A DNA stretch of 62,846 bases, taken from positions 1 through 62,846 of the forward strand of contig CANFLS010000013.1 of assembly GCA_947447955.1 (NCBI GenBank). The letters run 5' to 3'. The stretch is from Flavobacteriales bacterium (lineage in GTDB: Bacteria; Bacteroidota; Bacteroidia; NS11-12g; UBA955). Below the pieces are notes generated by a model. It worked only from the letters and a program-made list of their open reading frames with translations, searched no databases and had not been told where the DNA came from. This document shows, in pieces, positions 1 through 62,846 of the stretch (positions within the stretch are counted from its first letter, which is position 1; each line of letters opens with the position of its first letter). A program made the translations under genes and the position numbers.

Positions 1-81
1 GGTTAGTTGTTCTTTAGCGGCTTCTAGGGCAACTTTAGCCTTAAATTCAGGCGTAAATTTGCGTCGGGTTTGTTTGGTCAT
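1..81 (-). CDS. IS3-family transposase OrfA, N-terminal fragment
   Basis: Twenty-seven codons are visible from an ATG at 81 to the window edge. They begin MTKQTRRKFTPEFKAK and continue VALEAAKEQ, which is the hallmark N-terminus of IS3/IS150-group OrfA, a helix-turn-helix DNA-binding protein that works with OrfB (DDE integrase) by programmed frameshifting. The gene runs off the left edge, so whether the element is intact cannot be judged. The reading frame is open and the motif is well preserved, which argues for a recent or active copy. Confidence 0.8.
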   Translation of the reverse strand, partial: MTKQTRRKFTPEFKAKVALEAAKEQLT

Positions 82-145
82 ATTGTTTAGTCAAATTAAG
101 TGATTTTTTAACTAAACTTTTGGTCCAATTTTTAGGGAGTATTAT
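1..145 (-). mobile_element. IS3-family insertion sequence, one end only
   Basis: The left edge holds the 5' end of an IS3-type transposase OrfA (1-81) and its upstream non-coding end. The AT-rich stretch 82-145 reads, on the minus strand, like the terminal region of Bacteroidota IS3 elements, with an AATTGGACC-type segment near 125-133. The exact terminal inverted repeat and target duplication cannot be set because the other end lies outside the window, so 145 is only an approximate limit. Confidence 0.55.
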
Positions 146-215
146 AGTTTACGCTAAGCTGTTTAAGGCTTCGCTTAATTGGTTTGTTTTTTAAAAACTA
201 AACTTTTATGAACCC

Positions 216-235
216 TTATAAACATTTATAAACAT
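216..235. repeat. Two tandem copies of a 10-bp unit
   Basis: TTATAAACAT occurs twice without a gap, between the insertion sequence end and the terminator of the LamG gene. It may simply be low-complexity AT-rich DNA. Confidence 0.4.
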
Positions 236-236
236 T

Positions 237-260
237 AAAAAGCCCCTTTCGGGGCTTTTT
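237..260. terminator. Intrinsic terminator of the LamG/T9SS gene
   Basis: A perfect 10-bp stem, AAAAAGCCCC with GGGGCTTTTT, has a TTTC loop. It starts just past the stop codon at 264 of the minus-strand gene. The A-run and T-run on the two sides allow it to work in both directions. Confidence 0.85.
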
Positions 261-263
261 AAT

Positions 264-2420
264 TTACTGTATCATCACCATTTTGGTAATGGTAGAATTG
301 TTTTCGTCTTTTATTCGAACATGGTAAATGCCAGCTTTTTGATTGAGTTCGATTTTTAAATCGTTTGAGGTGACATTTTGTTTTTCATACACAACCGAAC
401 CTACAGAATTGAAAATAGCAATGCTTACAGGTGTATGAATGTTTGATTTTAATGTGAATGTTCCTTTGTTTGGATTTGGATTTATTTCAAAGCTATATGC
501 ACTTATCGGAGTGATTTTTGCATTGGTAACTTGAATGCAATCTGATGTATCTGTGCAACCATTTTGTGTAATGATAACCCCATACATTTCATTTTTCGGT
601 GCAACAAATGAACGTTTGGTTGCCGTGTCAATAATGATGTTGTTTTTAGAACAATTGATCCACTGATACGTTGCATTTAATGTTCTTGCCGTTAATAAAG
701 AACCATCGTGAATGACATATCTATCAATGTTGATGATATTGATATTTCTCGTTACAATACTATCACATCCAGTTGATTTCGCTATCAAGGTGTCATTATA
801 AGTGCCACTTGCATTTATCACAATTGGCTTCGCTTTCATTATGAAATAGCGGCAACTGCTTTCATTTACTGTATCCCTTTTTGCGTTGTTAATGGTTAAA
901 TTAATGGTTACAATACTATCACAAAATGCATAATTTCTGAGGGTATCATAATAAACACCAGACTTTGTCCAAGTTTTCTTTTTATTCCAATTTTTGTATT
1001 TATAACATGCAGTTACATCAATGGTTTTTTTAGCAGATAGGTTTTTAAAGGTGATTTTTATGATACTGTCGCAACCTGCAGCATTTACTATCGTGTCGTA
1101 AAAAGTAGCACTTTGTGTTACTGTGTATTTGCCACTTGGAGATGTGTAAGATTTACAACCTTTGGCAAACAAGGTGCCATTTGTTGGCGTTAAAATAGTA
1201 ACAAACATAGTAATCAAACTATCACAACCCCTGTAATCAGGTATTGTATCGTGGTAAACGCCTGAGGTTGTGAAGGTGTATTTTTTCGAGGGACTTGTAT
1301 ACGAATAACACTGACTCACTGTAATGGTATCGGGTTTTCCACCAATTTTAAGGTTTACGGTAATCATACTATCGCAACCCACCCAGTTTTTGATATAGTC
1401 TACGTATTTTCCGGTTTTTGTCCAAGTATAGGCTTTACTTGGGCTAACGTAAGATCTACAAGCCCATACATTGATGGTTTTTGTTGAACGTTTTTTAATT
1501 GTTAGTATAGTTTTAATAGCACTATCACAACCAAATGCAGTAGGAATAGTATCATAGTAGGTGCCCGAAACAGTTAGTTTTTTCCCAGTAGGACCATAAT
1601 AATAATCACATTGTGTTGTGGTATTAACAAATGTATTTAAACTTCTAGTTAGTGATTTGCCATTAACCCAGTTAGAACCAGTACCAGACATTAAGAAATT
1701 TAATGTAGTACCTGTATTGTTAAATCCTGACCAATCGGAAAGTTTATTTACGGTGTTTGTTCCGTTTGCAACTCCGTGGTTGAATTTGTAGTATGCACGA
1801 AGACCATTTTGCTTGGAACAGAATTCCGCATTCATGTTGTTCTTGATTTCAGCAGTGGTTCTGGCAATTGCCCAAATTCGAACCTCGTCAATTCTACCTT
1901 GGTAACGGCGAACATAGGATCCAGAATGGTCTCCAATTGTGAGGTTAACTGTATTCGAATATTGAATTACAGATGAAACAGTAACAGAATCTGTGCAAAC
2001 GCCATTTACGTATAATCTAGATTTTACACCGTCATAAGTAGCAGCAACGTGCTGCCAAGTATTCAAGGTTAAAACCGCGGTTGCAGATGTCAATTCCTTC
2101 CATGTTGATGTATTATCGCCAAATCCAAAGTTGAGTTTGCCAGAAGCACCACATCGTAAAAAATAGCCATTGTTATTGGTGTTGTTTTCTTTGTTAATAA
2201 TGTTACCCTCATATACATTGGTTTTCCATGCAGTTGGGTAAATCCAAGCTTCCAATGTAATGGTTTTGTTTTTTATCATTACGGAAGTGTCCGTTCCACA
2301 ATCAACCCGATCATCTGTGCCATCAAAGTCAAGTGAATTTTGAGCTTTGCTGTTATTTTGAAGAAAAACTAAAGAAAATAGTAATGCGGTTTTGAAAAAT
2401 TGTTGTAGTTTTATTTTCAT
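264..2420 (-). CDS. LamG-domain protein with six Cys repeats and T9SS sorting tail
   Basis: This is a 718-aa exported protein. Residues 1-27 form a signal peptide (KIKLQQFF, then a hydrophobic core ending SKAQ). Residues about 30-200 form a LamG/concanavalin-type lectin fold (TLEAWIYP, WQHVAATYDGVKSRLYVNG, RIDEVRIW). Six modules of about 47 residues follow (GCDSIxT, SGxYxDT, two Cys each). The last about 80 residues are a type IX secretion C-terminal domain (FEINPNPNKGTFTL, AGIYHVRIKD). Such proteins are carried across the outer membrane by T9SS and anchored or released. The ligand is unknown; a role in adhesion or sugar binding is inferred. No enzymatic domain is visible. It is a single-gene unit with its own terminator. 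Confidence 0.85.
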   Translation of the reverse strand: MKIKLQQFFKTALLFSLVFLQNNSKAQNSLDFDGTDDRVDCGTDTSVMIKNKTITLEAWIYPTAWKTNVYEGNIINKENNTNNNGYFLRCGASGKLNFGFGDNTSTWKELTSATAVLTLNTWQHVAATYDGVKSRLYVNGVCTDSVTVSSVIQYSNTVNLTIGDHSGSYVRRYQGRIDEVRIWAIARTTAEIKNNMNAEFCSKQNGLRAYYKFNHGVANGTNTVNKLSDWSGFNNTGTTLNFLMSGTGSNWVNGKSLTRSLNTFVNTTTQCDYYYGPTGKKLTVSGTYYDTIPTAFGCDSAIKTILTIKKRSTKTINVWACRSYVSPSKAYTWTKTGKYVDYIKNWVGCDSMITVNLKIGGKPDTITVSQCYSYTSPSKKYTFTTSGVYHDTIPDYRGCDSLITMFVTILTPTNGTLFAKGCKSYTSPSGKYTVTQSATFYDTIVNAAGCDSIIKITFKNLSAKKTIDVTACYKYKNWNKKKTWTKSGVYYDTLRNYAFCDSIVTINLTINNAKRDTVNESSCRYFIMKAKPIVINASGTYNDTLIAKSTGCDSIVTRNINIINIDRYVIHDGSLLTARTLNATYQWINCSKNNIIIDTATKRSFVAPKNEMYGVIITQNGCTDTSDCIQVTNAKITPISAYSFEINPNPNKGTFTLKSNIHTPVSIAIFNSVGSVVYEKQNVTSNDLKIELNQKAGIYHVRIKDENNSTITKMVMIQ
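731..1615 (-). repeat. Six degenerate protein repeats (about 47 aa each)
   Basis: Within the LamG/T9SS gene the pattern CxxY-SPSxKYT-SGxYxDTI-GCDSI recurs six times. The copies are diverged (only motif-level identity), so this is an old expansion rather than a recent tandem duplication. Each unit has a Cys near its start and one in GCDS, consistent with one disulfide per module outside the cell. Confidence 0.75.
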
Positions 2421-2462
2421 ATGATAGATTTTTGTCTGAACAACGAATCTATGAGAAAATAT

Positions 2463-3383
2463 TTATATTTCAATAAAATAAGGGTTATCCTTTTTATTTT
2501 TTTTTAACATTATTTCAGTGTAAAGCAATTTAATAAGTCCATCTGCCAATCCAATTTTGGGAACATATATTTCAGTGGCATTGGCCCATTTCATGATGGT
2601 GGTGTAAATTTCTAATGCCGGAACTATAACCGCAGCACGGTCGTCTTTCAAATTGAATTTATGCACGCGTTCATCTATGGATAAATTTTCCATTTCAGTT
2701 AAGCTTTCCTTTAAGAAACTATATTTTAATGGTTTTCCTTCTTTAACTTTAGACATTGAAAATATTTTATTGATATTTCCACCACTTCCAATAAGTTGAA
2801 TAGGCTGATATTTTTCTACTTCATTTTTAATGAAATATTTTACACTATCCCAATGTTTTTGGGTAATTTTAAAATTCAATAAACGAATTGTGCCAATGTT
2901 AAATGACTCCTTGAAGATGATTTTTTTCTCTGCAAAGAGTGTAAGTTCGGTACTTCCTCCACCTACATCTATATAAAGCGATGCGTTGTTGTTTTGAAAT
3001 TGCTCGGCAATATGCGTTTCATATAAAATGGAGGCTTCTTCTTGTCCACTAATTACCCGAATTTTGATGCCTACTTCGTTGTCAATTTGTTCAATAATTT
3101 CAGTAGCATTTTTTGCATCCCGCATTGCGCTGGTGGCACAGGCTTTGTAAGCTTTTACATGATAAATGTCCATCAAAATCTTAAAAGCCTTCATTGTTTC
3201 AATGAAATTATGGCGTTTTTCAATTCCTATAGACCCACTTTCAAAAACATCATAACCCAATTGAATTGGAACACGAATTAAATTCAACTTTGTAAAATCT
3301 ACTTCATTGTTTCCATAAGGCTTTACCTCGGTTATGAGTAACCGAGCAGCGTTAGAACCAATATCAATAGCAGCCAATATCAA
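2463..3383 (-). CDS. ppx: Ppx/GppA exopolyphosphatase
   Basis: This 306-aa protein of the ASKHA sugar-kinase fold hydrolyses terminal phosphate from polyphosphate and/or pppGpp. The first phosphate-binding loop is AAIDIGSNAARLL (residues 3-15), the second is YIDVGGGSTEL (about 137-147), and IGSGGNINKIF lies near 200. It is the short form lacking the C-terminal HD-like domain of the 513-aa E. coli enzyme. Its start overlaps the end of the upstream polyphosphate kinase gene by 4 bp (ATGA), so the two are co-transcribed and translationally coupled and control polyphosphate turnover together. Whether polyphosphate or pppGpp is the main substrate cannot be read from the sequence. Confidence 0.88.
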   Translation of the reverse strand: MILAAIDIGSNAARLLITEVKPYGNNEVDFTKLNLIRVPIQLGYDVFESGSIGIEKRHNFIETMKAFKILMDIYHVKAYKACATSAMRDAKNATEIIEQIDNEVGIKIRVISGQEEASILYETHIAEQFQNNNASLYIDVGGGSTELTLFAEKKIIFKESFNIGTIRLLNFKITQKHWDSVKYFIKNEVEKYQPIQLIGSGGNINKIFSMSKVKEGKPLKYSFLKESLTEMENLSIDERVHKFNLKDDRAAVIVPALEIYTTIMKWANATEIYVPKIGLADGLIKLLYTEIMLKKNKKDNPYFIEI

Positions 3384-5473
3384 GAGTTGTATTTCTTGCC
3401 GCTAAGGTAATGATAAATCTCAATCTGCGACCGCATTTCAGGAGTATTTTCGTCGGAAATTACATATTTGTTTGTTTGGTCATTATCTAAAATTCTACCC
3501 TTCACATTCTCTTGCATTTGCAATTTTAAAATGGTCGTTAATTCTTCTTGTATAGAGTTGTCAAAAATTGGACAAGCCACTTCAATTCGATGATCTAAGT
3601 TTCTAACCATCCAATCAGCAGATGAAATATAAACCATGGGGGTATTGAAGTTGTTAAATATAAAAACCCTGGCATGCTCTAAATATTCGTCAATGATACT
3701 GATGGCATGAATGTCTTTTTTGAAGGATTTTTGTTCTGCTTTTAGGCAACAAATTCCGCGAATAATCATATGGATTTCTACACCTGATCTGGCAGCATGG
3801 TATAATTCATCTATGAGTTCATGATCCACCAAACTATTTAATTTTAAAAATACGCTCGCGTGTTGTTTCTTTTTGGCAAATCGAATTTCTTTTGCAAGTA
3901 AGTTCAAGAAATACTTGCGCATATGATTTGGCGCAACAATCAGTGTTTTGCAAGTTTTTAAAGAATCAAGTTTAATGATTGGCTTTTCCAAACAATCGAA
4001 TATGCGGTTGATATCTGCCAAAATCATTTTGTTCGTTGTCAATAATAAGTGATCGCCATATAGTTGGGCAGTAGATTCATTAAAATTACCTGTTGAAACA
4101 AATCCGTATTGGGTGGTTTTATTAAATTCTCGCTTTTTAATTACACAGATTTTCGCATGAACTTTCATGTCTGGAACCCCTAAAAGAACTTTAATTCCTT
4201 CTTCTTCCAAAACAGATTTCCAATATAAATTTGCCTCTTCATCAAAACGAGCTCTTAATTCTATCACCACTGTTACTTGTTTGCCGTTTCTAACCGCATT
4301 CAATAAGGCGTTGATTACCTTGGACTGCTTTGCCAAACGGTAAGCGGTAATTTTAATGCTTTGCACAGAAGGATCTATGGCCGCTTCCCTCAATAAATCA
4401 ATAATGGAGTCAAACGAATGGTAAGGGAAATGCAACATCACATCACGTTTTTCTAGAACTTCCATAATACGGCATGGTTGCTCTAACAGTGGATGCACAA
4501 AAGATTTTGGACGCTTTGTTAAATCATTGAAAACGGATTTTGGGAAATCCATGAAATCTTTGAAATTATGAATCCGTCCACCGGCAATCAGGTTGTCTTT
4601 TTTTAATAAATTCAACCGTTTTGTTAGGTAATCCAATAAATGAGGATCAATACTACGGTCATATACAAATCGCGTGGCCTTTCCTTTATTCCTGTTTTTT
4701 AAACTTTTTTCTAGGTCTCCAATGATATTATTGTGTAAATCATTGTCTAATTCCAATTCAGCATCTCTGGTGAGTTTTACAATATGGCTACTGAATCTGT
4801 TGAATCCAAAGGGTGCAAATAGGTATTTTAGATTAAAACGAATAATATCATCGAGTAAAATAATATGGGTTTCGTTTTTTGGAGAAGGAATAATTACAAA
4901 CCTAGGAACTTCTTTTTCTGGAACCTGAATGAGTGCGTAACGCTGTAGCATTGGGTTTTGGGTATTCCCAAGTACGCAAGCCAAATAAATGGATCGGTCT
5001 CTCAAAAAAGGAGCTTGTGGCATACTTTCAATCATCAAAGGAACAATTTGTGTGCGCACCTTGTCTTCGAAATAATGTTGAACAAAACTTTTCTGATCTT
5101 TAGAAAGTTGCTTTTCCGTTTTAAAGAAAACTTTATGCTGTATTTCTAGTTGCTGAATAATTTCAGCATACGTATTGTCAAAATTAATTTGCTGTTCAAG
5201 AACAACCTCTTGAATTTTCTTTAGAATTTTTTCTGGTTGATCTTCGAAATGCATTTTTGCATTTTTTTCGAGTTTGAGCATTTTATTCAATGTGCCCACG
5301 CGAACCCTGAAAAACTCATCTAAGTTGTTGGAGAAAATACCTAGAAATTTTAATCTGTTATTTAAATGGACACTCGGATCTTTCGCCTCCTGTAATACCC
5401 TTTCATTAAAAGACAACCAACTGATGTCTCTCACTATACTAAGTCTATTCGATTTCAATTTTTTTGAATGCAA
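3380..5473 (-). CDS. ppk1: Polyphosphate kinase 1
   Basis: A 697-aa cytoplasmic or membrane-associated enzyme that makes polyphosphate from ATP reversibly. The N-terminal domain carries RDISWLSFNERVLQEA, and two phospholipase-D-like C-terminal domains carry KVHAKICVI (H439, equivalent to the autophosphorylated H435 of E. coli) and LDHRIEVACPIFD (H628, equivalent to H592). The length matches the family (about 690 aa). The start is uncertain: there is no ATG near the conserved N-terminus. The first possible start is TTG at 5473; others are TTG at 5458 and GTG at 5434. A promoter-like TAGTTTTG overlaps the first TTG, which would favour a later start if it is used. First gene of a two-gene unit with ppx. 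Confidence 0.95.
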   Translation of the reverse strand: MHSKKLKSNRLSIVRDISWLSFNERVLQEAKDPSVHLNNRLKFLGIFSNNLDEFFRVRVGTLNKMLKLEKNAKMHFEDQPEKILKKIQEVVLEQQINFDNTYAEIIQQLEIQHKVFFKTEKQLSKDQKSFVQHYFEDKVRTQIVPLMIESMPQAPFLRDRSIYLACVLGNTQNPMLQRYALIQVPEKEVPRFVIIPSPKNETHIILLDDIIRFNLKYLFAPFGFNRFSSHIVKLTRDAELELDNDLHNNIIGDLEKSLKNRNKGKATRFVYDRSIDPHLLDYLTKRLNLLKKDNLIAGGRIHNFKDFMDFPKSVFNDLTKRPKSFVHPLLEQPCRIMEVLEKRDVMLHFPYHSFDSIIDLLREAAIDPSVQSIKITAYRLAKQSKVINALLNAVRNGKQVTVVIELRARFDEEANLYWKSVLEEEGIKVLLGVPDMKVHAKICVIKKREFNKTTQYGFVSTGNFNESTAQLYGDHLLLTTNKMILADINRIFDCLEKPIIKLDSLKTCKTLIVAPNHMRKYFLNLLAKEIRFAKKKQHASVFLKLNSLVDHELIDELYHAARSGVEIHMIIRGICCLKAEQKSFKKDIHAISIIDEYLEHARVFIFNNFNTPMVYISSADWMVRNLDHRIEVACPIFDNSIQEELTTILKLQMQENVKGRILDNDQTNKYVISDENTPEMRSQIEIYHYLSGKKYNS

Positions 5474-5478
5474 AACTA
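5471..5478 (-). promoter_or_regulatory. -7-like element TAGTTTTG at the ppk1 start
   Basis: It matches the Bacteroidota consensus TAnnTTTG on the minus strand. Its last three bases are the TTG that could start ppk1. Both uses cannot hold at once, so either the promoter or this start codon is wrong. Confidence 0.35.
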
Positions 5479-5570
5479 TTTGATGTTATTTTGATTTTGG
5501 ATTATGGTATTGTTAAGTAATTGTTTCTAATCGAATTTCTTATTATTCCCCGAAAATTTAGATGATATAT

Positions 5571-5578
5571 TATATTTG
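5571..5578 (+). promoter_or_regulatory. -7 element TATATTTG of the esterase gene
   Basis: Exact TAnnTTTG match, 6 nt before the ATG at 5585. Transcription would begin at or next to the start codon. Confidence 0.6.
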
Positions 5579-5584
5579 TATCTC

Positions 5585-6556
5585 ATGTTTCAGCGTTTCA
5601 ATTTTTTCGTTTTTACCTCGTTTTTTGTTGCCAGTAATTTACTTGCCCAAAATTCAATTCCAAAGGTACTATATGGATCGATAAAACGCATTGAAAATAT
5701 TGGGGGATTTGTAGACGGTAGGTATGTTGACATCTGGCTGCCGCCGAATTACCGTCCCTCAAAAAAATACCCTGTTCTCTATATGCATGACGGACAAATG
5801 CTTTTCGATTCTGCAATTACATGGAATAAACAGGAATGGAATGTTGATGTTGTTTTGGGTAAATTGATTTTGAACAAAGAAATTAAACCGCTAATTGTGG
5901 TGGGTATTTGGAATAATGGAAGCAAACGACGTGCAGAATATTTACCAGAAGATCCAATTGAGATATTATCAGATGGTGAACGTCAATTTTTGCTTGGAAA
6001 AGATCGACAAGGAATTTTGCCTTTGTTTGAGCATCCTGTGCAATCTAATAATTATCTGAGATTTATTGTAGAAAACTTAAAACCTAAAATTGATTCAATG
6101 TTTCTTACCCATAAAAGCGAAAATTATATTGGCGGTTCAAGTATGGGTGGATTAATTTCATTGTATGCTATTTGTAAGTATCCCGAAGTTTTTAAGGGTG
6201 CAGTTTGTATGTCGACCCATTGGCCAGGTCTCTTTATTAGGCCAGATTCAATAAATCCTTTTTACCGCGATTTTCAAAAATACTTGGATTTGAATCTGCC
6301 TGATCCAAAAACGCATAAGATTTACTTTGATCATGGAAACAAAACACTTGATTCTATTTATGGCCCTGCTCAAAATTCAGTAAATCAAATCATGGCTGAT
6401 CTTGGTTATGCAGTTGAAAATAAAATTGATTTAAAGAAATTAAAATTCATAAAGGGTACTTCTTGTGTGAGTTTGTTTTTTGAGGGAAAAGATCATTCCG
6501 AATTGTCTTGGAGCGACAGGTTGAATATTCCCATGAAATTTATGTTTGGTCAATAA
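5585..6556 (+). CDS. Secreted alpha/beta-hydrolase, esterase D type
   Basis: A 323-aa protein of the putative esterase family (PF00756). I chose the ATG at 5585, where the signal peptide begins (MFQRFNFFVF..., cleavage after LLAQ); a TTG three codons upstream lies inside the promoter element. Visible features are an oxyanion segment PVLYMHDGQMLF, the nucleophile elbow GSSMG (S186) and a C-terminal GKDHSELSW with the likely catalytic His. Relatives act on carbohydrate esters, enterobactin or S-formylglutathione; the exported location favours a carbohydrate or siderophore ester. It stands alone, divergent from ppk1, with no terminator seen after it. Confidence 0.8.
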   Translation: MFQRFNFFVFTSFFVASNLLAQNSIPKVLYGSIKRIENIGGFVDGRYVDIWLPPNYRPSKKYPVLYMHDGQMLFDSAITWNKQEWNVDVVLGKLILNKEIKPLIVVGIWNNGSKRRAEYLPEDPIEILSDGERQFLLGKDRQGILPLFEHPVQSNNYLRFIVENLKPKIDSMFLTHKSENYIGGSSMGGLISLYAICKYPEVFKGAVCMSTHWPGLFIRPDSINPFYRDFQKYLDLNLPDPKTHKIYFDHGNKTLDSIYGPAQNSVNQIMADLGYAVENKIDLKKLKFIKGTSCVSLFFEGKDHSELSWSDRLNIPMKFMFGQ

Positions 6557-6634
6557 AAACGATATAACCGTCTAAAAATGAGGTCAAATCCGTGATACTT
6601 ATTTGGGAAATGTAGGCACCTCAATAAAAATCAG

Positions 6635-6642
6635 TAAATTTG
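6635..6642 (+). promoter_or_regulatory. -7 element TAAATTTG of the small exported protein gene
   Basis: Exact TAnnTTTG match, 14 nt before the ATG at 6657. It supports 6657 as the start rather than the TTG at 6603. Confidence 0.55.
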
Positions 6643-6656
6643 CATTTATTAAAACT

Positions 6657-6980
6657 ATGAAAGGCGTGTTGAAATATTCTAAAATGTTGGGTCTATCCCT
6701 CATTTTATTGCTATTCACGGCATCTTTTGTTGAATGGACAATCCATTCTGAGTTTAATGGTAATAATACTCAATGTGAAGAAACTGTTGACTCGGATTCA
6801 GACGACAATGACGACAAAGTAGTATTCCTTTCATTTTTTGACGAAAATCTTACATATTCTAATATTCAAATACCCCAAGCGTTCTTTTCTTGGGTTTATA
6901 CATTTGAAAAAACAATAAAAGTCAATGTGCACAAAGTGTCATTGGTTATTTTGTTGCAGCAGATTAAAATTGCTGGGTAA
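6657..6980 (+). CDS. Small acidic exported protein of unknown function
   Basis: A 107-aa product not recognised as any family. It has a basic N-terminus (MKGVLKYSK), a hydrophobic segment at about residues 11-24 (signal peptide or anchor), then an acidic stretch (EETVDSDSDDNDDK), and ends with another hydrophobic segment (VSLVILLQQI). An upstream in-frame TTG at 6603 would add 18 residues without a sensible signal peptide, so ATG 6657 is preferred. It lies 151 bp before the SulP gene on the same strand, but nothing links it to carbon uptake beyond position. Confidence 0.5.
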   Translation: MKGVLKYSKMLGLSLILLLFTASFVEWTIHSEFNGNNTQCEETVDSDSDDNDDKVVFLSFFDENLTYSNIQIPQAFFSWVYTFEKTIKVNVHKVSLVILLQQIKIAG

Positions 6981-7131
6981 TTTTTTATTTCATAACTACT
7001 GCACGAGTTCTATCGTGTGATTTTGCTTTATTGAGAAGCAATCCCAAAATGCAATGCCTTTTTTGGCAAAGGAAATAATGAAAAAACCTATCAACTTGGT
7101 TCAAAGTTGAAACAAACAAAAACAAAAAATT
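6981..7131 (+). promoter_or_regulatory. Leader of the carbon-uptake operon with a palindrome
   Basis: This non-coding stretch holds an imperfect 20-bp palindrome at 7091-7110 (TCAACTT, 6-nt spacer, AAGTTGA), which ends 21 bp before the SulP start and could be an operator or a small hairpin. A second short inverted repeat (CACGA/TCGTG) lies at 7002-7017. No exact TAnnTTTG element was found here. Confidence 0.3.
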
Positions 7132-8757
7132 ATGACAAAAAATAAAACAAATACTATCCCATCTGATGGATGGAAAGGTTTAGTAGAAAACTGGAAGTCG
7201 GATTTGCCTTCTGGATTTATTGTTGCTTTATTGGCTCTGCCATTAAGTTTAGGAATTGCATCGGCATCAGATTTTCCCAATCCTTTGTTTGGTGTATTAA
7301 CTGCCATTATTGGTGGTATCATCGTGAGTTTCTTTATGGGAGCTCGCTTAACCATCAAAGGACCTGCTGCAGGATTAATTGTAATTGTGGCTGGAGCAAT
7401 GAGCGTGTTGGGTTGGGAAACCACCTTGGCTGCGATTGTTGTAGCGGCAATTTTGCAAATTGGTTTCGGTTTAATGAAATTAGGTAAATTGAGTGATTTT
7501 TTCCCGCTGTCGGCAGTGCATGGTATGCTTGCTGCAATTGGTGTAATTATTATGTCGAAGCAACTTCATGTATTGATGGGTATTAATCCTGTTTTTGGAG
7601 ATGGCGCTATGCATCATGGGGAATCGGTTGCCGGTAAACCAATGGTTGCTCCGTTGGATTTAATTGGAGCATTGCCTCATACTTTTTCTAAGTTAATGGC
7701 AAGTCCAGTTTCACAAGGTTCATTTATTGTTGGATTAATATGTTTGGTAATCGTTTTTGCCTGGCCATTAATTAAATTTTCATTTTTGAAAAAAATACCA
7801 GCACCAATGGTTGTTTTATTGGTAGCGATTCCGTTAGCTATGAAATTTGGTTTAACCCAAGAAAATAAGCAATTGGTAAAAGTGGGTGATTTTTGGAGTA
7901 TTTTAAAAGTACATGCAGATTTCTCTCATATTGGAGATCATATGGGTTCTTTCATTCAGTACGTTGCATTGTTTGCGATCATTGGAAGTTTAGAGTCATT
8001 ATTAACAGCTAAGGCAATTGATTTATTAGATCCATTCAAAAGAAAAACCAATTTCAACAAAGATTTGATTGCAGTTGGAACAGGTAATGCAATAGCTGGT
8101 TTATTTGGTGGTTTACCAATGATTTCGGAGGTTGCGCGTAGTTCTTCAAATGTGAATAACGGCGCAAAAACGCGTTGGGCCAACTTCTTTCACGGAATTG
8201 TGTTGTTCTTGTTTGTTGCTTTTATGTCTGGTATCATTGAAATGATTCCAAAATCAGCATTGGCAGCTTTGTTAATTGGGGTAGGATTTAAATTGGCTCA
8301 CCCACGTGAATTTATTCATATGTTCAAAATTGGGAAAGAACAACTTCTTGTTTTCTTGGTAACTATTGCATTTACATTAATTGAAGATTTATTGGTTGGG
8401 ATTGCAGCTGGTATTGTAACAGAATTAATAGTGCTTTATGTAAATGGAACACCCATTAGTTCCCTATTTAAATCTCAATGTCAAGTAAATTTTGTTGGAG
8501 ACAAATACGAAGTTCATGTAGATAAGGCAGCTGTGTTCTCTAATTTTATTGGTATCAAAAATAAATTAGAATCAATTCCTGCAAACTCAAATATTACTAT
8601 CATTTTCGAAAATGCAAGGGTAATTGACCATTCTGCAATGGAACAATTGCATTTGTTTCATGAAAATTATGAAAGAGAAGGTGGTGTTGTTATTGTTGAA
8701 GGTTTAAATAATCACAAAGCCTTTTCTACCCATCATTTGGCGGGAAGGAAATTGTAA
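7132..8757 (+). CDS. SulP-family anion transporter, probable bicarbonate transporter
   Basis: This 541-aa inner-membrane protein has about 10-12 hydrophobic segments and the SulP signature near the N-terminus (GFIVALLALPLSLGIAS, then GARLTIKGPAAGL). It ends in a cytoplasmic STAS domain (about residues 440-541, ARVIDHSAMEQL). SulP proteins move sulfate, bicarbonate or other anions, usually with sodium or protons. It is the first gene of an operon with dabA and dabB (12 bp to dabA). That makes bicarbonate the most likely substrate, as in cyanobacterial BicA, but sulfate cannot be excluded from sequence alone. Confidence 0.88.
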   Translation: MTKNKTNTIPSDGWKGLVENWKSDLPSGFIVALLALPLSLGIASASDFPNPLFGVLTAIIGGIIVSFFMGARLTIKGPAAGLIVIVAGAMSVLGWETTLAAIVVAAILQIGFGLMKLGKLSDFFPLSAVHGMLAAIGVIIMSKQLHVLMGINPVFGDGAMHHGESVAGKPMVAPLDLIGALPHTFSKLMASPVSQGSFIVGLICLVIVFAWPLIKFSFLKKIPAPMVVLLVAIPLAMKFGLTQENKQLVKVGDFWSILKVHADFSHIGDHMGSFIQYVALFAIIGSLESLLTAKAIDLLDPFKRKTNFNKDLIAVGTGNAIAGLFGGLPMISEVARSSSNVNNGAKTRWANFFHGIVLFLFVAFMSGIIEMIPKSALAALLIGVGFKLAHPREFIHMFKIGKEQLLVFLVTIAFTLIEDLLVGIAAGIVTELIVLYVNGTPISSLFKSQCQVNFVGDKYEVHVDKAAVFSNFIGIKNKLESIPANSNITIIFENARVIDHSAMEQLHLFHENYEREGGVVIVEGLNNHKAFSTHHLAGRKL

Positions 8758-8769
8758 AATCGTTGAATT

Positions 8770-11259
8770 ATGGAAAAAATACATTCAAAATTCAATGAAG
8801 AACATGTTCTTCATGAATTGAGCCATTATTTGCCTGCTCAAGCGCCTTTGAAGGATTTTATCCATCACAATACCTTACATGCTTTTCAGCACGATGAATT
8901 TTTTAAGGGAATTGAAAAAGCAAATGCAATCTTTGGCTATAACGTTACTTTGGGCATTGACGAATACAGAGAGTTGTATGCCGAGGGAAAAATTTCTGAC
9001 GCTTCCATTACGCATATCCTAAAAACTGAAAATAAAGAAGATACTCAACTTTGGAAAGAGAAAATGCTTCATGAGCAATTTCAAAATCATTCACAAACGA
9101 GGGTAGGGAGTTTGAGGAAATTATGGAAAACCAAAAATGGATTGGATATGGACGCACTTTCTCATCCAATTTTATTCCGGGTTATTTGTAGTTATTTAGA
9201 CCAAGGTATTTCTATTTGGAGGTTTCCTGAAATTTCAGGTGGATTCTTAAAAAATCTAAAAGCCCTTGAATCTTCCGGCTATGTAAGTTTATTTCAAGGC
9301 AAAACTGCGAGAAAATATTTGCTGACTGAGCAATGGGATATTGAGTTTTTATTGCAAAAGGTGATTGGAAATGAGGAATTGTTTGAGAGATATTTAATTG
9401 ATCAGCAATTTGCTCATCCGGGTTGGTCGGGTATGGTTTCAACAGTTGAAGCCATGCCGGAAACACTGCTCGATACAAGAAGAATTGCATTAAAAGAATT
9501 GATTGCTTTCGAATTGTTAATTGAAATTGATGTTCTAGAATCTAAAATGGGTGAGGACTTTCTACCCATGTGTCAATTGTTGCCTATTGAAAATGTAGAC
9601 TTATTTGCGCCAATTGCCTATTCTGAGCATTTTGAAGTAATTCGTCTGTGGCAAATTAGTTATGAATGGAATTATTACGATTCAGTGCTAAATGGGTTAA
9701 AACAAAATTTCAATAATAAATTTGAAAATACTACCAGTCAAAGTTTCCAAGCTCTCTTTTGTATTGACGACAGGGAATGTAGTATTCGCCGCCATTTGGA
9801 AACAGAAGATCCAAATTGCAAAACATTTGGTACTCCAGGGTTTTTTGGGGTAGAATTTTATTATCAACCAGAAAATGGGAAGTTTTATACCAAGCATTGT
9901 CCAGCACCAGTTACTCCTAAGTTTTTAATAAAGGAAACCGATGCTACTCAAATACACAAGCGCGATTTGCATTTTCATCACCAAACACATTCATTGTTAT
10001 TCGGGTGGTTGATTTCTCAGTCGCTAGGTTTTTGGTCGGCCATGAAATTATTCGTGAGTATTTTCAGGCCTACAATGAGTCCAGCTACGGCATCATCTTT
10101 AAAGCATATGGATGAGTTTTCTGCTTTATCAATCGAATTTAAGGGTGAAACAGAAAATGGATTGCAAGTGGGGTACAAAGTAGAAGAAATGGCCGATAGG
10201 ATTGAAACGTTATTGCGCAGTATTGGTTTGGTTGAGAATTTTGCTCCGATTATTTATTTGATAGGACATGGTTCTAGCAGTGTAAATAATCCGCATTACG
10301 CGGCTTATGATTGTGGTGCTTGTTCTGGTCGTCCAGGCTCAGTAAATGCAAGGGTAATGTCGTTTATAGGGAATCACCCTAGTGTGAGAGAAATTTTGGC
10401 AGAACGTGGAATTAATATCCCTCAAAAAACACAATTTGTTGGAGGATTGCAAGATACCACCCGCGATGAAATTGTTTTCTACGATGAAGATGCTTTGTCA
10501 GTTGAAAACAAGAAAATGCATTCTGAAAACAAACAATCATTCATAGCTGCGTCTGACATGAATGCGCTTGAACGCTCGCGTAGATTTGAATTGGTTGATA
10601 CTTTGAATACCCCTGAAAAAGTGCATGAAAAAGTAAAATTACGTTCGGTTTCTCTTTTTGAACCACGTCCGGAATTGAATCATGCAACCAATACTTTATG
10701 CATTGTGGGTGGAAGGGAATTAACAAAGAATGTGTTTTTAGACCGCAGGGCTTTCATGAATTCTTACAGTTATAAAGTTGATCCCGATGGGAAATATTTG
10801 TTTGGGATTTTAAAGGCATGTGCCCCCGTTTGTGGTGGAATTAACCTTGAATATTATTTTTCGAGGGTGGATAACCAAAACCTCGGTGCTGGTTCTAAAT
10901 TGCCTCACAATGTAATGGGCTTATTTGGCGTTGCAAATGGAATAGATGGCGATTTGCGCCCTGGGCTTCCTAGTCAAATGATTGAAGTTCATGATCCAAT
11001 TAGATTGTTAATCATAGTTGAGCATTTTCCAAAAGTAGTGCTTGAAACCATTCAAAAAGATGCAAATACATATGAGTGGTTTAAAAACAATTGGGTTCAT
11101 TTGGTTGTGCTCAATCCTGAAACAAAAACCTATTTTAAATTTCAAAATGAAGTATTTGAGGCTTACGAGCCAGTTAGTTCAACCGTAGAAATTGCGAAAG
11201 ATTTGTTAGCGAATTTTCGTAATAACCACGATAATTTACCTGTTTATTTAATGAATTAA
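8770..11259 (+). CDS. dabA: DabA, inorganic carbon transporter subunit (DUF2309)
   Basis: This 829-aa protein of the DUF2309/UPF0753 family is the carbonic-anhydrase-like subunit of the DAB membrane pump that turns CO2 into bicarbonate inside the cell. The four zinc-site and catalytic residues known from Halothiobacillus DabA are present: C331 and D333 in FCIDDRECS, H500 in LIGHGSSS, and C515 in YDCGACSGRPG. The 15-residue H-to-C spacing equals that of the characterised protein (H524 to C539). The N-terminus has the usual LSHYLPAQAPLKDFIHHN. It is followed after 2 bp by dabB, so the complex partner is co-encoded. The length matches the family (about 800 aa). Confidence 0.93.
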   Translation: MEKIHSKFNEEHVLHELSHYLPAQAPLKDFIHHNTLHAFQHDEFFKGIEKANAIFGYNVTLGIDEYRELYAEGKISDASITHILKTENKEDTQLWKEKMLHEQFQNHSQTRVGSLRKLWKTKNGLDMDALSHPILFRVICSYLDQGISIWRFPEISGGFLKNLKALESSGYVSLFQGKTARKYLLTEQWDIEFLLQKVIGNEELFERYLIDQQFAHPGWSGMVSTVEAMPETLLDTRRIALKELIAFELLIEIDVLESKMGEDFLPMCQLLPIENVDLFAPIAYSEHFEVIRLWQISYEWNYYDSVLNGLKQNFNNKFENTTSQSFQALFCIDDRECSIRRHLETEDPNCKTFGTPGFFGVEFYYQPENGKFYTKHCPAPVTPKFLIKETDATQIHKRDLHFHHQTHSLLFGWLISQSLGFWSAMKLFVSIFRPTMSPATASSLKHMDEFSALSIEFKGETENGLQVGYKVEEMADRIETLLRSIGLVENFAPIIYLIGHGSSSVNNPHYAAYDCGACSGRPGSVNARVMSFIGNHPSVREILAERGINIPQKTQFVGGLQDTTRDEIVFYDEDALSVENKKMHSENKQSFIAASDMNALERSRRFELVDTLNTPEKVHEKVKLRSVSLFEPRPELNHATNTLCIVGGRELTKNVFLDRRAFMNSYSYKVDPDGKYLFGILKACAPVCGGINLEYYFSRVDNQNLGAGSKLPHNVMGLFGVANGIDGDLRPGLPSQMIEVHDPIRLLIIVEHFPKVVLETIQKDANTYEWFKNNWVHLVVLNPETKTYFKFQNEVFEAYEPVSSTVEIAKDLLANFRNNHDNLPVYLMN

Positions 11260-11261
11260 TT

Positions 11262-13127
11262 ATGGAATTGCTACTTCAATTATTCGTTTTACTGCCTTTG
11301 CTAGGGTATGTAATAAGTTTGTTTATTCCAGAAAAAAAGGAAAGAACATTATCTGCCGTTGCCTATTCAACAGTCGGGATCTATTTATTGGCGTTAATTG
11401 CCTTTACAATTAACTGGTTAATTGGGCCCCATAAAGCTTTGAATTTAAAAGATGTGATTATTTATCATTCTGATGAATATGAATTTTATATAGATTTCTA
11501 TTTTGACAGAATTACAGCAATTTTTGCTTTTGTTGGCGGATTTTTAACCTTTTTAATTACAATTTATAGTCGGGTTTATCTGCATAGAGAAAATGGCTAC
11601 AAAAGATTCTTTAATACCATTTTGTTTTTCTTTTTGGGATATAACATTACCGTGTTTTCAGGGAATTTCGAAACATTATTTATGGGTTGGGAAGTTTTGG
11701 GTATTTCTTCTTTCTTGTTAATTGCATTTTACAGAGAGCGATATTTACCCGTAAAAAATGCACTTAAAGTTTTCTTTATATATCGAATTGGCGACATTGG
11801 TTTGATTTTGGCTATGTGGTTGAGTCACCATTTGTGGCACGAGAATATCACATTTGCAAAGTTGAGCAACTATGAAATCATACATGAACATTTGCAAAAT
11901 CATAGTTTTGAGGGAACAATTGTTGCGTTAATGGTTCTGATTGCGGCTTATGCCAAAAGCGCGCAATTGCCTTTCAGTTCTTGGTTACCAAGGGCCATGG
12001 AAGGGCCAACTCCATCAAGTGCCATTTTTTATGGTTCATTGTCTGTTCATCTTGGTGCATTTTTGATGTTAAGAACTTATCCGTTTATTGAAAATCAATA
12101 TATTGTAAGGGGAATCATGATTGCAATGGGTTTGTTTACCAGTTTCGTTGCAATGAATATAGCTCGGGTACAATCGTCGGTGAAAAGCCAAATTGCTTAT
12201 TCTTCTATTTCTCAAATTGGATTGATATTTATTGAAATTGCATTAGGTTTTGAAACTTTGGCATTGATTCACTTTGCGGGAAATGCCTTTTTAAGAACCT
12301 ATCAGTTATTGGTTTCTCCTTCAGTTGCCAGTTATTTAATTAGAGAACAATTCTTTAATTTCAATCCTGCTCACAGAGGTGCAAATAAATTTATTCCTAA
12401 AAAATTAATGAACTCTGTGTATTTGCTAAGTTTAAAGGAATGGAATTTGGACCAATTTAATTATGCATGGCTTTGGCATCCGCTAAAAAAGGGAGGGAGA
12501 ATATTCAAATTTGTAAGAGAAAGGCATATTTGGATGATTTTCTTGCCAGTTTTTATTTTGGGTGTTATTGCTTCCGTTAATAAAGAATTGTTGTCTATTG
12601 ATTTGGTTCGGGTTTTGGAAATCGTTTTCGCACTTATTGGACTAATTATGGTTTTAAGGGCGTTTGCAGAATACAAAAATGTGGTAATGAGTTGGTGGTT
12701 AATTGCACTCAATCATTGTTGGATTGCCTTGGCTGTTTCTTTTAATGAGAATTTTAGTATTACAGAAACCTTTCTATATTTGAGCGGCGCCTTGGTAGCG
12801 GCAATATTCGGCACCATTATTTTGAAAAAAATTCGAAATAAAGAAGGTAGATTAGACATTAGTGAATTCAATGGATTTGCGGTGCCTTACAAGACTTTGG
12901 CATTCTTGTTTTTGCTTTGTGGATTAGGAATAACAGGATTTCCAATTACGCCTACTTTCATTGGTGAAGATTTGATTTTTAGTCATATACATGAAAATCA
13001 GTTCTTCTTGGCTGCAATTATTTCCATTAGCCTTATCATTGATGGGTTGGCCATGGTAAGAATTTATGCCCGTTTATTTTTAGGTCCATACAGTGGATCT
13101 TCAGTTTCAGTTCAACATTCATCTTAA
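11262..13127 (+). CDS. dabB: DabB, NuoL/MrpA-like proton-conducting subunit
   Basis: A 621-aa polytopic membrane protein of the proton-conducting NuoL/NuoM/MrpA superfamily. Visible are the GWEVLGISSFLLIAFY segment, the FIYRIGDIGLILAMWL helix, the AYAKSAQLPFSSWLPRAMEGPTPSSA loop typical of this fold (in full here, its first 18 residues only as a guide) and QIAYSSISQIGLIFIEIALG. No other complex I genes lie nearby, so it is not nuoL. Placed directly after dabA, it is DabB, which anchors DabA and couples its activity to ion flow. The segment after residue 370 is longer than in short DabB proteins. The order dabA-dabB, with a SulP gene first, is noteworthy. Confidence 0.9.
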   Translation: MELLLQLFVLLPLLGYVISLFIPEKKERTLSAVAYSTVGIYLLALIAFTINWLIGPHKALNLKDVIIYHSDEYEFYIDFYFDRITAIFAFVGGFLTFLITIYSRVYLHRENGYKRFFNTILFFFLGYNITVFSGNFETLFMGWEVLGISSFLLIAFYRERYLPVKNALKVFFIYRIGDIGLILAMWLSHHLWHENITFAKLSNYEIIHEHLQNHSFEGTIVALMVLIAAYAKSAQLPFSSWLPRAMEGPTPSSAIFYGSLSVHLGAFLMLRTYPFIENQYIVRGIMIAMGLFTSFVAMNIARVQSSVKSQIAYSSISQIGLIFIEIALGFETLALIHFAGNAFLRTYQLLVSPSVASYLIREQFFNFNPAHRGANKFIPKKLMNSVYLLSLKEWNLDQFNYAWLWHPLKKGGRIFKFVRERHIWMIFLPVFILGVIASVNKELLSIDLVRVLEIVFALIGLIMVLRAFAEYKNVVMSWWLIALNHCWIALAVSFNENFSITETFLYLSGALVAAIFGTIILKKIRNKEGRLDISEFNGFAVPYKTLAFLFLLCGLGITGFPITPTFIGEDLIFSHIHENQFFLAAIISISLIIDGLAMVRIYARLFLGPYSGSSVSVQHSS

Positions 13128-13133
13128 ATAAGC

Positions 13134-14498
13134 ATGAGAAAAATATTTAGTTTAATTGCAATACAATTGCTCATATTGGGCGCTTTTGCCCAAGTAAAAA
13201 AAGAAAGTACAGATTTAAAATATTCATTGAATGAATCTGGTACGCATTATTTTCAAGTAACATTTTTAAACCAATTATGGGTTAGGCAAAATCAAAATTT
13301 GACTGGAACCACCGTTGAAAATGAAGCCCAATCTTCTACATTTGATATTGGTTTACGAAGAACCAGAATGCAAATGTTTGGTCAATTGAACGACCGTGTC
13401 TTTGTTTATTTCCAATTTGGTCAAAATAATTTCAATTCGCAGTATGCCATTGGCGCCAATAGAAAAGTTGCTGCGTTTTTGCATGATGCAGTTTGTGAAT
13501 ACAGGGTTACGAGCGGCTTAGGTTTGAAAATTGGTGGTGGATTAACCATAGCAAACGGGCTTTCTAGGTTTTCGCAACCTTCTATTGGTAGCATCATGAC
13601 AATGGATGTCCCAGTTTTTGCTCAGGCTACAGTTGATCAAACAGATTTGTTTAGCAGAAAATTAAGTGTTTACGCACGCGGTCAAGTGGGTAAGATAGAT
13701 TATCGCTTTTCTTTAAGTGATCCTTTTCCTGTAACAAGCAATGGAAATACCCTACCAGAAATTTCTGCCAATGCAACCTTTGCCAAAATCGGACATCATT
13801 TACAACAACAAGGGTATTTGATGTATCAGTTTTTTGACCATGAAAATCATACTACTCCATATATGACTGGAACTTATTTGGGAAACAAAAAGATTTTCAA
13901 TATTGGTGTTGGTAGTATTTTTCAAAAGAATGCAACTTGGAGAACAGAAAATATTGGCAATAAAAAAGATACAGTCATGAACAATATGAAATTGTTGTGT
14001 GTTGAATCGTTTTTAGATATGCCTGTGAACAAAGAAAAAGGAACAGCAATCAATGCTTATGTGGGTGTTTTTAAAACTGATTATGGCAAGAATTATTTGC
14101 GCTTTAATGGAATCATGAATCCAGCTTCTGGAACCACAACTGCTAATTTGGTAAAAGATGCAGGTTCTATGTATGGAAATGCCATACCTATGTTTGGAAC
14201 TGGTAACGTGATTTATTCTCAGTTGGGATATTTGTGCTCAAAAGATTTATTGAAGGAAAACGGTCAATTAATGCCGTATCTTTCTATGACATCCGCACAA
14301 TATGACAGACTGGGTAAAGACAGATTGAATACTTTCAATGTAGGTATCAACTGGTTTATTCAAGGACACAAAGCAAAAATTACATTGGATTGGCAGAATA
14401 GACCTGGTGTATTATTGCAAACTGTGAGTGGTCAAGATGCAGTAATTAAAGACGGACGTAAAAATGCAATAACATTGCAATATCAAGTATTCTTTTAA
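13134..14498 (+). CDS. OprO/OprP-like outer-membrane porin
   Basis: A 454-aa outer-membrane beta-barrel. It has a signal peptide (MRKIFSLIAIQLLILGAFAQ), then the motif RRTRMQMFGQLNDRVFVY typical of phosphate-selective porin O/P relatives, and ends in an aromatic residue (YQVFF) as expected for barrel assembly. It starts 6 bp after dabB and is the last gene before a terminator, so it belongs to the carbon-uptake operon. I infer that it lets bicarbonate or another anion pass the outer membrane; the actual selectivity is unknown. Confidence 0.8.
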   Translation: MRKIFSLIAIQLLILGAFAQVKKESTDLKYSLNESGTHYFQVTFLNQLWVRQNQNLTGTTVENEAQSSTFDIGLRRTRMQMFGQLNDRVFVYFQFGQNNFNSQYAIGANRKVAAFLHDAVCEYRVTSGLGLKIGGGLTIANGLSRFSQPSIGSIMTMDVPVFAQATVDQTDLFSRKLSVYARGQVGKIDYRFSLSDPFPVTSNGNTLPEISANATFAKIGHHLQQQGYLMYQFFDHENHTTPYMTGTYLGNKKIFNIGVGSIFQKNATWRTENIGNKKDTVMNNMKLLCVESFLDMPVNKEKGTAINAYVGVFKTDYGKNYLRFNGIMNPASGTTTANLVKDAGSMYGNAIPMFGTGNVIYSQLGYLCSKDLLKENGQLMPYLSMTSAQYDRLGKDRLNTFNVGINWFIQGHKAKITLDWQNRPGVLLQTVSGQDAVIKDGRKNAITLQYQVFF

Positions 14499-14564
14499 CA
14501 ATCATTCATGATGGTTTTCAATATGAAAATACTTTCGTGAATAATTGATTGGTTTATTGTTTGT

Positions 14565-14593
14565 AAGGCAGATCTGAGGGTCTGCCTTTTTTA
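14565..14593 (+). terminator. Terminator of the SulP-dabAB-porin operon
   Basis: Stem AAGGCAGA/TCTGCCTT with an 8-nt loop, followed by a T-run, 66 bp after the porin stop codon. It separates the carbon-uptake operon from the SusC operon. Confidence 0.8.
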
Positions 14594-14712
14594 TGATTTA
14601 GTTTCACAGACTTAAATATTTAATGAAATATTGTGAATCGAAAAATGTAGAATTATTCTAAATTTCATGAAATAAGTTGTTGTACTTTTAACAATTACTT
14701 ATATTGCCAATT

Positions 14713-14768
14713 CATTTGGGAGTATATACTTTATTTTCATGGTGTTGTTATGCTCCCAAATGTTTTTT
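14713..14768 (+). promoter_or_regulatory. Terminator-like hairpin in the susC leader
   Basis: A perfect 10-bp inverted repeat, CATTTGGGAG (14713-14722) and CTCCCAAATG (14753-14762), encloses 30 nt and is followed at once by six T residues. It ends 12 bp before the susC ATG. The shape is that of an intrinsic terminator, but it lies where it would stop transcription into susC, so it may be an attenuator or a site that hides the start. No ligand or RNA partner can be named. Confidence 0.55.
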
Positions 14769-14780
14769 AATGAATAAATT

Positions 14781-17700
14781 ATGGAAAAAAAAGTACCACA
14801 TAAATCGTCATTTTTTAGATGGTTTAAATCAAATCACTTGAGAGTTTCTTTGTTGCTTCTTTTTGCTATTTTTAGTATTTCGGTTAGTTTTGGTCAAAAT
14901 ATGCCCCAGGTATATTCTTTAAAAGTAACTGGTCAAAACAACCAATCAATAAACGCTGCGAAAATTACATATTCTGAAAATACATCGGCAGGAAACATAA
15001 AAAAGGAAGTAGTTACAAACGATAAAGGAGAATTGGAATTGGTTACCACTCCTGGCATAACCATTGAAATTAGTGCATCCGAATATGAATCTCAAAGTAT
15101 TGTACTTTCTGATAATTTGAAATTGGATATTCAATTAGAACCTAAAGTTGAAAATGTTGGAGAAGTGGTTGTTGTAGGTTATGCCACTTCAAAAAGAAGA
15201 GAATTAACAGGGTCAATTGGGTCTGTTAGTGGTGCCACACTTACAAAGCAACCTGTTTTAACAGCTTCCCAGGCTTTACAAGGAAAACTTGCAGGTGTGC
15301 AAATTACAAGTTCAGGTGCTCCAGGTTCTGCGCCAACTGTAAGAATTCGTGGAACGGGTTCGGTAATTGGTGGTGCTGAGCCATTGTATGTGGTTGATGG
15401 AGTAATAACTGAGGATATTAGAAATATTAATAATGCAGATATCCTTTCTGTAGATGTTTTGAAGGATGCATCTTCTACTGCAATTTATGGTGTTCGTGCA
15501 TCAAATGGGGTTATTTTGATTACTACCAAAGCAGGAACAAGAGGAAAAGCATCAGTAACCTATGATGGCTATTATGGCATCAAAAGTATTTCGAACAAGG
15601 TAGATATGGCAGGGCCAAATATGTTTGCAACTTATTCAAATGAAGCTGCAGGTACATTCGCCATTATTGCTTCTGACATTTCAAAAAAACCAACCACCGA
15701 TTGGTTTGATGCAATTACCCGAACAGGTATGCAACAAAATCATTCTATTTCAGTTTCTGGTGGTGGTGATTTGGCAACTTCTTTACTTTCTGTTAACTAC
15801 ATGAAAGAACAGGGTATTTTGAGTGGCAACGATTATGAAAGATTGTCAATCAGAAATAACAATACATTCAACATCAATAAGTCCCTGAAAATCGGAAACA
15901 ATGTTGGTTTGAGTAAATACCATTCAAATAACAAACCATTTAGCTTGTTTACCCAAGCATACAATGCCGCTCCAATTTATACAGCTAAAGATGAAAATGG
16001 GGTTTATGGTTATACCACCAAAAGTGATGTAGGTAATCCATTGGCTGCTTTGGATTATACCAACGACCAATCTTATGGTTACCGTTTGATGGGGAATATT
16101 TATGCCGATTTGGATTTGGGTAAAGGATTTTCATTTCGATCTAGTTTTGGTACAGATATGTACGAAAACAATGGTGAAAGCTATCAAACAAAGTATAAAG
16201 TTTCTCCAACTCAAAAATACGATACCACCACATTAACCTTGAGCACTTCAAGAGGATATCGTTGGATTTGGGATAATATTTTAACGTATACCAAACAATT
16301 AAAAGATCAGAATTTAAAGGTGATGTTTGGGCACACAGCTGAGCAATACGATGGAGAGCAGATGGCAATTTCGAGAGACGGTGTTCCACCACAATCGCAA
16401 TACAGATATTTAAATACCGGAAGTTCAACTGTTCAAGCCAATTTGTTGTACCAAAGTCCGATTGGTGATTACGGACGTCGTGAAAGTTATTTGACTAGGG
16501 TGAATTATGGTTTTAAAGACAAGTTATTTGTAACAGCAAGTTTCAGAAGAGACGGTTCTTCAAAATTTCCAATTCAAAATCGTTGGGGTAATTTTCCATC
16601 AGTGGGTGTGGGTTATGAAATTTCAAAAGAGTCTTTCTTCCATATTCCTAAAATGAATTATTTGAAGATCAGATCTTCATGGGGTAAGGTAGGTAATGAT
16701 AGAATTTATCCCTCAGAATTTGTAACCTTGTTGTCATCTGGATTGACTGCCGTTTTTGGCAATCAGGTAAAAAATGGGACCACCATAGCAGAAGTAAAAG
16801 ATCCAAACTTGAAATGGGAAACCACCACAGAATACGATTTGGGTTTTGATTATGAATTTTTTGGGGGACGTTTGAAAGGTACAGTTGATTATTATTACAA
16901 ATACACCGCTGGCGCTTTGTTTAATATTCCTTTGTCGGCCGGGTTAGGCGACAACAACAATGCAATGCTTACCAATGCGGCAGATATCAGTAATACGGGT
17001 CTTGAATTTACAATTGGTTACAACAACGATGCGCGCAAACACAAAGTTGCTTATTCTGTAAGTTTGAATGCAACATTTAATAAAAACCGTGTTGAGAATT
17101 TAGGATTAGGTCAACCAACAAATTTTGGTAATTTAAATAACGGAGAATTCGCTACGAGGGTTGCTGCGGGTCAACCCATTGGGTCATTCTGGGTTTACCA
17201 AACTGATGGTGTTTATCAAAATCAAGCTGAAATTAATAAAACCCCTCATTTGTTCGGTGTTCAACCAGGTGATTTCAAATTTGTTGATGTAAATGGAGAT
17301 GGCGTTATAAACGACAAAGACCGTCAATATGTAGGTTCTTATCAGCCAATTTGCTACTTGGGTATTAATAACCAAATATCATATAAAAGCTGGGATTTGA
17401 GTTTTGATATCTTTTCAAACATCGGAAATAAAGTATTTAACGGAAAGAAAACAGTTCGATATGGTGGTAACTACAACGTAGAATACGATGTGGCTTTAAA
17501 CCGTTGGACACCTAATAATCCTACAAATGATTACCCTAGGGCGTTTAATGGGGTGCCAAAACCATCTACTTACTTTGTAGAGTCAGGTAGTTTTGCCCGT
17601 TTGAATAATTTTACAATTGGTTATAAATTGCCAAATACTTGGGCAAGAAAAAGTCACGTGAAATCGTATCGTTTTTATATAACTGCGCAAAACTTGGTTA

Positions 17701-17822
17701 CTTGGAAAGCGTATTCTGGGTTTACTGCTGAATTACCTGGAGCTCCACCAGAAGCGGGTATTGAGTTAAATGTTTATCCAACCTCTCACACAATTTTAAC
17801 AGGAGTTAATATCCAATTTTAA
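14781..17822 (+). CDS. SusC/RagA-type TonB-linked outer-membrane transporter
   Basis: This 1013-aa outer-membrane protein imports oligosaccharides with TonB energy. It has a signal peptide (about 1-38, ends SVSFGQ), a degenerate carboxypeptidase-regulatory-like domain (about 40-125), a TonB-box-like VGEVVVVGYAT, a plug domain (LTGSIGSVSG, LQGKLAGVQI, RIRGTGSV, LYVVDGV, ILSVDVLKDASSTAIYG) and a C-terminal barrel ending GVNIQF. There is no N-terminal STN signalling domain, so it does not itself drive an anti-sigma/sigma switch. It pairs with the SusD gene 9 bp downstream and heads the polysaccharide locus. Confidence 0.95.
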   Translation: MEKKVPHKSSFFRWFKSNHLRVSLLLLFAIFSISVSFGQNMPQVYSLKVTGQNNQSINAAKITYSENTSAGNIKKEVVTNDKGELELVTTPGITIEISASEYESQSIVLSDNLKLDIQLEPKVENVGEVVVVGYATSKRRELTGSIGSVSGATLTKQPVLTASQALQGKLAGVQITSSGAPGSAPTVRIRGTGSVIGGAEPLYVVDGVITEDIRNINNADILSVDVLKDASSTAIYGVRASNGVILITTKAGTRGKASVTYDGYYGIKSISNKVDMAGPNMFATYSNEAAGTFAIIASDISKKPTTDWFDAITRTGMQQNHSISVSGGGDLATSLLSVNYMKEQGILSGNDYERLSIRNNNTFNINKSLKIGNNVGLSKYHSNNKPFSLFTQAYNAAPIYTAKDENGVYGYTTKSDVGNPLAALDYTNDQSYGYRLMGNIYADLDLGKGFSFRSSFGTDMYENNGESYQTKYKVSPTQKYDTTTLTLSTSRGYRWIWDNILTYTKQLKDQNLKVMFGHTAEQYDGEQMAISRDGVPPQSQYRYLNTGSSTVQANLLYQSPIGDYGRRESYLTRVNYGFKDKLFVTASFRRDGSSKFPIQNRWGNFPSVGVGYEISKESFFHIPKMNYLKIRSSWGKVGNDRIYPSEFVTLLSSGLTAVFGNQVKNGTTIAEVKDPNLKWETTTEYDLGFDYEFFGGRLKGTVDYYYKYTAGALFNIPLSAGLGDNNNAMLTNAADISNTGLEFTIGYNNDARKHKVAYSVSLNATFNKNRVENLGLGQPTNFGNLNNGEFATRVAAGQPIGSFWVYQTDGVYQNQAEINKTPHLFGVQPGDFKFVDVNGDGVINDKDRQYVGSYQPICYLGINNQISYKSWDLSFDIFSNIGNKVFNGKKTVRYGGNYNVEYDVALNRWTPNNPTNDYPRAFNGVPKPSTYFVESGSFARLNNFTIGYKLPNTWARKSHVKSYRFYITAQNLVTWKAYSGFTAELPGAPPEAGIELNVYPTSHTILTGVNIQF

Positions 17823-17831
17823 TATATAGCC

Positions 17832-19310
17832 ATGAAAAACAATATGAAAAAATTCAAAACTGCGTTTACCATCATTGGCTTGGCTACAATTTTGGTTACT
17901 GTTCCTTCTTGTAAAAAATCTTTTTTAGAAGAACCTCCAAGAGCGCAAACTCCTGATGATTACTTTTCGAGCACGAAACAAGCTGCCGAAGAATTGGTGA
18001 CATCGGTTTATAATAAATTATACGATTGGTCACAGCATTCATTTTCTTGGATTGGCATAACTAGTATTGCCAGCGATGATGCCGACAAAGGAAGCGATCC
18101 TGGAGATACCGGCGCCGACAAAGATCAATTAGATAATTTATCTCATACCTCTACTTCGCTGTCTTTTGGTGAAGTTTGGGAATCAAATTACGAGGGAATT
18201 TCAAGGGCAAACAAAGCTATTTATTTAATGGATAAGCTGAATATGGATCCTTTGCAACGTCAAATATTTAAAGGTGAAGTTCAGTTTTTAAGGGCATACT
18301 ATTACTTTAACTTGGTTAGATGTTTTGGTGGAGTACCTAAAATTGACAAAGTTCCAATTACCCAAGCTGAAATAGATGCGGTTAATGTAAAATCTACTCC
18401 TGATGAAATTTATGACTTGATTGAGTCAGACTTGACATATGCCGGAACAGTTTTGCCATCAACGCGTTTGATTGATCAAGGAAGGGCAACTTCATATGCG
18501 GCCATTGGTTTGTTGGCTAAGGTGAATTTATATAGAGAAAAATGGGCCCAAGCAGCAGCAAATGCAGAAGTGTTGATTGGTTCTAAAAACTTTGATTTGC
18601 TTTCTGATTATTCTCATATTTGGAGGGAAATTGGTGAGTTTTCTTCAGAATCCATTTTTGAAGTGAATGCAAAAGGCACCGAACCCGCTAAAGGAATTGT
18701 AGGATATTTTGTTGTTCAAGCTCCAAGGGGGCAAGGTGGTTTGGGTTGGGGATTCAATACCCCATCTCTAGATCTTTACAATGCCTACGAAGCTGGAGAT
18801 GTAAGAAGAGATGCAACAATTATCAAATCGGGTCAAATTTTGTGGGATGGATGGCAAACAAGTACTTTGGCGCCAAATGCGAGATATAACTACAAAAGCT
18901 ATGTAAGTAAATTGGTTGAATCTTGGGGCAAGCAAGACAATGAAACTAATAAAAATTTGCGTATATTGCGTTATGGCGATTTGTTGCTAGTTGCAGCTGA
19001 AGCGTACAATGAACTTGGTGATACTTCTAAGGCATTGAAATATATGAATATGGTAAGAAATCGTGCTGGTTTGGCAAATGCATCTGCCACAACCAAAACT
19101 GATATTCGCATTGCAATATGGAAAGAGCGTAGGGTAGAAATGGCAATGGAACATGACCGTGTTTTTGATCTGAGAAGAACCAAACAAGCAGGAACTGTAA
19201 TGAGAGCACATGGCAAAGCATATGTGGATGGAAAACACGATTTATATCCAATTCCACAACGTCAAATTGACTTGGCAAATGGCAAACTCATACAAAATCC
19301 TGGATATTAA
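17832..19310 (+). CDS. SusD/RagB-type surface glycan-binding lipoprotein
   Basis: This 492-aa lipoprotein has its lipobox at VPSC (about residue 27) and forms the lid of the SusC transporter, holding the oligosaccharide. Typical SusD segments are present: FLEEPPRAQTPDDYF after the Cys, RANKAIYLMDKL, AEVQFLRAYYYFNLVR-like text (here GEVQFLRAYYYFNLVR), and near the end NKNLRILRYGDLLLVAAEAY and KERRVEMAMEHDRVFDLRR. It lies 9 bp after SusC, so the two are co-expressed. Confidence 0.95.
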   Translation: MKNNMKKFKTAFTIIGLATILVTVPSCKKSFLEEPPRAQTPDDYFSSTKQAAEELVTSVYNKLYDWSQHSFSWIGITSIASDDADKGSDPGDTGADKDQLDNLSHTSTSLSFGEVWESNYEGISRANKAIYLMDKLNMDPLQRQIFKGEVQFLRAYYYFNLVRCFGGVPKIDKVPITQAEIDAVNVKSTPDEIYDLIESDLTYAGTVLPSTRLIDQGRATSYAAIGLLAKVNLYREKWAQAAANAEVLIGSKNFDLLSDYSHIWREIGEFSSESIFEVNAKGTEPAKGIVGYFVVQAPRGQGGLGWGFNTPSLDLYNAYEAGDVRRDATIIKSGQILWDGWQTSTLAPNARYNYKSYVSKLVESWGKQDNETNKNLRILRYGDLLLVAAEAYNELGDTSKALKYMNMVRNRAGLANASATTKTDIRIAIWKERRVEMAMEHDRVFDLRRTKQAGTVMRAHGKAYVDGKHDLYPIPQRQIDLANGKLIQNPGY

Positions 19311-19349
19311 AATGAAAACCAATTAAATTAAATTAAATTTAAATAAACA

Positions 19350-20237
19350 ATGAAAAAACAAATTTTCTCAATGACAGGCTTTGCAGCCGCTGCCTTATTG
19401 GCATTCACATTCACTTCATGTGGTGACGACAAAAAAACTGACAACGGTACTGCTCCAATTGGTGGCTACAACACTTCAGACGAAGTTGCAGCTTCTAACT
19501 TGGTAGCTAAGTTTTCTTTTGAAAACGATGTAACCGATGCAAAAGGAAACATTACTGGCGGCGCTGCTACTGGTACTTCATTTGTAGCTGGTGCAAAAGG
19601 ACAAGCTTGGCAAGGTGCTTCTGCTGGTTATGTTTTGTATTCTGGAGTTTCTAGTAAAATTTCTGGAATCCAATCTACTACTATCTCTTCATGGGTTAAA
19701 ACTGGTGTTGTTTCTGATGGTGCTCAATCTTGGTTCCAAGTGTTGAACGACAGTAACTGGATTGGAAATATGTTCATTTTGCAAGAAACTGGAACTGCAA
19801 ACAACGATTCAACCCGTATCAAATTCACAGTAAATAATTGGAATGCTACCGCTTGGAAAGAGCAGTGGACTGACTTAAGCGGTGAAAACCGTATTAAAGT
19901 TGGTGACAATACTTGGCACCATGTTGTTTGCTCTTACGATGCTGCTACTTCAAAAATTGCAGTTTATGTTGATGGTGTTAAAAGAAACTTGCCAGCAAGT
20001 GTAACTGATAAATTCCAAGATGATCCAACAAAAGGTGGTGCACCTTTGGGAACATTGGCATTTAAAAATGCTACCAAATTCGTTTTCGGTTGCTACAAAC
20101 AACACCTTCCAGGTGGAACTCCTGATTCTTGGATGAAAAACTTCACTGGTGCTTTAGATGAATTCCGTATTTATGACAAAGCATTGGCTGATGCTGATGT
20201 TACTGCTTTATATCAATTAGAAAAAGCTGGACGTTAA
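19350..20237 (+). CDS. LamG-domain surface lipoprotein of the polysaccharide locus
   Basis: A 295-aa lipoprotein: signal peptide with lipobox FTSC (Cys at about 25), followed by GDDKK, an acidic sequence of the kind that exports Bacteroidota lipoproteins to the surface. The rest is one LamG/concanavalin fold (WHHVVCSYDAATSKIAVYVDG, GALDEFRIYDKAL). It is the expected position for a surface glycan-binding protein. Codon use differs from its neighbours: Asn is mostly AAC, Leu mostly TTG, Ala mostly GCT, suggesting very high expression. A terminator follows 24 bp after the stop, inside the next gene. No catalytic motif is seen, though family GH16 shares the fold. Confidence 0.82.
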   Translation: MKKQIFSMTGFAAAALLAFTFTSCGDDKKTDNGTAPIGGYNTSDEVAASNLVAKFSFENDVTDAKGNITGGAATGTSFVAGAKGQAWQGASAGYVLYSGVSSKISGIQSTTISSWVKTGVVSDGAQSWFQVLNDSNWIGNMFILQETGTANNDSTRIKFTVNNWNATAWKEQWTDLSGENRIKVGDNTWHHVVCSYDAATSKIAVYVDGVKRNLPASVTDKFQDDPTKGGAPLGTLAFKNATKFVFGCYKQHLPGGTPDSWMKNFTGALDEFRIYDKALADADVTALYQLEKAGR

Positions 20238-20241
20238 TTCT

Positions 20242-21954
20242 TTGAAAAAAATTATATCAATGGGGCTGTGCGTTTTTCGAACAGCCCCTTTTATTTTCGC
20301 TATTATCCTTGCATCTACAATGCTTGGATTGTTTGTTTCTTGTAAAAAGGAAACACCAGTTACCCTGCCTCCTGTTGCTAAAAATTTTGAAATTTCTAAC
20401 ATAAAATTAAACAACAAACAAATTAGTACTGTAGTTCCAAATTTGAACGTCAATCCAACTTTTGAACTCAATTTTAGCGATGCACTAGATACCAATAGTG
20501 CTAAAAAAGAATTGGCAATTAAAGAAGGTGGTTTTACCGCTGTGCCCGTTCGTTATTACTTTTCACACTCTGATTCTACATTATCTATTCAGTGTGATAA
20601 ACCATTGAAATATTTCACAAAGTACACTTTAGCAGTACCTACAACTTTGATTTCCAAAAGTGGAGGTCATATTTCTAAGTATTATGCGGTGCAACTGCGC
20701 ACAGGCATGGATACTTCAATTAAATTTTCGGTTATCTCCGATAACCAACTAATGGATTCGGTGCAATACCGGAACCTACAATATTTTTGGAATTTTGCCC
20801 ACCCAATCAGTGGGCTGGCGCGTGAGCGCAATACTTCAGGTGATTTGGTTACCTCTGGCGGATCAGGAATGGGTGTTATGGCCATCATTGCAGGAGTTAA
20901 CCGCAATTTTATTAGCCGTTCCGAAGCGGTAGATCACCTAACAATCATGTCGCACTTTCTATTGTATAAAACCAAAGTCTATCATGGTGCATTTCCTCAT
21001 TGGTTAAATGGAGCAAACGGAAATACCATTGCATTTTCTACAAATGATGATGGCGCAGACTTGGTAGAAACTTCATACTTAATTCAAGGATTATTAACTG
21101 CCCGTCAGTATTTTAACGATGCGGGTAACAAAGAAACGTCCCTCAGAAATAAAATCGATAGTATTTGGCGGAGGGTTGAATGGAATTGGTTTACCAAAAA
21201 TGGTGCAGAAACCAATTTGTATTGGCATTGGAGTCCGAATAAAGGATTCATCATGAATATGCCAATTCGCGGTTGGAATGAGTGTTTAATTACCCATGTT
21301 TTGGCCGCTTCGTCCCCAACTTATCCAGTAAGTACCGCTGTTTATAAAAACGGTTGGGCCTCAAATGGTGGAATGAAAAATGGCAAATCGTTTTATGGCT
21401 TTAAACTGTCTTTAGGTTCTGATTATGGTGGACCTATGTTCTTTGCACATTATTCATTTCTGGGAATAGATCCGAGAGGGCTTACAGATCAGTACGCCGA
21501 TTATTGGCAGCAGAATCAAAATCATGCTTTAATCAATTATACGTATTGCAAACAAAATCCAAAGAATTTTGGGGGATATAGCGCCGAATGTTGGGGATTA
21601 ACTGCGAGTGACGACCCATGGGGTTACGATGCTCATTCACCAACAAACGATAGGGGTGTGATTTCACCAACTGCGGCTTTGGCGTCCATGCCATATACTC
21701 CAAATGAATCAAAAGCGGCAATGCGGTTTTTCTATTACAAATTAGGCGATAAAATTTGGCGAGAATACGGTTTTGTTGATGCCTTTAATATCAATGAAAC
21801 TTGGGTTGCCGATTCTTACTTGGCAATTGACCAAGGCCCCATTGTTGTAATGATTGAAAATTACCGTTCTTCTTTGCTTTGGGAACAATTTACAAGCTGC
21901 ACCGAAGTGAAATCGGGAATGAAAAAATTGGGCTTTTCGGCCCCTTATCTATAA
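20242..21954 (+). CDS. PF10091 (GH144-like) glucanase lipoprotein
   Basis: A 570-aa lipoprotein. The signal peptide ends at FVSC (Cys about 34). An Ig-like domain (about 45-155, SDALDTNSAKKELA, LKYFTKYTLAVP) precedes an alpha/alpha-barrel domain of the putative glucoamylase family PF10091 (about 170-565: FWNFAHPISGLARERN, NDDGADLVETSYLIQG, HWSPNKGF, WNECLITHVLAAS, GPMFFAHYSFLGIDPRG). This family holds GH144, the endo-beta-1,2-glucanases first described in Chitinophaga. The start is TTG 20242 or ATG 20260; the TTG keeps a KK N-terminus. A terminator hairpin (20262-20297) lies inside the signal-peptide codons, which should reduce transcription from upstream. Confidence 0.8.
   Translation: MKKIISMGLCVFRTAPFIFAIILASTMLGLFVSCKKETPVTLPPVAKNFEISNIKLNNKQISTVVPNLNVNPTFELNFSDALDTNSAKKELAIKEGGFTAVPVRYYFSHSDSTLSIQCDKPLKYFTKYTLAVPTTLISKSGGHISKYYAVQLRTGMDTSIKFSVISDNQLMDSVQYRNLQYFWNFAHPISGLARERNTSGDLVTSGGSGMGVMAIIAGVNRNFISRSEAVDHLTIMSHFLLYKTKVYHGAFPHWLNGANGNTIAFSTNDDGADLVETSYLIQGLLTARQYFNDAGNKETSLRNKIDSIWRRVEWNWFTKNGAETNLYWHWSPNKGFIMNMPIRGWNECLITHVLAASSPTYPVSTAVYKNGWASNGGMKNGKSFYGFKLSLGSDYGGPMFFAHYSFLGIDPRGLTDQYADYWQQNQNHALINYTYCKQNPKNFGGYSAECWGLTASDDPWGYDAHSPTNDRGVISPTAALASMPYTPNESKAAMRFFYYKLGDKIWREYGFVDAFNINETWVADSYLAIDQGPIVVMIENYRSSLLWEQFTSCTEVKSGMKKLGFSAPYL
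20262..20297 (+). terminator. Intrinsic terminator inside the 5' end of the glucanase gene
   Basis: Stem GGGGCTGT (20262-20269) and ACAGCCCC (20281-20288), an 11-nt loop, then TTTTATTTT. It lies 24 bp after the LamG stop and also within the signal-peptide codons of the next gene. Translation of the glucanase start would melt the stem. Confidence 0.75.
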
Positions 21955-21964
21955 CTTTAATATA

Positions 21965-24322
21965 ATGAATTTTATGTATAAAAACAAATTTTCAGTTTCA
22001 AAATCAATAGGCTTATGCCTTATTGTTTCTGTATTTTCTTTTCAAACAGTGATTGCACAAAACGGTCCTAGCCAAATCAAAGTTATTGGTTCTCGTGCAG
22101 ATGTTTTTGTTGATTCACTTATGAATTTGATGACCATCCAAGAAAAAATTGGTCAATTAAATCTACCATCCGTAGGATTTGATGTAACCGGCCCAGTTGT
22201 GAGTCAAGGCGTTGATGAAAAATTAAGCAAAGGCCTTGTAGGTGGTGTTTTCAATACTTTCACCCCTGTGGCTGTAAGGAAATTACAAGAGAAGGCAATA
22301 AAAGGACATCGTTTGCACATTCCTTTGTTGTTTGGTTACGATGTGATTCATGGACATAGAACCATTTTTCCTATACCATTGGCATTGTCTTGTACATGGA
22401 ATTTAGGAAAAATTGAAGACATGGCTAGGATTTCTGCAAAAGAGGCTACTGCCGATGGATTGAATTGGACTTTCTCTCCTATGGTGGATATTGCCCGCGA
22501 TCCTCGTTGGGGTAGGGTTTCTGAAGGTGCTGGCGAAGACCCATATTTGGGTTCTCGCATTGCTGAAGCAATGGTACGTGGTTACCAAGGTACAAGTTTA
22601 ACTAATCCTTTAAACGTGATGGCTTGCGTAAAGCATTTCGCGCTTTATGGTGCTGCAGAAGCTGGCCGCGATTACAATACGGTAGATATGTCCCTCTATA
22701 AAATGAGCAATGATTATTTTCCACCTTATCATGCTGCTGTAAATGCCGGTGTTGGAAGTGTAATGACATCATTTAACGATGTGAATGGAGTTCCAGCAAC
22801 ATGCAATCCTTTTTTAATGGATACAGTTTTGAAAAAACAATGGGGATTCAACGGTTTGGTAGTTACTGATTATACTGCCATCAATGAATTGATGAACCAT
22901 GGAATGGGCGATGAAAAGACAGTTGCAAAACGTGCATTAGAAGCTGGTGCCGATATGGATATGGTAGGTGAGTTGTATTTGAATCATGTTGAAAGTCTTT
23001 TGAGGGACGGTAAATTAAGTATGGATTATTTAAACCGGTCTTGCAGAAATATTTTAATGTCGAAATATAAATTGGGCTTGTTTTCAGACCCATACAGAGG
23101 TTTAAATGATGCCAGACAGTCTGAAATCATGTCCGACGAGCACAAATCAATTGCATTGCATATTGCTGAAGAATCGATTGTGTTGTTAAAAAACAATAAA
23201 AATGTACTGCCCTTAGGCAATGGCGTATCGCCATCTGAAATTGCGTTAAAACTGCCATCAAATCAGAAGATTGCTTTAATTGGACCACACATAAAAGGGC
23301 AACGCGATTTAATTGGAAGTTGGAGTGGAGCAGGTGATGCCAAAAAAGCTATTACACTTTTCGATGCTATAATTTCTGATCAAGGCAATATTAAAAAAGA
23401 AAATATCTCTTATGCCTTGGGTTGTAACCTCATTGAAAATGTTGATTTGATGAATAAATTGAATCAACACGATGGTCAACTAAAAATAGCCAAACAATCT
23501 GCAGCTGAGTTAATTAAAGAGGCAGTGAAAGTTGCATCTAAATCAGACATTGTGGTTTTGGCATTGGGTGAAACTTTTGGCATGACGGGTGAAGCCGCTT
23601 CTATGTCGAACCTAGATTTGCAACCACAACAAAAAGCTTTGTTTGCTGCTTTGAAAGCAACCGGAAAACCCATTGTGTTGTTGTTATTCAACGGCAGACC
23701 AATGACAATTGAGAATGAATTCAATCAAGCCGATGCAGTACTTGAATGTTGGTTCCCAGGAACAATGGCCGGCGAAGCTGTTAAAAATGTATTGTTTGGG
23801 AATGTAAATCCCTCAGGAAAATTAACAATGAGTTTCCCGCGCAATGTAGGTCAAATTCCAATTTATTATAATTCGCGCAAAACGGGCCGTCCTGTTGATC
23901 CAAATCAAAAGTACAGTTCAAAGTATTTAGATGTGGCGAATACGCCATTGTTGCCTTTTGGTTACGGTTTGAGTTATTCAACTTTTGAGTATTCAAATTT
24001 GAAAGTTTCTGAAGTGGGAAATGGTCTTGTGAATGTTTCTGTTGATGTTACCAATTCTGGTACTAGGGAAGGACAAGAAGTTGTTCAAATTTACATGTCT
24101 GATTTGGTGGCTTCTAAAACGCGTCCAGTGAAAGAATTAAAAAGATTTAAAAAGGTAAGTATTTCAGCGCATTCAACTTTTACTGCCAACTTTCAATTAA
24201 CAAAAGAAGATTTCGGATTTTATAATGATCGTATGAATTTAACCATTGAGCCAGGAGATTTCGAAATTTCTGCGGGTGGTAATTCTAACGCAAATCTTAT
24301 GGTAAAGTATTTATTGAAGTAA
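21965..24322 (+). CDS. bglX: GH3 beta-glucosidase, BglX type
   Basis: This 785-aa exported glycoside hydrolase family 3 enzyme removes terminal glucose from beta-glucan oligosaccharides. It has a signal peptide (to about VIAQ, residue 32), the N-terminal barrel (GEDPYLGSRIAEAMVRGY, NVMACVKHFALYG) with the nucleophile D302 in LVVTDYTAI, the second alpha/beta domain (ESIVLLKNNKNVLPLG, IALIGPH, VVLALGETFGMTGEAAS) and a C-terminal fibronectin III-like domain (from about 690). The start is ATG 21965; ATG 21974 is also possible. It lies 10 bp after the glucanase gene. Relatives next to a GH144-like enzyme in Bacteroides act on sophoro-oligosaccharides. Confidence 0.92.
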   Translation: MNFMYKNKFSVSKSIGLCLIVSVFSFQTVIAQNGPSQIKVIGSRADVFVDSLMNLMTIQEKIGQLNLPSVGFDVTGPVVSQGVDEKLSKGLVGGVFNTFTPVAVRKLQEKAIKGHRLHIPLLFGYDVIHGHRTIFPIPLALSCTWNLGKIEDMARISAKEATADGLNWTFSPMVDIARDPRWGRVSEGAGEDPYLGSRIAEAMVRGYQGTSLTNPLNVMACVKHFALYGAAEAGRDYNTVDMSLYKMSNDYFPPYHAAVNAGVGSVMTSFNDVNGVPATCNPFLMDTVLKKQWGFNGLVVTDYTAINELMNHGMGDEKTVAKRALEAGADMDMVGELYLNHVESLLRDGKLSMDYLNRSCRNILMSKYKLGLFSDPYRGLNDARQSEIMSDEHKSIALHIAEESIVLLKNNKNVLPLGNGVSPSEIALKLPSNQKIALIGPHIKGQRDLIGSWSGAGDAKKAITLFDAIISDQGNIKKENISYALGCNLIENVDLMNKLNQHDGQLKIAKQSAAELIKEAVKVASKSDIVVLALGETFGMTGEAASMSNLDLQPQQKALFAALKATGKPIVLLLFNGRPMTIENEFNQADAVLECWFPGTMAGEAVKNVLFGNVNPSGKLTMSFPRNVGQIPIYYNSRKTGRPVDPNQKYSSKYLDVANTPLLPFGYGLSYSTFEYSNLKVSEVGNGLVNVSVDVTNSGTREGQEVVQIYMSDLVASKTRPVKELKRFKKVSISAHSTFTANFQLTKEDFGFYNDRMNLTIEPGDFEISAGGNSNANLMVKYLLK

Positions 24323-24344
24323 TAAAACATATTTAAATTCAATA

Positions 24345-24380
24345 AGATAGCCTATCTGTTCGCAGGTAGGCTATCTTTGT
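24345..24380 (+). terminator. Terminator of the polysaccharide locus
   Basis: Stem AGATAGCCTA/TAGGCTATCT (24345-24354 and 24367-24376) with a T-rich tail. The right arm and tail also form the -7 element of the next gene. Confidence 0.8.
24372..24379 (+). promoter_or_regulatory. -7 element TATCTTTG of the DUF6629 gene
   Basis: Exact TAnnTTTG match only 3 nt before the ATG at 24383, overlapping the terminator stem of bglX. It predicts a leaderless mRNA. Confidence 0.5.
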
Positions 24381-24382
24381 TT

Positions 24383-25075
24383 ATGTGTTTTTCAGCCACG
24401 GTTAGTTTTTCGTCATCGGTGGTAATTGGTGCCATGGGTATTTATTCCATTAAATCAGTAACCCACACGCATCAGAAATATTTGGCGGCAATTCCGTTTT
24501 TATTTGCGGTACAGCAATTTTCAGAAGGGTTTGTTTGGCTCACGCTCAACCATGAATTGGATTTGAAATATCAAGATTTTTTCACCCAATCATTTTTATT
24601 ATTTGCGTGGATTATTTGGCCCATTTTGGTTCCTTTTGCATTGTATAAATTCGAATTTGGAGGGAAGGGTTTGCCCTCTTCAAAAGGAAAAGAAACACAT
24701 CCTTCATGGCGCGTATTTGGGTTGTTTGTATGTTTGTTGACAGGTGTTTTAACGGCGCTATATTCACTCTATCAAATGAAGTATTTAAACCCATTTCCGA
24801 GGATTCATGATTTTCACATTGCTTACGAATTTAGAAATACTGAATTGAGTTGGCCAATAAATAAGTTCTTATACACAGTAGCAACGGTAATTCCATTTTT
24901 TCTTTCTAAAATTCGTGAAATATTGGTTTTGGCAATTGTAAATGCAATAGCATTGGGAATTGCATACTATTTCTATATCAATGCGTTGCCTTCAACATGG
25001 TGCTTTATGTCGGCGGGTATTAGTTTGCTAATCATATGGATTATAAAGCAAAACAAATTGCCAAGGAATTCTTGA
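24383..25075 (+). CDS. DUF6629-type integral membrane protein
   Basis: A 230-aa membrane protein with about seven hydrophobic segments. The start MCFSATVSFSSS is diagnostic of a family (DUF6629) of unknown function with the conserved N-terminal MCFSA and FAVQQFSEGFVWL. I chose ATG 24383 because of this conserved start; an in-frame TTG at 24377 lies within the promoter element. It is not part of the polysaccharide locus, since a terminator lies between. Function unknown. Confidence 0.8.
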   Translation: MCFSATVSFSSSVVIGAMGIYSIKSVTHTHQKYLAAIPFLFAVQQFSEGFVWLTLNHELDLKYQDFFTQSFLLFAWIIWPILVPFALYKFEFGGKGLPSSKGKETHPSWRVFGLFVCLLTGVLTALYSLYQMKYLNPFPRIHDFHIAYEFRNTELSWPINKFLYTVATVIPFFLSKIREILVLAIVNAIALGIAYYFYINALPSTWCFMSAGISLLIIWIIKQNKLPRNS

Positions 25076-25187
25076 ACTTTAAATTTTACCGAGGATTCCC
25101 TTGGTAGAATCTATCAGAATAGTTCACAATTCATTTTGGGTATGTGAACTTACCCAAACAATTATCTGTTTTCTTTGTTCTCTCAAT

Positions 25188-25649
25188 ATGAAAAGACTTG
25201 TTCAGGAACAATTTTTACCGGTGTCGTTAGAAACTGCTTGGAATTATTTTGCAACCCCCAAAAATTTAAATGATATAACACCGCCTGATATGGTTTTTAA
25301 AATCGTTTCTGAATTGCCAGAAAAAATGTACGAGGGTATGTTTATTCAATACAAAATAAAACCCATGCTCAATATAGAATTAAACTGGTGTACCGAAATT
25401 ACGCATATTGTTGAGGGACAATTTTTTGTTGATGAACAGCGTCAAGGACCCTACAATATTTGGCACCATGAACATCATTTCAAGTCTGTTGAAGGTGGGG
25501 TATTAATGACAGATATTTTGCATTACGATGTGGGTATGTCTTTTTTAGGTTGGATAGCGAGCAAACTTTTTGTTGACAACAAAGTCAAACAAATATTTGA
25601 ATTTCGCAGATTAGAATTGACAAATATTCCTGTTTTTAAGAAGGGGTAA
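25188..25649 (+). CDS. SRPBCC (START-like) ligand-binding protein
   Basis: A 153-aa cytoplasmic protein of the polyketide-cyclase/dehydrase-like SRPBCC family. The start at ATG 25188 gives MKRLVQEQFLPVSLETAWNYF, the usual N-terminus; the frame stays open upstream to 25101, but that part has no family features. Conserved segments are FATPKNLNDITPPDMVFKI, CTEITHIVEGQFFVDEQ and GPYNIWHHEHHFK. The fold binds hydrophobic ligands in a deep cavity. The ligand is unknown. It lies 112 bp after the DUF6629 gene and may be co-transcribed with it. Confidence 0.8.
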   Translation: MKRLVQEQFLPVSLETAWNYFATPKNLNDITPPDMVFKIVSELPEKMYEGMFIQYKIKPMLNIELNWCTEITHIVEGQFFVDEQRQGPYNIWHHEHHFKSVEGGVLMTDILHYDVGMSFLGWIASKLFVDNKVKQIFEFRRLELTNIPVFKKG

Positions 25650-25678
25650 ACTCTTTTAAAATCTATTTATTTTTTGCC

Positions 25679-25700
25679 GAAAAGTTGATTTCAACTTTTC
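25679..25700. repeat. Inverted repeat after the SRPBCC gene
   Basis: GAAAAGTTGA and TCAACTTTTC are separated by 2 nt. No T-run follows, so it is a weak terminator at best. The AAGTTGA half resembles that of the palindrome before the SulP gene. Confidence 0.35.
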
Positions 25701-25726
25701 AAATTATCTATTACTTTCTATTTTTA

Positions 25727-25807
25727 ATGGAATTATATTTTATTAGGTGGGTTGTTATCTGCGTTTTGATATTAATTTTGCCGAGTGAGACAATTAACAT
25801 GTTTTAA
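25727..25807 (+). CDS. Possible 26-aa membrane micropeptide
   Basis: An ATG-to-TAA reading frame encodes MELYFIRWVVICVLILILPS and six more residues, a single transmembrane helix. It fills part of the 198-bp gap before the PagL-like gene. No promoter element was identified. Such frames arise by chance in AT-rich DNA, so support is weak. Confidence 0.2.
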   Translation: MELYFIRWVVICVLILILPSETINMF

Positions 25808-25847
25808 GTTATTTGCCAATATTTGGTTTGTCTAAATACCATTAAAA

Positions 25848-26948
25848 ATGTATAAAGAATTTAGTAAACATATTGGTTTGTCATTGCTGTTGGTTGTTAT
25901 TTGCAATTTCGCATTTTCTCAGTATTCTTTATCCATGCATTATTTGGCTGGTGAAATGTTACCGCACTCTGAATATACCAAGCCTTTAAAGGCAAGCGTA
26001 AATGGAGTTCAAATAGATGCTCTATGGAAATTGCGTTTGGATCAAAACTCTAAAATATCTTCAAGTTCAAATGTTGCTTACTCTCCTAAAATTGGTGGTT
26101 CCATTATTTTTTTAAATAATGGTTTATCTGTTACTGGATATCAATTTGGTGCAGGTGTTACATTGGGAGCTGAAATTTCATCTAAACATGAATGGTTGCT
26201 TAATTGGTATTTCACACATGGCTTATCTTATGTTTCTGAAAAATACGACACGTTTAGTAAACCAATAAATTTTGCAATAGGAAGCCACATTAATTTTTTG
26301 GCTCAGCTTAAAATTGAAGCGCAATACAATGTTTTGCCAAATTTTTCAATTGCCATTGGCGCAAACTTAACCCATGTTTCCAATGCCAATTTTGCTAAGC
26401 CAAATGTTGGATTAAATTCTATTCATGCAAATATTGGTGTTGTGTATTTCCCCAATGAAGTTTATAATACCGACAGAAGTTCGTTTTATTTGCATAAAAA
26501 GAGGTATTACACGAATCCATGGGCAATTGGAATGCGTTATGCCATGAGAGAGCATACGTTGGAATATAGAACTTCATTATCGGCTGTAGTTACAGATATT
26601 CAGTATAGAATTCAAAAATCAGCCAATCATATTTGGGATATTGGCCTTGATTTGTTTTCTGACGACAATTACAAATTTGATAAATATGGTAATTCTAATG
26701 ATATTGCTTATTTAGATCAGTGGGAGTTGGGGTTAAAATTTGGCCATCAATATGTATTTGGTAGGGTAGGATTGAGGACAGATTTAGGGATGTATTTGTT
26801 TAGGCCTGTTTTTAGCGAAAAGCCAGCTTTCTACAATTGTATTGGTATAGATTATAGGTTAAGCCAGAATTGGGTTGCTAGAACGCGTTTAAAAGCGCAT
26901 TTGAATATTGCTGACTATATGGAATTCGGTTTGAGTTATTTATGGTGA
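25848..26948 (+). CDS. PagL-like acyloxyacyl hydrolase / lipid A deacylase
   Basis: A 366-aa outer-membrane protein with a signal peptide (ends FAFSQ, about residue 24). The barrel carries LTHVSNANFAKPNVGLN (H176, S178), which is the PagL catalytic signature HxSNA...PNxGxN. PagL removes the 3-O-linked acyl chain from lipid A; many Bacteroidota relatives are annotated as acyloxyacyl hydrolases. At 366 aa it is about twice the length of Pseudomonas PagL, with extra strands after residue 200, so its substrate may differ. Single-gene unit ending at a bidirectional terminator. Confidence 0.75.
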   Translation: MYKEFSKHIGLSLLLVVICNFAFSQYSLSMHYLAGEMLPHSEYTKPLKASVNGVQIDALWKLRLDQNSKISSSSNVAYSPKIGGSIIFLNNGLSVTGYQFGAGVTLGAEISSKHEWLLNWYFTHGLSYVSEKYDTFSKPINFAIGSHINFLAQLKIEAQYNVLPNFSIAIGANLTHVSNANFAKPNVGLNSIHANIGVVYFPNEVYNTDRSSFYLHKKRYYTNPWAIGMRYAMREHTLEYRTSLSAVVTDIQYRIQKSANHIWDIGLDLFSDDNYKFDKYGNSNDIAYLDQWELGLKFGHQYVFGRVGLRTDLGMYLFRPVFSEKPAFYNCIGIDYRLSQNWVARTRLKAHLNIADYMEFGLSYLW

Positions 26949-26970
26949 TTTAAATTTCATTAAAAACAAA

Positions 26971-27000
26971 AAAAACCGTGATTCTAAAATCGCGGTTTTT
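26971..27000. terminator. Bidirectional terminator, PagL-like gene / desaturase
   Basis: Stem AAAAACCGTGATT with AATCGCGGTTTTT (one G-T pair), loop CTAA. It serves both converging genes. Confidence 0.85.
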
Positions 27001-27022
27001 TTATTTATAATTTTTATAAGAA

Positions 27023-28108
27023 TTATGCTGTAGGATTTAATTGTCCAATGTATTTTAAGTAATTAAAATGAGATTTAATTGCTTTAAACATGGTAGGGAA
27101 TTCTTGATATCTGATATTGAAATCTGCACAGGTAGATTTTACAATTTCATTGATTTTAGGATAATGAACATGGCTGATCTTTGGAAATAAATGGTGTTCA
27201 ACTTGGAAATTTAAACCACCCAATAACCAGCACCACAATTTACTTTTTGTTGCAAAGTTTGAGGTTGTGCTAATTTGATGGGTAGCCCAATCGTTTTCTA
27301 CAACAACTTCTTCAGGGTCATTGGCAATAAAATCCATTCCTTCAACAACATGTGCCAATTGAAATACAATTGTAATGCAAATTCCGGTAACGATTGCCAT
27401 GATTAAGTAACCCATAACTGCCTTAAATAATCCAACCTTTAAAGCTGGAACAAATATAAAGATGCCTAGGTAGACTAATTTGCTAGCCCAAAATTCAAAA
27501 TGTTCGAATGCAGACATTTTACCTTTCATTTTGCGATCACCAATTTTGCCACTGAAATATTTTGTGAAATCTTGTAAAGATATCCATGTTAAATAGGCAA
27601 CTGAATAAAGAACAATACCGTAAATGTGTTGGAATTTATGAAACCATAACTTTTTTTGATTGTTATTTAAGCGCATGTATGGGTAAATGTCGATATCTTC
27701 ATCTGCTCCATCAATGTTGGTGAAACTATGATGGGCAATGTTGTGTTTTTCAACCCAATAAAATGCATTTCCACCAAGGAAATTTAAACTATTGGCCATG
27801 AGTTTATTTATCCAAGGTTTTGTAGAGTAGCTACCATGTGATCCATCGTGCATCACATTAAATCCAATTGCCGCGAAGGATATTCCCAACAAAGAGCAAA
27901 GTACTATTTGTAACCAGGTTTGTTCTGGTGTGAAAAACAGTAAGAACACATAGGAAGATAAAAGTAATAACCCAAAAACAATAGTTTTTATGTATAAGCT
28001 CCAATTTCCAGTTGGTTTTATGTTGTTCTCTGTAAAATATTGATCGATTCGTGATCTTAAAGTACTAAAAAATTGAGCATTTCTGCCTTCAAATCTAATT
28101 GTAGCCAT
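27023..28108 (-). CDS. Membrane fatty acid desaturase
   Basis: A 361-aa integral membrane acyl-lipid or acyl-CoA desaturase (PF00487). Three His boxes bind the di-iron site: HDGSHG, HNIAHH and QVEHH. The QxxHH third box is typical of front-end (delta-5/delta-6-like) desaturases, although no cytochrome b5 domain is fused. About four membrane helices are present (GLLLLSSYVFLLFF region and LVYLGIFIFVPAL region). I chose ATG 28108; a TTG at 28135 lies inside the promoter element. It probably adjusts membrane fluidity; the double-bond position cannot be read. Confidence 0.88.
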   Translation of the reverse strand: MATIRFEGRNAQFFSTLRSRIDQYFTENNIKPTGNWSLYIKTIVFGLLLLSSYVFLLFFTPEQTWLQIVLCSLLGISFAAIGFNVMHDGSHGSYSTKPWINKLMANSLNFLGGNAFYWVEKHNIAHHSFTNIDGADEDIDIYPYMRLNNNQKKLWFHKFQHIYGIVLYSVAYLTWISLQDFTKYFSGKIGDRKMKGKMSAFEHFEFWASKLVYLGIFIFVPALKVGLFKAVMGYLIMAIVTGICITIVFQLAHVVEGMDFIANDPEEVVVENDWATHQISTTSNFATKSKLWCWLLGGLNFQVEHHLFPKISHVHYPKINEIVKSTCADFNIRYQEFPTMFKAIKSHFNYLKYIGQLNPTA

Positions 28109-28132
28109 GTTTTTTTGAATGTTTATTCTATG

Positions 28133-28140
28133 CAAATTTA
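28133..28140 (-). promoter_or_regulatory. -7 element TAAATTTG of the desaturase gene
   Basis: Exact match, 24 nt before the ATG at 28108; it helps to settle that start. Confidence 0.5.
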
Positions 28141-28213
28141 GGTCTTATTAAACCAATTCGCAATGAAATTTAACTATAATTAAAAGAATATTGCATTTGT
28201 TTAAACAAGAATA

Positions 28214-28897
28214 TTAGAATTTGATGCCTAAACGAATTCCTGAGTTTGCTTGTAATGTAAATCCCATCCTTGAACCTAAAAATACTTCTTTGGTTTCATT
28301 GTTGCCATTATTCCAATATTGCGCGGTTCCATTATCTTGGTAACCAAATCCATATCCAATTTCAGCACCAATATAAATACTTGGAAGGAAGTAATAGTCA
28401 GCCCCAAATACCAGTCCACCGTATACTGAAAATGCACCCGAATTAATGAGCGACATTTGGCCATTTTCTGTATAAGTAACACCGTTTATTGTATTGGTTC
28501 CATCTTTACTCATGTTTGAAACTCCAATTCCTGCTTCAGCACCAATAAATGGTGAAAGTTTTTCAGTACCGGAAAAATGTTTTTCTACTCCCAAAATCAA
28601 TTTGAAGTCAGTACTTTGTTGATTCACAGTAAAAGGAGGATTGCTAGGGTTCATTCCATCATATGAATAATCGGTGCTTTGATCAAAGTTAAATGCCAAT
28701 CTTGACCTAAGTGCAATATTTTGTTTTAGAAAGTACCTCATCCTAATTTCCGAAATTGTGATACCGATTGGTGCACTTCCAGTTTGGAGATTTAATGTTG
28801 TTTCGATTGTTTTGTTGCCTTTTTCTGCTTTTTGAGCCATTGAAAATTGACAAAAGGAAAATAATGTTAACAGTGTTATGATTGATTTGTTTTTCAT
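28214..28897 (-). CDS. Outer-membrane beta-barrel protein, paralogue 1
   Basis: A 227-aa exported protein with a signal peptide ending SMAQ. Alternating strands and glycine-rich turns (FIGAEAGIGVSN, SVYGGLVFGADYYF, IYIGAEIGYGFGYQ) and an ILE-LYS-PHE end (GIRLGIKF) show a small eight-stranded-type barrel. It resembles the gene next upstream: both share a conserved block (SEIRMRYFL here, EEIKVRYFI there) and the same C-terminus (GIRLGYKF there). Ten bp separate the two, so they form an operon from a duplication. Function unknown. Confidence 0.75.
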   Translation of the reverse strand: MKNKSIITLLTLFSFCQFSMAQKAEKGNKTIETTLNLQTGSAPIGITISEIRMRYFLKQNIALRSRLAFNFDQSTDYSYDGMNPSNPPFTVNQQSTDFKLILGVEKHFSGTEKLSPFIGAEAGIGVSNMSKDGTNTINGVTYTENGQMSLINSGAFSVYGGLVFGADYYFLPSIYIGAEIGYGFGYQDNGTAQYWNNGNNETKEVFLGSRMGFTLQANSGIRLGIKF

Positions 28898-28907
28898 GTT
28901 TATATGT

Positions 28908-29690
28908 TTAAAATTTATAACCTAGTCTTATTCCATTGGTGTAACTCATAGCTAATGAAGAGTTTGTTCCTAAACTTTCACCGGTTGTAGTTGTACCTGC
29001 TGGGCCAAATACAGACTTATCTAAATTACCCAAACTTATTGATTGGTATCCATATCTAATTTCTGTGCCTATATAGAAACTAGAATTTAAATAATAATCC
29101 AAACCCAATATTCCCCCTGCGTAAACACCTTGTTCGGTATTTGATGAGTTATATGTATATCCTTTTTTGAATGTAGCTGCATCATCTGTATTTGAACCAG
29201 TTACAGTCTTTGAGCTAATAGATATTAATAATTCTACCCCCCAATAAGGCGATAAATCATTTTTTGATTTAATATGTTGTTCAACTCCACCACCAAGAGT
29301 AAATGATTGATTTGTTTCATATGTTTTGGCGTTTTCGCCATTTAAACCTGTAATGGTTTTGTTGATAGAAGACATGGTAATCATGCCGCGACCTCTATAT
29401 GCTCTCTTTTCTGAAATGAAATATCTTACTTTTATCTCTTCAAATTTAATTCCCAATGGCTGATTCATGAGTTGAAGATTTAATATTCCCTCAAATGTAA
29501 TATTGTCTTTTTTTGCTTTCAAATAAGATCCAGTATTGTTTTGATTGTTTGCGGGTGGGTTGTTTGAAGATGAATTATTATTGTTATTTGCATTAATATT
29601 CGCGACTGTATTGCTTGGTTTTGCCGGAGGTTGGGCAAAAATCGAATTGAGCATAAAACAAGCGAAAATTGCAAAAAATAGCGTTTTCAT
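28908..29690 (-). CDS. Outer-membrane beta-barrel protein, paralogue 2, with Asn-rich linker
   Basis: A 260-aa exported protein: signal peptide ending IFAQ, then a low-complexity Pro/Asn/Ser linker (about residues 20-53, e.g. NANNNNNSSSNNPPANN), then a barrel like that of the downstream gene (LGLDYYLNSSFYIGTEIRYG, NGIRLGYKF). The linker is absent in the paralogue and may span a periplasmic gap or be disordered. The AATATTTG at 29702-29709 on the minus strand is a near match to the -7 element. Function unknown. Confidence 0.75.
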   Translation of the reverse strand: MKTLFFAIFACFMLNSIFAQPPAKPSNTVANINANNNNNSSSNNPPANNQNNTGSYLKAKKDNITFEGILNLQLMNQPLGIKFEEIKVRYFISEKRAYRGRGMITMSSINKTITGLNGENAKTYETNQSFTLGGGVEQHIKSKNDLSPYWGVELLISISSKTVTGSNTDDAATFKKGYTYNSSNTEQGVYAGGILGLDYYLNSSFYIGTEIRYGYQSISLGNLDKSVFGPAGTTTTGESLGTNSSLAMSYTNGIRLGYKF

Positions 29691-29734
29691 TCTTCGAAAT
29701 TACAAATATTGAATTATAACATTGCTATTTAATC

Positions 29735-29742
29735 TATTTTTG
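29735..29742 (+). promoter_or_regulatory. -7 element TATTTTTG of the barrel gene at 29750
   Basis: Exact match, 7 nt before the ATG, in the short divergent gap. Confidence 0.55.
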
Positions 29743-29749
29743 TATCGAA

Positions 29750-30349
29750 ATGCGGAGAATTATAGTATTCTTTTTGATTTTATTTTTTATTCAGTTGGCA
29801 AAGGCTCAGTCCTGGTCACCCATAGATAGTATCAAGTTGTCTTTAAAAAATAAACCCAATATTATTTTGGGTATGGACAAAAGAAATTCATATGTTGTTG
29901 GTATGCCTGTGAATATTTTTGGAATTAGATTGGGTTATGATTATGGCAAACTCGCACTTTTAGGTGCTTTTTATTCAGCCTCAACTACCAAAGAAGGAAC
30001 AGATAATACCTATGATTATTTGATTTTAGGAGCAATTTGCGAATATCATTGGTATAAAAACTATCGCTTCCGTGTTTATCAAACAATCCAAACGGGCATC
30101 GGAACCGTTGATATTAAAGAAAGGGACGTGATAACTAAGGAAATTCAATATAAATCAAATATGATTATTCCCATTGAAACAGGAATAACAGGAAATATTC
30201 GTTTTTTAAAATATTTCGGACTTACAGCAGGTATTGGGGTAAGAACTTCATTAACTCCTAATACCTATTATACCGCTCCATATTATTCTTATGGTATTAT
30301 GGTTTTTACCAAAGATTTAATTAAAGACATTCGGAATTTTACTAAATAA
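29750..30349 (+). CDS. Small outer-membrane protein of unknown function
   Basis: This 199-aa product has a signal peptide (MRRIIVFFLILFFIQLAKAQ) and a series of short amphipathic strands (VNIFGIRLGYDYGKLALLG, ILGAICEYHWYKNYRF, FGLTAGIGVRTSL). It is a predicted barrel of about eight strands. It is divergent from the barrel pair on the other strand but not obviously homologous to it. Single-gene unit. Confidence 0.65.
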   Translation: MRRIIVFFLILFFIQLAKAQSWSPIDSIKLSLKNKPNIILGMDKRNSYVVGMPVNIFGIRLGYDYGKLALLGAFYSASTTKEGTDNTYDYLILGAICEYHWYKNYRFRVYQTIQTGIGTVDIKERDVITKEIQYKSNMIIPIETGITGNIRFLKYFGLTAGIGVRTSLTPNTYYTAPYYSYGIMVFTKDLIKDIRNFTK

Positions 30350-30379
30350 AAAATGGTCAGAATTTTCTGACCATTTTTT
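30348..30379. terminator. Bidirectional terminator
   Basis: A 15-bp perfect stem (AAAAAATGGTCAGAA/TTCTGACCATTTTTT) with a minimal loop lies between converging genes. Confidence 0.88.
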
Positions 30380-30398
30380 ATTTATATTTTTAGTTTAA

Positions 30399-31970
30399 TT
30401 ACTTAGTCTTATACTTTTCGCTATGTTCAATGAACTCAGCAATTTTTTCTACATCAATTCTATTTGCAATGATCTTCTTATTAGCGTCTAGTATGAAAAT
30501 TGTAGGACTTGCAATTACGTAATATGCATATAGAGCGTCGGCATATTTTTGACTCTGCACTTCACCGCGAATTAGATGAATGAATTCTTTCATTTCTGGG
30601 TGCTCCTTAGCGTATTCATGCCATTCTTTCTTTTTATCGCCCGATGACAATGCCACTACTTTCCATCCTTTGCTTTTGTTCTCCGCGTAAATTTTTGCCA
30701 ATTTAGGCATTACTTCTTTACAATGACCACAAGTAGGATCCCAGAAAATCATAATGGTATAAGGGGCTCTAATTGAATTGGTTCTTACCCATGCACTGTC
30801 TAAGTTTTTCAACTCTAATTCAGGTGCTATTTGGCCAATTAATGTATGAGAACGTCTAAAAGCATTTTCGCACATTTTGGCAACAGTTACACTATCAACC
30901 CACCAAGCTTTACCTGCGCAATAATTCGATAATGCCATGTGAACAAATGCTTTGTCCAATCCCATAACATTGCTAGATTCAAATCTGTTTGTCAAATACC
31001 AAATAATATACTTTTCATTTTCAATTGTGTTTTTGGTTTTTGATAATAACCATTCGCTCGCGACAATACAAGTATCTGCATCGGGAACAATCACTTTATC
31101 AAAGTAAAAATCCAACTTTTGTTTCAATACGTTCACAGGCATTCTCACTAAACCATCTTCGTTGAAATCAACATGATCCCAATAGTGTTGTTTGAAATAG
31201 TTGAATGGGTATGCGCTGTCTTTGGTTCCATCTGCTTTGGTTGGCAATACAGAAGGGAAATCAACCGCAATTAATGAATATAAAAAGTGAGACAATAAGT
31301 TTTTAGGATGCGTAGCGATAAAAAGAGAATCTGAAGCTTCTTTTTCTCTTAAATATGCAGCTTTTTTAGGCTCTAAGCGTTTGATGTTTGCAGGAGTTGA
31401 ATCTTTTTTTAATTCTTCATCTAACGCAACCAATTTTTCAATTACAGACATTTTTGAGACTTGATATTGAACAAAATCTGAATTTTCTGTTGATCCCTCA
31501 ACTTTCATTTTTTTGTAATATTCTCTTTCGTAAAATGAAGTATCAAAGGTGATTGTGAAATCTTGATCATCGTCAATCATAAATTCGAAATAATCTTTCT
31601 TTTCAGGCAATACAAACAAGTACATACCACGTTGTAATTTGGTTGGACTAGGTTTTTTTGTATTGTAACTACCGTTAAAAGTTGCAATTCCATTCGCTTG
31701 AATTTCTGCTGTATCTCTTAGGTATTTCCCTCCAATATGATGATCAGCTAAAAATACCATTTGACCTGGTTTTAATGCTTTACATTTAAATTTAATACTG
31801 TAAGAACCTGGCTCGCGGCCATCCCAACTTGTTTTATTCTTAAGTTCTGGATACATTCCAACAGTATTTCGTTTTACTGGTGGTGTAATTCTTTGATAAG
31901 GAATGATTTGTGCATTCGACCAAAGTGCGGTAAGCACAAAAGCAAGGGTTAAAAAATATTTAGGCTTCAT
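30399..31970 (-). CDS. Periplasmic thioredoxin-like (TlpA/ResA type) protein with DUF5106-like region
   Basis: A 523-aa exported protein. The start at ATG 31970 gives a clean signal peptide (MKPKYFLTLAFVLTALWSNAQ); the open frame extends 15 codons upstream without function. The N-terminal 150 residues resemble the DUF4369-type domain common before thioredoxin folds. The middle is a helical region of the DUF5106 kind (IATHPKNLLSHFLYSL). The C-terminal about 140 residues are a thioredoxin fold with active site C414-G-H-C417 (WDPTCGHCKEVMP). It is a likely disulfide reductase in the periplasm. Its partner is unknown. Confidence 0.83.
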   Translation of the reverse strand: MKPKYFLTLAFVLTALWSNAQIIPYQRITPPVKRNTVGMYPELKNKTSWDGREPGSYSIKFKCKALKPGQMVFLADHHIGGKYLRDTAEIQANGIATFNGSYNTKKPSPTKLQRGMYLFVLPEKKDYFEFMIDDDQDFTITFDTSFYEREYYKKMKVEGSTENSDFVQYQVSKMSVIEKLVALDEELKKDSTPANIKRLEPKKAAYLREKEASDSLFIATHPKNLLSHFLYSLIAVDFPSVLPTKADGTKDSAYPFNYFKQHYWDHVDFNEDGLVRMPVNVLKQKLDFYFDKVIVPDADTCIVASEWLLSKTKNTIENEKYIIWYLTNRFESSNVMGLDKAFVHMALSNYCAGKAWWVDSVTVAKMCENAFRRSHTLIGQIAPELELKNLDSAWVRTNSIRAPYTIMIFWDPTCGHCKEVMPKLAKIYAENKSKGWKVVALSSGDKKKEWHEYAKEHPEMKEFIHLIRGEVQSQKYADALYAYYVIASPTIFILDANKKIIANRIDVEKIAEFIEHSEKYKTK

Positions 31971-32023
31971 TGTTTTTACTAAAATCTCCGTAAATTTAGA
32001 CAAATTTTGTTCCAAAACGTTGT

Positions 32024-32356
32024 ATGGATTCTGAAAACTATAATTTTTATGATCGAATTTTCGATGTAGTGAGATTAATTCCCCATGGAAGGGTTACTTC
32101 TTATGGTGCAATTGCGTCTTTTTTAGGTGCAAAAAGAAGCAGTCGCATGGTTGGGTGGGCCATGAACTTAAGCCATTCTGTTGAACCTTATGTTCCAGCC
32201 CACAGAGTTGTGAATAGAAATGGACTTCTTACTGGAAAAGCCCATTTCAAAGACATAAACGAAATGCAACAGTTATTAGAAGCTGAAGGTATTAGTGTGG
32301 TTGACGACCAAATCCAAAATTTTAAGGACGTTTTTTGGGACCCGGCTTCTTTGTAA
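32024..32356 (+). CDS. atl: Alkyltransferase-like protein (ATL), MGMT family
   Basis: A 110-aa DNA-binding protein. The MGMT fold is clear (YDRIFDVVRLIPHGRVTSYG, GWAMNLS), but the alkyl-accepting Cys of the PCHR motif is Ala: P58-A59-H60-R61. That is the mark of ATL proteins, which bind O6-alkylguanine without repairing it and hand it to nucleotide excision repair. The length matches ATL proteins (about 100-110 aa). Its 3' end overlaps the convergent rluA-like gene by 35 bp. Confidence 0.88.
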   Translation: MDSENYNFYDRIFDVVRLIPHGRVTSYGAIASFLGAKRSSRMVGWAMNLSHSVEPYVPAHRVVNRNGLLTGKAHFKDINEMQQLLEAEGISVVDDQIQNFKDVFWDPASL

Positions 32357-33104
32357 GAGGTTTCTTTTCAAAAGGTTTCTTTGAAAATTCTTTCTTTTTT
32401 GCAGGTTTTTTAAAGTCATCTTTTTTCAACAAATCCGCAAATAATTGCCACCATTGTTTATTTGGGTAGGGTGCTTTAATATTTAACGAAGGATTGGTTT
32501 TTACGGCATGTGGTGTAACCAATTGATATGCATGTAAAGCAATACTTCTGTCAGGTAGTGGTTCTCTTGCACCGTATTTCAAATCGCCCATTATAGGGGA
32601 ACCTTGTTTTGCCAATTGTGCACGAATTTGGTGGAAACGTCCAGTTTCTAATTGAATTTCATACAAAAATTTATCTCCTCTATTGTTCAATAACTTGTAA
32701 TGTAAAACAGCATGTTTGCTGCCAGGTCGAGGAGTGTTATATGTAAGCGCCCTATGCGTAGTGCTATCTTTTCCTAAATAATTTTCTAAAGTTCCTTCAG
32801 ATTCAGGTAATGCATATTGGGTAATGCAGTGGTATATTTTTTTATTTTGTTTTAATCGGAAAACCTCATTCATTCTGATGAGCGCTTTTGATGTCTTAGC
32901 CAACATCATTGTGCCGCTTACTGGGCGATCAATGCGGTGAATCAATCCTACAAATGCTGCCCCTGGCTTATTGTATTTTTCTCGAATATATCTTTCGGCA
33001 ATCTCCAATAAGTGTTCATCACCAGTTTCGTCGCCTTGAACTGGCAACCCTGCTGGTTTATTTACCACCAAAAGGTGATTGTCTTCCCATAATACTTCAA
33101 GCAT
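32322..33104 (-). CDS. RluA-family pseudouridine synthase
   Basis: This 260-aa enzyme converts uridine to pseudouridine in rRNA or tRNA. The catalytic Asp is D59 in HRIDRPVSG; also visible are VVNKPAGLPVQ (15-23), LETGRFHQIRAQLA and GDLKYGA. No S4 domain is present, as in RluA/TruC types. The last about 30 residues are a Lys/Pro-rich basic tail (KKPFEKKPLTKKPGPKK), probably RNA-binding, partly encoded in the overlap with the ATL gene. The exact target cannot be told. Confidence 0.88.
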   Translation of the reverse strand: MLEVLWEDNHLLVVNKPAGLPVQGDETGDEHLLEIAERYIREKYNKPGAAFVGLIHRIDRPVSGTMMLAKTSKALIRMNEVFRLKQNKKIYHCITQYALPESEGTLENYLGKDSTTHRALTYNTPRPGSKHAVLHYKLLNNRGDKFLYEIQLETGRFHQIRAQLAKQGSPIMGDLKYGAREPLPDRSIALHAYQLVTPHAVKTNPSLNIKAPYPNKQWWQLFADLLKKDDFKKPAKKKEFSKKPFEKKPLTKKPGPKKRP

Positions 33105-33108
33105 ACTG

Positions 33109-33116
33109 CAAATTTA
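33109..33116 (-). promoter_or_regulatory. -7 element TAAATTTG of the rluA-like gene
   Basis: Exact match, 4 nt before the ATG at 33104. Confidence 0.55.
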
Positions 33117-33153
33117 CCAAATTGTTGGCTATTTAATATTAAAGTTTTAGAAG

Positions 33154-33161
33154 TACTTTTG
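33154..33161 (+). promoter_or_regulatory. -7 element TACTTTTG of the MATE gene
   Basis: Exact match, 8 nt before the ATG at 33170. A GTG at 33161 that could extend the frame lies within it, so 33170 is preferred. Confidence 0.55.
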
Positions 33162-33169
33162 TGCAATAC

Positions 33170-34579
33170 ATGTCGTTTTTTTCTATTAAGGGTTACAAGT
33201 TTGAATTAAAGGAGATAGCCTATTTGGCTTATCCTATGATTTTAGGTCAGTTGGGAGTAGTGTTGATGGGGGTAGCCGACACCATTATGGTTGGAAAGTT
33301 GGGAACGGATGCGTTGGCAAGTGTAAACCAAGCTAACAATTTGTTTTTCATGTTAAGTGGATTAACTTTTGGGGTTTTGTTTGCTGTGAGTACCCTAGTT
33401 AGTATTAAAGTGGGCGAAAACAAAGCTTCACATGGGTTTGCCATTTATAGAGCCAGTTTGATTGTGAGTGTGTTGCTTTTCGTTTTTCAATTTTTTATTC
33501 TTCAAATACTTATACATAATTTTCATTGGTTGGGACAAACTGGAAATATCAACGTTTTGGCACCGAAATTCTTGAATATTGTGAGTTGGTCAATTTTGCC
33601 AATATTAATTAATATGAGTTCTAGGCAATTTACAGACGGGTTAGGACATACCAAAGTATTCATGATTCTTACAATTGCCGCTTTGATTCTCAATGTGTTT
33701 TTAAATTGGTTATTGATCTATGGAAACTGGGGTGCGCCTGCTTTGGGTGTTGAGGGATCGGCGTATGCCACGCTAATTTCACGAATTGCGATGGCAATCG
33801 TTGGGCTTTGGTATGTAAGGTATTCAAAATTAATGAAGCAATATTTACCAGAAAAAATGCCTAGTTGGAAATCGGTTTTGCCTGAAATGAAACCAATTTG
33901 GAAAATGGGAATTCCATTGGCATTGCAAACATTTGCCGAATGGGCATGTTTTGCCCTTTCAGGTGTTATGGTAGGTTGGTATGGAGCTTCTCAGTTAGCA
34001 GCTCATGCTGTTGCATTGAATATTGCATCGGTTACTTATATGATTGCAAGTGGTATTGCTATGGCTGGTTCAATTTTGGCAGGAAATAGCTACGGTGAAA
34101 AAAATGTATTAAAACTCAAAAAAGTTGCACATGCTACATTCTTACTTTTAACTATTTTTGAATTGTTCAATGCATTTATGTTTATGTTGTTCAATAAGCA
34201 AATCGCGGCCCTCTATCGTGTTGATGATTCGGTAATGCCTTATATTCTACCATTGCTAACATTGGCAGCCTTCTTTCAGCTTTCAGACGGAATTCAAGCA
34301 GGAGCAATGGGTTTACTGCGTGGTGTTAAAGACGTAGTTTGGGCAAGTATCATTTCAATTGTTTCATACTGGGTAGTTTCTTTGCCCTTGTCATATTATT
34401 TCGGTGATTATAGAATTCATTTCTTAAACGGTCATTTTACAAGGGTCCATGTTCCTAATTCGATTTGGGAAAATGGTCAAGTTTATGGTGTTTGGATAGG
34501 GTTTACCGTTGGATTATTCGTGGCTTCGATTTTTGGGGTTTATCGTTTTTACAGCAAGTTAAATAAAATAAAATTTTAA
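33170..34579 (+). CDS. MATE-family multidrug/toxin efflux pump (NorM-like)
   Basis: A 469-aa inner-membrane antiporter with 12 predicted helices in two halves. Typical text: ELKEIAYLAYPMILGQLGVVLMGVADTIMVG (first 18 residues as a guide: ELKEIAYLAYPMILGQLG), RQFTDGLGHTKVFM, GWYGASQLAAHAVALNIAS and DGIQAGAMGLLRGVKDV. MATE pumps expel cationic compounds using sodium or protons. The start is ATG 33170. The next gene begins 1 bp after its stop codon, so the two are co-transcribed. Confidence 0.92.
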   Translation: MSFFSIKGYKFELKEIAYLAYPMILGQLGVVLMGVADTIMVGKLGTDALASVNQANNLFFMLSGLTFGVLFAVSTLVSIKVGENKASHGFAIYRASLIVSVLLFVFQFFILQILIHNFHWLGQTGNINVLAPKFLNIVSWSILPILINMSSRQFTDGLGHTKVFMILTIAALILNVFLNWLLIYGNWGAPALGVEGSAYATLISRIAMAIVGLWYVRYSKLMKQYLPEKMPSWKSVLPEMKPIWKMGIPLALQTFAEWACFALSGVMVGWYGASQLAAHAVALNIASVTYMIASGIAMAGSILAGNSYGEKNVLKLKKVAHATFLLLTIFELFNAFMFMLFNKQIAALYRVDDSVMPYILPLLTLAAFFQLSDGIQAGAMGLLRGVKDVVWASIISIVSYWVVSLPLSYYFGDYRIHFLNGHFTRVHVPNSIWENGQVYGVWIGFTVGLFVASIFGVYRFYSKLNKIKF

Positions 34580-34580
34580 T

Positions 34581-35423
34581 ATGAAGTTAAACAAGCTATT
34601 TATTCTCTGCGTCTTTTCCATGGCGAATATTTCTTTTGGTCAAGATTTAAAATGGGATAGAACCTTTGAATTGTTCGTTTCTCCTTCAATTTCAACACGT
34701 ATTTTAGGAACAATTACTCCGGATATACAGGGTGGATTTACTTTAAATCAGTTAACGGATTCGTTTGCAAAGGCAGATGTTTCAAGCGATTTTGTGAATT
34801 TTGGTGCCAATTTCGTATATAGAAAAACAGATAGAAAGGCATTTTCAGTTGGAATTTCATATTTGAAAACTGGATTTACTAGGCAAAAAGAAGGAAATAT
34901 GTTTAACTATGTGCCACATCCTGAACTTCAGGTTTATGCAAATCTTTCGGAGGGACCAACTCAAATTTTAAATTATCAATTTAACTATTCTTATCTAACT
35001 GTTGATTTGAAATATTTGGGAAGGATAGACGGCGCGAGCTTGATTATTAAAAATACGAAACTTTGGTATTTTATTGGTGCATCACCAGGTATTTTGTTTA
35101 ATAGTGATGTAAATATCATGACCCAAGGATTTACATTGGCTGAAGGAAATAATATTTCCACCTATGATTATACTGTGGAGCACAATGCAAATGGAAAATA
35201 TTCAAATGACAAAGGTCGTTTTGATATCAAAAGGGTATATCCTTCTAAAATAAATTTATTTGTAAATACCGGATTACGATTTGATTATACGTTTGGTGAA
35301 ACAATGCACTTATTGTTACAACCCAAAATCAATATTCCGTTGATGCCATCTGCGGGAGGGGTTCAAATTGCTTGGTGTCCGCAAGCATCTTTAGACATTG
35401 GAATTATTTGGCCTTTGCACTAA
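34581..35423 (+). CDS. Outer-membrane beta-barrel protein downstream of the MATE pump
   Basis: A 280-aa exported protein with a signal peptide ending ISFGQ. Strand-rich text (DFVNFGANFVYRKTDRKAF, LNYQFNYSYLTVDLKYLG, LFVNTGLRFDYTFGETMHLL) indicates a barrel. It is coupled to the MATE gene with a 1-bp gap; a link between pump and barrel is possible but not shown. No family recognised. Confidence 0.7.
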   Translation: MKLNKLFILCVFSMANISFGQDLKWDRTFELFVSPSISTRILGTITPDIQGGFTLNQLTDSFAKADVSSDFVNFGANFVYRKTDRKAFSVGISYLKTGFTRQKEGNMFNYVPHPELQVYANLSEGPTQILNYQFNYSYLTVDLKYLGRIDGASLIIKNTKLWYFIGASPGILFNSDVNIMTQGFTLAEGNNISTYDYTVEHNANGKYSNDKGRFDIKRVYPSKINLFVNTGLRFDYTFGETMHLLLQPKINIPLMPSAGGVQIAWCPQASLDIGIIWPLH

Positions 35424-35425
35424 AT

Positions 35426-35459
35426 AAAAAACCCTTGAAGAAGACTTCAAGGGTTTTTT
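35426..35459. terminator. Bidirectional terminator, barrel gene / sdhB
   Basis: A perfect 15-bp stem AAAAAACCCTTGAAG/CTTCAAGGGTTTTTT with loop AAGA. Confidence 0.9.
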
Positions 35460-35480
35460 TTATTTAATACATTAATTGGC

Positions 35481-36236
35481 TTATCTGCCGTTTAATTTGG
35501 CTTTTGTATATTCTCTGTTAAGCGTTGAGATAACTGACAAAGGAATTCCTTTAGGACATTCAGCAGCACAAGCACCGGTGTTGGTACAAGCACCAAATCC
35601 CTCAGCATCCATTTGATTCACCATGGCAACAACGCGACTTTGACGTTCAGCCTGACCTTGTGGCAACAAACTCAATTGAGTTACCTTAGCACCTACGAAA
35701 AGCATGGCAGAAGCGTTTTTGCAAGCACTCACGCAAGCTCCACAACCAATACAAGTTGCAGCTTCGAAAGCTTCATCGGCTATATCTTTTGGAATAAGAA
35801 TATTGTTTGCATCAACCGCGTTTCCTGTATTCACAGAAACGAAACCACCTGAAGCAATAATTCTATCAAAAGATGAGCGGTTCACACTTAAATCTTTAAT
35901 TACAGGAAAAGCATTTGCTCTCCAAGGTTCAACAACAATTGTATCGCCATCATTGAAACTTCTCATGTGTAATTGGCAAGTGGTAATGGCTTGTTTTGGT
36001 CCGTGGGGATTGCCATTAATTACCATGCTGCACATACCACAAATACCTTCGCGGCAATCGTGATCAAAAGCAACTGGTTCTTTGCCATCATGAATTAATT
36101 GTTCGTTTAAAACGTCGAACATTTCCAAGAAACTCATGTCAGGATTCGTTTCAACGCTATAATTTTCAAAATTACCTTGAGCTTGGGTATTTTTTTGACG
36201 CCAAACTTGAAGGTTTACTTTCATTGAATGTTTCAT
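35481..36236 (-). CDS. sdhB: Succinate dehydrogenase/fumarate reductase iron-sulfur subunit
   Basis: A 251-aa subunit carrying three Fe-S centres: [15 protein letters not shown] for the [2Fe-2S], [11 protein letters not shown] for the [4Fe-4S], and [14 protein letters not shown] for the third cluster. It passes electrons between the flavin subunit and the membrane quinone. The start is ATG 36236 or the ATG four codons later (36224). It is the last gene of sdhCAB, 10 bp after sdhA. The Cys spacing matches the Bacteroidota three-subunit type that works with menaquinone. Confidence 0.96.
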
Positions 36237-36246
36237 GTTTCTCTAA

Positions 36247-38226
36247 TTATTTATAGCTACGTTGTTGAATTTTAATATTTTCATAAACAAGTTCTTCTTT
36301 GTGAAGTTCCCATTTGTTATTTTCGGTATGTTCCCAAGCGAATACATTTTTGTAATTCTCATCATCTCGCAATGCTTCGCCTTCTTCTGTTTGGAATTCT
36401 TCACGGAAGTGACCGCCACAACTTTCGTTTCTGTTTAATGCATCGATACACATCAATTCACCCAATTCTAAGAAGTCAGCAACTCTTCCTGCCTTATCTA
36501 ATTCTGGATTGAATTCTTTATCGGTACCTGGTACTCTAACATTTTTGTAGAAATCTTCACGAAGGGCTCTAATTTCAGCAATGGCTTCATTTAAACCTTT
36601 TTCATTTCTAGCCATACCGCATTTATTCCACATGATCAAACCTAATTCTCTGTGGTAACTTTCAACTGAACGTGTACCTTTAATATTTAGGAAGTTTTGG
36701 ATTCTTTCGTTGGCACGGTTTTCAGCCGCTTCAAATGCCTCATGTGATGTAGGTATTGCTTTTGTATGAATTTCTCCGCTCAAGTAGCTACCAATAGTTA
36801 ATGGAATTACAAAGTAACCATCAGCCAAACCTTGCATCAAAGCAGAAGCTCCCAAACGGTTTGCACCGTGATCTGAGAAGTTTGCTTCACCCAATGCATA
36901 AAGACCTGGAACGGTTGTCATTAAGTTGTAATCTACCCACAATCCACCCATTGTATAGTGAACTGCTGGATAAATACGCATTGGCACTTCGTATGGATCT
37001 TCGTCGGTAATTTGTTTATACATGTCAAACAAATTGCCATATTTTTCTTTCACTACATCTTTTCCAAGACGCAACAATGTTGCATCATCAGGATTTTCAA
37101 TATTGTGTTTGCTTGCTTCGGTACGGCCATATTTTTGCATCATGTTGTATTTGAAATCCAAATAAACAGCCATTTTGCTAGGACCTACTCCATAACCAGC
37201 ATCACAACGCTCTTTCGCGGCACGGCTGGCAATGTCTCTCGGTACTAAATTACCAAAAGCAGGGTATCTTCTTTCTAAGTAGTAATCGCGTTCATCTTCA
37301 GGAATATCATTTGGATGACGGTCATCATTTTGTTTTTTAGGGACCCAAATACGTCCATCATTTCTCAAAGACTCACTCATAAGGGTAAGTTTAGATTGAT
37401 AATGGCCTGAAACAGGAATACAAGTTGGGTGAATTTGTGTAAAGCAAGGATTACCGAAGTAGGCACCTGCTTTGTGTGCTTTCCACGCAGCTGTAACGTT
37501 ACTTCCCATTGCATTTGTGCTCAAATAGAATACGTTTCCATATCCTCCAGTACACAAAAGAACTGCATGACTAAAGAATCGTTCTAATTTACCTGTAACA
37601 AGATTGCGGGCAATAATTCCGCGGGCTTTGCCTTCAATGGTAACAACTTCAACCATTTCGTGGCGGTTGTACATTTTTACATTGCCCAAACCAACTTGAC
37701 GTTCAAGTGCAGAATATGCACCTAACAAAAGTTGCTGACCCGTTTGGCCTGCTGCGTAAAACGTACGTTGAACTTGGGTACCCCCAAAAGAACGGTTACT
37801 TAAAGTTCCGCCATATTCACGTGCAAATGGAACACCTTGAGCAACGCATTGGTCAATAATAGAAGTAGAAACTTCGGCCAAACGATGAACATTGCCTTCA
37901 CGCGCTCTATAATCGCCACCTTTGATGGTATCGTAGAACAAACGGAAAACACTATCACCATCATTTTGATAATTTTTTGCTGCATTGATACCGCCTTGAG
38001 CCGCAATTGAATGCGCTCTACGCGGAGAATCTTGGAAACAAAAAGCAGAAACTTTATAACCCATTTCGGCAAGTGAAGCTGCAGCACTCGCTCCAGCCAA
38101 ACCTGTTCCAACAACAATAATTTCTAAATGTCTTTTATTTGCAGGGTTCACTAATGGAGCCGTGCTTTTGAATTTCGTCCATTTTTCGGATATTGGACCT
38201 TCTGGAATTTTTGATTCTAATTTCAT
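36247..38226 (-). CDS. sdhA: Succinate dehydrogenase/fumarate reductase flavoprotein subunit
   Basis: A 659-aa flavoprotein that oxidises succinate or reduces fumarate on the cytoplasmic side. Visible are the FAD-binding [17 protein letters not shown], the flavin-attachment [11 protein letters not shown] (His in the RRAHSIAAQ context), the substrate loop [11 protein letters not shown] and the catalytic [10 protein letters not shown]. The length fits the group with cytochrome b558 (about 640 aa). Spacing is 4 bp from sdhC and 10 bp to sdhB. Confidence 0.97.
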
Positions 38227-38230
38227 AAAA

Positions 38231-38905
38231 TTATTTAATCAAGCCTAAATGTATAACAAGTGGTATTGACGCAAATACCAATGGAACAATGATAGAAAAT
38301 GCAACTCCTATTGATTTGATCATAGGTGTTAGAATTGGATGATTTAATCCAAAAGTTTGAAATGCACTTTGGAAACCATGTAATAAGTGATAAGCCAAAC
38401 TAATACAACCCAAAACATACAAAGTAACTGGAACTGGATTGGCAAAAACTTCAACCATAAAGTGGTAAAGTGTTTTAGTTTCAGTTAAACCACCTTGGGC
38501 ATCAAAGCGACTAACAATCCAGAAATCTTTAAGGTGCATGACCAAAAATAATAACAATATGGTTCCTAGTAAACCCATGCTTCTAGAGTACCAAGTGCTA
38601 TTTGATCTTTTTGGAGATGATCCGTATTTGTTGTTTCTCTTTTTCATGTTGTCTAACGTTAAAGACAAACCTTGTACAATATGAATCAACAAACCGCCAA
38701 TCAATCCAACCTCAGCAAGACGAATAAACAAATTATGAGCCATGAATTCAGCGGCAGCATTAAAAGTTGCCCCTCCATCCATAAAATAAACACAAGCATT
38801 AATTGCGCAGTGAACCACCAAAAAGGCGATGAGTGAAACTCCCGTCACTGCCATAACTAGTTTTCTACCAATGCTAGAAGAAAACAAGAACGACAAAACT
38901 CCCAT
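38231..38905 (-). CDS. sdhC: Succinate dehydrogenase cytochrome b558 subunit
   Basis: A 224-aa membrane anchor with five helices and the di-heme His pattern of the single-subunit (SdhC/FrdC type B) form: [38 protein letters not shown] and [19 protein letters not shown]. It reduces or oxidises menaquinone. It is the first gene of the sdhCAB unit. The promoter element is 33 nt upstream. Confidence 0.94.
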
Positions 38906-38938
38906 AAATAATTTTTATATATTTAAATTGATTGGCTG

Positions 38939-38946
38939 CAAATTTA
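38939..38946 (-). promoter_or_regulatory. -7 element TAAATTTG of sdhCAB
   Basis: Exact match 33 nt before the sdhC ATG. It gives this operon a longer leader than most others here. Confidence 0.5.
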
Positions 38947-39047
38947 ACAAATGTGAGTGAAATACCTTTGATAATTAGCAGAAGTTTATTATTTAGAATA
39001 ATTTCAAAGAAAAAATTCAACAAAAGAAATACCGAATGATCTGTTTA

Positions 39048-39635
39048 TTAGGTATTCAATTCTTTAAATTTTTGGAAGTATTTGCCCAATACATCAAATT
39101 CTAAATTTACTGAATCACCTTCTTTAAGGTTAGAGAAATTGGTGTTTTCCCAAGTATATGGAATAATTGCAACAGAAAATGCTATTGGAAAACTATCTAC
39201 CACGGTTAAACTTACACCATTTACAGTAATACTTCCTTTGTTTACAGTAATTCCTGCATCATCTGGATGAGAAATAAAAATCATAAAGGAACCATCCAAG
39301 TCATGAATTTCATCTACGATTCCAATGCAATCAACATGACCTTGAACATAATGGCCATCAAATCTTGCATCGGCTTTCATACAACGCTCAATGTTGATTT
39401 TGTCACCAATTTTCCATAATCCGGCATTGGTTCTACTTAAAGTTTCTTTAATTGCAGTTACTGAATACTTTAGCCCATCAATTGCTGTAACTGTAAGGCA
39501 GATACCGTTGTGTGATATGCTTTGATCTACTTTGAATTCATTACAAATACTTGATTGTAAGTGGAATACAATGTTTGTTCCATTTGGTTTGATATCCAAA
39601 ATGGTGGCAAATGATTCAACTATTCCAGTAAACAT
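39048..39635 (-). CDS. ribE: Riboflavin synthase alpha chain
   Basis: This 195-aa enzyme makes riboflavin from two lumazine molecules. It shows the two tandem lumazine-binding repeats: MFTGIVES with HNGICLTVT in the first, and FDGHYVQGHVD with VNGVSLTVV in the second. The start at ATG 39635 is set by the universal MFTGIVE; the frame stays open 23 codons upstream. No FMN riboswitch is seen in the 88-bp gap to grpE. A near-match promoter element TATTTTCG lies 4 nt upstream. Confidence 0.95.
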   Translation of the reverse strand: MFTGIVESFATILDIKPNGTNIVFHLQSSICNEFKVDQSISHNGICLTVTAIDGLKYSVTAIKETLSRTNAGLWKIGDKINIERCMKADARFDGHYVQGHVDCIGIVDEIHDLDGSFMIFISHPDDAGITVNKGSITVNGVSLTVVDSFPIAFSVAIIPYTWENTNFSNLKEGDSVNLEFDVLGKYFQKFKELNT

Positions 39636-39723
39636 GATGCGAAAATAACAATAAATGTGACATTTTTGTTTTAATGACAGAATGGCACAAAAAAAATGTG
39701 GCAAAATCTTTGCTAAATCTGAT

Positions 39724-40284
39724 ATGATTATGACTAAGAAGCAAGATCAAGAAAATAAATCTAAAGAAGAATCAATTGAAAATATTGATGCTACAATTGA
39801 AAATTCTTCAGAAACTCAACCTGTTGATAATGAAAGTGAAGAGACTGGAATTGATCAACTTCAAGTTGAAAAAGAAAAGTATCTAAGATTGTATAGCGAG
39901 TTTGAAAATTTTAGACGCCGCACCACAAAAGAACGTTTAGAATGGATGCAAACAGCAAGTAAAGATGTAATTTTGAATGTTTTGCCCGTGATAGATGATA
40001 TGGAGCGTGCCCTGAAATCTATGGAAACTGCAAGTGATATTTCCAAATCTGCCATTGAAGGAATGGAATTAATTTATAAAAAATTATATTCAATTATGGA
40101 GAAAACCGGTTTGAAACCTATGAATGCACAAGGTCAATCATTTGATCCAGAATTACATGAAGCCATTACCCAATTTCCAGCGCCAAGCCCAGACATGGTT
40201 GGAAAAGTAGTAGACGAAGTTGAAAAAGGTTATTTGCTCAACGATAAAGTAATTAGATTTGCTAAAGTTGTAGTTGGTAATTAA
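39724..40284 (+). CDS. grpE: GrpE, nucleotide exchange factor for DnaK
   Basis: A 186-aa cytoplasmic cochaperone. It has an acidic, Lys-rich disordered N-terminus ([18 protein letters not shown]), a coiled coil ([20 protein letters not shown]) and the C-terminal beta domain ([39 protein letters not shown]). The start could be ATG 39682, 39724 or 39730; 39724 is chosen because the extra 14 residues look unlike the family and the near-match element AATCTTTG sits 11 nt before it. dnaJ follows after 11 bp. No HrcA-type CIRCE repeat and no dnaK are nearby. Confidence 0.93.
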
Positions 40285-40295
40285 TTAAAAAAAGT

Positions 40296-41417
40296 ATGAG
40301 TAAAAGAGATTACTACGATATATTGGGGGTTACAAAATCATCGAGTGCTGATGAGATTAAAAAGGCATACCGTAAATTAGCTATTAAATTCCATCCAGAT
40401 AAAAATCCTGGTGACAAACAGGCAGAAGATAATTTCAAGGAAGCTGCCGAGGCATATGATGTATTAAGCAATGAAGACAAGAAGCGCAAATACGACCAGT
40501 TTGGACATGCCGGTCCAGGTGGAAGTAGCGGATTCAGTGGTTCAGGTGGCTTTAGCATGGATGATATTTTTAGCCAGTTTGGAGATGTTTTCGGAGATGA
40601 CAGTGTCTTTGGTTCTTTTTTTGGTGGCGGAGGTGGATCACGTGGTGGCTCTCGAAGAACAGTAGGTTCAAACATTCGTATCAAATTGAAACTTACCCTA
40701 GCAGAAATGCGCTCTGGGGTAGAGAAAAAGGTGAAATATCGCCGAATGGTGCAAGCCGAAGGTGTTAAATACGACAGTTGCAAACAGTGTAATGGAACGG
40801 GTGCTGTTAAAAGAGTTACCAATACTTTCTTGGGCCAAATGGCTACACAAAGCGCTTGTCCTGTTTGCCAAGGTTTGGGTAAAATTATTGAAAGCAAACC
40901 AAAAGATGCCAACGAGCAAGGTTTAATCAGTCAAGATTTTGAAACTTCTATTAAAATTCCAGGAGGCGTTGCCGATGGAATGCAATTGAGTGTGAATGGA
41001 AAAGGAAATCAAGGTCCTGCAGGTGGTTCTTCTGGCGATCTAATTGTATTAATTGAAGAAGTTGCACATGAAGAATTACACCGTGAGAATAACAATGTTA
41101 TTTATCACTTGTGGTTAAGCTTTCCGGAAGCCTCTTTGGGCGCGAGCGTAGAGGTTCCTACCCTTGACGGTAAAGCCAAAATCAAAGTTGATTCTGGTAC
41201 CCAAGCGGGAAAAGTACTGCGTTTAAAAGGAAAAGGATTTCCAGATTTGAATGGATATGGAACAGGCGATCAATTGATAGTTGTGAATGTTTTCGTTCCA
41301 ACTAAATTGTCTTCTGAAGAAAAAGATATCATGATGAAATTGCAAGAAAGCAAAAACTTCAAACCAGATGAAAAAGAAAAGAAGTCTTTTTTTGATAAAA
41401 TGAAGGATATTTTTTAA
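40296..41417 (+). CDS. dnaJ: DnaJ (Hsp40) with only one of two zinc centres
   Basis: A 373-aa cochaperone that stimulates DnaK ATPase. The J domain (1-68) has HPDKNPGD with the essential HPD. A Gly/Phe-rich linker follows (about 72-125, [16 protein letters not shown]). The zinc region has only two CxxCxGxG repeats, C162/C165 and C188/C191, which by their flanking [10 protein letters not shown] are repeats 2 and 3 (zinc centre II). Repeat 1 is missing and repeat 4 reads K-P202-K-D-A205, so all four Cys of zinc centre I are gone. The C-terminal substrate domains are normal ([11 protein letters not shown]). The frame is intact, so this is not a sequencing break. Confidence 0.95.
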
Positions 41418-41452
41418 TTGTAATTTTTCTGTAATATTATTTAATAAGTATT

Positions 41453-41489
41453 AAAAAACGCCGTTTTATGACAAAACGGCGTTTTTTTT
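41453..41489 (+). terminator. Terminator of grpE-dnaJ
   Basis: A perfect 15-bp stem AAAAAACGCCGTTTT/AAAACGGCGTTTTTT, loop ATGAC, with T-run. Confidence 0.9.
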
Positions 41490-41538
41490 AAATGTTATTT
41501 TAATACTTCATTTTTATTTTGTTTTTTTGTTGTACTAA

Positions 41539-43848
41539 ATGTATTCTATGAAATATTTTAAAAGCAATTTAATGTTGCTCCTTCTTTTATTTTCACAATT
41601 GAGTTTGAAATCTCAGAATTCGAAAGTGAAAGATTACAACAATTACGAACCGCAATATTGCGAAGGGGTAATTCCGTCTATTTTAAATCAATCGAGTAGC
41701 TCAAAAGCCAAAGAAGCAACCAAAACAATCAAAAGCACCAATGCCAAAAGATCAGAGAAAAAAACAGAAATTGATCATGCAATTGAATCAAGTTTTTTTG
41801 AAGATCAATTGTTAACCAGTGGTCAAATTTTATATGGTGATCCTATGGCAGAATTTGTGAATCAGGTTGCCGATGAATTATTAACCGATAAAAAACAGTT
41901 GCGCGATGAACTGCAGTTTTTTGTAATGAAATCTCATGTTCCCAATGCTTATACCACCCACAACGGAATTGTGGTAGTAACCATTGGATTGTTGGCCCGT
42001 TTGGAAAACGAATCTCAATTGGCTGTTATTTTGGCACATGAAATCCAACATTATGTGTTAAAACATTCTTTGCAACAATATAAAGAAGTGAAACAAACCA
42101 TTGCTGATTCTAGGTCTAGAAGAGGTAGTTCGGATTTAGAGTCCAAAATCAAACATTTATATCGTTTCAGTAAAGATCAAGAGTTAGAGGCTGATAAGAT
42201 GGGTTATGAATTAATTAAAAATTCTAAATATGATTTATCGGAGGGAATTTATGTGTTTGAAATGCTTAAGTATTCTGATTATCCATTTTTAGAAACCACA
42301 ATGAAAATTGAGTCATTTGAAACTCCATATTATAAATATCCAACACATATTAAAGAGGGCATTGCTAAAAAACTCACAGAAGCAGTTGCCGCAGATGAAA
42401 AATCTGACAAGGAAGAACTAGATGAAGAAACGAGTACCCATCCCTCATTAGATAAAAGAATCAATATTTTAAAGAATTTGGTTGAACAAAAGAATTTCGC
42501 AGGTAAACAGAAGTTTGTTGTTGGACAAAAACAATTTGAAGAAATTCAAAAAATGTCTCGTTATGAGTTGTTGCTTTTGTTTGTTCGCAGAGGCGACTAT
42601 GGAAGAAGTTTTTATTTGTCGTCTGTTGTTGAAATATTATACGGCAAAGGGAACTTTATTGACAAGGTTAAAGCAATGAGTTTGTATGGGATTTTAGAAC
42701 ATAAAATAAAAAAACACGATTTGGCAGATTATGGTTGCGGAATTAATCAAAACAGAGGTGATTGGCGACCAATTACAGCCGCTATTGAAACCTTAGATGC
42801 CAAAGATTTTGGTGCGTTTGCTTCTAAATTAATCTATGATATTTACTCAGTACAACGTCAAGATTCATTCCTAACGAAAATTACAAATCGTACCTTTCAA
42901 CTTATTCAGGGCAAACTGGACATCAATTTGAAAGATTTTTTAAATTTCAAACCACAAGACATTGAAACAGCCAAAAAGAACGTTGACACATCTGCAGTTA
43001 TATCAACTGATGGTAAATTGAAAAATCCTCGTTCTCGAATTACAAGAACATCGGGTAATGAAATAGCGATTAATTCTGCTTATTACACTGGTATTTTTTA
43101 CACAGTTGCCGACAAAAAAGCGTTAGAAAGTTATATTAATTCTGTTGAACAATCATATAGTTCAATGGGTACACCAAAGAAAGAAACGTATGCATCAAAA
43201 GTAGAACGTGACAAAAAGAGGTATTTGTCTTCCAATAAAAATATTTCTTCAATTACATTTTTGGAACCTAAATTTACTTTTTCCTTAGGTAGGGTCACTA
43301 GCTATGGTAATGATATTCAATCAAACAGGAATTATTATTTGGAAGAAATTACCAAGAAAAATATTCTTGATCAATGGAAGTTTGTTTCTGATTATACGAA
43401 TATGGATATTCAGATGCTCAATAATTCTGTAAGTAAAACATTGAAAACTGAGGATTTGAATAATTATTCAAGAATGAACGATTGGCTTACTGAAAGATTA
43501 AACAATGATACTGGTCAAATGATTTTATTTTATAGTCAGTATTTAAAAACAGAGGCTCAAGATAAATATATTGGATGGGTGGGTTATGACTATACCGAAG
43601 TTCCGAGACCATTCGATCCTTTGGCTTTGTTTTACTCTTTATATTTACCTGTTTATTTTCCTTTCTATTTGGCAAAACAGTTGCAAAATGATTGCTACTT
43701 TAATCAACGAATTTTGGTATATAACACTGAAACAGGTCGCCAAATTTATAATAACAAAAATATGCTTGAGCATAAAATAAAGGATGACTTTTTAAAGGCT
43801 CAGATATACAATACAATTTATGAAATTAAACATGTTGAAGGGAAATAA
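41539..43848 (+). CDS. Exported M48-family zinc metalloprotease
   Basis: A 769-aa protein. The N-terminal 26 residues (ends LKSQ) are a signal peptide. The M48 peptidase domain (about 90-310) has the zinc motif H167-E-I-Q-H171 in LAHEIQHYVLKHS and the third ligand in DQELEADKMGYEL; the text MAEFVNQVADELL and HNGIVVVTIGLL is typical of BepA/LoiP-like enzymes. The remaining about 450 residues are not recognised. BepA/LoiP act in outer-membrane protein quality control; a similar role is inferred. The start is ATG 41539 (or ATG 41548). The next gene begins 4 bp after its stop and encodes a barrel. Confidence 0.85.
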   Translation: MYSMKYFKSNLMLLLLLFSQLSLKSQNSKVKDYNNYEPQYCEGVIPSILNQSSSSKAKEATKTIKSTNAKRSEKKTEIDHAIESSFFEDQLLTSGQILYGDPMAEFVNQVADELLTDKKQLRDELQFFVMKSHVPNAYTTHNGIVVVTIGLLARLENESQLAVILAHEIQHYVLKHSLQQYKEVKQTIADSRSRRGSSDLESKIKHLYRFSKDQELEADKMGYELIKNSKYDLSEGIYVFEMLKYSDYPFLETTMKIESFETPYYKYPTHIKEGIAKKLTEAVAADEKSDKEELDEETSTHPSLDKRINILKNLVEQKNFAGKQKFVVGQKQFEEIQKMSRYELLLLFVRRGDYGRSFYLSSVVEILYGKGNFIDKVKAMSLYGILEHKIKKHDLADYGCGINQNRGDWRPITAAIETLDAKDFGAFASKLIYDIYSVQRQDSFLTKITNRTFQLIQGKLDINLKDFLNFKPQDIETAKKNVDTSAVISTDGKLKNPRSRITRTSGNEIAINSAYYTGIFYTVADKKALESYINSVEQSYSSMGTPKKETYASKVERDKKRYLSSNKNISSITFLEPKFTFSLGRVTSYGNDIQSNRNYYLEEITKKNILDQWKFVSDYTNMDIQMLNNSVSKTLKTEDLNNYSRMNDWLTERLNNDTGQMILFYSQYLKTEAQDKYIGWVGYDYTEVPRPFDPLALFYSLYLPVYFPFYLAKQLQNDCYFNQRILVYNTETGRQIYNNKNMLEHKIKDDFLKAQIYNTIYEIKHVEGK

Positions 43849-43852
43849 AATC

Positions 43853-44650
43853 ATGTATAGATTAACTATAAATATTAGAATTGCTTTGGTTTGTTTTCTT
43901 ACTACATTAGGTGGGGTTGGAAATACTTTCGGTCAAGCAAATCCTGGATATCTAGGAAGAAAAAGTTTGGTTCAAATTGATATTACTGGATCAATGGGGA
44001 ATCTCATTTTTGAAGGACCTATTATGAATTTGAATTTTGGTGCTTCTTATGAGTTTGCTAGAGCTAAAGATTTTGCTTGGAACATTGGGTATAAAAGTAT
44101 AAATCAAACAATGAATACTTTTATGTGCTTAGGAGAAAGTTTTACCTATGATATACCTGATCCTAATTTTCCCGGAAGCACCAAAAATACTTATCTTACC
44201 GATGGTAATTTTAATTATCATGTGGACGAAATCAAGGTTGCTTCAAAGTTTTATTCAGAAGTAAAAGGTGCAATTGCTCCTTATGGTAGATATATGGGGT
44301 TAGAGTTTACACTAGATAGAATGTCATTTAGCGATTTCGAAAATATAAAATGGTATAGTAATATGGGAGCATCAATAAATGACACCGTCTCAAGTGTTGC
44401 TCCAATTAGTATTGTTACGCTTAGTTTTATTTCAGGCGGTCGAAAAATGCTAACAGATCAGATAGGATTAGATTATAATTTTGGAATGGGATATACCATT
44501 TACCAAAGTACTCCCAATATGTTGCTTGAATTGGTTGATGGTGAAAGCAGTTCTAGTGATAAAGAACTTGTATTTCAAACTATGGGAATGAAACACTTTA
44601 GTACTTCTAAGTTTTTTCAAGCTTCAGTTGGAATAAGTTATTTGTTCTAA
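43853..44650 (+). CDS. Outer-membrane protein downstream of the M48 protease
   Basis: A 265-aa exported protein. The start at ATG 43853 gives a signal peptide (MYRLTINIRIALVCFL..., ending NTFGQ); the open frame from 43820 overlaps the protease gene without need. Strand-rich text (NLNFGASYEFARAKDFAWNIG, YGRYMGLEFTLDRM, QIGLDYNFGMGYTIYQ) and a final FQASVGISYLF point to a beta-barrel. It is a possible client or partner of the protease, judging from the 4-bp spacing. Not otherwise recognised. Confidence 0.72.
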   Translation: MYRLTINIRIALVCFLTTLGGVGNTFGQANPGYLGRKSLVQIDITGSMGNLIFEGPIMNLNFGASYEFARAKDFAWNIGYKSINQTMNTFMCLGESFTYDIPDPNFPGSTKNTYLTDGNFNYHVDEIKVASKFYSEVKGAIAPYGRYMGLEFTLDRMSFSDFENIKWYSNMGASINDTVSSVAPISIVTLSFISGGRKMLTDQIGLDYNFGMGYTIYQSTPNMLLELVDGESSSSDKELVFQTMGMKHFSTSKFFQASVGISYLF

Positions 44651-44663
44651 ATAATTATATAAC

Positions 44664-44695
44664 AAAAAAAACCGCGATTTATCGCGGTTTTTTTT
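44664..44695. terminator. Bidirectional terminator, barrel gene / icd
   Basis: A 15-bp stem with core ACCGCGAT/ATCGCGGT, A-run before and T-run after, loop TT. Confidence 0.88.
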
Positions 44696-44715
44696 TGTTA
44701 TAATTGACTTAGGAA

Positions 44716-45939
44716 TTAAGCCAATCTCTTTTGTAATTCTACGTTTAAAGCTTCTAAGAAGTCTTCAGTGTATAAATAACTTCCTTCTGGAACATTGTTT
44801 CCATAGATACAAACTGCCAAATCTTTGGTCATTTTGCCAGCTTCAACTGTATCAACACAAACTTGCTCTAAAGTTTGACAGAATTTAATTAAGGCTTCGT
44901 TGCCATCTAAACGGCCACGGTGTTCCAAACCTCTTGTCCATGCAAAAATTGATGCAATAGGATTGGTAGAAGTTTTCTTTCCTTGTTGGTGCATTCTGTA
45001 GTGACGGGTAACTGTACCGTGCGCTGCTTCTGCTTCCATAGTTTTTCCATCTGGAGTAACCAAAACAGAAGTCATCAATCCCAATGAACCAAAACCTTGA
45101 GCAACAGTGTCGCTTTGAACGTCACCATCGTAGTTTTTACAAGCCCAAACAAAGTTACCATTCCATTTCAATGCACTTGCTACCATATCGTCAATTAAAC
45201 GGTGTTCATAGGTAATACCCATAGACTCCATCGTTGATTGGAATTCTTGTTCGTAAATTTCTTGGAAAATATCTTTGAAACGACCATCATATTTTTTCAA
45301 AATGGTGTTTTTGGTACTTAAATATAAAGGCCATTTTTTTGCAATTGCTTGGTTAAAGCAAGAACGCGCAAAGCCTCTGATACTTTCATCGGTATTGTAC
45401 ATTGCCAAAGCAACGCCATCGCCTTTGAAGTTGTATACTTCATGTTCAATTACTTGTCCATCTTCACCCTCAAATTTGATGGTTAATTTTCCTTTTCCTT
45501 TGGTTACAAAGTCAGTTGCACGGTATTGATCTCCAAATGCGTGACGTCCAATACAAATAGGCGCTGTCCAGTTTGGTACCAAACGAGGAACATTAGAACA
45601 AACAATAGGCTCACGGAAAACGGTACCATCCAAAATATTTCTAATTGTACCATTCGGGCTTTTCCACATTTGTTTCAAATTGAATTCAGAAACACGAGCT
45701 TCGTCAGGTGTAATGGTAGCGCATTTGATACCAACGTTGTATTTTTTGATTGCTTCAGCAGCATCAATTGTAACTTGATCGTTGGTTTCATCTCTGTATT
45801 CCATACCCAAATCGAAGTATTTGATATCGATATCTAGGTAAGGTAGAATTAATTTGTCTTTAATAAAATGCCAAATAATGCGGGTCATTTCGTCACCATC
45901 CAGTTCAACTACTGGGTTCTCAACTTTAATTTTGCTCAT
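44716..45939 (-). CDS. icd: NADP-dependent isocitrate dehydrogenase, eukaryote-like type
   Basis: A 407-aa TCA-cycle enzyme that converts isocitrate to 2-oxoglutarate with NADP. It belongs to the homodimeric subfamily also found in eukaryotes (IDH type II), not the E. coli type: [18 protein letters not shown] at the N-terminus, [19 protein letters not shown] (isocitrate-binding S-N-R), and [17 protein letters not shown], then [11 protein letters not shown] for the cofactor. Its length matches (about 405 aa). Single-gene unit. Confidence 0.96.
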
Positions 45940-45966
45940 GTTTTTTAGGGGAAAATGAATTTTTTA

Positions 45967-45974
45967 CAAAGATA
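45967..45974 (-). promoter_or_regulatory. -7 element TATCTTTG of icd
   Basis: Exact match 27 nt before the ATG at 45939. Confidence 0.5.
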
Positions 45975-46035
45975 ATGTATTGTGATAACATTGAGAATGT
46001 GATCTTTCAAAGAAAATAATGGAATTGAGGTTTTT

Positions 46036-47235
46036 TTAATTATTGATTATCAATTTTTCTCTAGAAATTAGTTTATTTTCTGATTTTAACTCTAAGAAAT
46101 AGATTCCTTTGTTATTGCCAATAGATATCGGATAACCAATTGTAGGTTGCAAATTTGCTTGGTTATAAATCAATTGACCCGTTACATTGTAAATATTCAA
46201 GTCGAAATTATTTCCCTCAAGATCATTTAACATAACATTGAAATTTCCAGAACTCGGATTCGGGAAAATTTTGATACTGTTTTCAATGTTTTTTGGAGTA
46301 ACTGAGGCACTATTTGAATAAGTTTGAACGGTTTCTGAAATGGTAACATGTCCAGAACCAGGGCCGGTATTGCCAGCAGTAACAACGCCATAATAACTGC
46401 CAAAAAACACATAAGGGTAAACCGGTACCTGATTTTCATCGATGGTTACGAAATAAGCATAAGTTCCATTTGGATACTCTGGGGTTTTACAAAATCTACC
46501 GTTTCTCGTATCTAAATCGCCAAGTCCAGTTACAAATTCATAATCTTCTAAAAAGCAACCTAATGGATAGGTTTGGTCGGGCATAGGCCCATTTGTGCGT
46601 GAAGTGGCTTGTTTGATTCTGTAGCCAGGTATCATTCTCTTTATTTTGCCAGTTCCATCGGCGTTTGTATAAGCATAGGCGCCATAAATTGGAAATCCAT
46701 CCCACGCATATCCAATAACAGGAGAGTGCTTAGATGAATCAGCTGCATTGTATAAACATTTAGGACTTACGTGATGGTGGTATTCTCCATTTGGAGCAGG
46801 ATGACCCAAACAATTGTCGAAACTCAATCCCTCAAAAAAGTATGCATTTCTGTTCCAAACACCTGCGTTGTTATATGATTGAGCATCCCAAGCATTGAAA
46901 ATACTCACACCATTGGTCCAAATGCCAATATGTCCACCTGCAATTTTGGTGGCAGTACCCGTATTTTGAGTTGGTTTTCTAGTGATTTTAAATACGAAAT
47001 TTTGATTTGCAGGTTTATTTGGGTTGGCTGTCCATGGTCCAATATCATATCCAGGAATACAGGTCGCACTCACATAAACATAATCAGGAGAATATTGTAC
47101 CTTCTGAACATTTGAAGAAATACCGCTGTATCCAGTGGCATTATTTACATTTAATATCCATGAGGATAATTCTGGTTGGGCTGTAATCTGTTTTGATGTG
47201 AAAATCAAAAGAAAGATAAAAAGGTATTTTTTCAT
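46036..47235 (-). CDS. YHYH-domain protein with T9SS sorting tail
   Basis: A 399-aa exported protein with a signal peptide ending QITAQ. The YHYH domain (PF14240) is clear: GEYHHHVSPKCLY, then HSPVIGYAWDGFPIYGAYAY and GYRIK. The last 80 residues are a T9SS type A sorting domain (IKIFPNPSSGNFNVML, GIYFLELKSENKLI). YHYH proteins are secreted and of unknown activity; the clustered His and Cys suggest metal binding. Secretion through T9SS makes it surface-bound or released. The second T9SS cargo in this window. It lies 41 bp downstream of menB on the same strand with no terminator between. Confidence 0.85.
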   Translation of the reverse strand: MKKYLFIFLLIFTSKQITAQPELSSWILNVNNATGYSGISSNVQKVQYSPDYVYVSATCIPGYDIGPWTANPNKPANQNFVFKITRKPTQNTGTATKIAGGHIGIWTNGVSIFNAWDAQSYNNAGVWNRNAYFFEGLSFDNCLGHPAPNGEYHHHVSPKCLYNAADSSKHSPVIGYAWDGFPIYGAYAYTNADGTGKIKRMIPGYRIKQATSRTNGPMPDQTYPLGCFLEDYEFVTGLGDLDTRNGRFCKTPEYPNGTYAYFVTIDENQVPVYPYVFFGSYYGVVTAGNTGPGSGHVTISETVQTYSNSASVTPKNIENSIKIFPNPSSGNFNVMLNDLEGNNFDLNIYNVTGQLIYNQANLQPTIGYPISIGNNKGIYFLELKSENKLISREKLIINN

Positions 47236-47275
47236 ATTAAATTTAGACGACTCAATGATTCAAATTTTTCGTAAA

Positions 47276-48097
47276 TTATGGGAATTTAGGAAATTTCTGA
47301 AAATCGGGTTTGCGCTTTTCTAAAAATGCATGTTTCCCTTCTTGTGCCTCTTCAGTTAAATAATAAAGCAAAGTAGCATCTCCTGCCAGTTCCATTAACC
47401 CGTGTTGCCCATCCAATTCGGCATTAAATGATCTTTTGAGCATTCTAATAGCCATAGGACTTCTTTCCATAATGGTATTACACCAATCAATGGTTTCGTC
47501 TTCTAGTTGCTCAAGAGAAACAACTTTATTCACCAATCCCATTCTTTCGCATTCAATTGCTGTGTATTGTCTGCAGAGGAACCAAATTTCTCTGGCTTTT
47601 TTTTGTCCTACAATTCTTGCCAAATAACTACTTCCAAAACCACCATCGAAGCTACCCACTTTTGGTCCGGTTTGTCCGAATAAAGCATTGTCTGAAGCAA
47701 TGGTAAGGTCGCAAATTACATGCAAAACATGTCCACCACCAATGGCGTAGCCATTTACCATGGCAATGACTGGCTTTGGCAGCGATCTAATTTTTTTATG
47801 TAAGTCAAGTACATTCAATCGAGGAACACCATTGTCATCTACATATCCTCCAACGCCTTTCACATTTTGGTCTCCACCTGAGCAGAAAGCTTTATCTCCA
47901 ATTCCTGTTAATATTACAACACCAATGTCTGAGCGTTCGCGGCAAACATCAAATGCCTTCAACATATCCATAACTGTTTGTGGTCTAAATGCATTATAAA
48001 CCTCAGGTCTATTGATTGTTACTTTTGCAATTCCTTCATGAAATTCGAATAAAATATCCGAAAACTCTTCAATGGTTGTCCAATTTCTAGTGCTCAT
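47276..48097 (-). CDS. menB: 1,4-dihydroxy-2-naphthoyl-CoA synthase
   Basis: A 273-aa crotonase-fold enzyme that closes the naphthoquinone ring in menaquinone synthesis. Diagnostic MenB text: [55 protein letters not shown] and the C-terminal [14 protein letters not shown]. No other men genes are in the window. It supports menaquinone as the quinone used by SdhCAB. Start ATG 48097. Confidence 0.96.
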
Positions 48098-48107
48098 AAT
48101 TGAATTG

Positions 48108-48115
48108 CAAATCTA
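48108..48115 (-). promoter_or_regulatory. -7 element TAGATTTG of menB
   Basis: Exact match, 10 nt before the menB ATG. It overlaps the arm of the upstream terminator. Confidence 0.5.
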
Positions 48116-48153
48116 ACAAAAAAGGGTGCGTTTCGCACCCTTTTTTGTTAGAT
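48111..48153 (-). terminator. Very long terminator hairpin of the sigma-factor operon
   Basis: A perfect 20-bp stem (48111-48130 with 48134-48153; core AAAAAAGGGTGCG/CGCACCCTTTTTT) and a 3-nt loop. It follows the stop codon at 48170 and ends 13 bp before the menB start. Confidence 0.9.
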
Positions 48154-48169
48154 AATTTGTGTAAAATCA

Positions 48170-49249
48170 TTAATCAATTGCAGTTGCCAAAATAATTCCA
48201 AAGGAAAAATTATGGCTTGGTGTACCTTGGTGGGGTTTGAAAATATCAGTTAGGCCATATTTGGTATAAAATTCAATATTTTTTAATTTAATTGAAGCAA
48301 ACGGATGTACTGCAAAATCGTTCATATTGAAATCATCGAAATACTTGATTTTTTCACCTTCTACGGTTCTTACTTTACTATGGCAACGAACCAAATATCC
48401 ACCTTGTATACCAAATTTTGCGGAGAATGTCGGATTTCTAGGCTTGTTTTGATATCCAATTGAAATAGGGATGCCTAAGTAATTGGTTACAATTTTTGAT
48501 TTGTCGGCATTGTCGTTTGGATTTTGCGCCGGTGGGGCCAGTTCATATTCAAATTGAGGAGCGTTGTGCTTTAATCGAACACGGTTATCTTTAAATCTAT
48601 AGTTTTGAATGTTATAGCTGATTCCCACCCAAAAGCGTAATTTGCCTTTTGAAATATTATAACCCCAATCTTTTTCAAACCCAATTTGCAATGTTCTAAA
48701 GTTATCTAACTCTGGCAATTGATGAAAATCAACTGTTGGCGGCGGAATTGTTCCATTAGGAATAGGTTTTTGGGCTCTTACTTGTAAAAATCCCAAATCA
48801 AAATGAGAGTATGTAACTACTTTTTTGATTTTATGTCTGTTTCTCAGTTTTGCCAAACGAGGGCGTTTGCCATGTGTTTTTTCAGGCTCAATAGTGTCTG
48901 GTTCAATATATTTAAACTGAATTCTAGAATCAATCTCTGTGGCTAAAATATTGAATTTTAGTGTGTCATTAATGATTTTATATGTTACCAGAAAATCAAA
49001 ATTATTCATAAATGGACTAAGTGGCATTGGTTTGTTTTGAGTGTTAGGAATCAAAGAATCACCCCAATTTGTTAATTTTTCTGCATACTCTTTTATGATT
49101 TTTTCAGAATTTACATCGTGATTTTTTTGAATAATTGTAACAATAGTTGTGGTTTTTTTTGGTTTCACTGCAATTTGACCATTTAACATGGGCATGGCAC
49201 CGAGAAGTCCCAGCAATAAAATTAGAATTTCTTTTGTATATGTTTTCAT
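48170..49249 (-). CDS. Outer-membrane protein in the sigma-factor operon
   Basis: A 359-aa exported protein: signal peptide (ends LNGQ), a polar region of about 120 residues (TTTIVTIIQKNHDVNSEK), then a strand-rich C-terminal part (YSHFDLGFLQVRAQ, LRFWVGISYNIQNYRF, FSAKFGIQGGYLV, SHNFSFGIILATA) that looks like a barrel. It starts 4 bp after the anti-sigma-like gene, so it may be the sensor or target of the sigma factor. No family name can be given. Confidence 0.7.
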   Translation of the reverse strand: MKTYTKEILILLLGLLGAMPMLNGQIAVKPKKTTTIVTIIQKNHDVNSEKIIKEYAEKLTNWGDSLIPNTQNKPMPLSPFMNNFDFLVTYKIINDTLKFNILATEIDSRIQFKYIEPDTIEPEKTHGKRPRLAKLRNRHKIKKVVTYSHFDLGFLQVRAQKPIPNGTIPPPTVDFHQLPELDNFRTLQIGFEKDWGYNISKGKLRFWVGISYNIQNYRFKDNRVRLKHNAPQFEYELAPPAQNPNDNADKSKIVTNYLGIPISIGYQNKPRNPTFSAKFGIQGGYLVRCHSKVRTVEGEKIKYFDDFNMNDFAVHPFASIKLKNIEFYTKYGLTDIFKPHQGTPSHNFSFGIILATAID

Positions 49250-49253
49250 TTGA

Positions 49254-50123
49254 TTATTTAATTAGATTGGCAACCATAGAAGCATTTTCCGTGTTAACTT
49301 GAATACCTAATGTAGGAAGCCATTTTTCTTTCTTACGGCTTGAAACTAATTTTATTTTTGGAATGGTTCCGCTTTTTATCATTTGCTTTACCTCGCTTAT
49401 CCATTTCTTGCTTAATTGTTGGTCATTCTTTATTTCAACATCATTCATAGCAATATTTCTTGCCGGTTGAACGTCAATACAATCATCTTGACACGCACAA
49501 TAATTGGCAGAATGAATGAGTAACCATTTCAACATGATTTGCTTTTTTTCTTCCTCTGATAAATAAGTATTGGCAGTTAAATTGTTATAAAATTCAGATT
49601 CTTCAATCAACTTGGTTGATGGGTTGAATTGTTTTTTACGTTTGTTGAATTTGTTCAAGCTCAATTTTTCAAGAGGGATATTTGAAGGTGAGTTTTGTTT
49701 GTTATTTACTAAAGAAACCAAAGTGGTTGATTTTTTTGGTGTCGCCACTTCAATTTTTGTGGCTTCGTTAGAATCAATTAAAGGTTTAGAGTCAAACTTG
49801 GTAACACTCGATTGCAATGCTACTGGAGTTGGTTGATTATTGTTTAACAAATATGAAACACACAAAACAACAACCGCTGCCGCCACATACTTTAACGGAG
49901 AAACATAAATATTCCAAATAGACTTCTTGATTAAATTTTGTTTGTTTGGATAAACTATAGCACTTTCTTTTTCCAAATAGGTCTGTTTTAGAGAAGAATA
50001 GTACTTTTCTAAGTCTTTGTTGGATTTTACCTTGTTAAGAATAATTAAACTTTCTTCATGAGATAAGTTTCCTTCTAACAATTCAAAAATCTCCCATTGT
50101 AACTCTTCTGATATCTCTTTCAT
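49254..50123 (-). CDS. Anti-sigma-factor-like membrane protein
   Basis: This 289-aa protein has an N-terminal cytoplasmic region of about 75 residues (EELQWEIFELLEGNLSHEESL), a single membrane helix (YVAAAVVVLCVSYLL, about 79-93) and a periplasmic part with a Cys-rich segment CACQDDC. It overlaps the sigma gene by 4 bp (ATGA). The layout is that of an anti-sigma factor that holds its sigma at the membrane. It has no recognisable FecR domain or HxxxCxxC zinc motif, so this rests on topology and context. Confidence 0.7.
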   Translation of the reverse strand: MKEISEELQWEIFELLEGNLSHEESLIILNKVKSNKDLEKYYSSLKQTYLEKESAIVYPNKQNLIKKSIWNIYVSPLKYVAAAVVVLCVSYLLNNNQPTPVALQSSVTKFDSKPLIDSNEATKIEVATPKKSTTLVSLVNNKQNSPSNIPLEKLSLNKFNKRKKQFNPSTKLIEESEFYNNLTANTYLSEEEKKQIMLKWLLIHSANYCACQDDCIDVQPARNIAMNDVEIKNDQQLSKKWISEVKQMIKSGTIPKIKLVSSRKKEKWLPTLGIQVNTENASMVANLIK

Positions 50124-50608
50124 AAATAATTCTCTAATTTTCCCAAGATTTTTTGCAAGGCTTGTCGCCCTCTAAAAATATTGATTTTCACTTGATTTTC
50201 GGTTAGGTTCATAATTTCACCAATTTCTAAGTAGCTATATCCCTCATAATCTCTTAAAAGAATCACATTCCTTTGCATCTCGCTAATTTGACTGAGGGCA
50301 TTGTCTAAAATAGGTTTTAGCCCTTTGAAATCGGCTTGTTCTGATTGTGGTTCTCTATTTGAAATCAATTCCATATCGACTTCTCTTTTTTGCTTTCTAA
50401 TGATATCGATCATACAATTGTATGCAATTCTAAATAAATAAGCTTTGCATTTTGTAGGATCCACATTGTTTCTATTTATCCAAAGTTTTTCAAATGATGA
50501 TTGTACAATTTCTTGCGCATCTTCAACCACTTTGATATTCTTCAGCGCAAACCGATAAAGAGCATCACTCTGGGAATATACAATTTGGTTGTACTCTTCA
50601 ATGGTCAT
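50120..50608 (-). CDS. ECF-type RNA polymerase sigma factor
   Basis: A 162-aa sigma-70 family member. Region 2 spans about 1-75 (DALYRFALKNIKVVEDAQEIVQ, KCKAYLFRIAYNCMIDIIRK), and region 4 about 100-158 (LSQISEMQRNVILLRDYEG, YLEIGEIMNLTENQVKINIFRGRQAL in two halves). The length is typical of ECF factors. It starts an operon with an anti-sigma-like protein and an outer-membrane protein. Target genes are unknown. Its start lies 56 bp from the divergent methyltransferase gene, and the promoters overlap. Confidence 0.92.
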   Translation of the reverse strand: MTIEEYNQIVYSQSDALYRFALKNIKVVEDAQEIVQSSFEKLWINRNNVDPTKCKAYLFRIAYNCMIDIIRKQKREVDMELISNREPQSEQADFKGLKPILDNALSQISEMQRNVILLRDYEGYSYLEIGEIMNLTENQVKINIFRGRQALQKILGKLENYL

Positions 50609-50649
50609 TCGCTAGAATAATAAACGGATATATATTGCAAAAGTTACAA

Positions 50650-50657
50650 TAACTTTG
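50650..50657 (+). promoter_or_regulatory. -7 element TAACTTTG of the methyltransferase gene
   Basis: Exact match, 7 nt before the ATG at 50665. On the other strand the same region reads TAACTTTTG (50638-50646), a one-base-longer variant facing the sigma gene. Confidence 0.5.
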
Positions 50658-50664
50658 TAAAATA

Positions 50665-51405
50665 ATGTTAGAAATTAGAAATAATTGGTTCAAGAGTTGG
50701 TTTGATACAAAGTACTATCACATTTTGTATAAGCATAGGAATAACGAAGAAGCCAGTTACTTTATTCGAAATTTGGTGAATTTATTAAAAATCCCTTCAA
50801 ATTCAAATATTGCTGATATCGCTTGTGGCAAGGGAAGGCACAGTTTGGAATTGTCTAAATACGATTTAAATGTTTGGGGGATGGATTTGAGTAGCAATAG
50901 CATACAGTTTGCAAAAGAACATGCAAACGATAGAACTGAATTTTCTGTTCATGACATGAGGGAACCATTTCCTGAGCAAAATTTCGATTATATTTTCAAT
51001 TTATTCACCAGCTTTGGGTATTTTGAAGATTCCAATGAAGATTATCAATGTATTGAGAATATTTCTACGGCTTTGAAAAGTGGAGGCTTTTTTATTCAAG
51101 ATTATATAAACGCAAAAATTGTGGTTTCGAATTTGCCTCAAAATGAAACGAAGATTATTGATGATGTAGAATTTGGGATTTCGAAAATGGTGAATGGGAA
51201 ATTCATAGAAAAGCATATTCATGTAAAACATGGCGAGTTTGAAGATGAATTTATGGAAAGGGTGAAAATGATTTCAAAACACGAGTTGGTTGAAATGTAT
51301 TCAAAAGTTGGTTTGAAATTGATTTCTGTTTTTGGCAACTATAGTTTGGATGATTTTGATGAAGACATTTCACCCCGTATTATTTTGATTTCGCAAAAAA
51401 TATGA
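50665..51405 (+). CDS. Class I SAM-dependent methyltransferase
   Basis: A 246-aa cytoplasmic enzyme with a Rossmann SAM-binding fold: motif I NIADIACGKGRHSLELSKY (about 50-68), motif II VWGMDLSSNSI, motif post-I HDMREPFPEQNFDYIF, and FTSFGYF. Related proteins are annotated as generic methyltransferases; the substrate is unknown. Overlaps the next gene (PAP2) by 4 bp (ATGA). Confidence 0.86.
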   Translation: MLEIRNNWFKSWFDTKYYHILYKHRNNEEASYFIRNLVNLLKIPSNSNIADIACGKGRHSLELSKYDLNVWGMDLSSNSIQFAKEHANDRTEFSVHDMREPFPEQNFDYIFNLFTSFGYFEDSNEDYQCIENISTALKSGGFFIQDYINAKIVVSNLPQNETKIIDDVEFGISKMVNGKFIEKHIHVKHGEFEDEFMERVKMISKHELVEMYSKVGLKLISVFGNYSLDDFDEDISPRIILISQKI

Positions 51406-51989
51406 TGAACTTTTTGATAAATTTCGATCACAAGTTATTTGTAGCGATTAATCAATCGCTTTCAAGTCAATGGCTCGATGGATTAATGCATATTTTGAGT
51501 TCAAAGTGGGCAATGATTCCAATTTACTTAATTGCAATTTATCAATTTGTTAAAATTTATAAAAAGAAATTTTGGGTTCCCATTTTATTGTGTGTTTTGG
51601 CAGTTGGGCTTTCAGATAGCATCAGCTCTAGAATTTGCAAACCTATATTTAAAAGAACTAGACCAGCATTTTGCACTACTATGAATCCTCGTTTGCCTGA
51701 TGGTAAGCCGGGAAGTCAATATGGGTTTGTAAGTTCACATTCGGCCAATGCTTTTGCGGTGTATCCGTTATTTGTTGTTTTGATTTTTGGATTTAATGAA
51801 TTCGAAAAAAGAAGAAAATATATTACAGTTGCTTTTGTTTTGGCTTCATTGGTGGCTTATTCTCGAATTTATAATGGGGTTCATTGGCCGGCTGATGTTA
51901 TTGGTGGCGCTATATTGGGCTATTTGATTTTCCTATTAATCAGTCGCATTTGGGAAAATAAGTTCAAGGTATTTGCCTTGAAAAATTGA
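51402..51989 (+). CDS. PAP2-family membrane phosphatase
   Basis: A 195-aa membrane protein with five to six helices and the three PAP2 motifs: KPIFKRTRP, SSHSANAFA and SRIYNGVHWPADVIGG (catalytic His in the second and third). It dephosphorylates lipid phosphates, such as undecaprenyl diphosphate or phosphatidate, on the outer face of the inner membrane. It overlaps the methyltransferase by 4 bp and is 21 bp from the enoyl-CoA hydratase gene. Confidence 0.9.
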   Translation: MMNFLINFDHKLFVAINQSLSSQWLDGLMHILSSKWAMIPIYLIAIYQFVKIYKKKFWVPILLCVLAVGLSDSISSRICKPIFKRTRPAFCTTMNPRLPDGKPGSQYGFVSSHSANAFAVYPLFVVLIFGFNEFEKRRKYITVAFVLASLVAYSRIYNGVHWPADVIGGAILGYLIFLLISRIWENKFKVFALKN

Positions 51990-52010
51990 ATTTTAATTTA
52001 ACTTCGCATT

Positions 52011-52790
52011 ATGAGTTATGAATTTATTCTGGTTAATCCTCAGGTAGCACCTTTTGTTGGATTAATTCAATTAAATAGGCCTAAGGAATTGAATGCATTG
52101 AATTTGCAATTAATGGGTGAAATTAAAGAAGCCTTGTTGAAATTTGATGAAGACGAAAATATTCGTGCAATTATTATTACAGGAAACGAAAGGGCTTTTG
52201 CCGCAGGTGCTGATATCAAACAAATGGCGGGAAGAAATGCCATTGACATGTTGAAAATTGACCAATTTAGCACTTGGGATAGCATTAGAAAGACAAAAAA
52301 GCCAATTATTGCGGCAGTAAGTGGATTTGCTTTAGGGGGAGGATGTGAACTTTGTATGTTGTGCGACATGATTGTAGCAAGTGAAACCGCTCAGTTTGGT
52401 CAACCGGAAATCAATATTGGTGTAATGCCAGGTGCCGGAGGTACGCAACGATTAACTAGGGCAGTTGGTAAAGCGAGGGCTATGGAAATGGTTCTTACCG
52501 GTAATTTCATTAGTGCAGAAGAAGCCCGCGAAGCAGGATTGATCAATAAAGTAGTACCTGTTCCGCTTTATTTAGATGAAGCTATTAAAATGGCTAGTAA
52601 AATAGCTGAGAAGTCCCCAATTGCGGTTCAAATGGCAAAAGAAAGCGTATTGAAAGCGTTTGATTCAGGGTTACAAGAGGGATTGTTTTTTGAGCGTAAG
52701 AACTTTTATATGTTGTTTGCAACAGAAGATCAAAAAGAGGGGATGAATGCTTTTATAGAAAAGCGCAAACCTGAGTTTAAGAATAAGTAA
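52011..52790 (+). CDS. Enoyl-CoA hydratase
   Basis: A 259-aa crotonase-family enzyme of fatty acid oxidation. Both catalytic Glu are present: one in ALGGGCELCMLCD and one in FGQPEINIGVMPGAGG. Also AAGADIKQMAGRNA for the CoA oxyanion hole, and FIEKRKPEFKNK at the end. It is clearly distinct from MenB. A near-match promoter element TAACTTCG (51999-52006) is 4 nt before the ATG, so it may be transcribed on its own as well as with the PAP2 gene. Confidence 0.92.
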   Translation: MSYEFILVNPQVAPFVGLIQLNRPKELNALNLQLMGEIKEALLKFDEDENIRAIIITGNERAFAAGADIKQMAGRNAIDMLKIDQFSTWDSIRKTKKPIIAAVSGFALGGGCELCMLCDMIVASETAQFGQPEINIGVMPGAGGTQRLTRAVGKARAMEMVLTGNFISAEEAREAGLINKVVPVPLYLDEAIKMASKIAEKSPIAVQMAKESVLKAFDSGLQEGLFFERKNFYMLFATEDQKEGMNAFIEKRKPEFKNK

Positions 52791-52810
52791 TTTTCAAATT
52801 ACATACCACA

Positions 52811-52842
52811 AAAAAAGAGCGACCAATTGGTCGCTCTTTTTT
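52811..52842. terminator. Bidirectional terminator, hydratase / Omp28-like gene
   Basis: A 16-bp palindrome (AAAAAAGAGCGACCAA and its complement) with A and T runs. It serves the enoyl-CoA hydratase gene and probably the convergent lipoprotein gene. Confidence 0.88.
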
Positions 52843-52882
52843 TGTAAGTAGAGTGAAATTAATATTTTGTTTATTTATTGTC

Positions 52883-53827
52883 TTATTTAACGTCAGCCCA
52901 AACTGCGTTTACAAAGAACATTTCAGTAGCTGAAATATATTTCCAAACGATAACAACTGCAGCAGTGTTAGATTTGTTTAAAGTCCACCAACCGAAATCG
53001 TGACCATAGTTAGTTTGGCAACCTGCATTTAATGCGCTTACCCATTTAGTAGAAACAGGAACAAAATCAAAAGTAGCAGTTTTGTCAACAGTTGCATTTG
53101 CAGCTGGATTGCTCATAACTGCAGTTTGAGAGAACGCAGTTTGTTTGCCGTTCACATCGTTTTGCATAGAAGCACGGATAATGTGTTCTTGTTCAGCTGT
53201 GTTGTTTGCAGCACCATTTTGGTATGAAGTGATTGATTTTTCAACCAACAAAACAGTAGTGTGATATTTAGCACCTGCTTCTGGATTGAAAGCTTGCATT
53301 TTGTAGTTAACAGTAAATTTGTTACCGCTCAAACTAGCGTTTGCAGCAACACCAACTTCGATAGCATTGTTATCCGTAACGCTTTTGTTGTAATTAGCAG
53401 CATTATCAGTAATGTTTTTTGCAGTTGTACCAGTGTTACCCAAGAAAGAATTGCTCACATAGAAATGAGGAATATATCCGTTAGGTTTGGTTTGTCCGTA
53501 CAATTGCATAGCAAATTGAGAAACAAATAATGAATCTTTTGTTCCATCATAGTAGTAAGGAACCAACAAAGATGAGCCAGATGTGTGTAAATCGATAGAA
53601 ACTAAATCGTCGCTGCTCATTGTAGCAATAGCACCTTTGAATTCAGGAGCACCGTATGCGCCACAAGGTCCACACCAAGTTGCAGTGTTATAAATTAACA
53701 AAGAGCGTTGTTTTTTAACAACGTTTAAAGTTGCACTGCTAGCGCCAGTTGGCGTGTCTTTTTTGCAGCTTTGCATCATTCCCACAACACTTGCAGAAAT
53801 AACAGCCAATAGTAATAATTTTTTCAT
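52883..53827 (-). CDS. Omp28-type thioredoxin-fold lipoprotein
   Basis: A 314-aa lipoprotein with its lipobox at MQSC (Cys 21), followed by KKDTPTG. A thioredoxin-like fold comes next with C-G-P-C in NTATWCGPCGAYGAPEF (about 50-56). The text resembles the Omp28-related family of Bacteroidota. Codon use (AAC for Asn, GCA/GCT for Ala, TTG for Leu) is that of a highly expressed gene. The lipidated N-terminus places it in the outer or inner membrane. A redox role is inferred from CGPC; the function of Omp28 proteins is not established. Confidence 0.82.
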   Translation of the reverse strand: MKKLLLLAVISASVVGMMQSCKKDTPTGASSATLNVVKKQRSLLIYNTATWCGPCGAYGAPEFKGAIATMSSDDLVSIDLHTSGSSLLVPYYYDGTKDSLFVSQFAMQLYGQTKPNGYIPHFYVSNSFLGNTGTTAKNITDNAANYNKSVTDNNAIEVGVAANASLSGNKFTVNYKMQAFNPEAGAKYHTTVLLVEKSITSYQNGAANNTAEQEHIIRASMQNDVNGKQTAFSQTAVMSNPAANATVDKTATFDFVPVSTKWVSALNAGCQTNYGHDFGWWTLNKSNTAAVVIVWKYISATEMFFVNAVWADVK

Positions 53828-53983
53828 GTTGTTTGTGTTTTTCAGTATTTATCTACGAATTAATGCGTTTTTAACTGTAAAAGCAACAAAAATCATCAAA
53901 AAAATTAATAATGACATTTTGAATGCATAATATTCCTCACCATCTTCCAATAAAATACAATTTCAAAAATTCATATTCCGAAT

Positions 53984-53991
53984 TACCTTTG
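53984..53991 (+). promoter_or_regulatory. -7 element TACCTTTG of the flippase gene
   Basis: Exact match, 5 nt before the ATG at 53997. Confidence 0.55.
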
Positions 53992-53996
53992 TGTGA

Positions 53997-55490
53997 ATGT
54001 CAGGAGTTATAGCTCGCCAAAGTCTTTGGGCCTCTGTGGTCAACTATACGGGTAGTTTGGTTGGGCTTTTTACCACATTTTATTTATTTCCATTGGTTTA
54101 CACCCAGTCTGAAAATGGGGTAATTGGATTGTTTATTGAAATGGGAGCCTTGTTGGCCGGGGTAGCCCAAATGGGTACTGGGTATTCAATTTGGAAGTTC
54201 TTTCCGCAGTTTAAGAATCATGAAAAAGGACATAATGGGGCAGGCTTTTGGATTCTTGTAATTCCGTTGGTTGGATTTCTTATCACGGCATTGGCACTGT
54301 TGTTTTTTAAAGACCCAATTATGGTCTATTTTGGCAAAAACTCATCAGATTTTGATCAGTATTACTATTGGTTACTGCCTTTTATTTTCTTTTTTGTTTT
54401 CAATAACGTTTTTGAGATTTTTTCGTCGTCAATTGGCAGTATCATTTTTGCATCCTTTCTAAGAGAAAATGTAGTCAGGATTTTACTTGGATTGATTGGT
54501 TATCTGTATTATATAAAAACATTGCATTTTTCACAATCTGTGCATTTGATTCCATTGATTTATGGGGTAATGGCAATTTTGAACTTTACTTACATTGTTA
54601 AAAATACCAATATTTCTTTTAGGCCAGATTTGCATTTTGTACGTCAATCTGAAAATTTGACTTCTGAATTTTCTAAATACACGGGTTATTTATTTTTGAC
54701 TTATTTGGCGAATTTGTTTGTTCAAAGAATTGATTTCGTGATGATAAGTTCAATGAAAGGGTTTTCTGATACCGGTATTTATAGAATTGCCGTAAACATG
54801 GCGGTTTTAATTGAAATTCCTACCAGAAGTATCTTGCAAATTTCTAATCCCAAATTAGCCGAAGCCATTCACCACAAAGACGACAACGAAATAGCCCGTT
54901 TATATCAAAAAACAAGCCTAAATCAATTTATACTCGGTTGTTTGGCACTTTTGCTTATTTGGATAAATATTGACATGTTTTTCCAATTGATGCCCAATGG
55001 AGAAAAATATGCGGTTGGAAAGTATGCTGTTTTGTTTTTAGGAATTGGCAAATTGCTCATACTCATTCAAGGCAATTCATCGGCAATGCTCACCTTTTCA
55101 AAAAAATATTACCTTTCACTTATTGTGAATTTAGGAGCTGTTTTCTTTGGAATTGTATTTAATAATTTTGCCATTCCCCGCTGGGGATTGGAAGGTGCTG
55201 CAATTGCTACTGCCTTTACTTGGGGAATTTCTGGTTTTATAATTGCACTGATTATTTGGCGCATTTACAAAATGAACCCACTTACTTGGAATATACTTTG
55301 GGTAGTTGTTCTCTTTGCTGCGCTGTTTGGTATTAATTCAATTTGGCAGAACACCATGAATATACATTTTATAGTTTTTGGGGGAATTAAAACAGCAACA
55401 ATCATGGGACTAGCCATGTTTGCAATTTATAAATTCAACTTAAGCGACGACGTTAAAAGCATGATGAACAAAGTCATCAAGCGTAAATAA
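53997..55490 (+). CDS. Wzx-like polysaccharide flippase
   Basis: This 497-aa inner-membrane protein of the MVF/MATE-like oligosaccharide exporter group has 14 predicted helices. Typical text is IARQSLWASVVNYTGSLVGLFTTFY (first 20 residues only), YLFLTYLANLFVQRIDFVMI and NNFAIPRWGLEGAAIATAFTWG. Wzx proteins move undecaprenyl-linked glycans across the inner membrane. It abuts the convergent legionaminic acid operon with no gap (stop at 55490, opposite stop at 55491), which suits a surface-glycan role. Confidence 0.88.
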   Translation: MSGVIARQSLWASVVNYTGSLVGLFTTFYLFPLVYTQSENGVIGLFIEMGALLAGVAQMGTGYSIWKFFPQFKNHEKGHNGAGFWILVIPLVGFLITALALLFFKDPIMVYFGKNSSDFDQYYYWLLPFIFFFVFNNVFEIFSSSIGSIIFASFLRENVVRILLGLIGYLYYIKTLHFSQSVHLIPLIYGVMAILNFTYIVKNTNISFRPDLHFVRQSENLTSEFSKYTGYLFLTYLANLFVQRIDFVMISSMKGFSDTGIYRIAVNMAVLIEIPTRSILQISNPKLAEAIHHKDDNEIARLYQKTSLNQFILGCLALLLIWINIDMFFQLMPNGEKYAVGKYAVLFLGIGKLLILIQGNSSAMLTFSKKYYLSLIVNLGAVFFGIVFNNFAIPRWGLEGAAIATAFTWGISGFIIALIIWRIYKMNPLTWNILWVVVLFAALFGINSIWQNTMNIHFIVFGGIKTATIMGLAMFAIYKFNLSDDVKSMMNKVIKRK

Positions 55491-56489
55491 TTAAACGTTA
55501 TAAATTTCGTGCTTGTATTGTTTTAGATTTTCTGGATCTTTAAACCATTCAATGGTTGAAGCCAATCCATCTTCAATTGTTGTTTGAGGGAACCAACCTG
55601 TATGTTGAACCAACTTTTCTTTTGATCCTAACAATCTAAATACTTCGCTATTTTGTGGACGCAATCTGTCTGTGTCTTGTAAAATAGTTGCATTGGGATT
55701 TATTTGATTGATAATATGTTGCGCAAGGTTTCCTACGCTAATTTCATTTTCTGTGGCAATGTTAATTTCATGCCCAATCAATGATTCTGTTTCGGCTATT
55801 TTAATAAATCCTTCAGCGGTATCTTTTACGAAAACCAAATCTCTAGTAGGAGTAGTGTCACCTAATTTGATTTGTTCTACACCATTTGCCAATTGTGTAA
55901 TGATAGTAGGGATAACCGCCCTGGCAGATTGTCTTGGTCCATATGTATTGAAAGGACGTACCAAGGTAATTGGTGTTTCGAAACTTCTATAAAAACTATC
56001 GGCAATGGCATCGGCACCAATTTTAGATGCTGAATACGGTGATTGTCCTTGTTTTGGATGGATTTCGGTAATAGGCACAAACTGAGCAGTTCCATACACT
56101 TCGCTGGTTGAAGTAACTAAAACGCGTTCAATATTCAAACGCTTAGCCGCTTGAACAATATTCAAAGTGCCTTTTACATTGGTGTCAATGTAACTATCAG
56201 GTGAGTGATAGCTGTATGGTATTGCAATTAAAGCAGCCAAGTGAAATACAACTTCACAGCCTTCCATTGCAGTATAAACTCCGTTAGGATCTCTTACATC
56301 CCCCGAAAAAATTTCTATTTCATTGAGAATACTTTTAGGTAAAGTGTCTAACCAACCCCAAGAATTGAAAGAATTATAATATACAAAAGCTTTTACCTTT
56401 GCTCCACGAGCAACCAAAGCTTCTGTTAAATGGCTACCAATAAATCCATCGGCGCCTGTAATAAGTACTTTTTTACCTGAAATATTCAT
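55491..56489 (-). CDS. legB: LegB-type nucleotide-sugar 4,6-dehydratase
   Basis: A 332-aa short-chain dehydrogenase-fold enzyme that makes the 4-keto-6-deoxy sugar in legionaminic acid synthesis. NAD binding is GADGFIGSHL (about 11-20); the catalytic TSTSEVYGT and Y-x-x-x-K (PYSASK) are present. AFVYYNSFNSWGWLD is a marker of LegB compared with PseB and RmlB. It is the last gene of the operon and has its own promoter element 11 nt upstream. The nucleotide (GDP or UDP) cannot be seen in the sequence; the presence of PtmE suggests GDP. Confidence 0.87.
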   Translation of the reverse strand: MNISGKKVLITGADGFIGSHLTEALVARGAKVKAFVYYNSFNSWGWLDTLPKSILNEIEIFSGDVRDPNGVYTAMEGCEVVFHLAALIAIPYSYHSPDSYIDTNVKGTLNIVQAAKRLNIERVLVTSTSEVYGTAQFVPITEIHPKQGQSPYSASKIGADAIADSFYRSFETPITLVRPFNTYGPRQSARAVIPTIITQLANGVEQIKLGDTTPTRDLVFVKDTAEGFIKIAETESLIGHEINIATENEISVGNLAQHIINQINPNATILQDTDRLRPQNSEVFRLLGSKEKLVQHTGWFPQTTIEDGLASTIEWFKDPENLKQYKHEIYNV

Positions 56490-56500
56490 GTTTACAATTG

Positions 56501-56508
56501 CAAAAGTA
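56501..56508 (-). promoter_or_regulatory. -7 element TACTTTTG of legB
   Basis: Exact match, 11 nt before the legB ATG, just inside the gap after the preceding gene's stop at 56516. It suggests an internal promoter. Confidence 0.5.
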
Positions 56509-56515
56509 ATTAAAC

Positions 56516-57391
56516 CTATTGAATTTCTTTTCTTGGGTATGCATCAATAAAACTTCCTTTGGTTGCATTGTATATCTTTACTCCCATATATTCGGCATAT
56601 TGTTGCAAACGATGGTGGGCATAAAAAGCTTTATGCAAACTCTGAAAAAATTCATGCATTTTTACTGGTCGTCCATCAGCATGTAACTGCGGAGTTGTTT
56701 TTTTATTTACTTTATAAAAATGATCGTCTGCAAATTGAAGTTGATTGTTGTCGTCTACAATCATGTTCATATGGAAATTGTTATCAGCGCCTACCAAATA
56801 GATACTTTCAAAACCTAAATTAATTGCCTGGAATATGCAAGAGTTAATTACATTTTGACTTTGTGGACTTCCAAACTTCTTTTTATAAATGAAGTTTTCA
56901 AACCCGGTAAATCCTTTTACAACGGTGTAATTGTAAAATTGGATTTTAATATTCTTGCTCAAAGCATAATTTGCTATGAATGTGTTTTTATAAATTTGAG
57001 GGATAAATAAAATCAAATCCCAATTTGCTGAAAAAATCGATTTCCAAACAGAATTTATTAATTCTTGTATTTGGAGAAAGTCGGGCTGTTTTTTTAGTCT
57101 TGGTAATTTTGTAGCATCATTAAAAACCTCTTCTGAGAAATCCAAAAATGCATGATCAGACATCAAATAATACTTGGGTTTAATGTTTTGAAAAGAGGGA
57201 GTTGCGGCAAACATGTTTACACACATCGTTGGCATCTGTTCGTCTAATTTGAAATTGTCTAAAAATCCTTTAGCACTAGGACCATTTCCAACAATAACAA
57301 CTGATTTTTCTGTTGCATGAAACTCCTTTAGGAAAAATTTACTTTTCAGTGTTATTTTAACCAAAGACAAAAGGGTATCAATTATTTTCAT
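56516..57391 (-). CDS. Candidate nonulosonate transferase (GT42/Maf-like fold)
   Basis: A 291-aa protein without a firm family. The N-terminal VVIVGNGPSAKGFLDNFK (about 31-48) is the glycine-rich loop shared by GT42 sialyltransferases (IAGNGPSL in CstII) and by Maf/DUF115 proteins that transfer nonulosonic acids to flagellin. Then CVNMFAATP and later NLGFESIYLVGADNNFH (about 193-209) with the layout of those enzymes, and a C-terminal YMGVKIYNATKGSFIDAY. It lies within the legionaminic acid operon, overlapping legF by 14 bp. I infer that it moves the CMP-sugar to an acceptor. Alternatives are a Rossmann-fold enzyme such as the MptE-like group. Confidence 0.55.
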   Translation of the reverse strand: MKIIDTLLSLVKITLKSKFFLKEFHATEKSVVIVGNGPSAKGFLDNFKLDEQMPTMCVNMFAATPSFQNIKPKYYLMSDHAFLDFSEEVFNDATKLPRLKKQPDFLQIQELINSVWKSIFSANWDLILFIPQIYKNTFIANYALSKNIKIQFYNYTVVKGFTGFENFIYKKKFGSPQSQNVINSCIFQAINLGFESIYLVGADNNFHMNMIVDDNNQLQFADDHFYKVNKKTTPQLHADGRPVKMHEFFQSLHKAFYAHHRLQQYAEYMGVKIYNATKGSFIDAYPRKEIQ

Positions 57392-58070
57392 TGTTGTTCA
57401 ATATTTTTTCTGCCTTTTCCCAATCATTCAATGTGTCCAAATCCAAGCTAAATTCTTCAGGTATTTCATATTTGATTACTTTTTTCATTTCATGTAACGG
57501 CTGTTTTTTAAGTGAATTTACAGAAATTACATAAATAGAGCCATTTACTAAATATGTTTTGGGGCAATCTTGACGGCGTGTGAAATTACTTGGTATACTG
57601 CGGTGTATAAATCCGTCGGTTTCGTTGTATAAATTGTAATAAGGATTCAAAGGAGTTTCACAAACACTGACAACCATGTCACAATCCGATTTTTTGAACA
57701 ATTCAATACTATCGTGTATGAATTCAACCTTCCTGAATGGGGATGTTGGTTGTAACAATAAAATTGCATCGAAACCCATGCCCTTAGATTCATAATATTC
57801 AATTGCATGAATCAATACATCGTGAGATGATGTCGTATCTAAACTAATTTCCTCAGGTCGTATAAAAGGAACATTTAACCCGTATTGTTTTTTTGCAATC
57901 TCTATTACTTGCTCAGAATTTGTGCTGATACAAATGTCATCAATCCCCGTTGCTTGTTTTGCAACCTCTATAGAATATCCAATTAATGGAACATTATTCA
58001 ATAATTTCCAGTTTTTACCAGGAATGCCTTTTGAATCTCTACGGGCCGGTATGATACATAAAATTTTCAT
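57378..58070 (-). CDS. legF: CMP-nonulosonate cytidylyltransferase (LegF/NeuA type)
   Basis: This 230-aa enzyme activates the nonulosonic acid with CTP. It starts with CIIPARRDSKGIPGKNWK, the nucleotide-binding signature of NeuA-like enzymes; then STNSEQVIEIAKK, ILLQPTSPFR and DCDMVVSVCE. Only the core domain is present, with no C-terminal esterase extension. The stop of ptmE and this start are adjacent. It belongs to the LegF/PtmB branch by context rather than by any single residue. Confidence 0.9.
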   Translation of the reverse strand: MKILCIIPARRDSKGIPGKNWKLLNNVPLIGYSIEVAKQATGIDDICISTNSEQVIEIAKKQYGLNVPFIRPEEISLDTTSSHDVLIHAIEYYESKGMGFDAILLLQPTSPFRKVEFIHDSIELFKKSDCDMVVSVCETPLNPYYNLYNETDGFIHRSIPSNFTRRQDCPKTYLVNGSIYVISVNSLKKQPLHEMKKVIKYEIPEEFSLDLDTLNDWEKAEKILNNNENN

Positions 58071-59120
58071 TTAGAAAAAATTTATGGTTTGTATGTCTTC
58101 GTTTGACTTTTGATAATCGTCTAACGATCCAATGTCATTCCAATATCCATGGATAGGGAAGCTGATTACTGATTTTGAGGTATTGATCAAATTCTCTGCA
58201 AAATCTGTGGCATTGTAAAATGTATTTTGAGGGATAGTTGAAACCAATTCGGATTCAAATAAATAGAAACCAGCATTTGCAAAATAAGTATAGGTTGGTT
58301 TTTCTGCAATTGAAGTTATTTGATTGCCTTCATTTTCCAAAACTGCATATGGTAATGTTATTTTATGAGGGATGGTAGCAATACTCAAAGCTGCATTTCC
58401 ATTTAAATGCCTAAAGTAAAATTCTTCATAATCAATGTTGCTTAACAAATCGGCATTGAATAATAATACATGTTTAGATTGAATATTTGGAATCAACGAC
58501 AAGGCTCCAATTGTTCCAAGAGGTTCATTCTCTTCAATGTAATGGATATTGCAATTTAGCGAAGATCCATCACCAAAATGATCTTTGATCTGTTCTTTAA
58601 GGTAATTTACACAAATTACGATGTCTTTAATTCCAAAGGAAATTAATCTTCTAATATTGATTTCTAAAATTGGCAAGTCACCCACTTTTAACATAGGTTT
58701 TGGAGTACTAATGGTTAGTGGCCTCAATCTATTTCCGAAACCACCAGCCATGATCACTGCGGTTAACGGCAAATAACTTTTTAGCTGATTAAAGTTTAAA
58801 ATATCAATTAACTCTTTTTTGTCATTCAACAAAGGCAAGATGAAAATTTGCTTTTCTCTCCATGCCCTTAATTGTTCTATAGAAACTTTTCCTGCTTCAA
58901 TGTATTTGAAATTTGTGAAAGCAAAATTTTCAGCGTTTTGATTGAAATCAATTCCGCCTAACAATCCGCGGCGGATATCGCCGTCGGTAATTGTTCCTAT
59001 AACTTGGTTTTCGGAATTCAATACAAAAACTGTTCTCAAGTGGTATGGTAAGTTTAACTTTTCCAATGCCAAAGAAACTGGTTCGTTGTATTTGATGGTA
59101 TGAGCAGAAATATCAATCAT
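58071..59120 (-). CDS. ptmE: CBS-domain sugar nucleotidyltransferase (PtmE-like)
   Basis: A 349-aa enzyme with two CBS modules (about 1-115: VFVLNSENQVIGTITDGDIRRG, ILPLLNDKKELIDIL) followed by a nucleotidyltransferase domain (about 118-345: AVIMAGGFGNRLRPLT, STPKPMLKVGDLPIL, NADLLSN). In Campylobacter PtmE makes GDP-glucosamine, the first activated sugar of the legionaminic acid route. The CBS pair may sense nucleotides. It overlaps neuC by 8 bp. Confidence 0.85.
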   Translation of the reverse strand: MIDISAHTIKYNEPVSLALEKLNLPYHLRTVFVLNSENQVIGTITDGDIRRGLLGGIDFNQNAENFAFTNFKYIEAGKVSIEQLRAWREKQIFILPLLNDKKELIDILNFNQLKSYLPLTAVIMAGGFGNRLRPLTISTPKPMLKVGDLPILEINIRRLISFGIKDIVICVNYLKEQIKDHFGDGSSLNCNIHYIEENEPLGTIGALSLIPNIQSKHVLLFNADLLSNIDYEEFYFRHLNGNAALSIATIPHKITLPYAVLENEGNQITSIAEKPTYTYFANAGFYLFESELVSTIPQNTFYNATDFAENLINTSKSVISFPIHGYWNDIGSLDDYQKSNEDIQTINFF

Positions 59121-60249
59121 TTGAATAGTGACTTTTTAAAATATTATTTTGAAGTTCATTACAAATTAAATCGGCAGTGTTTCCAATGCCATAAATTTGG
59201 ATTTTGGTATTTTCGTAGGTGTTGTTGCAATTGTTTCTAACTGCATCAATAATTTGCTGTTTAGAAATTGTGGTATTGAAAATATTTGGAGTAATAATTC
59301 TACCCGTTTGGCGTTCGCCTAGATTTATAACTGTTGTTGGAAAATAAGATGCTTCAACAAACCCACTTGATGTATTGCCCACCATCATTTTGCAATGTTT
59401 CATTGCCGATAAGTAGCCAATTGTGCCTAAGTTTTCGGTTGTAAATATCTGTGTGTTTTCTTTTGCCAAAGTTTCAAATGAACTCCGAATAATTGCACCA
59501 CCCGTATCGCTGTTTGGCATAGTTATCAAAATCTGAAAATCACTTAATTCTGAAAATGCATCGCAAATTTCTTGGGCATAATCTGCATTGGCTTCATAAT
59601 TCACAGTTTCTGGATGAAATGTACATAAAATGGTTGGCAGAGCGAAATCTACTCCCGTTTTTATTTTTAAATCCTCGGTAGAAAGTAAATTCAATCTTTC
59701 TAAATTGTCGATGCTCAAATGCCCGAAATTAAAAACGTTATCGGCATTCGATGTGAGTTCAATTACTCTGTTTTTGTAGGCTTCACAAGCTGCAAAATGA
59801 TACTTAGACATTAAACTCAAAGCATGTCTTAGGCAATCGTCAATGGCACCTTCCGTTTTTTCGCCACCATAAAGATGTGCAATTTTTACTTGGAATGGAA
59901 CCGATGCAGCCACTGCCGCAAACATTTCGTATCTATCGCCTAAGCAAAATACCAAGTCAAATTGATTTAATTCCCAAAACTTAGAGAATTCTAACATGGT
60001 ATTTCCCATTGCGTTGGCAATGTCAGAAGGCGAATCTCCAATTGCGTAGCAGTTGTTGATTCTATGAGGGACATCAAATCCATCGGAAAGAATTTGATTC
60101 ACCGTATAACCGTATTCCTCAGATAAATGAGTTCCAAATGCAATGATTTCGGTGCTTGAATTGGGCAGCAAATTCAAGGCCTTGATTAGAGGATAGTAAA
60201 TACTATAATCGGCTCTTGAGCTTGTTAATAATCCAATTTTAACACCCAT
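59113..60249 (-). CDS. legG: NeuC/LegG-type hydrolysing 2-epimerase
   Basis: A 378-aa member of the UDP-GlcNAc 2-epimerase family that releases the nucleotide and inverts C2. Family text: RADYSIYYPLIKAL (about 12-25), FCLGDRYEMFAAVAAS, HLYGGEKTEGAIDDCLRH, LCTFHPET, MVGNTSSGFVEA and NLGERQTGR. Hydrolysing forms (NeuC, LegG) rather than WecB types fit the NeuB next door. It has its own promoter element 7 nt upstream. NeuC or LegG cannot be separated by sight; the neighbours favour LegG. Confidence 0.9.
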   Translation of the reverse strand: MGVKIGLLTSSRADYSIYYPLIKALNLLPNSSTEIIAFGTHLSEEYGYTVNQILSDGFDVPHRINNCYAIGDSPSDIANAMGNTMLEFSKFWELNQFDLVFCLGDRYEMFAAVAASVPFQVKIAHLYGGEKTEGAIDDCLRHALSLMSKYHFAACEAYKNRVIELTSNADNVFNFGHLSIDNLERLNLLSTEDLKIKTGVDFALPTILCTFHPETVNYEANADYAQEICDAFSELSDFQILITMPNSDTGGAIIRSSFETLAKENTQIFTTENLGTIGYLSAMKHCKMMVGNTSSGFVEASYFPTTVINLGERQTGRIITPNIFNTTISKQQIIDAVRNNCNNTYENTKIQIYGIGNTADLICNELQNNILKSHYSND

Positions 60250-60256
60250 ATACTTG

Positions 60257-60264
60257 CAAATCTA
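60257..60264 (-). promoter_or_regulatory. -7 element TAGATTTG of legG
   Basis: Exact match, 7 nt before the ATG at 60249. It lies in the 27-bp gap after the HAD gene and suggests an internal promoter. Confidence 0.5.
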
Positions 60265-60276
60265 TTTAAATATTGG

Positions 60277-60918
60277 TTACAGTGTTTGAAAATAATTAAA
60301 TGCCTCTTGAATTGATTCAAAAGAGGGAATATTTATGTGGTTCAATTTATTGCCAATTAACATACCTTGGCTTCCATTTTTTATTCCTTGCTCAATGTCG
60401 TTTTCATATCTATCACCCACAAAAATGCATTGATCCCAAGAAACATTTAATTGTTCTAAGATCCCTTCAAAAGCATCCATTGATGGTTTTTCATGTTGAA
60501 ATGTTCTTGCAGGAACAAAATGACATTTCTCTTTATTGGTCAAATTCAAACACTGCCATTTGTTATTTTGTGCCGCTATAATTCCATTTGTAAGAATGGC
60601 AATTTTGAAATTGTTGTTGAGGCAATATTCAAACCAGTCAGCGATTCCCGAATACGGTTTGATATCACATTCAATGTCAACAAAAAGTTGAAACAGTTGA
60701 TTGTGATAGGATACGTTAAATAAATTGACCTCTTCCAAAGCAAATTTAAAAATATCCTTTTTGTTAAAACGGAAGTAATCGAAGTCATCAAACAAAAATT
60801 GAAAGATTTCAAAATCAATGTTATTTCCTTCGCAAAATTGACTAAAAACACAATGAAAATAGTCAGACTCTGAATATATGGTATTGTCTAAATCAAATAT
60901 GATTGTATTTGCCTTCAT
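60277..60918 (-). CDS. HAD-superfamily phosphatase in the nonulosonate operon
   Basis: A 213-aa hydrolase. Motif I is IIFDLDNTIYS (nucleophile and acid Asp), motif II ILTNG, motif III Lys in HEKPSMDAFEG, and motif IV FVGDRYENDIEQG. The start is ATG 60918, whose ATGA overlaps the neuB stop by 4 bp; five more codons are open upstream to 60933. Typical of YjjG or Neu5Ac-9-phosphatase-like enzymes. If it belongs to the route, it could remove phosphate from a sugar or acid intermediate, which the LegG/LegI scheme does not require. Confidence 0.83.
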   Translation of the reverse strand: MKANTIIFDLDNTIYSESDYFHCVFSQFCEGNNIDFEIFQFLFDDFDYFRFNKKDIFKFALEEVNLFNVSYHNQLFQLFVDIECDIKPYSGIADWFEYCLNNNFKIAILTNGIIAAQNNKWQCLNLTNKEKCHFVPARTFQHEKPSMDAFEGILEQLNVSWDQCIFVGDRYENDIEQGIKNGSQGMLIGNKLNHINIPSFESIQEAFNYFQTL

Positions 60919-61934
60919 TGAATATGCTCCCAACTCAATGCAGTTTGACGTGGTATGGCAGTTTTTACGGATTTTCCAATGAATTCATCAATAAACATGG
61001 GTGAAATTCCAGATTCAGGACGTAAAATCACCAAATTGTCCATGCTCAAAATTTCTCCAGCTTCAATGTTCCTCGATGAAAAAATACTTCTTCTGGCAAT
61101 AAACTTGTTTTTTCCTTCACTGGGAGAGGTTATTTTCTCTTTTGATCCAAGTGCAATTTCTATATTTCGAATGCCATCTACCAATGCTTTGAATTCTGAG
61201 GGATCTAATGACGCCTGCTGGTCTGGACCTGGCAAATTCTTATCTGTGGTAAAGTGCTTTTCAATCACAGTGGCTCCTAAAGCAACTGCGGCAATTGAAA
61301 TGTCAATGCCGGGGGTATGGTCGCTGTATCCATATTTGATTCCAAGCTTATTGCCCATTTCAACCATTGCCAATAAATTCACATCTTCAATGGGACTTGG
61401 ATATTCCGTATTGCATTGCAATACGGTAATTTGTTCTTTTGTTTGACCACTTGCCAAAATCGCGTTTACAGCGGCTTCAACTTCTTCCATGTTTGCCATT
61501 CCGGTAGATATATAAACCTGAGAAGCCCTTTGAGCAATTGCTCTTATATAAGGCAAATTTGTAATTTCACCAGAAGGGATTTTATAAATGGTTTCGCCCA
61601 TTCCAGTCAAATAATCCAAGCTTTTCAGATCAAATGCCGTAGACAAAAACATCTTTCCACGCTTTTCAACTTCTTGTTTTAGCATTGGGAAAATATCATG
61701 TGTGAAATGGAATTTTCTAGACATTTCCAATTGACTTTCGTCTGCATTTCCAGTGGTTACTTTTTGGTATTCGGCTTTAGGTGCAGTTGACGTTTGAACC
61801 AATTCCGGTATCGCAGTTTGGAACTTTATGGCATCTACACCGCATTTAGACGCGGCTTCAATCATTTCTACTGCCAATTCGAAGTTGGCATTGTGGTTCA
61901 CTCCAATTTCGGCAATGATAAACGTTTTAGTCAT
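60915..61934 (-). CDS. legI: NeuB/LegI-type nonulosonic acid synthase
   Basis: This 339-aa enzyme condenses a 6-deoxy-mannosamine-type sugar with phosphoenolpyruvate. Family text: FIIAEIGVNHNANFELA at the start, DAIKFQT, FLSTAFDLKSLD, VYISTGMANMEEVE, CNTEYPSP, GYSDHTPG, EKHFTTDK and DQQASLDP. A C-terminal SAF (antifreeze-like) domain follows (about 280-339, ARRSIFSSRNIEAGE). The start is ATG 61934, overlapping the upstream ATP-grasp gene by 8 bp. Legionaminic, sialic and related synthases cannot be told apart by sight; legB and ptmE favour legionaminic acid. Confidence 0.93.
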   Translation of the reverse strand: MTKTFIIAEIGVNHNANFELAVEMIEAASKCGVDAIKFQTAIPELVQTSTAPKAEYQKVTTGNADESQLEMSRKFHFTHDIFPMLKQEVEKRGKMFLSTAFDLKSLDYLTGMGETIYKIPSGEITNLPYIRAIAQRASQVYISTGMANMEEVEAAVNAILASGQTKEQITVLQCNTEYPSPIEDVNLLAMVEMGNKLGIKYGYSDHTPGIDISIAAVALGATVIEKHFTTDKNLPGPDQQASLDPSEFKALVDGIRNIEIALGSKEKITSPSEGKNKFIARRSIFSSRNIEAGEILSMDNLVILRPESGISPMFIDEFIGKSVKTAIPRQTALSWEHIQ

Positions 61935-62846
61935 GGGTATATCCTTCAAAAAAATGTTCTCTAAAACTTCTAACCATCAGTGTTTTTGGTTTAAAAGAGA
62001 ATTTAGGTATTTCTAATTTTAAATAGTCGCAAAGTACGATTTCAAACCAAGGAACTCCAGCGCCCCAAGTGGTTAGCATAGCGCCGCCAAATCGAGGATT
62101 CACTTCCATGGTGTAAATTTCTTTCGATTCTGAATCTTCAATAAATTGAACGGTAATTGCGCCTTTAATTCCGTTTTGTTTTGCAAGAATATTGCAGGCA
62201 TTGTTGATTTTTTCATTGTCAACCGTTAAACTTTTTACAGCTTCGCCACCCAAAGTTTCAAGTCGTTTTCTAATTCCAAAAAATTGAAAATCGCTATTTA
62301 AAGCAATATATCCATCAACCGAATATTCTTGTCCTTTGATGCAATTTTGAATCTCGTAGTTTTTCGAATTCTCTGAGGCTATAAATACATCAAGTTCTTT
62401 TTGGTCGTTAAAATAGATTAATCCTTTGCTAGCCGAACCTTTGTCTGGTTTTGCAATGGCTGGAATTTTTCCCTCAAAACCCGCAACAGGCATTCCAATT
62501 GACTTAAAGAAATTGTTGGACGCAATTTTGCTAAAAAAAGTTTCACATTGGGTATAATCTGATGTTGGTGTAAACACAAAATCTGTTAGCTGAGCCAATA
62601 GTTCAACAGCGTGATCGTGATACGGTATGGCTATTTCAATTTGATTTTCTGCAATTGTATTTTTAATGTCGGTGAGTATGTTTGGGTCTGAAAACTTCAA
62701 CCCTTGAAATACAGTTGCAATTTTTTCAATTGGCAATCCGAATCCCATTTCATAAGCGAAAATTCGAATATCAATTCCTAATTTTTTACCCGCATCTATA
62801 AAACATTCAGCAGCTGAAAATCTTTTACCACCGCCAATAAAAAGTA
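61927..62846 (-). CDS. ATP-grasp ligase, 5'-truncated by the window edge
   Basis: Only the C-terminal part (about 305 codons) is visible. The frame is open to the right edge, beyond the ATG at 62748: the preceding codons read LFIGGGKRFSAAECFIDAG, which is a Rossmann-like ATP-grasp N-terminus, so the true start lies outside. ATP-grasp text: AIAKPDKGSASKGLIYF, QNCIKGQEYSVDGY, IYTMEVNPRFGGA. The family joins a carboxylate to an amine with ATP (carbamoyl-phosphate synthase-like). It overlaps neuB by 8 bp, so it is in the operon; ligation of an amino acid or acyl group to the sugar is an inference. Confidence 0.82.
   Translation of the reverse strand, partial: LFIGGGKRFSAAECFIDAGKKLGIDIRIFAYEMGFGLPIEKIATVFQGLKFSDPNILTDIKNTIAENQIEIAIPYHDHAVELLAQLTDFVFTPTSDYTQCETFFSKIASNNFFKSIGMPVAGFEGKIPAIAKPDKGSASKGLIYFNDQKELDVFIASENSKNYEIQNCIKGQEYSVDGYIALNSDFQFFGIRKRLETLGGEAVKSLTVDNEKINNACNILAKQNGIKGAITVQFIEDSESKEIYTMEVNPRFGGAMLTTWGAGVPWFEIVLCDYLKLEIPKFSFKPKTLMVRSFREHFFEGYTHD

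Follow-up and report, generated by a model that had tools for sequence, protein, structure and literature searches.

The window, that is, the whole 62,846-nucleotide stretch of DNA analysed here, carries four consecutive plus-strand open reading frames (ORFs) encoding a SulP-family anion transporter, the DabA and DabB subunits of a CO2-hydrating complex and an outer-membrane porin, separated by gaps of 12, 2 and 6 bp (Table 1). This gene set, its spacing of 2-12 bp and the terminator behind it were found by ORF, Pfam and hairpin analysis just as a sequence-only reading of the same DNA had claimed. That reading overlooked a further part of the operon head, namely a leader ORF whose stop lies 151 bp upstream of sulP and whose product has a hydrophobic start and an acidic middle. 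The longer, TTG-started form of the leader gave no Pfam match at 1e-3. The candidate promoter ahead of it was recognised by its fit to TANNTTTG, which we take to be the Bacteroidota -7 promoter consensus; no -33 element was seen at the usual spacing from positions 6635-6642, and an RNA family search over positions 6500-7300 returned no match at E <= 1.

Table 1. Features of the operon and its head, with positions in the window.
Feature	Positions	Strand	Evidence and remarks
Candidate promoter	6635-6642	+	TAAATTTG fits the -7 consensus TANNTTTG; same in the same-genus locus L162
Leader ORF	6657-6980	+	107 codons and stop; C-terminus ...VSLVILLQQIKIAG
Hairpin over the last leader codons	6957-6975	+	Identical in L162, where the T-run differs
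Hairpin in the leader-sulP gap	7000-7019	+	Pairs kept in L162 despite one-sided changes (by eye)
sulP, anion transporter of the dab-linked clade	7132-8757	+	PF00916, 7.7e-57; clade support 97/90
dabA, CO2-hydrating subunit	8770-11259	+	PF10070, 1.9e-213; Zn-site residues align with 9rd0
dabB, proton-conducting NuoL-like subunit	11262-13127	+	PF00361, 7.9e-41; PF00662, 1e-9
Outer-membrane porin, OprP/OprO-like barrel	13134-14498	+	ExtI profile below cut-off; pLDDT 80.7; OprP TM 0.53
Terminator-like hairpin	14565-14588	+	10 pairs, then TTTTT

The two central genes have the sequence features by which DAB/DAC systems are recognised: a PF10070 DabA adjoins a PF00361 DabB, and the Cys/His/Cys site and the Asp-Arg dyad are retained. 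An alignment of ten DabA proteins (the window's and nine relatives) shows no variation at C331, D333, R335, H500 or C515, and these residues align with the zinc ligands and Asp-Arg dyad of DabA2 in structure 9rd0, given in the accessible part of PMC13144422 as Cys351/His524/Cys539 and Asp353-Arg355. The conservation of C331, D333, H500 and C515 and the position of a PF00361-matching DabB directly after DabA, 2 bp away, are therefore borne out as first claimed. Among 392 Bacteroidota genomes, 30 contain PF10070. The window's dabA subfamily (52-60% identity, dabA 5' of dabB) is present in 11 of the 392, referred to below as carriers; the other PF10070 genomes have a distant subfamily of about 26-34% identity, with dabB first wherever a dabB was seen, and one genome (G076) has both. 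Queries for SulP, porin, DUF2490 and carbonic anhydrase (CA) each found nothing in 18 stretches of 16-19 kb around the distant subfamily from 18 genomes, and the distant-subfamily stretches L041 and L042 are likewise without SulP or porin. The domains and the Cys/Asp/Arg/His/Cys site are shared with DAB2/DAC systems such as Halothiobacillus neapolitanus DabA2-DabB2 and MpsAB of Staphylococcus. Unlike in these systems, dabA here stands before dabB, the operon also includes SulP and an outer-membrane barrel, and Rubisco was found in none of the 11 carriers.

The recurrence of the grouping was assessed in a scan of named genomes that found at least 576 dabA loci and retained the 80 best, so that the sample represents the closest kin. 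Together with ten further loci and the window, these 91 loci form 86 groups at 97% DabA identity; 27 groups with less than 5 kb of flank were excluded, and 59, the window's included, were counted. In this sample (80 loci retained as the best of at least 576, plus the ten and the window), SulP lies within 5 kb of dabA in 46 of 59 groups, compared with a chance expectation from SulP density of about 0.007 per locus. A porin of the window's type occurs near dabA in 20 groups and a DUF2490 barrel (identity assigned from one member, PF10677) within 6.5 kb in 13. SulP is accompanied by either barrel in 33 groups and stands alone in 13, neither is found in 13, and no group among these 59 has a barrel without SulP. 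At one of the 46 SulP loci (L037), the SulP is broken and adjoins a CA gene. Arcicella rosea (locus L063) is one relative with both SulP and the porin. The order of the genes is far more variable: dabAB-sulP-porin occurs in 10 of the 59 groups, dabAB-sulP-DUF2490 in 8, porin-sulP divergent from dabAB in 4 and sulP-porin-dabAB in 3, and the sulP-dabAB-porin order of the window is found in the window alone. Free variation of the neighbours, which the sequence-only reading had named beforehand as speaking against a fixed grouping, is thus true of the order and not of the gene set, and the SulP-dabAB-barrel grouping is non-accidental, recurring despite the shuffling.

The window's own family presents a similar picture. 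PF10070 was matched in 26 of its 70 genomes, one of them below the cut-off, and the 20 stretches sampled came from 18 of the 25 genomes besides that of the window (the pair from G414 possibly represents a single locus). SulP was found in 17 of the 20, including 15 that also have the porin or DUF2490; each of the three stretches without it (L157, L164 and L166) has a contig end on one side. The SulP of another stretch, L160, is merely 31% identical. Among 13 same-genus relatives, only one has DabA (locus L162). Identity between this locus and the window is 86% for an esterase, 89% for the leader and 95% for DabA, and only 53% for the intervening SulP; the simplest account is that sulP was exchanged in place.

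The window's SulP clearly belongs to its family (PF00916, 193 bits against a cut-off of 23.2), and it scores only 90.5 of 880 bits against the BicA model NF050096. Its best full-length NCBIfam matches, DauA (161 bits) and sulP (160 bits), are both far below their cut-offs. Glu288 aligns where BicA has an Asp that we take to be part of its Na+ site. A tree was built from the first 520 residues of 75 SulPs with a length of 440 aa or more (all rows from dab neighbourhoods plus L145). In it, the 63 dab-linked sequences, together with one encoded further off, form one clade with 97/90 support, and 11 CA-linked SulPs, the second SulP of the window's own genome among them, fall outside it. A profile of the dab-linked SulPs, with its cut of 670 bits chosen once the gap down to 552 was known, identified 11 of 392 genomes, and nine of these are shared with the 11 carriers (Fisher 5e-15), a test that is partly circular because four of the nine supplied profile rows. 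The two SulP genomes without DabA are G101 and G344. In G190 the two genes are about 100 kb apart, the SulP of G045 is the one scoring 552, and the dab-linked SulP of G212 is broken, with a score unlike that of clade members. On this tree and profile, the clade is tied to this DabA subfamily. One example of the long SulPs (about 730 aa) was searched for a CA fusion, which was dismissed since nothing past the STAS-like stretch matched Pfam at E <= 1.

The substrate of this SulP would be bicarbonate or an equivalent anion. Sulfate assimilation was considered as the purpose and rejected: PF01507 (PAPS reductase/CysD) gave no match in five of the 11 carriers (G000, G146, G045, G023 and G275, the window's own genome included) and is weak in G283 and G212, compared with its presence in all 14 control genomes, which counts against assimilatory sulfate uptake. 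G146, G023 and G275 have no SulP besides the dab-linked one. The arrangement resembles BicA and the sulP-can pairs described in the available portions of PMC6458275 and PMC12628692, in which a PF00916 SulP adjoins an enzyme interconverting CO2 and bicarbonate. Unlike in those pairs, the partner here is DabAB rather than CA, and the clade is distinct from the CA-linked SulPs sampled; unlike BicA itself, the window's SulP falls short of the BicA model.

The porin is less specific. It gave no Pfam match at 1e-3, and its match to the ExtI model NF040900 (1.9e-14, 53 bits) lies below the cut-off of 150. Its predicted structure is a barrel (pLDDT 80.7) and, among the 50 structures listed, has its highest model-normalised TM scores with the phosphate porins OprP (0.53) and OprO (0.52), to which its sequence is about 10% identical; ranked by E-value, PorB comes first among those 50, and many porins are similar in score. 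Unlike OprP and OprO in sequence, it lies outside their family, considering that neither Pfam at 1e-3 nor a 28-row profile run against PDB sequences at E <= 1 gave a match. Kin scoring at least 600 bits occur in 8 of 392 genomes, four with this DabA and four without any (G253, G328, G355 and G166), and in the latter no SulP is near the porin. An exclusive link between porin and DabA was therefore rejected, and the earlier suggestion of a carbon-specific porin is weakened. A further genome without DabA, G101, has porin and SulP together (locus L168). By its sequence relatives, then, the porin accompanies SulP here and belongs to a family that is not restricted to carbon. A role in anion passage would fit, and a step at the outer membrane is favoured by the finding that barrels from two different families can stand next to SulP.

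With respect to the fate of the bicarbonate, the lack of Rubisco noted at the outset for the window extends to its genome, in which no Rubisco match was found. Anaplerotic carboxylation, which had been proposed as the use of the carbon, does not agree with the gene content: neither PEP carboxylase nor pyruvate carboxylase was found in the window's genome, which is 94% complete, so that such absences are provisional. Among the carriers, 7 of 11 have PEP carboxylase and none of the 11 the PYC_OADA domain of pyruvate carboxylase. Acetyl-CoA carboxylase is a general bicarbonate-using enzyme, and the consumers are likely to be general enzymes of this kind. A beta-CA is present in 8 of 11 carriers and was not found in G146, G076 and G275. 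The window's own genome is among the eight, its beta-CA gene overlapping the second SulP gene, and the idea of DabAB as its sole CO2-hydrating route is weakened accordingly.

The leader ORF is not peculiar to the window. Among the 91 loci (80 retained as the best of at least 576, the ten further loci and the window), 58 have a same-strand ORF of 85-160 aa directly 5' of DabA or SulP. There are 70 such small ORFs in total, a few of them evidently unrelated, and the 62 chosen as leaders, the window's included, were not dereplicated. These 62 have a median length of 119 aa, an N-terminal hydrophobic stretch in 54 cases (versus 20% of shuffles, judged on hydrophobicity alone), a middle with 18.5% D+E versus 7.3% K+R, and an end approximating P-[LI]-[YF]-[LI]-x-x-R-x-[LIF]-R-I-stop, with some running two or three residues longer. 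Conservation is found mainly at the C-terminus, in the last 11 residues. All four codons are used at the conserved Pro and all six at Arg -5, indicating that the peptide, and not the RNA alone, is conserved. Between the window and L162, the 89% identical leaders have a dN of 0.04 and a dS of 0.18 (dN/dS about 0.2), and their last approximately 49 nucleotides are identical.

Leader-type ends are also concentrated before these genes. Of 16,991 ORFs scored, the 60 with the best ends, most of them from the training set of the profile, all lie 52-534 bp 5' of DabA or SulP. In a held-out test, in which loci of related DabA were withheld and the training leaders had been chosen with the same motif, 65 of 112 head genes scored above 5 bits versus 11 of 744 controls. 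For the leader of the window, the score was 5.3 bits. By the same held-out score, 47 of the 112 heads have no leader, including the Runella loci, four barrel-first heads and the CA-linked SulPs. The small ORFs preceding CA-linked SulPs end differently (PPPPKV and similar), and some of the 11 control matches resemble leaders of other operons (c62, c12 and c41). Where the genes are divergent, both arms pass the held-out test at six loci (L053, L060, L069, L106, L111 and L036/L054), one arm at L035 and L058/L067, and neither at L084 and L109. In the window's family, a leader-like ORF was seen by eye 5' of the first gene in 14 of 15 loci, five of them porin-first; those of L155, L157 and L158 have no in-frame ATG, and in L161 the ATG is 9 codons from the end.

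RNA around the 62 leader stops folds better than shuffled sequence (mean z -2.34; for comparison, dabA stops -0.05, dabB -0.84, SulP -1.26 and other genes -0.79), though no better than that around porin stops (-1.96, p 0.36). For the window, the 206 nt spanning the leader end and the gap gave a z of -1.83, with 8 of 200 shuffles folding equally well. Terminators follow 16 of 62 leaders, compared with 25% of dabB, 34% of porin and 18% of other genes. Hairpins are present at the leader end, and attenuation by an intrinsic terminator was rejected as a general mechanism, since terminators are no commoner after leaders than after dabB.

These features suggest that the ORF is probably an export-coupled leader peptide controlling the operon. 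In the accessible part of PMC9973294, CutF is a nascent exported copper sensor acting via its C-terminus and an mRNA stem-loop, and the available text of PMC10987492 places Bacteroidota-only upstream ORFs with conserved stop-adjacent ends 5' of Sec genes. Like CutF and these Sec-linked arrest peptides, the leader is a small, apparently exported upstream ORF with a conserved C-terminus and hairpins. The features of arrest peptides in that portion of PMC10987492 largely recur here (an unannotated small upstream ORF, a hydrophobic N-terminus, a spacer of more than 30 residues and a conserved C-terminus), except that no sec or yidC gene follows, the leaders standing before sulP, dabA or porin. Unlike in CutF, PP among the final 15 residues occurs in 6 of 62 leaders and CxxC or CxxxC in 1 of 62, with the window's leader having neither, and a CutF-type metal sensor was rejected on account of the rarity of this Cys motif. 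Unlike in either system, the leader precedes carbon genes and has an acidic middle. Ribosome stalling on the leader would be the corresponding mechanism. A different and rather unlikely view takes the small ORF as the gene for a third subunit beside DabA and DabB, not for a cis-acting leader. Halothiobacillus DAB1 has a small third membrane protein according to the accessible part of PMC13144422, and the hydrophobic stretch (54 of 62) and purifying selection would suit such a subunit, but six divergent loci have one leader per arm, the ORF precedes SulP or porin and not DabA alone, its conserved part is chiefly the C-terminus, and it was retained where sulP appears to have been exchanged.

Taken together, we regard positions 6657-14498, with a probability of roughly 60%, as an inorganic-carbon supply operon, headed by a leader peptide, in a heterotrophic bacterium of the Bacteroidota. 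Anions would enter through the outer membrane by the porin, or by the DUF2490 barrel in relatives, and SulP would import bicarbonate or an equivalent anion over the inner membrane. DabA-DabB, which has the same residues and the same partner as DAB2 and by this homology would act as a vectorial CA driven by the proton motive force, would hydrate CO2 in the cytoplasm and trap it as bicarbonate, to be passed to general carboxylases and not to Rubisco. The nascent C-terminus of the exported leader, together with the hairpins of the stop region, may set expression via export-coupled ribosome pausing. A module for pH balance rather than carbon supply, with DabAB making bicarbonate and SulP exchanging or exporting it, is improbable, and somewhat more so than a third subunit. 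The direction of transport by SulP cannot be read from sequence, Glu288 replaces the presumed Na+-site Asp of BicA, and the window's genome has another CA; however, 33 of the 46 loci with SulP also have an outer-membrane barrel, which suits entry from outside, and in the three of 11 carriers in which no beta-CA was found, DabAB would be needed for supply. Least probable of all is that chance has placed a common permease for sulfate or dicarboxylates in one transcript with dabAB, a view in keeping with the mixed nature of PF00916, the sub-threshold match to the C4-dicarboxylate transporter DauA and the apparent exchange of sulP alone in L162, but opposed by the dab linkage, the single clade, the co-occurrence with DabA and the distribution of PF01507 among carriers and controls.

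Beyond the carbon-supply operon itself, it is conceivable, although we would put it at somewhat below even odds, that control of inorganic-carbon uptake in Bacteroidota lies with nascent leader peptides of one family, coupled to export, that sense the periplasm, pause and switch a hairpin. In such a scheme, the acidic leader would respond to a periplasmic condition, whether pH, the proton motive force, a cation or bicarbonate. Its PLYxxxRxLRI-like end would make translation pause on or close to the stop codon, and the hairpins would switch the module of DabAB, SulP and barrel.

To date, DabAB (PMC13144422) and both bicarbonate transport by SulP and sulP-can pairs (PMC12628692, PMC6458275 and PMC10880623) are already known from the available portions of these papers, and the accessible parts of PMC8567241, PMC5219744 and PMC4148732 add nothing further on the SulP-DabAB-barrel grouping. 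Neither the grouping of SulP and DabAB with a porin or barrel nor a leader of carbon-uptake genes was recognised in the literature searched, in which subscription journals and preprints are thinly covered. The grouping suggests that inorganic carbon can have a route of its own across both membranes in heterotrophic Bacteroidota, whereas such routes are usually discussed for autotrophs, and it provides a SulP clade with a substrate that can be guessed and tested. If the leader acts as proposed, carbon supply would be read by a form of nascent-chain control that is otherwise described, in the parts of the literature accessible here, for metals, tryptophan and protein export.

The gene of cluster c62 (approximately 750 aa), which belongs to the control genes of the leader-end scoring, is preceded in three loci (L038, L115 and L120) by a small ORF with a PPLYKLYCQLVFYA-like end, and this end resembles that of the carbon leader, the putative leader peptide before the operon head gene. 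Small ORFs with PPPPKV-like ends are found before the SulPs linked to carbonic anhydrase genes (L063, L080, L106, L062, L064 and L071), and these ends are closer to the type of CutF, a nascent exported copper sensor, than those of the dab-linked leaders are. Certain dab-linked SulPs reach approximately 730 aa, carrying an extra C-terminal domain of approximately 200 residues, for which a scan of one such SulP yielded no Pfam match at E <= 1.

A complex-I-like gene cluster adjoins dabA or SulP in L043, L046, L089, L099 and L168, with Pfam assignment performed on L043. In L168 (genome G101), which lacks DabA, SulP and a porin lie downstream of what appear, by eye, to be the same complex-I-like genes.

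Locations of features in the window and in loci from other genomes
Feature	Location	Strand	Remark
Exopolyphosphatase and apparent polyphosphate kinase (latter by eye)	window 2463-5473	-	upstream of operon
SusC/SusD pair	window 14781-19310	+	beyond terminator
Small ORFs before carbonic anhydrase-linked SulPs	L063:17580-17948; L080:3-290; L106:1947-2270		PPPPKV-like ends
Long dab-linked SulP (example)	L053:6697-8892		
Complex-I-like cluster	L043:7304-14658		PF00361 x2, PF00146, PF00346/PF00329, PF01058

A contig labelled Planctomycetota (L099) contains both dabA subfamilies in divergent arrangement. An Azotobacter chroococcum contig (L119) encodes Bacteroidota-type dabA (56%), dabB (56%) and SulP (50%) consecutively, and neither a leader nor a porin was matched at this locus; the arrangement looks like the product of horizontal transfer.
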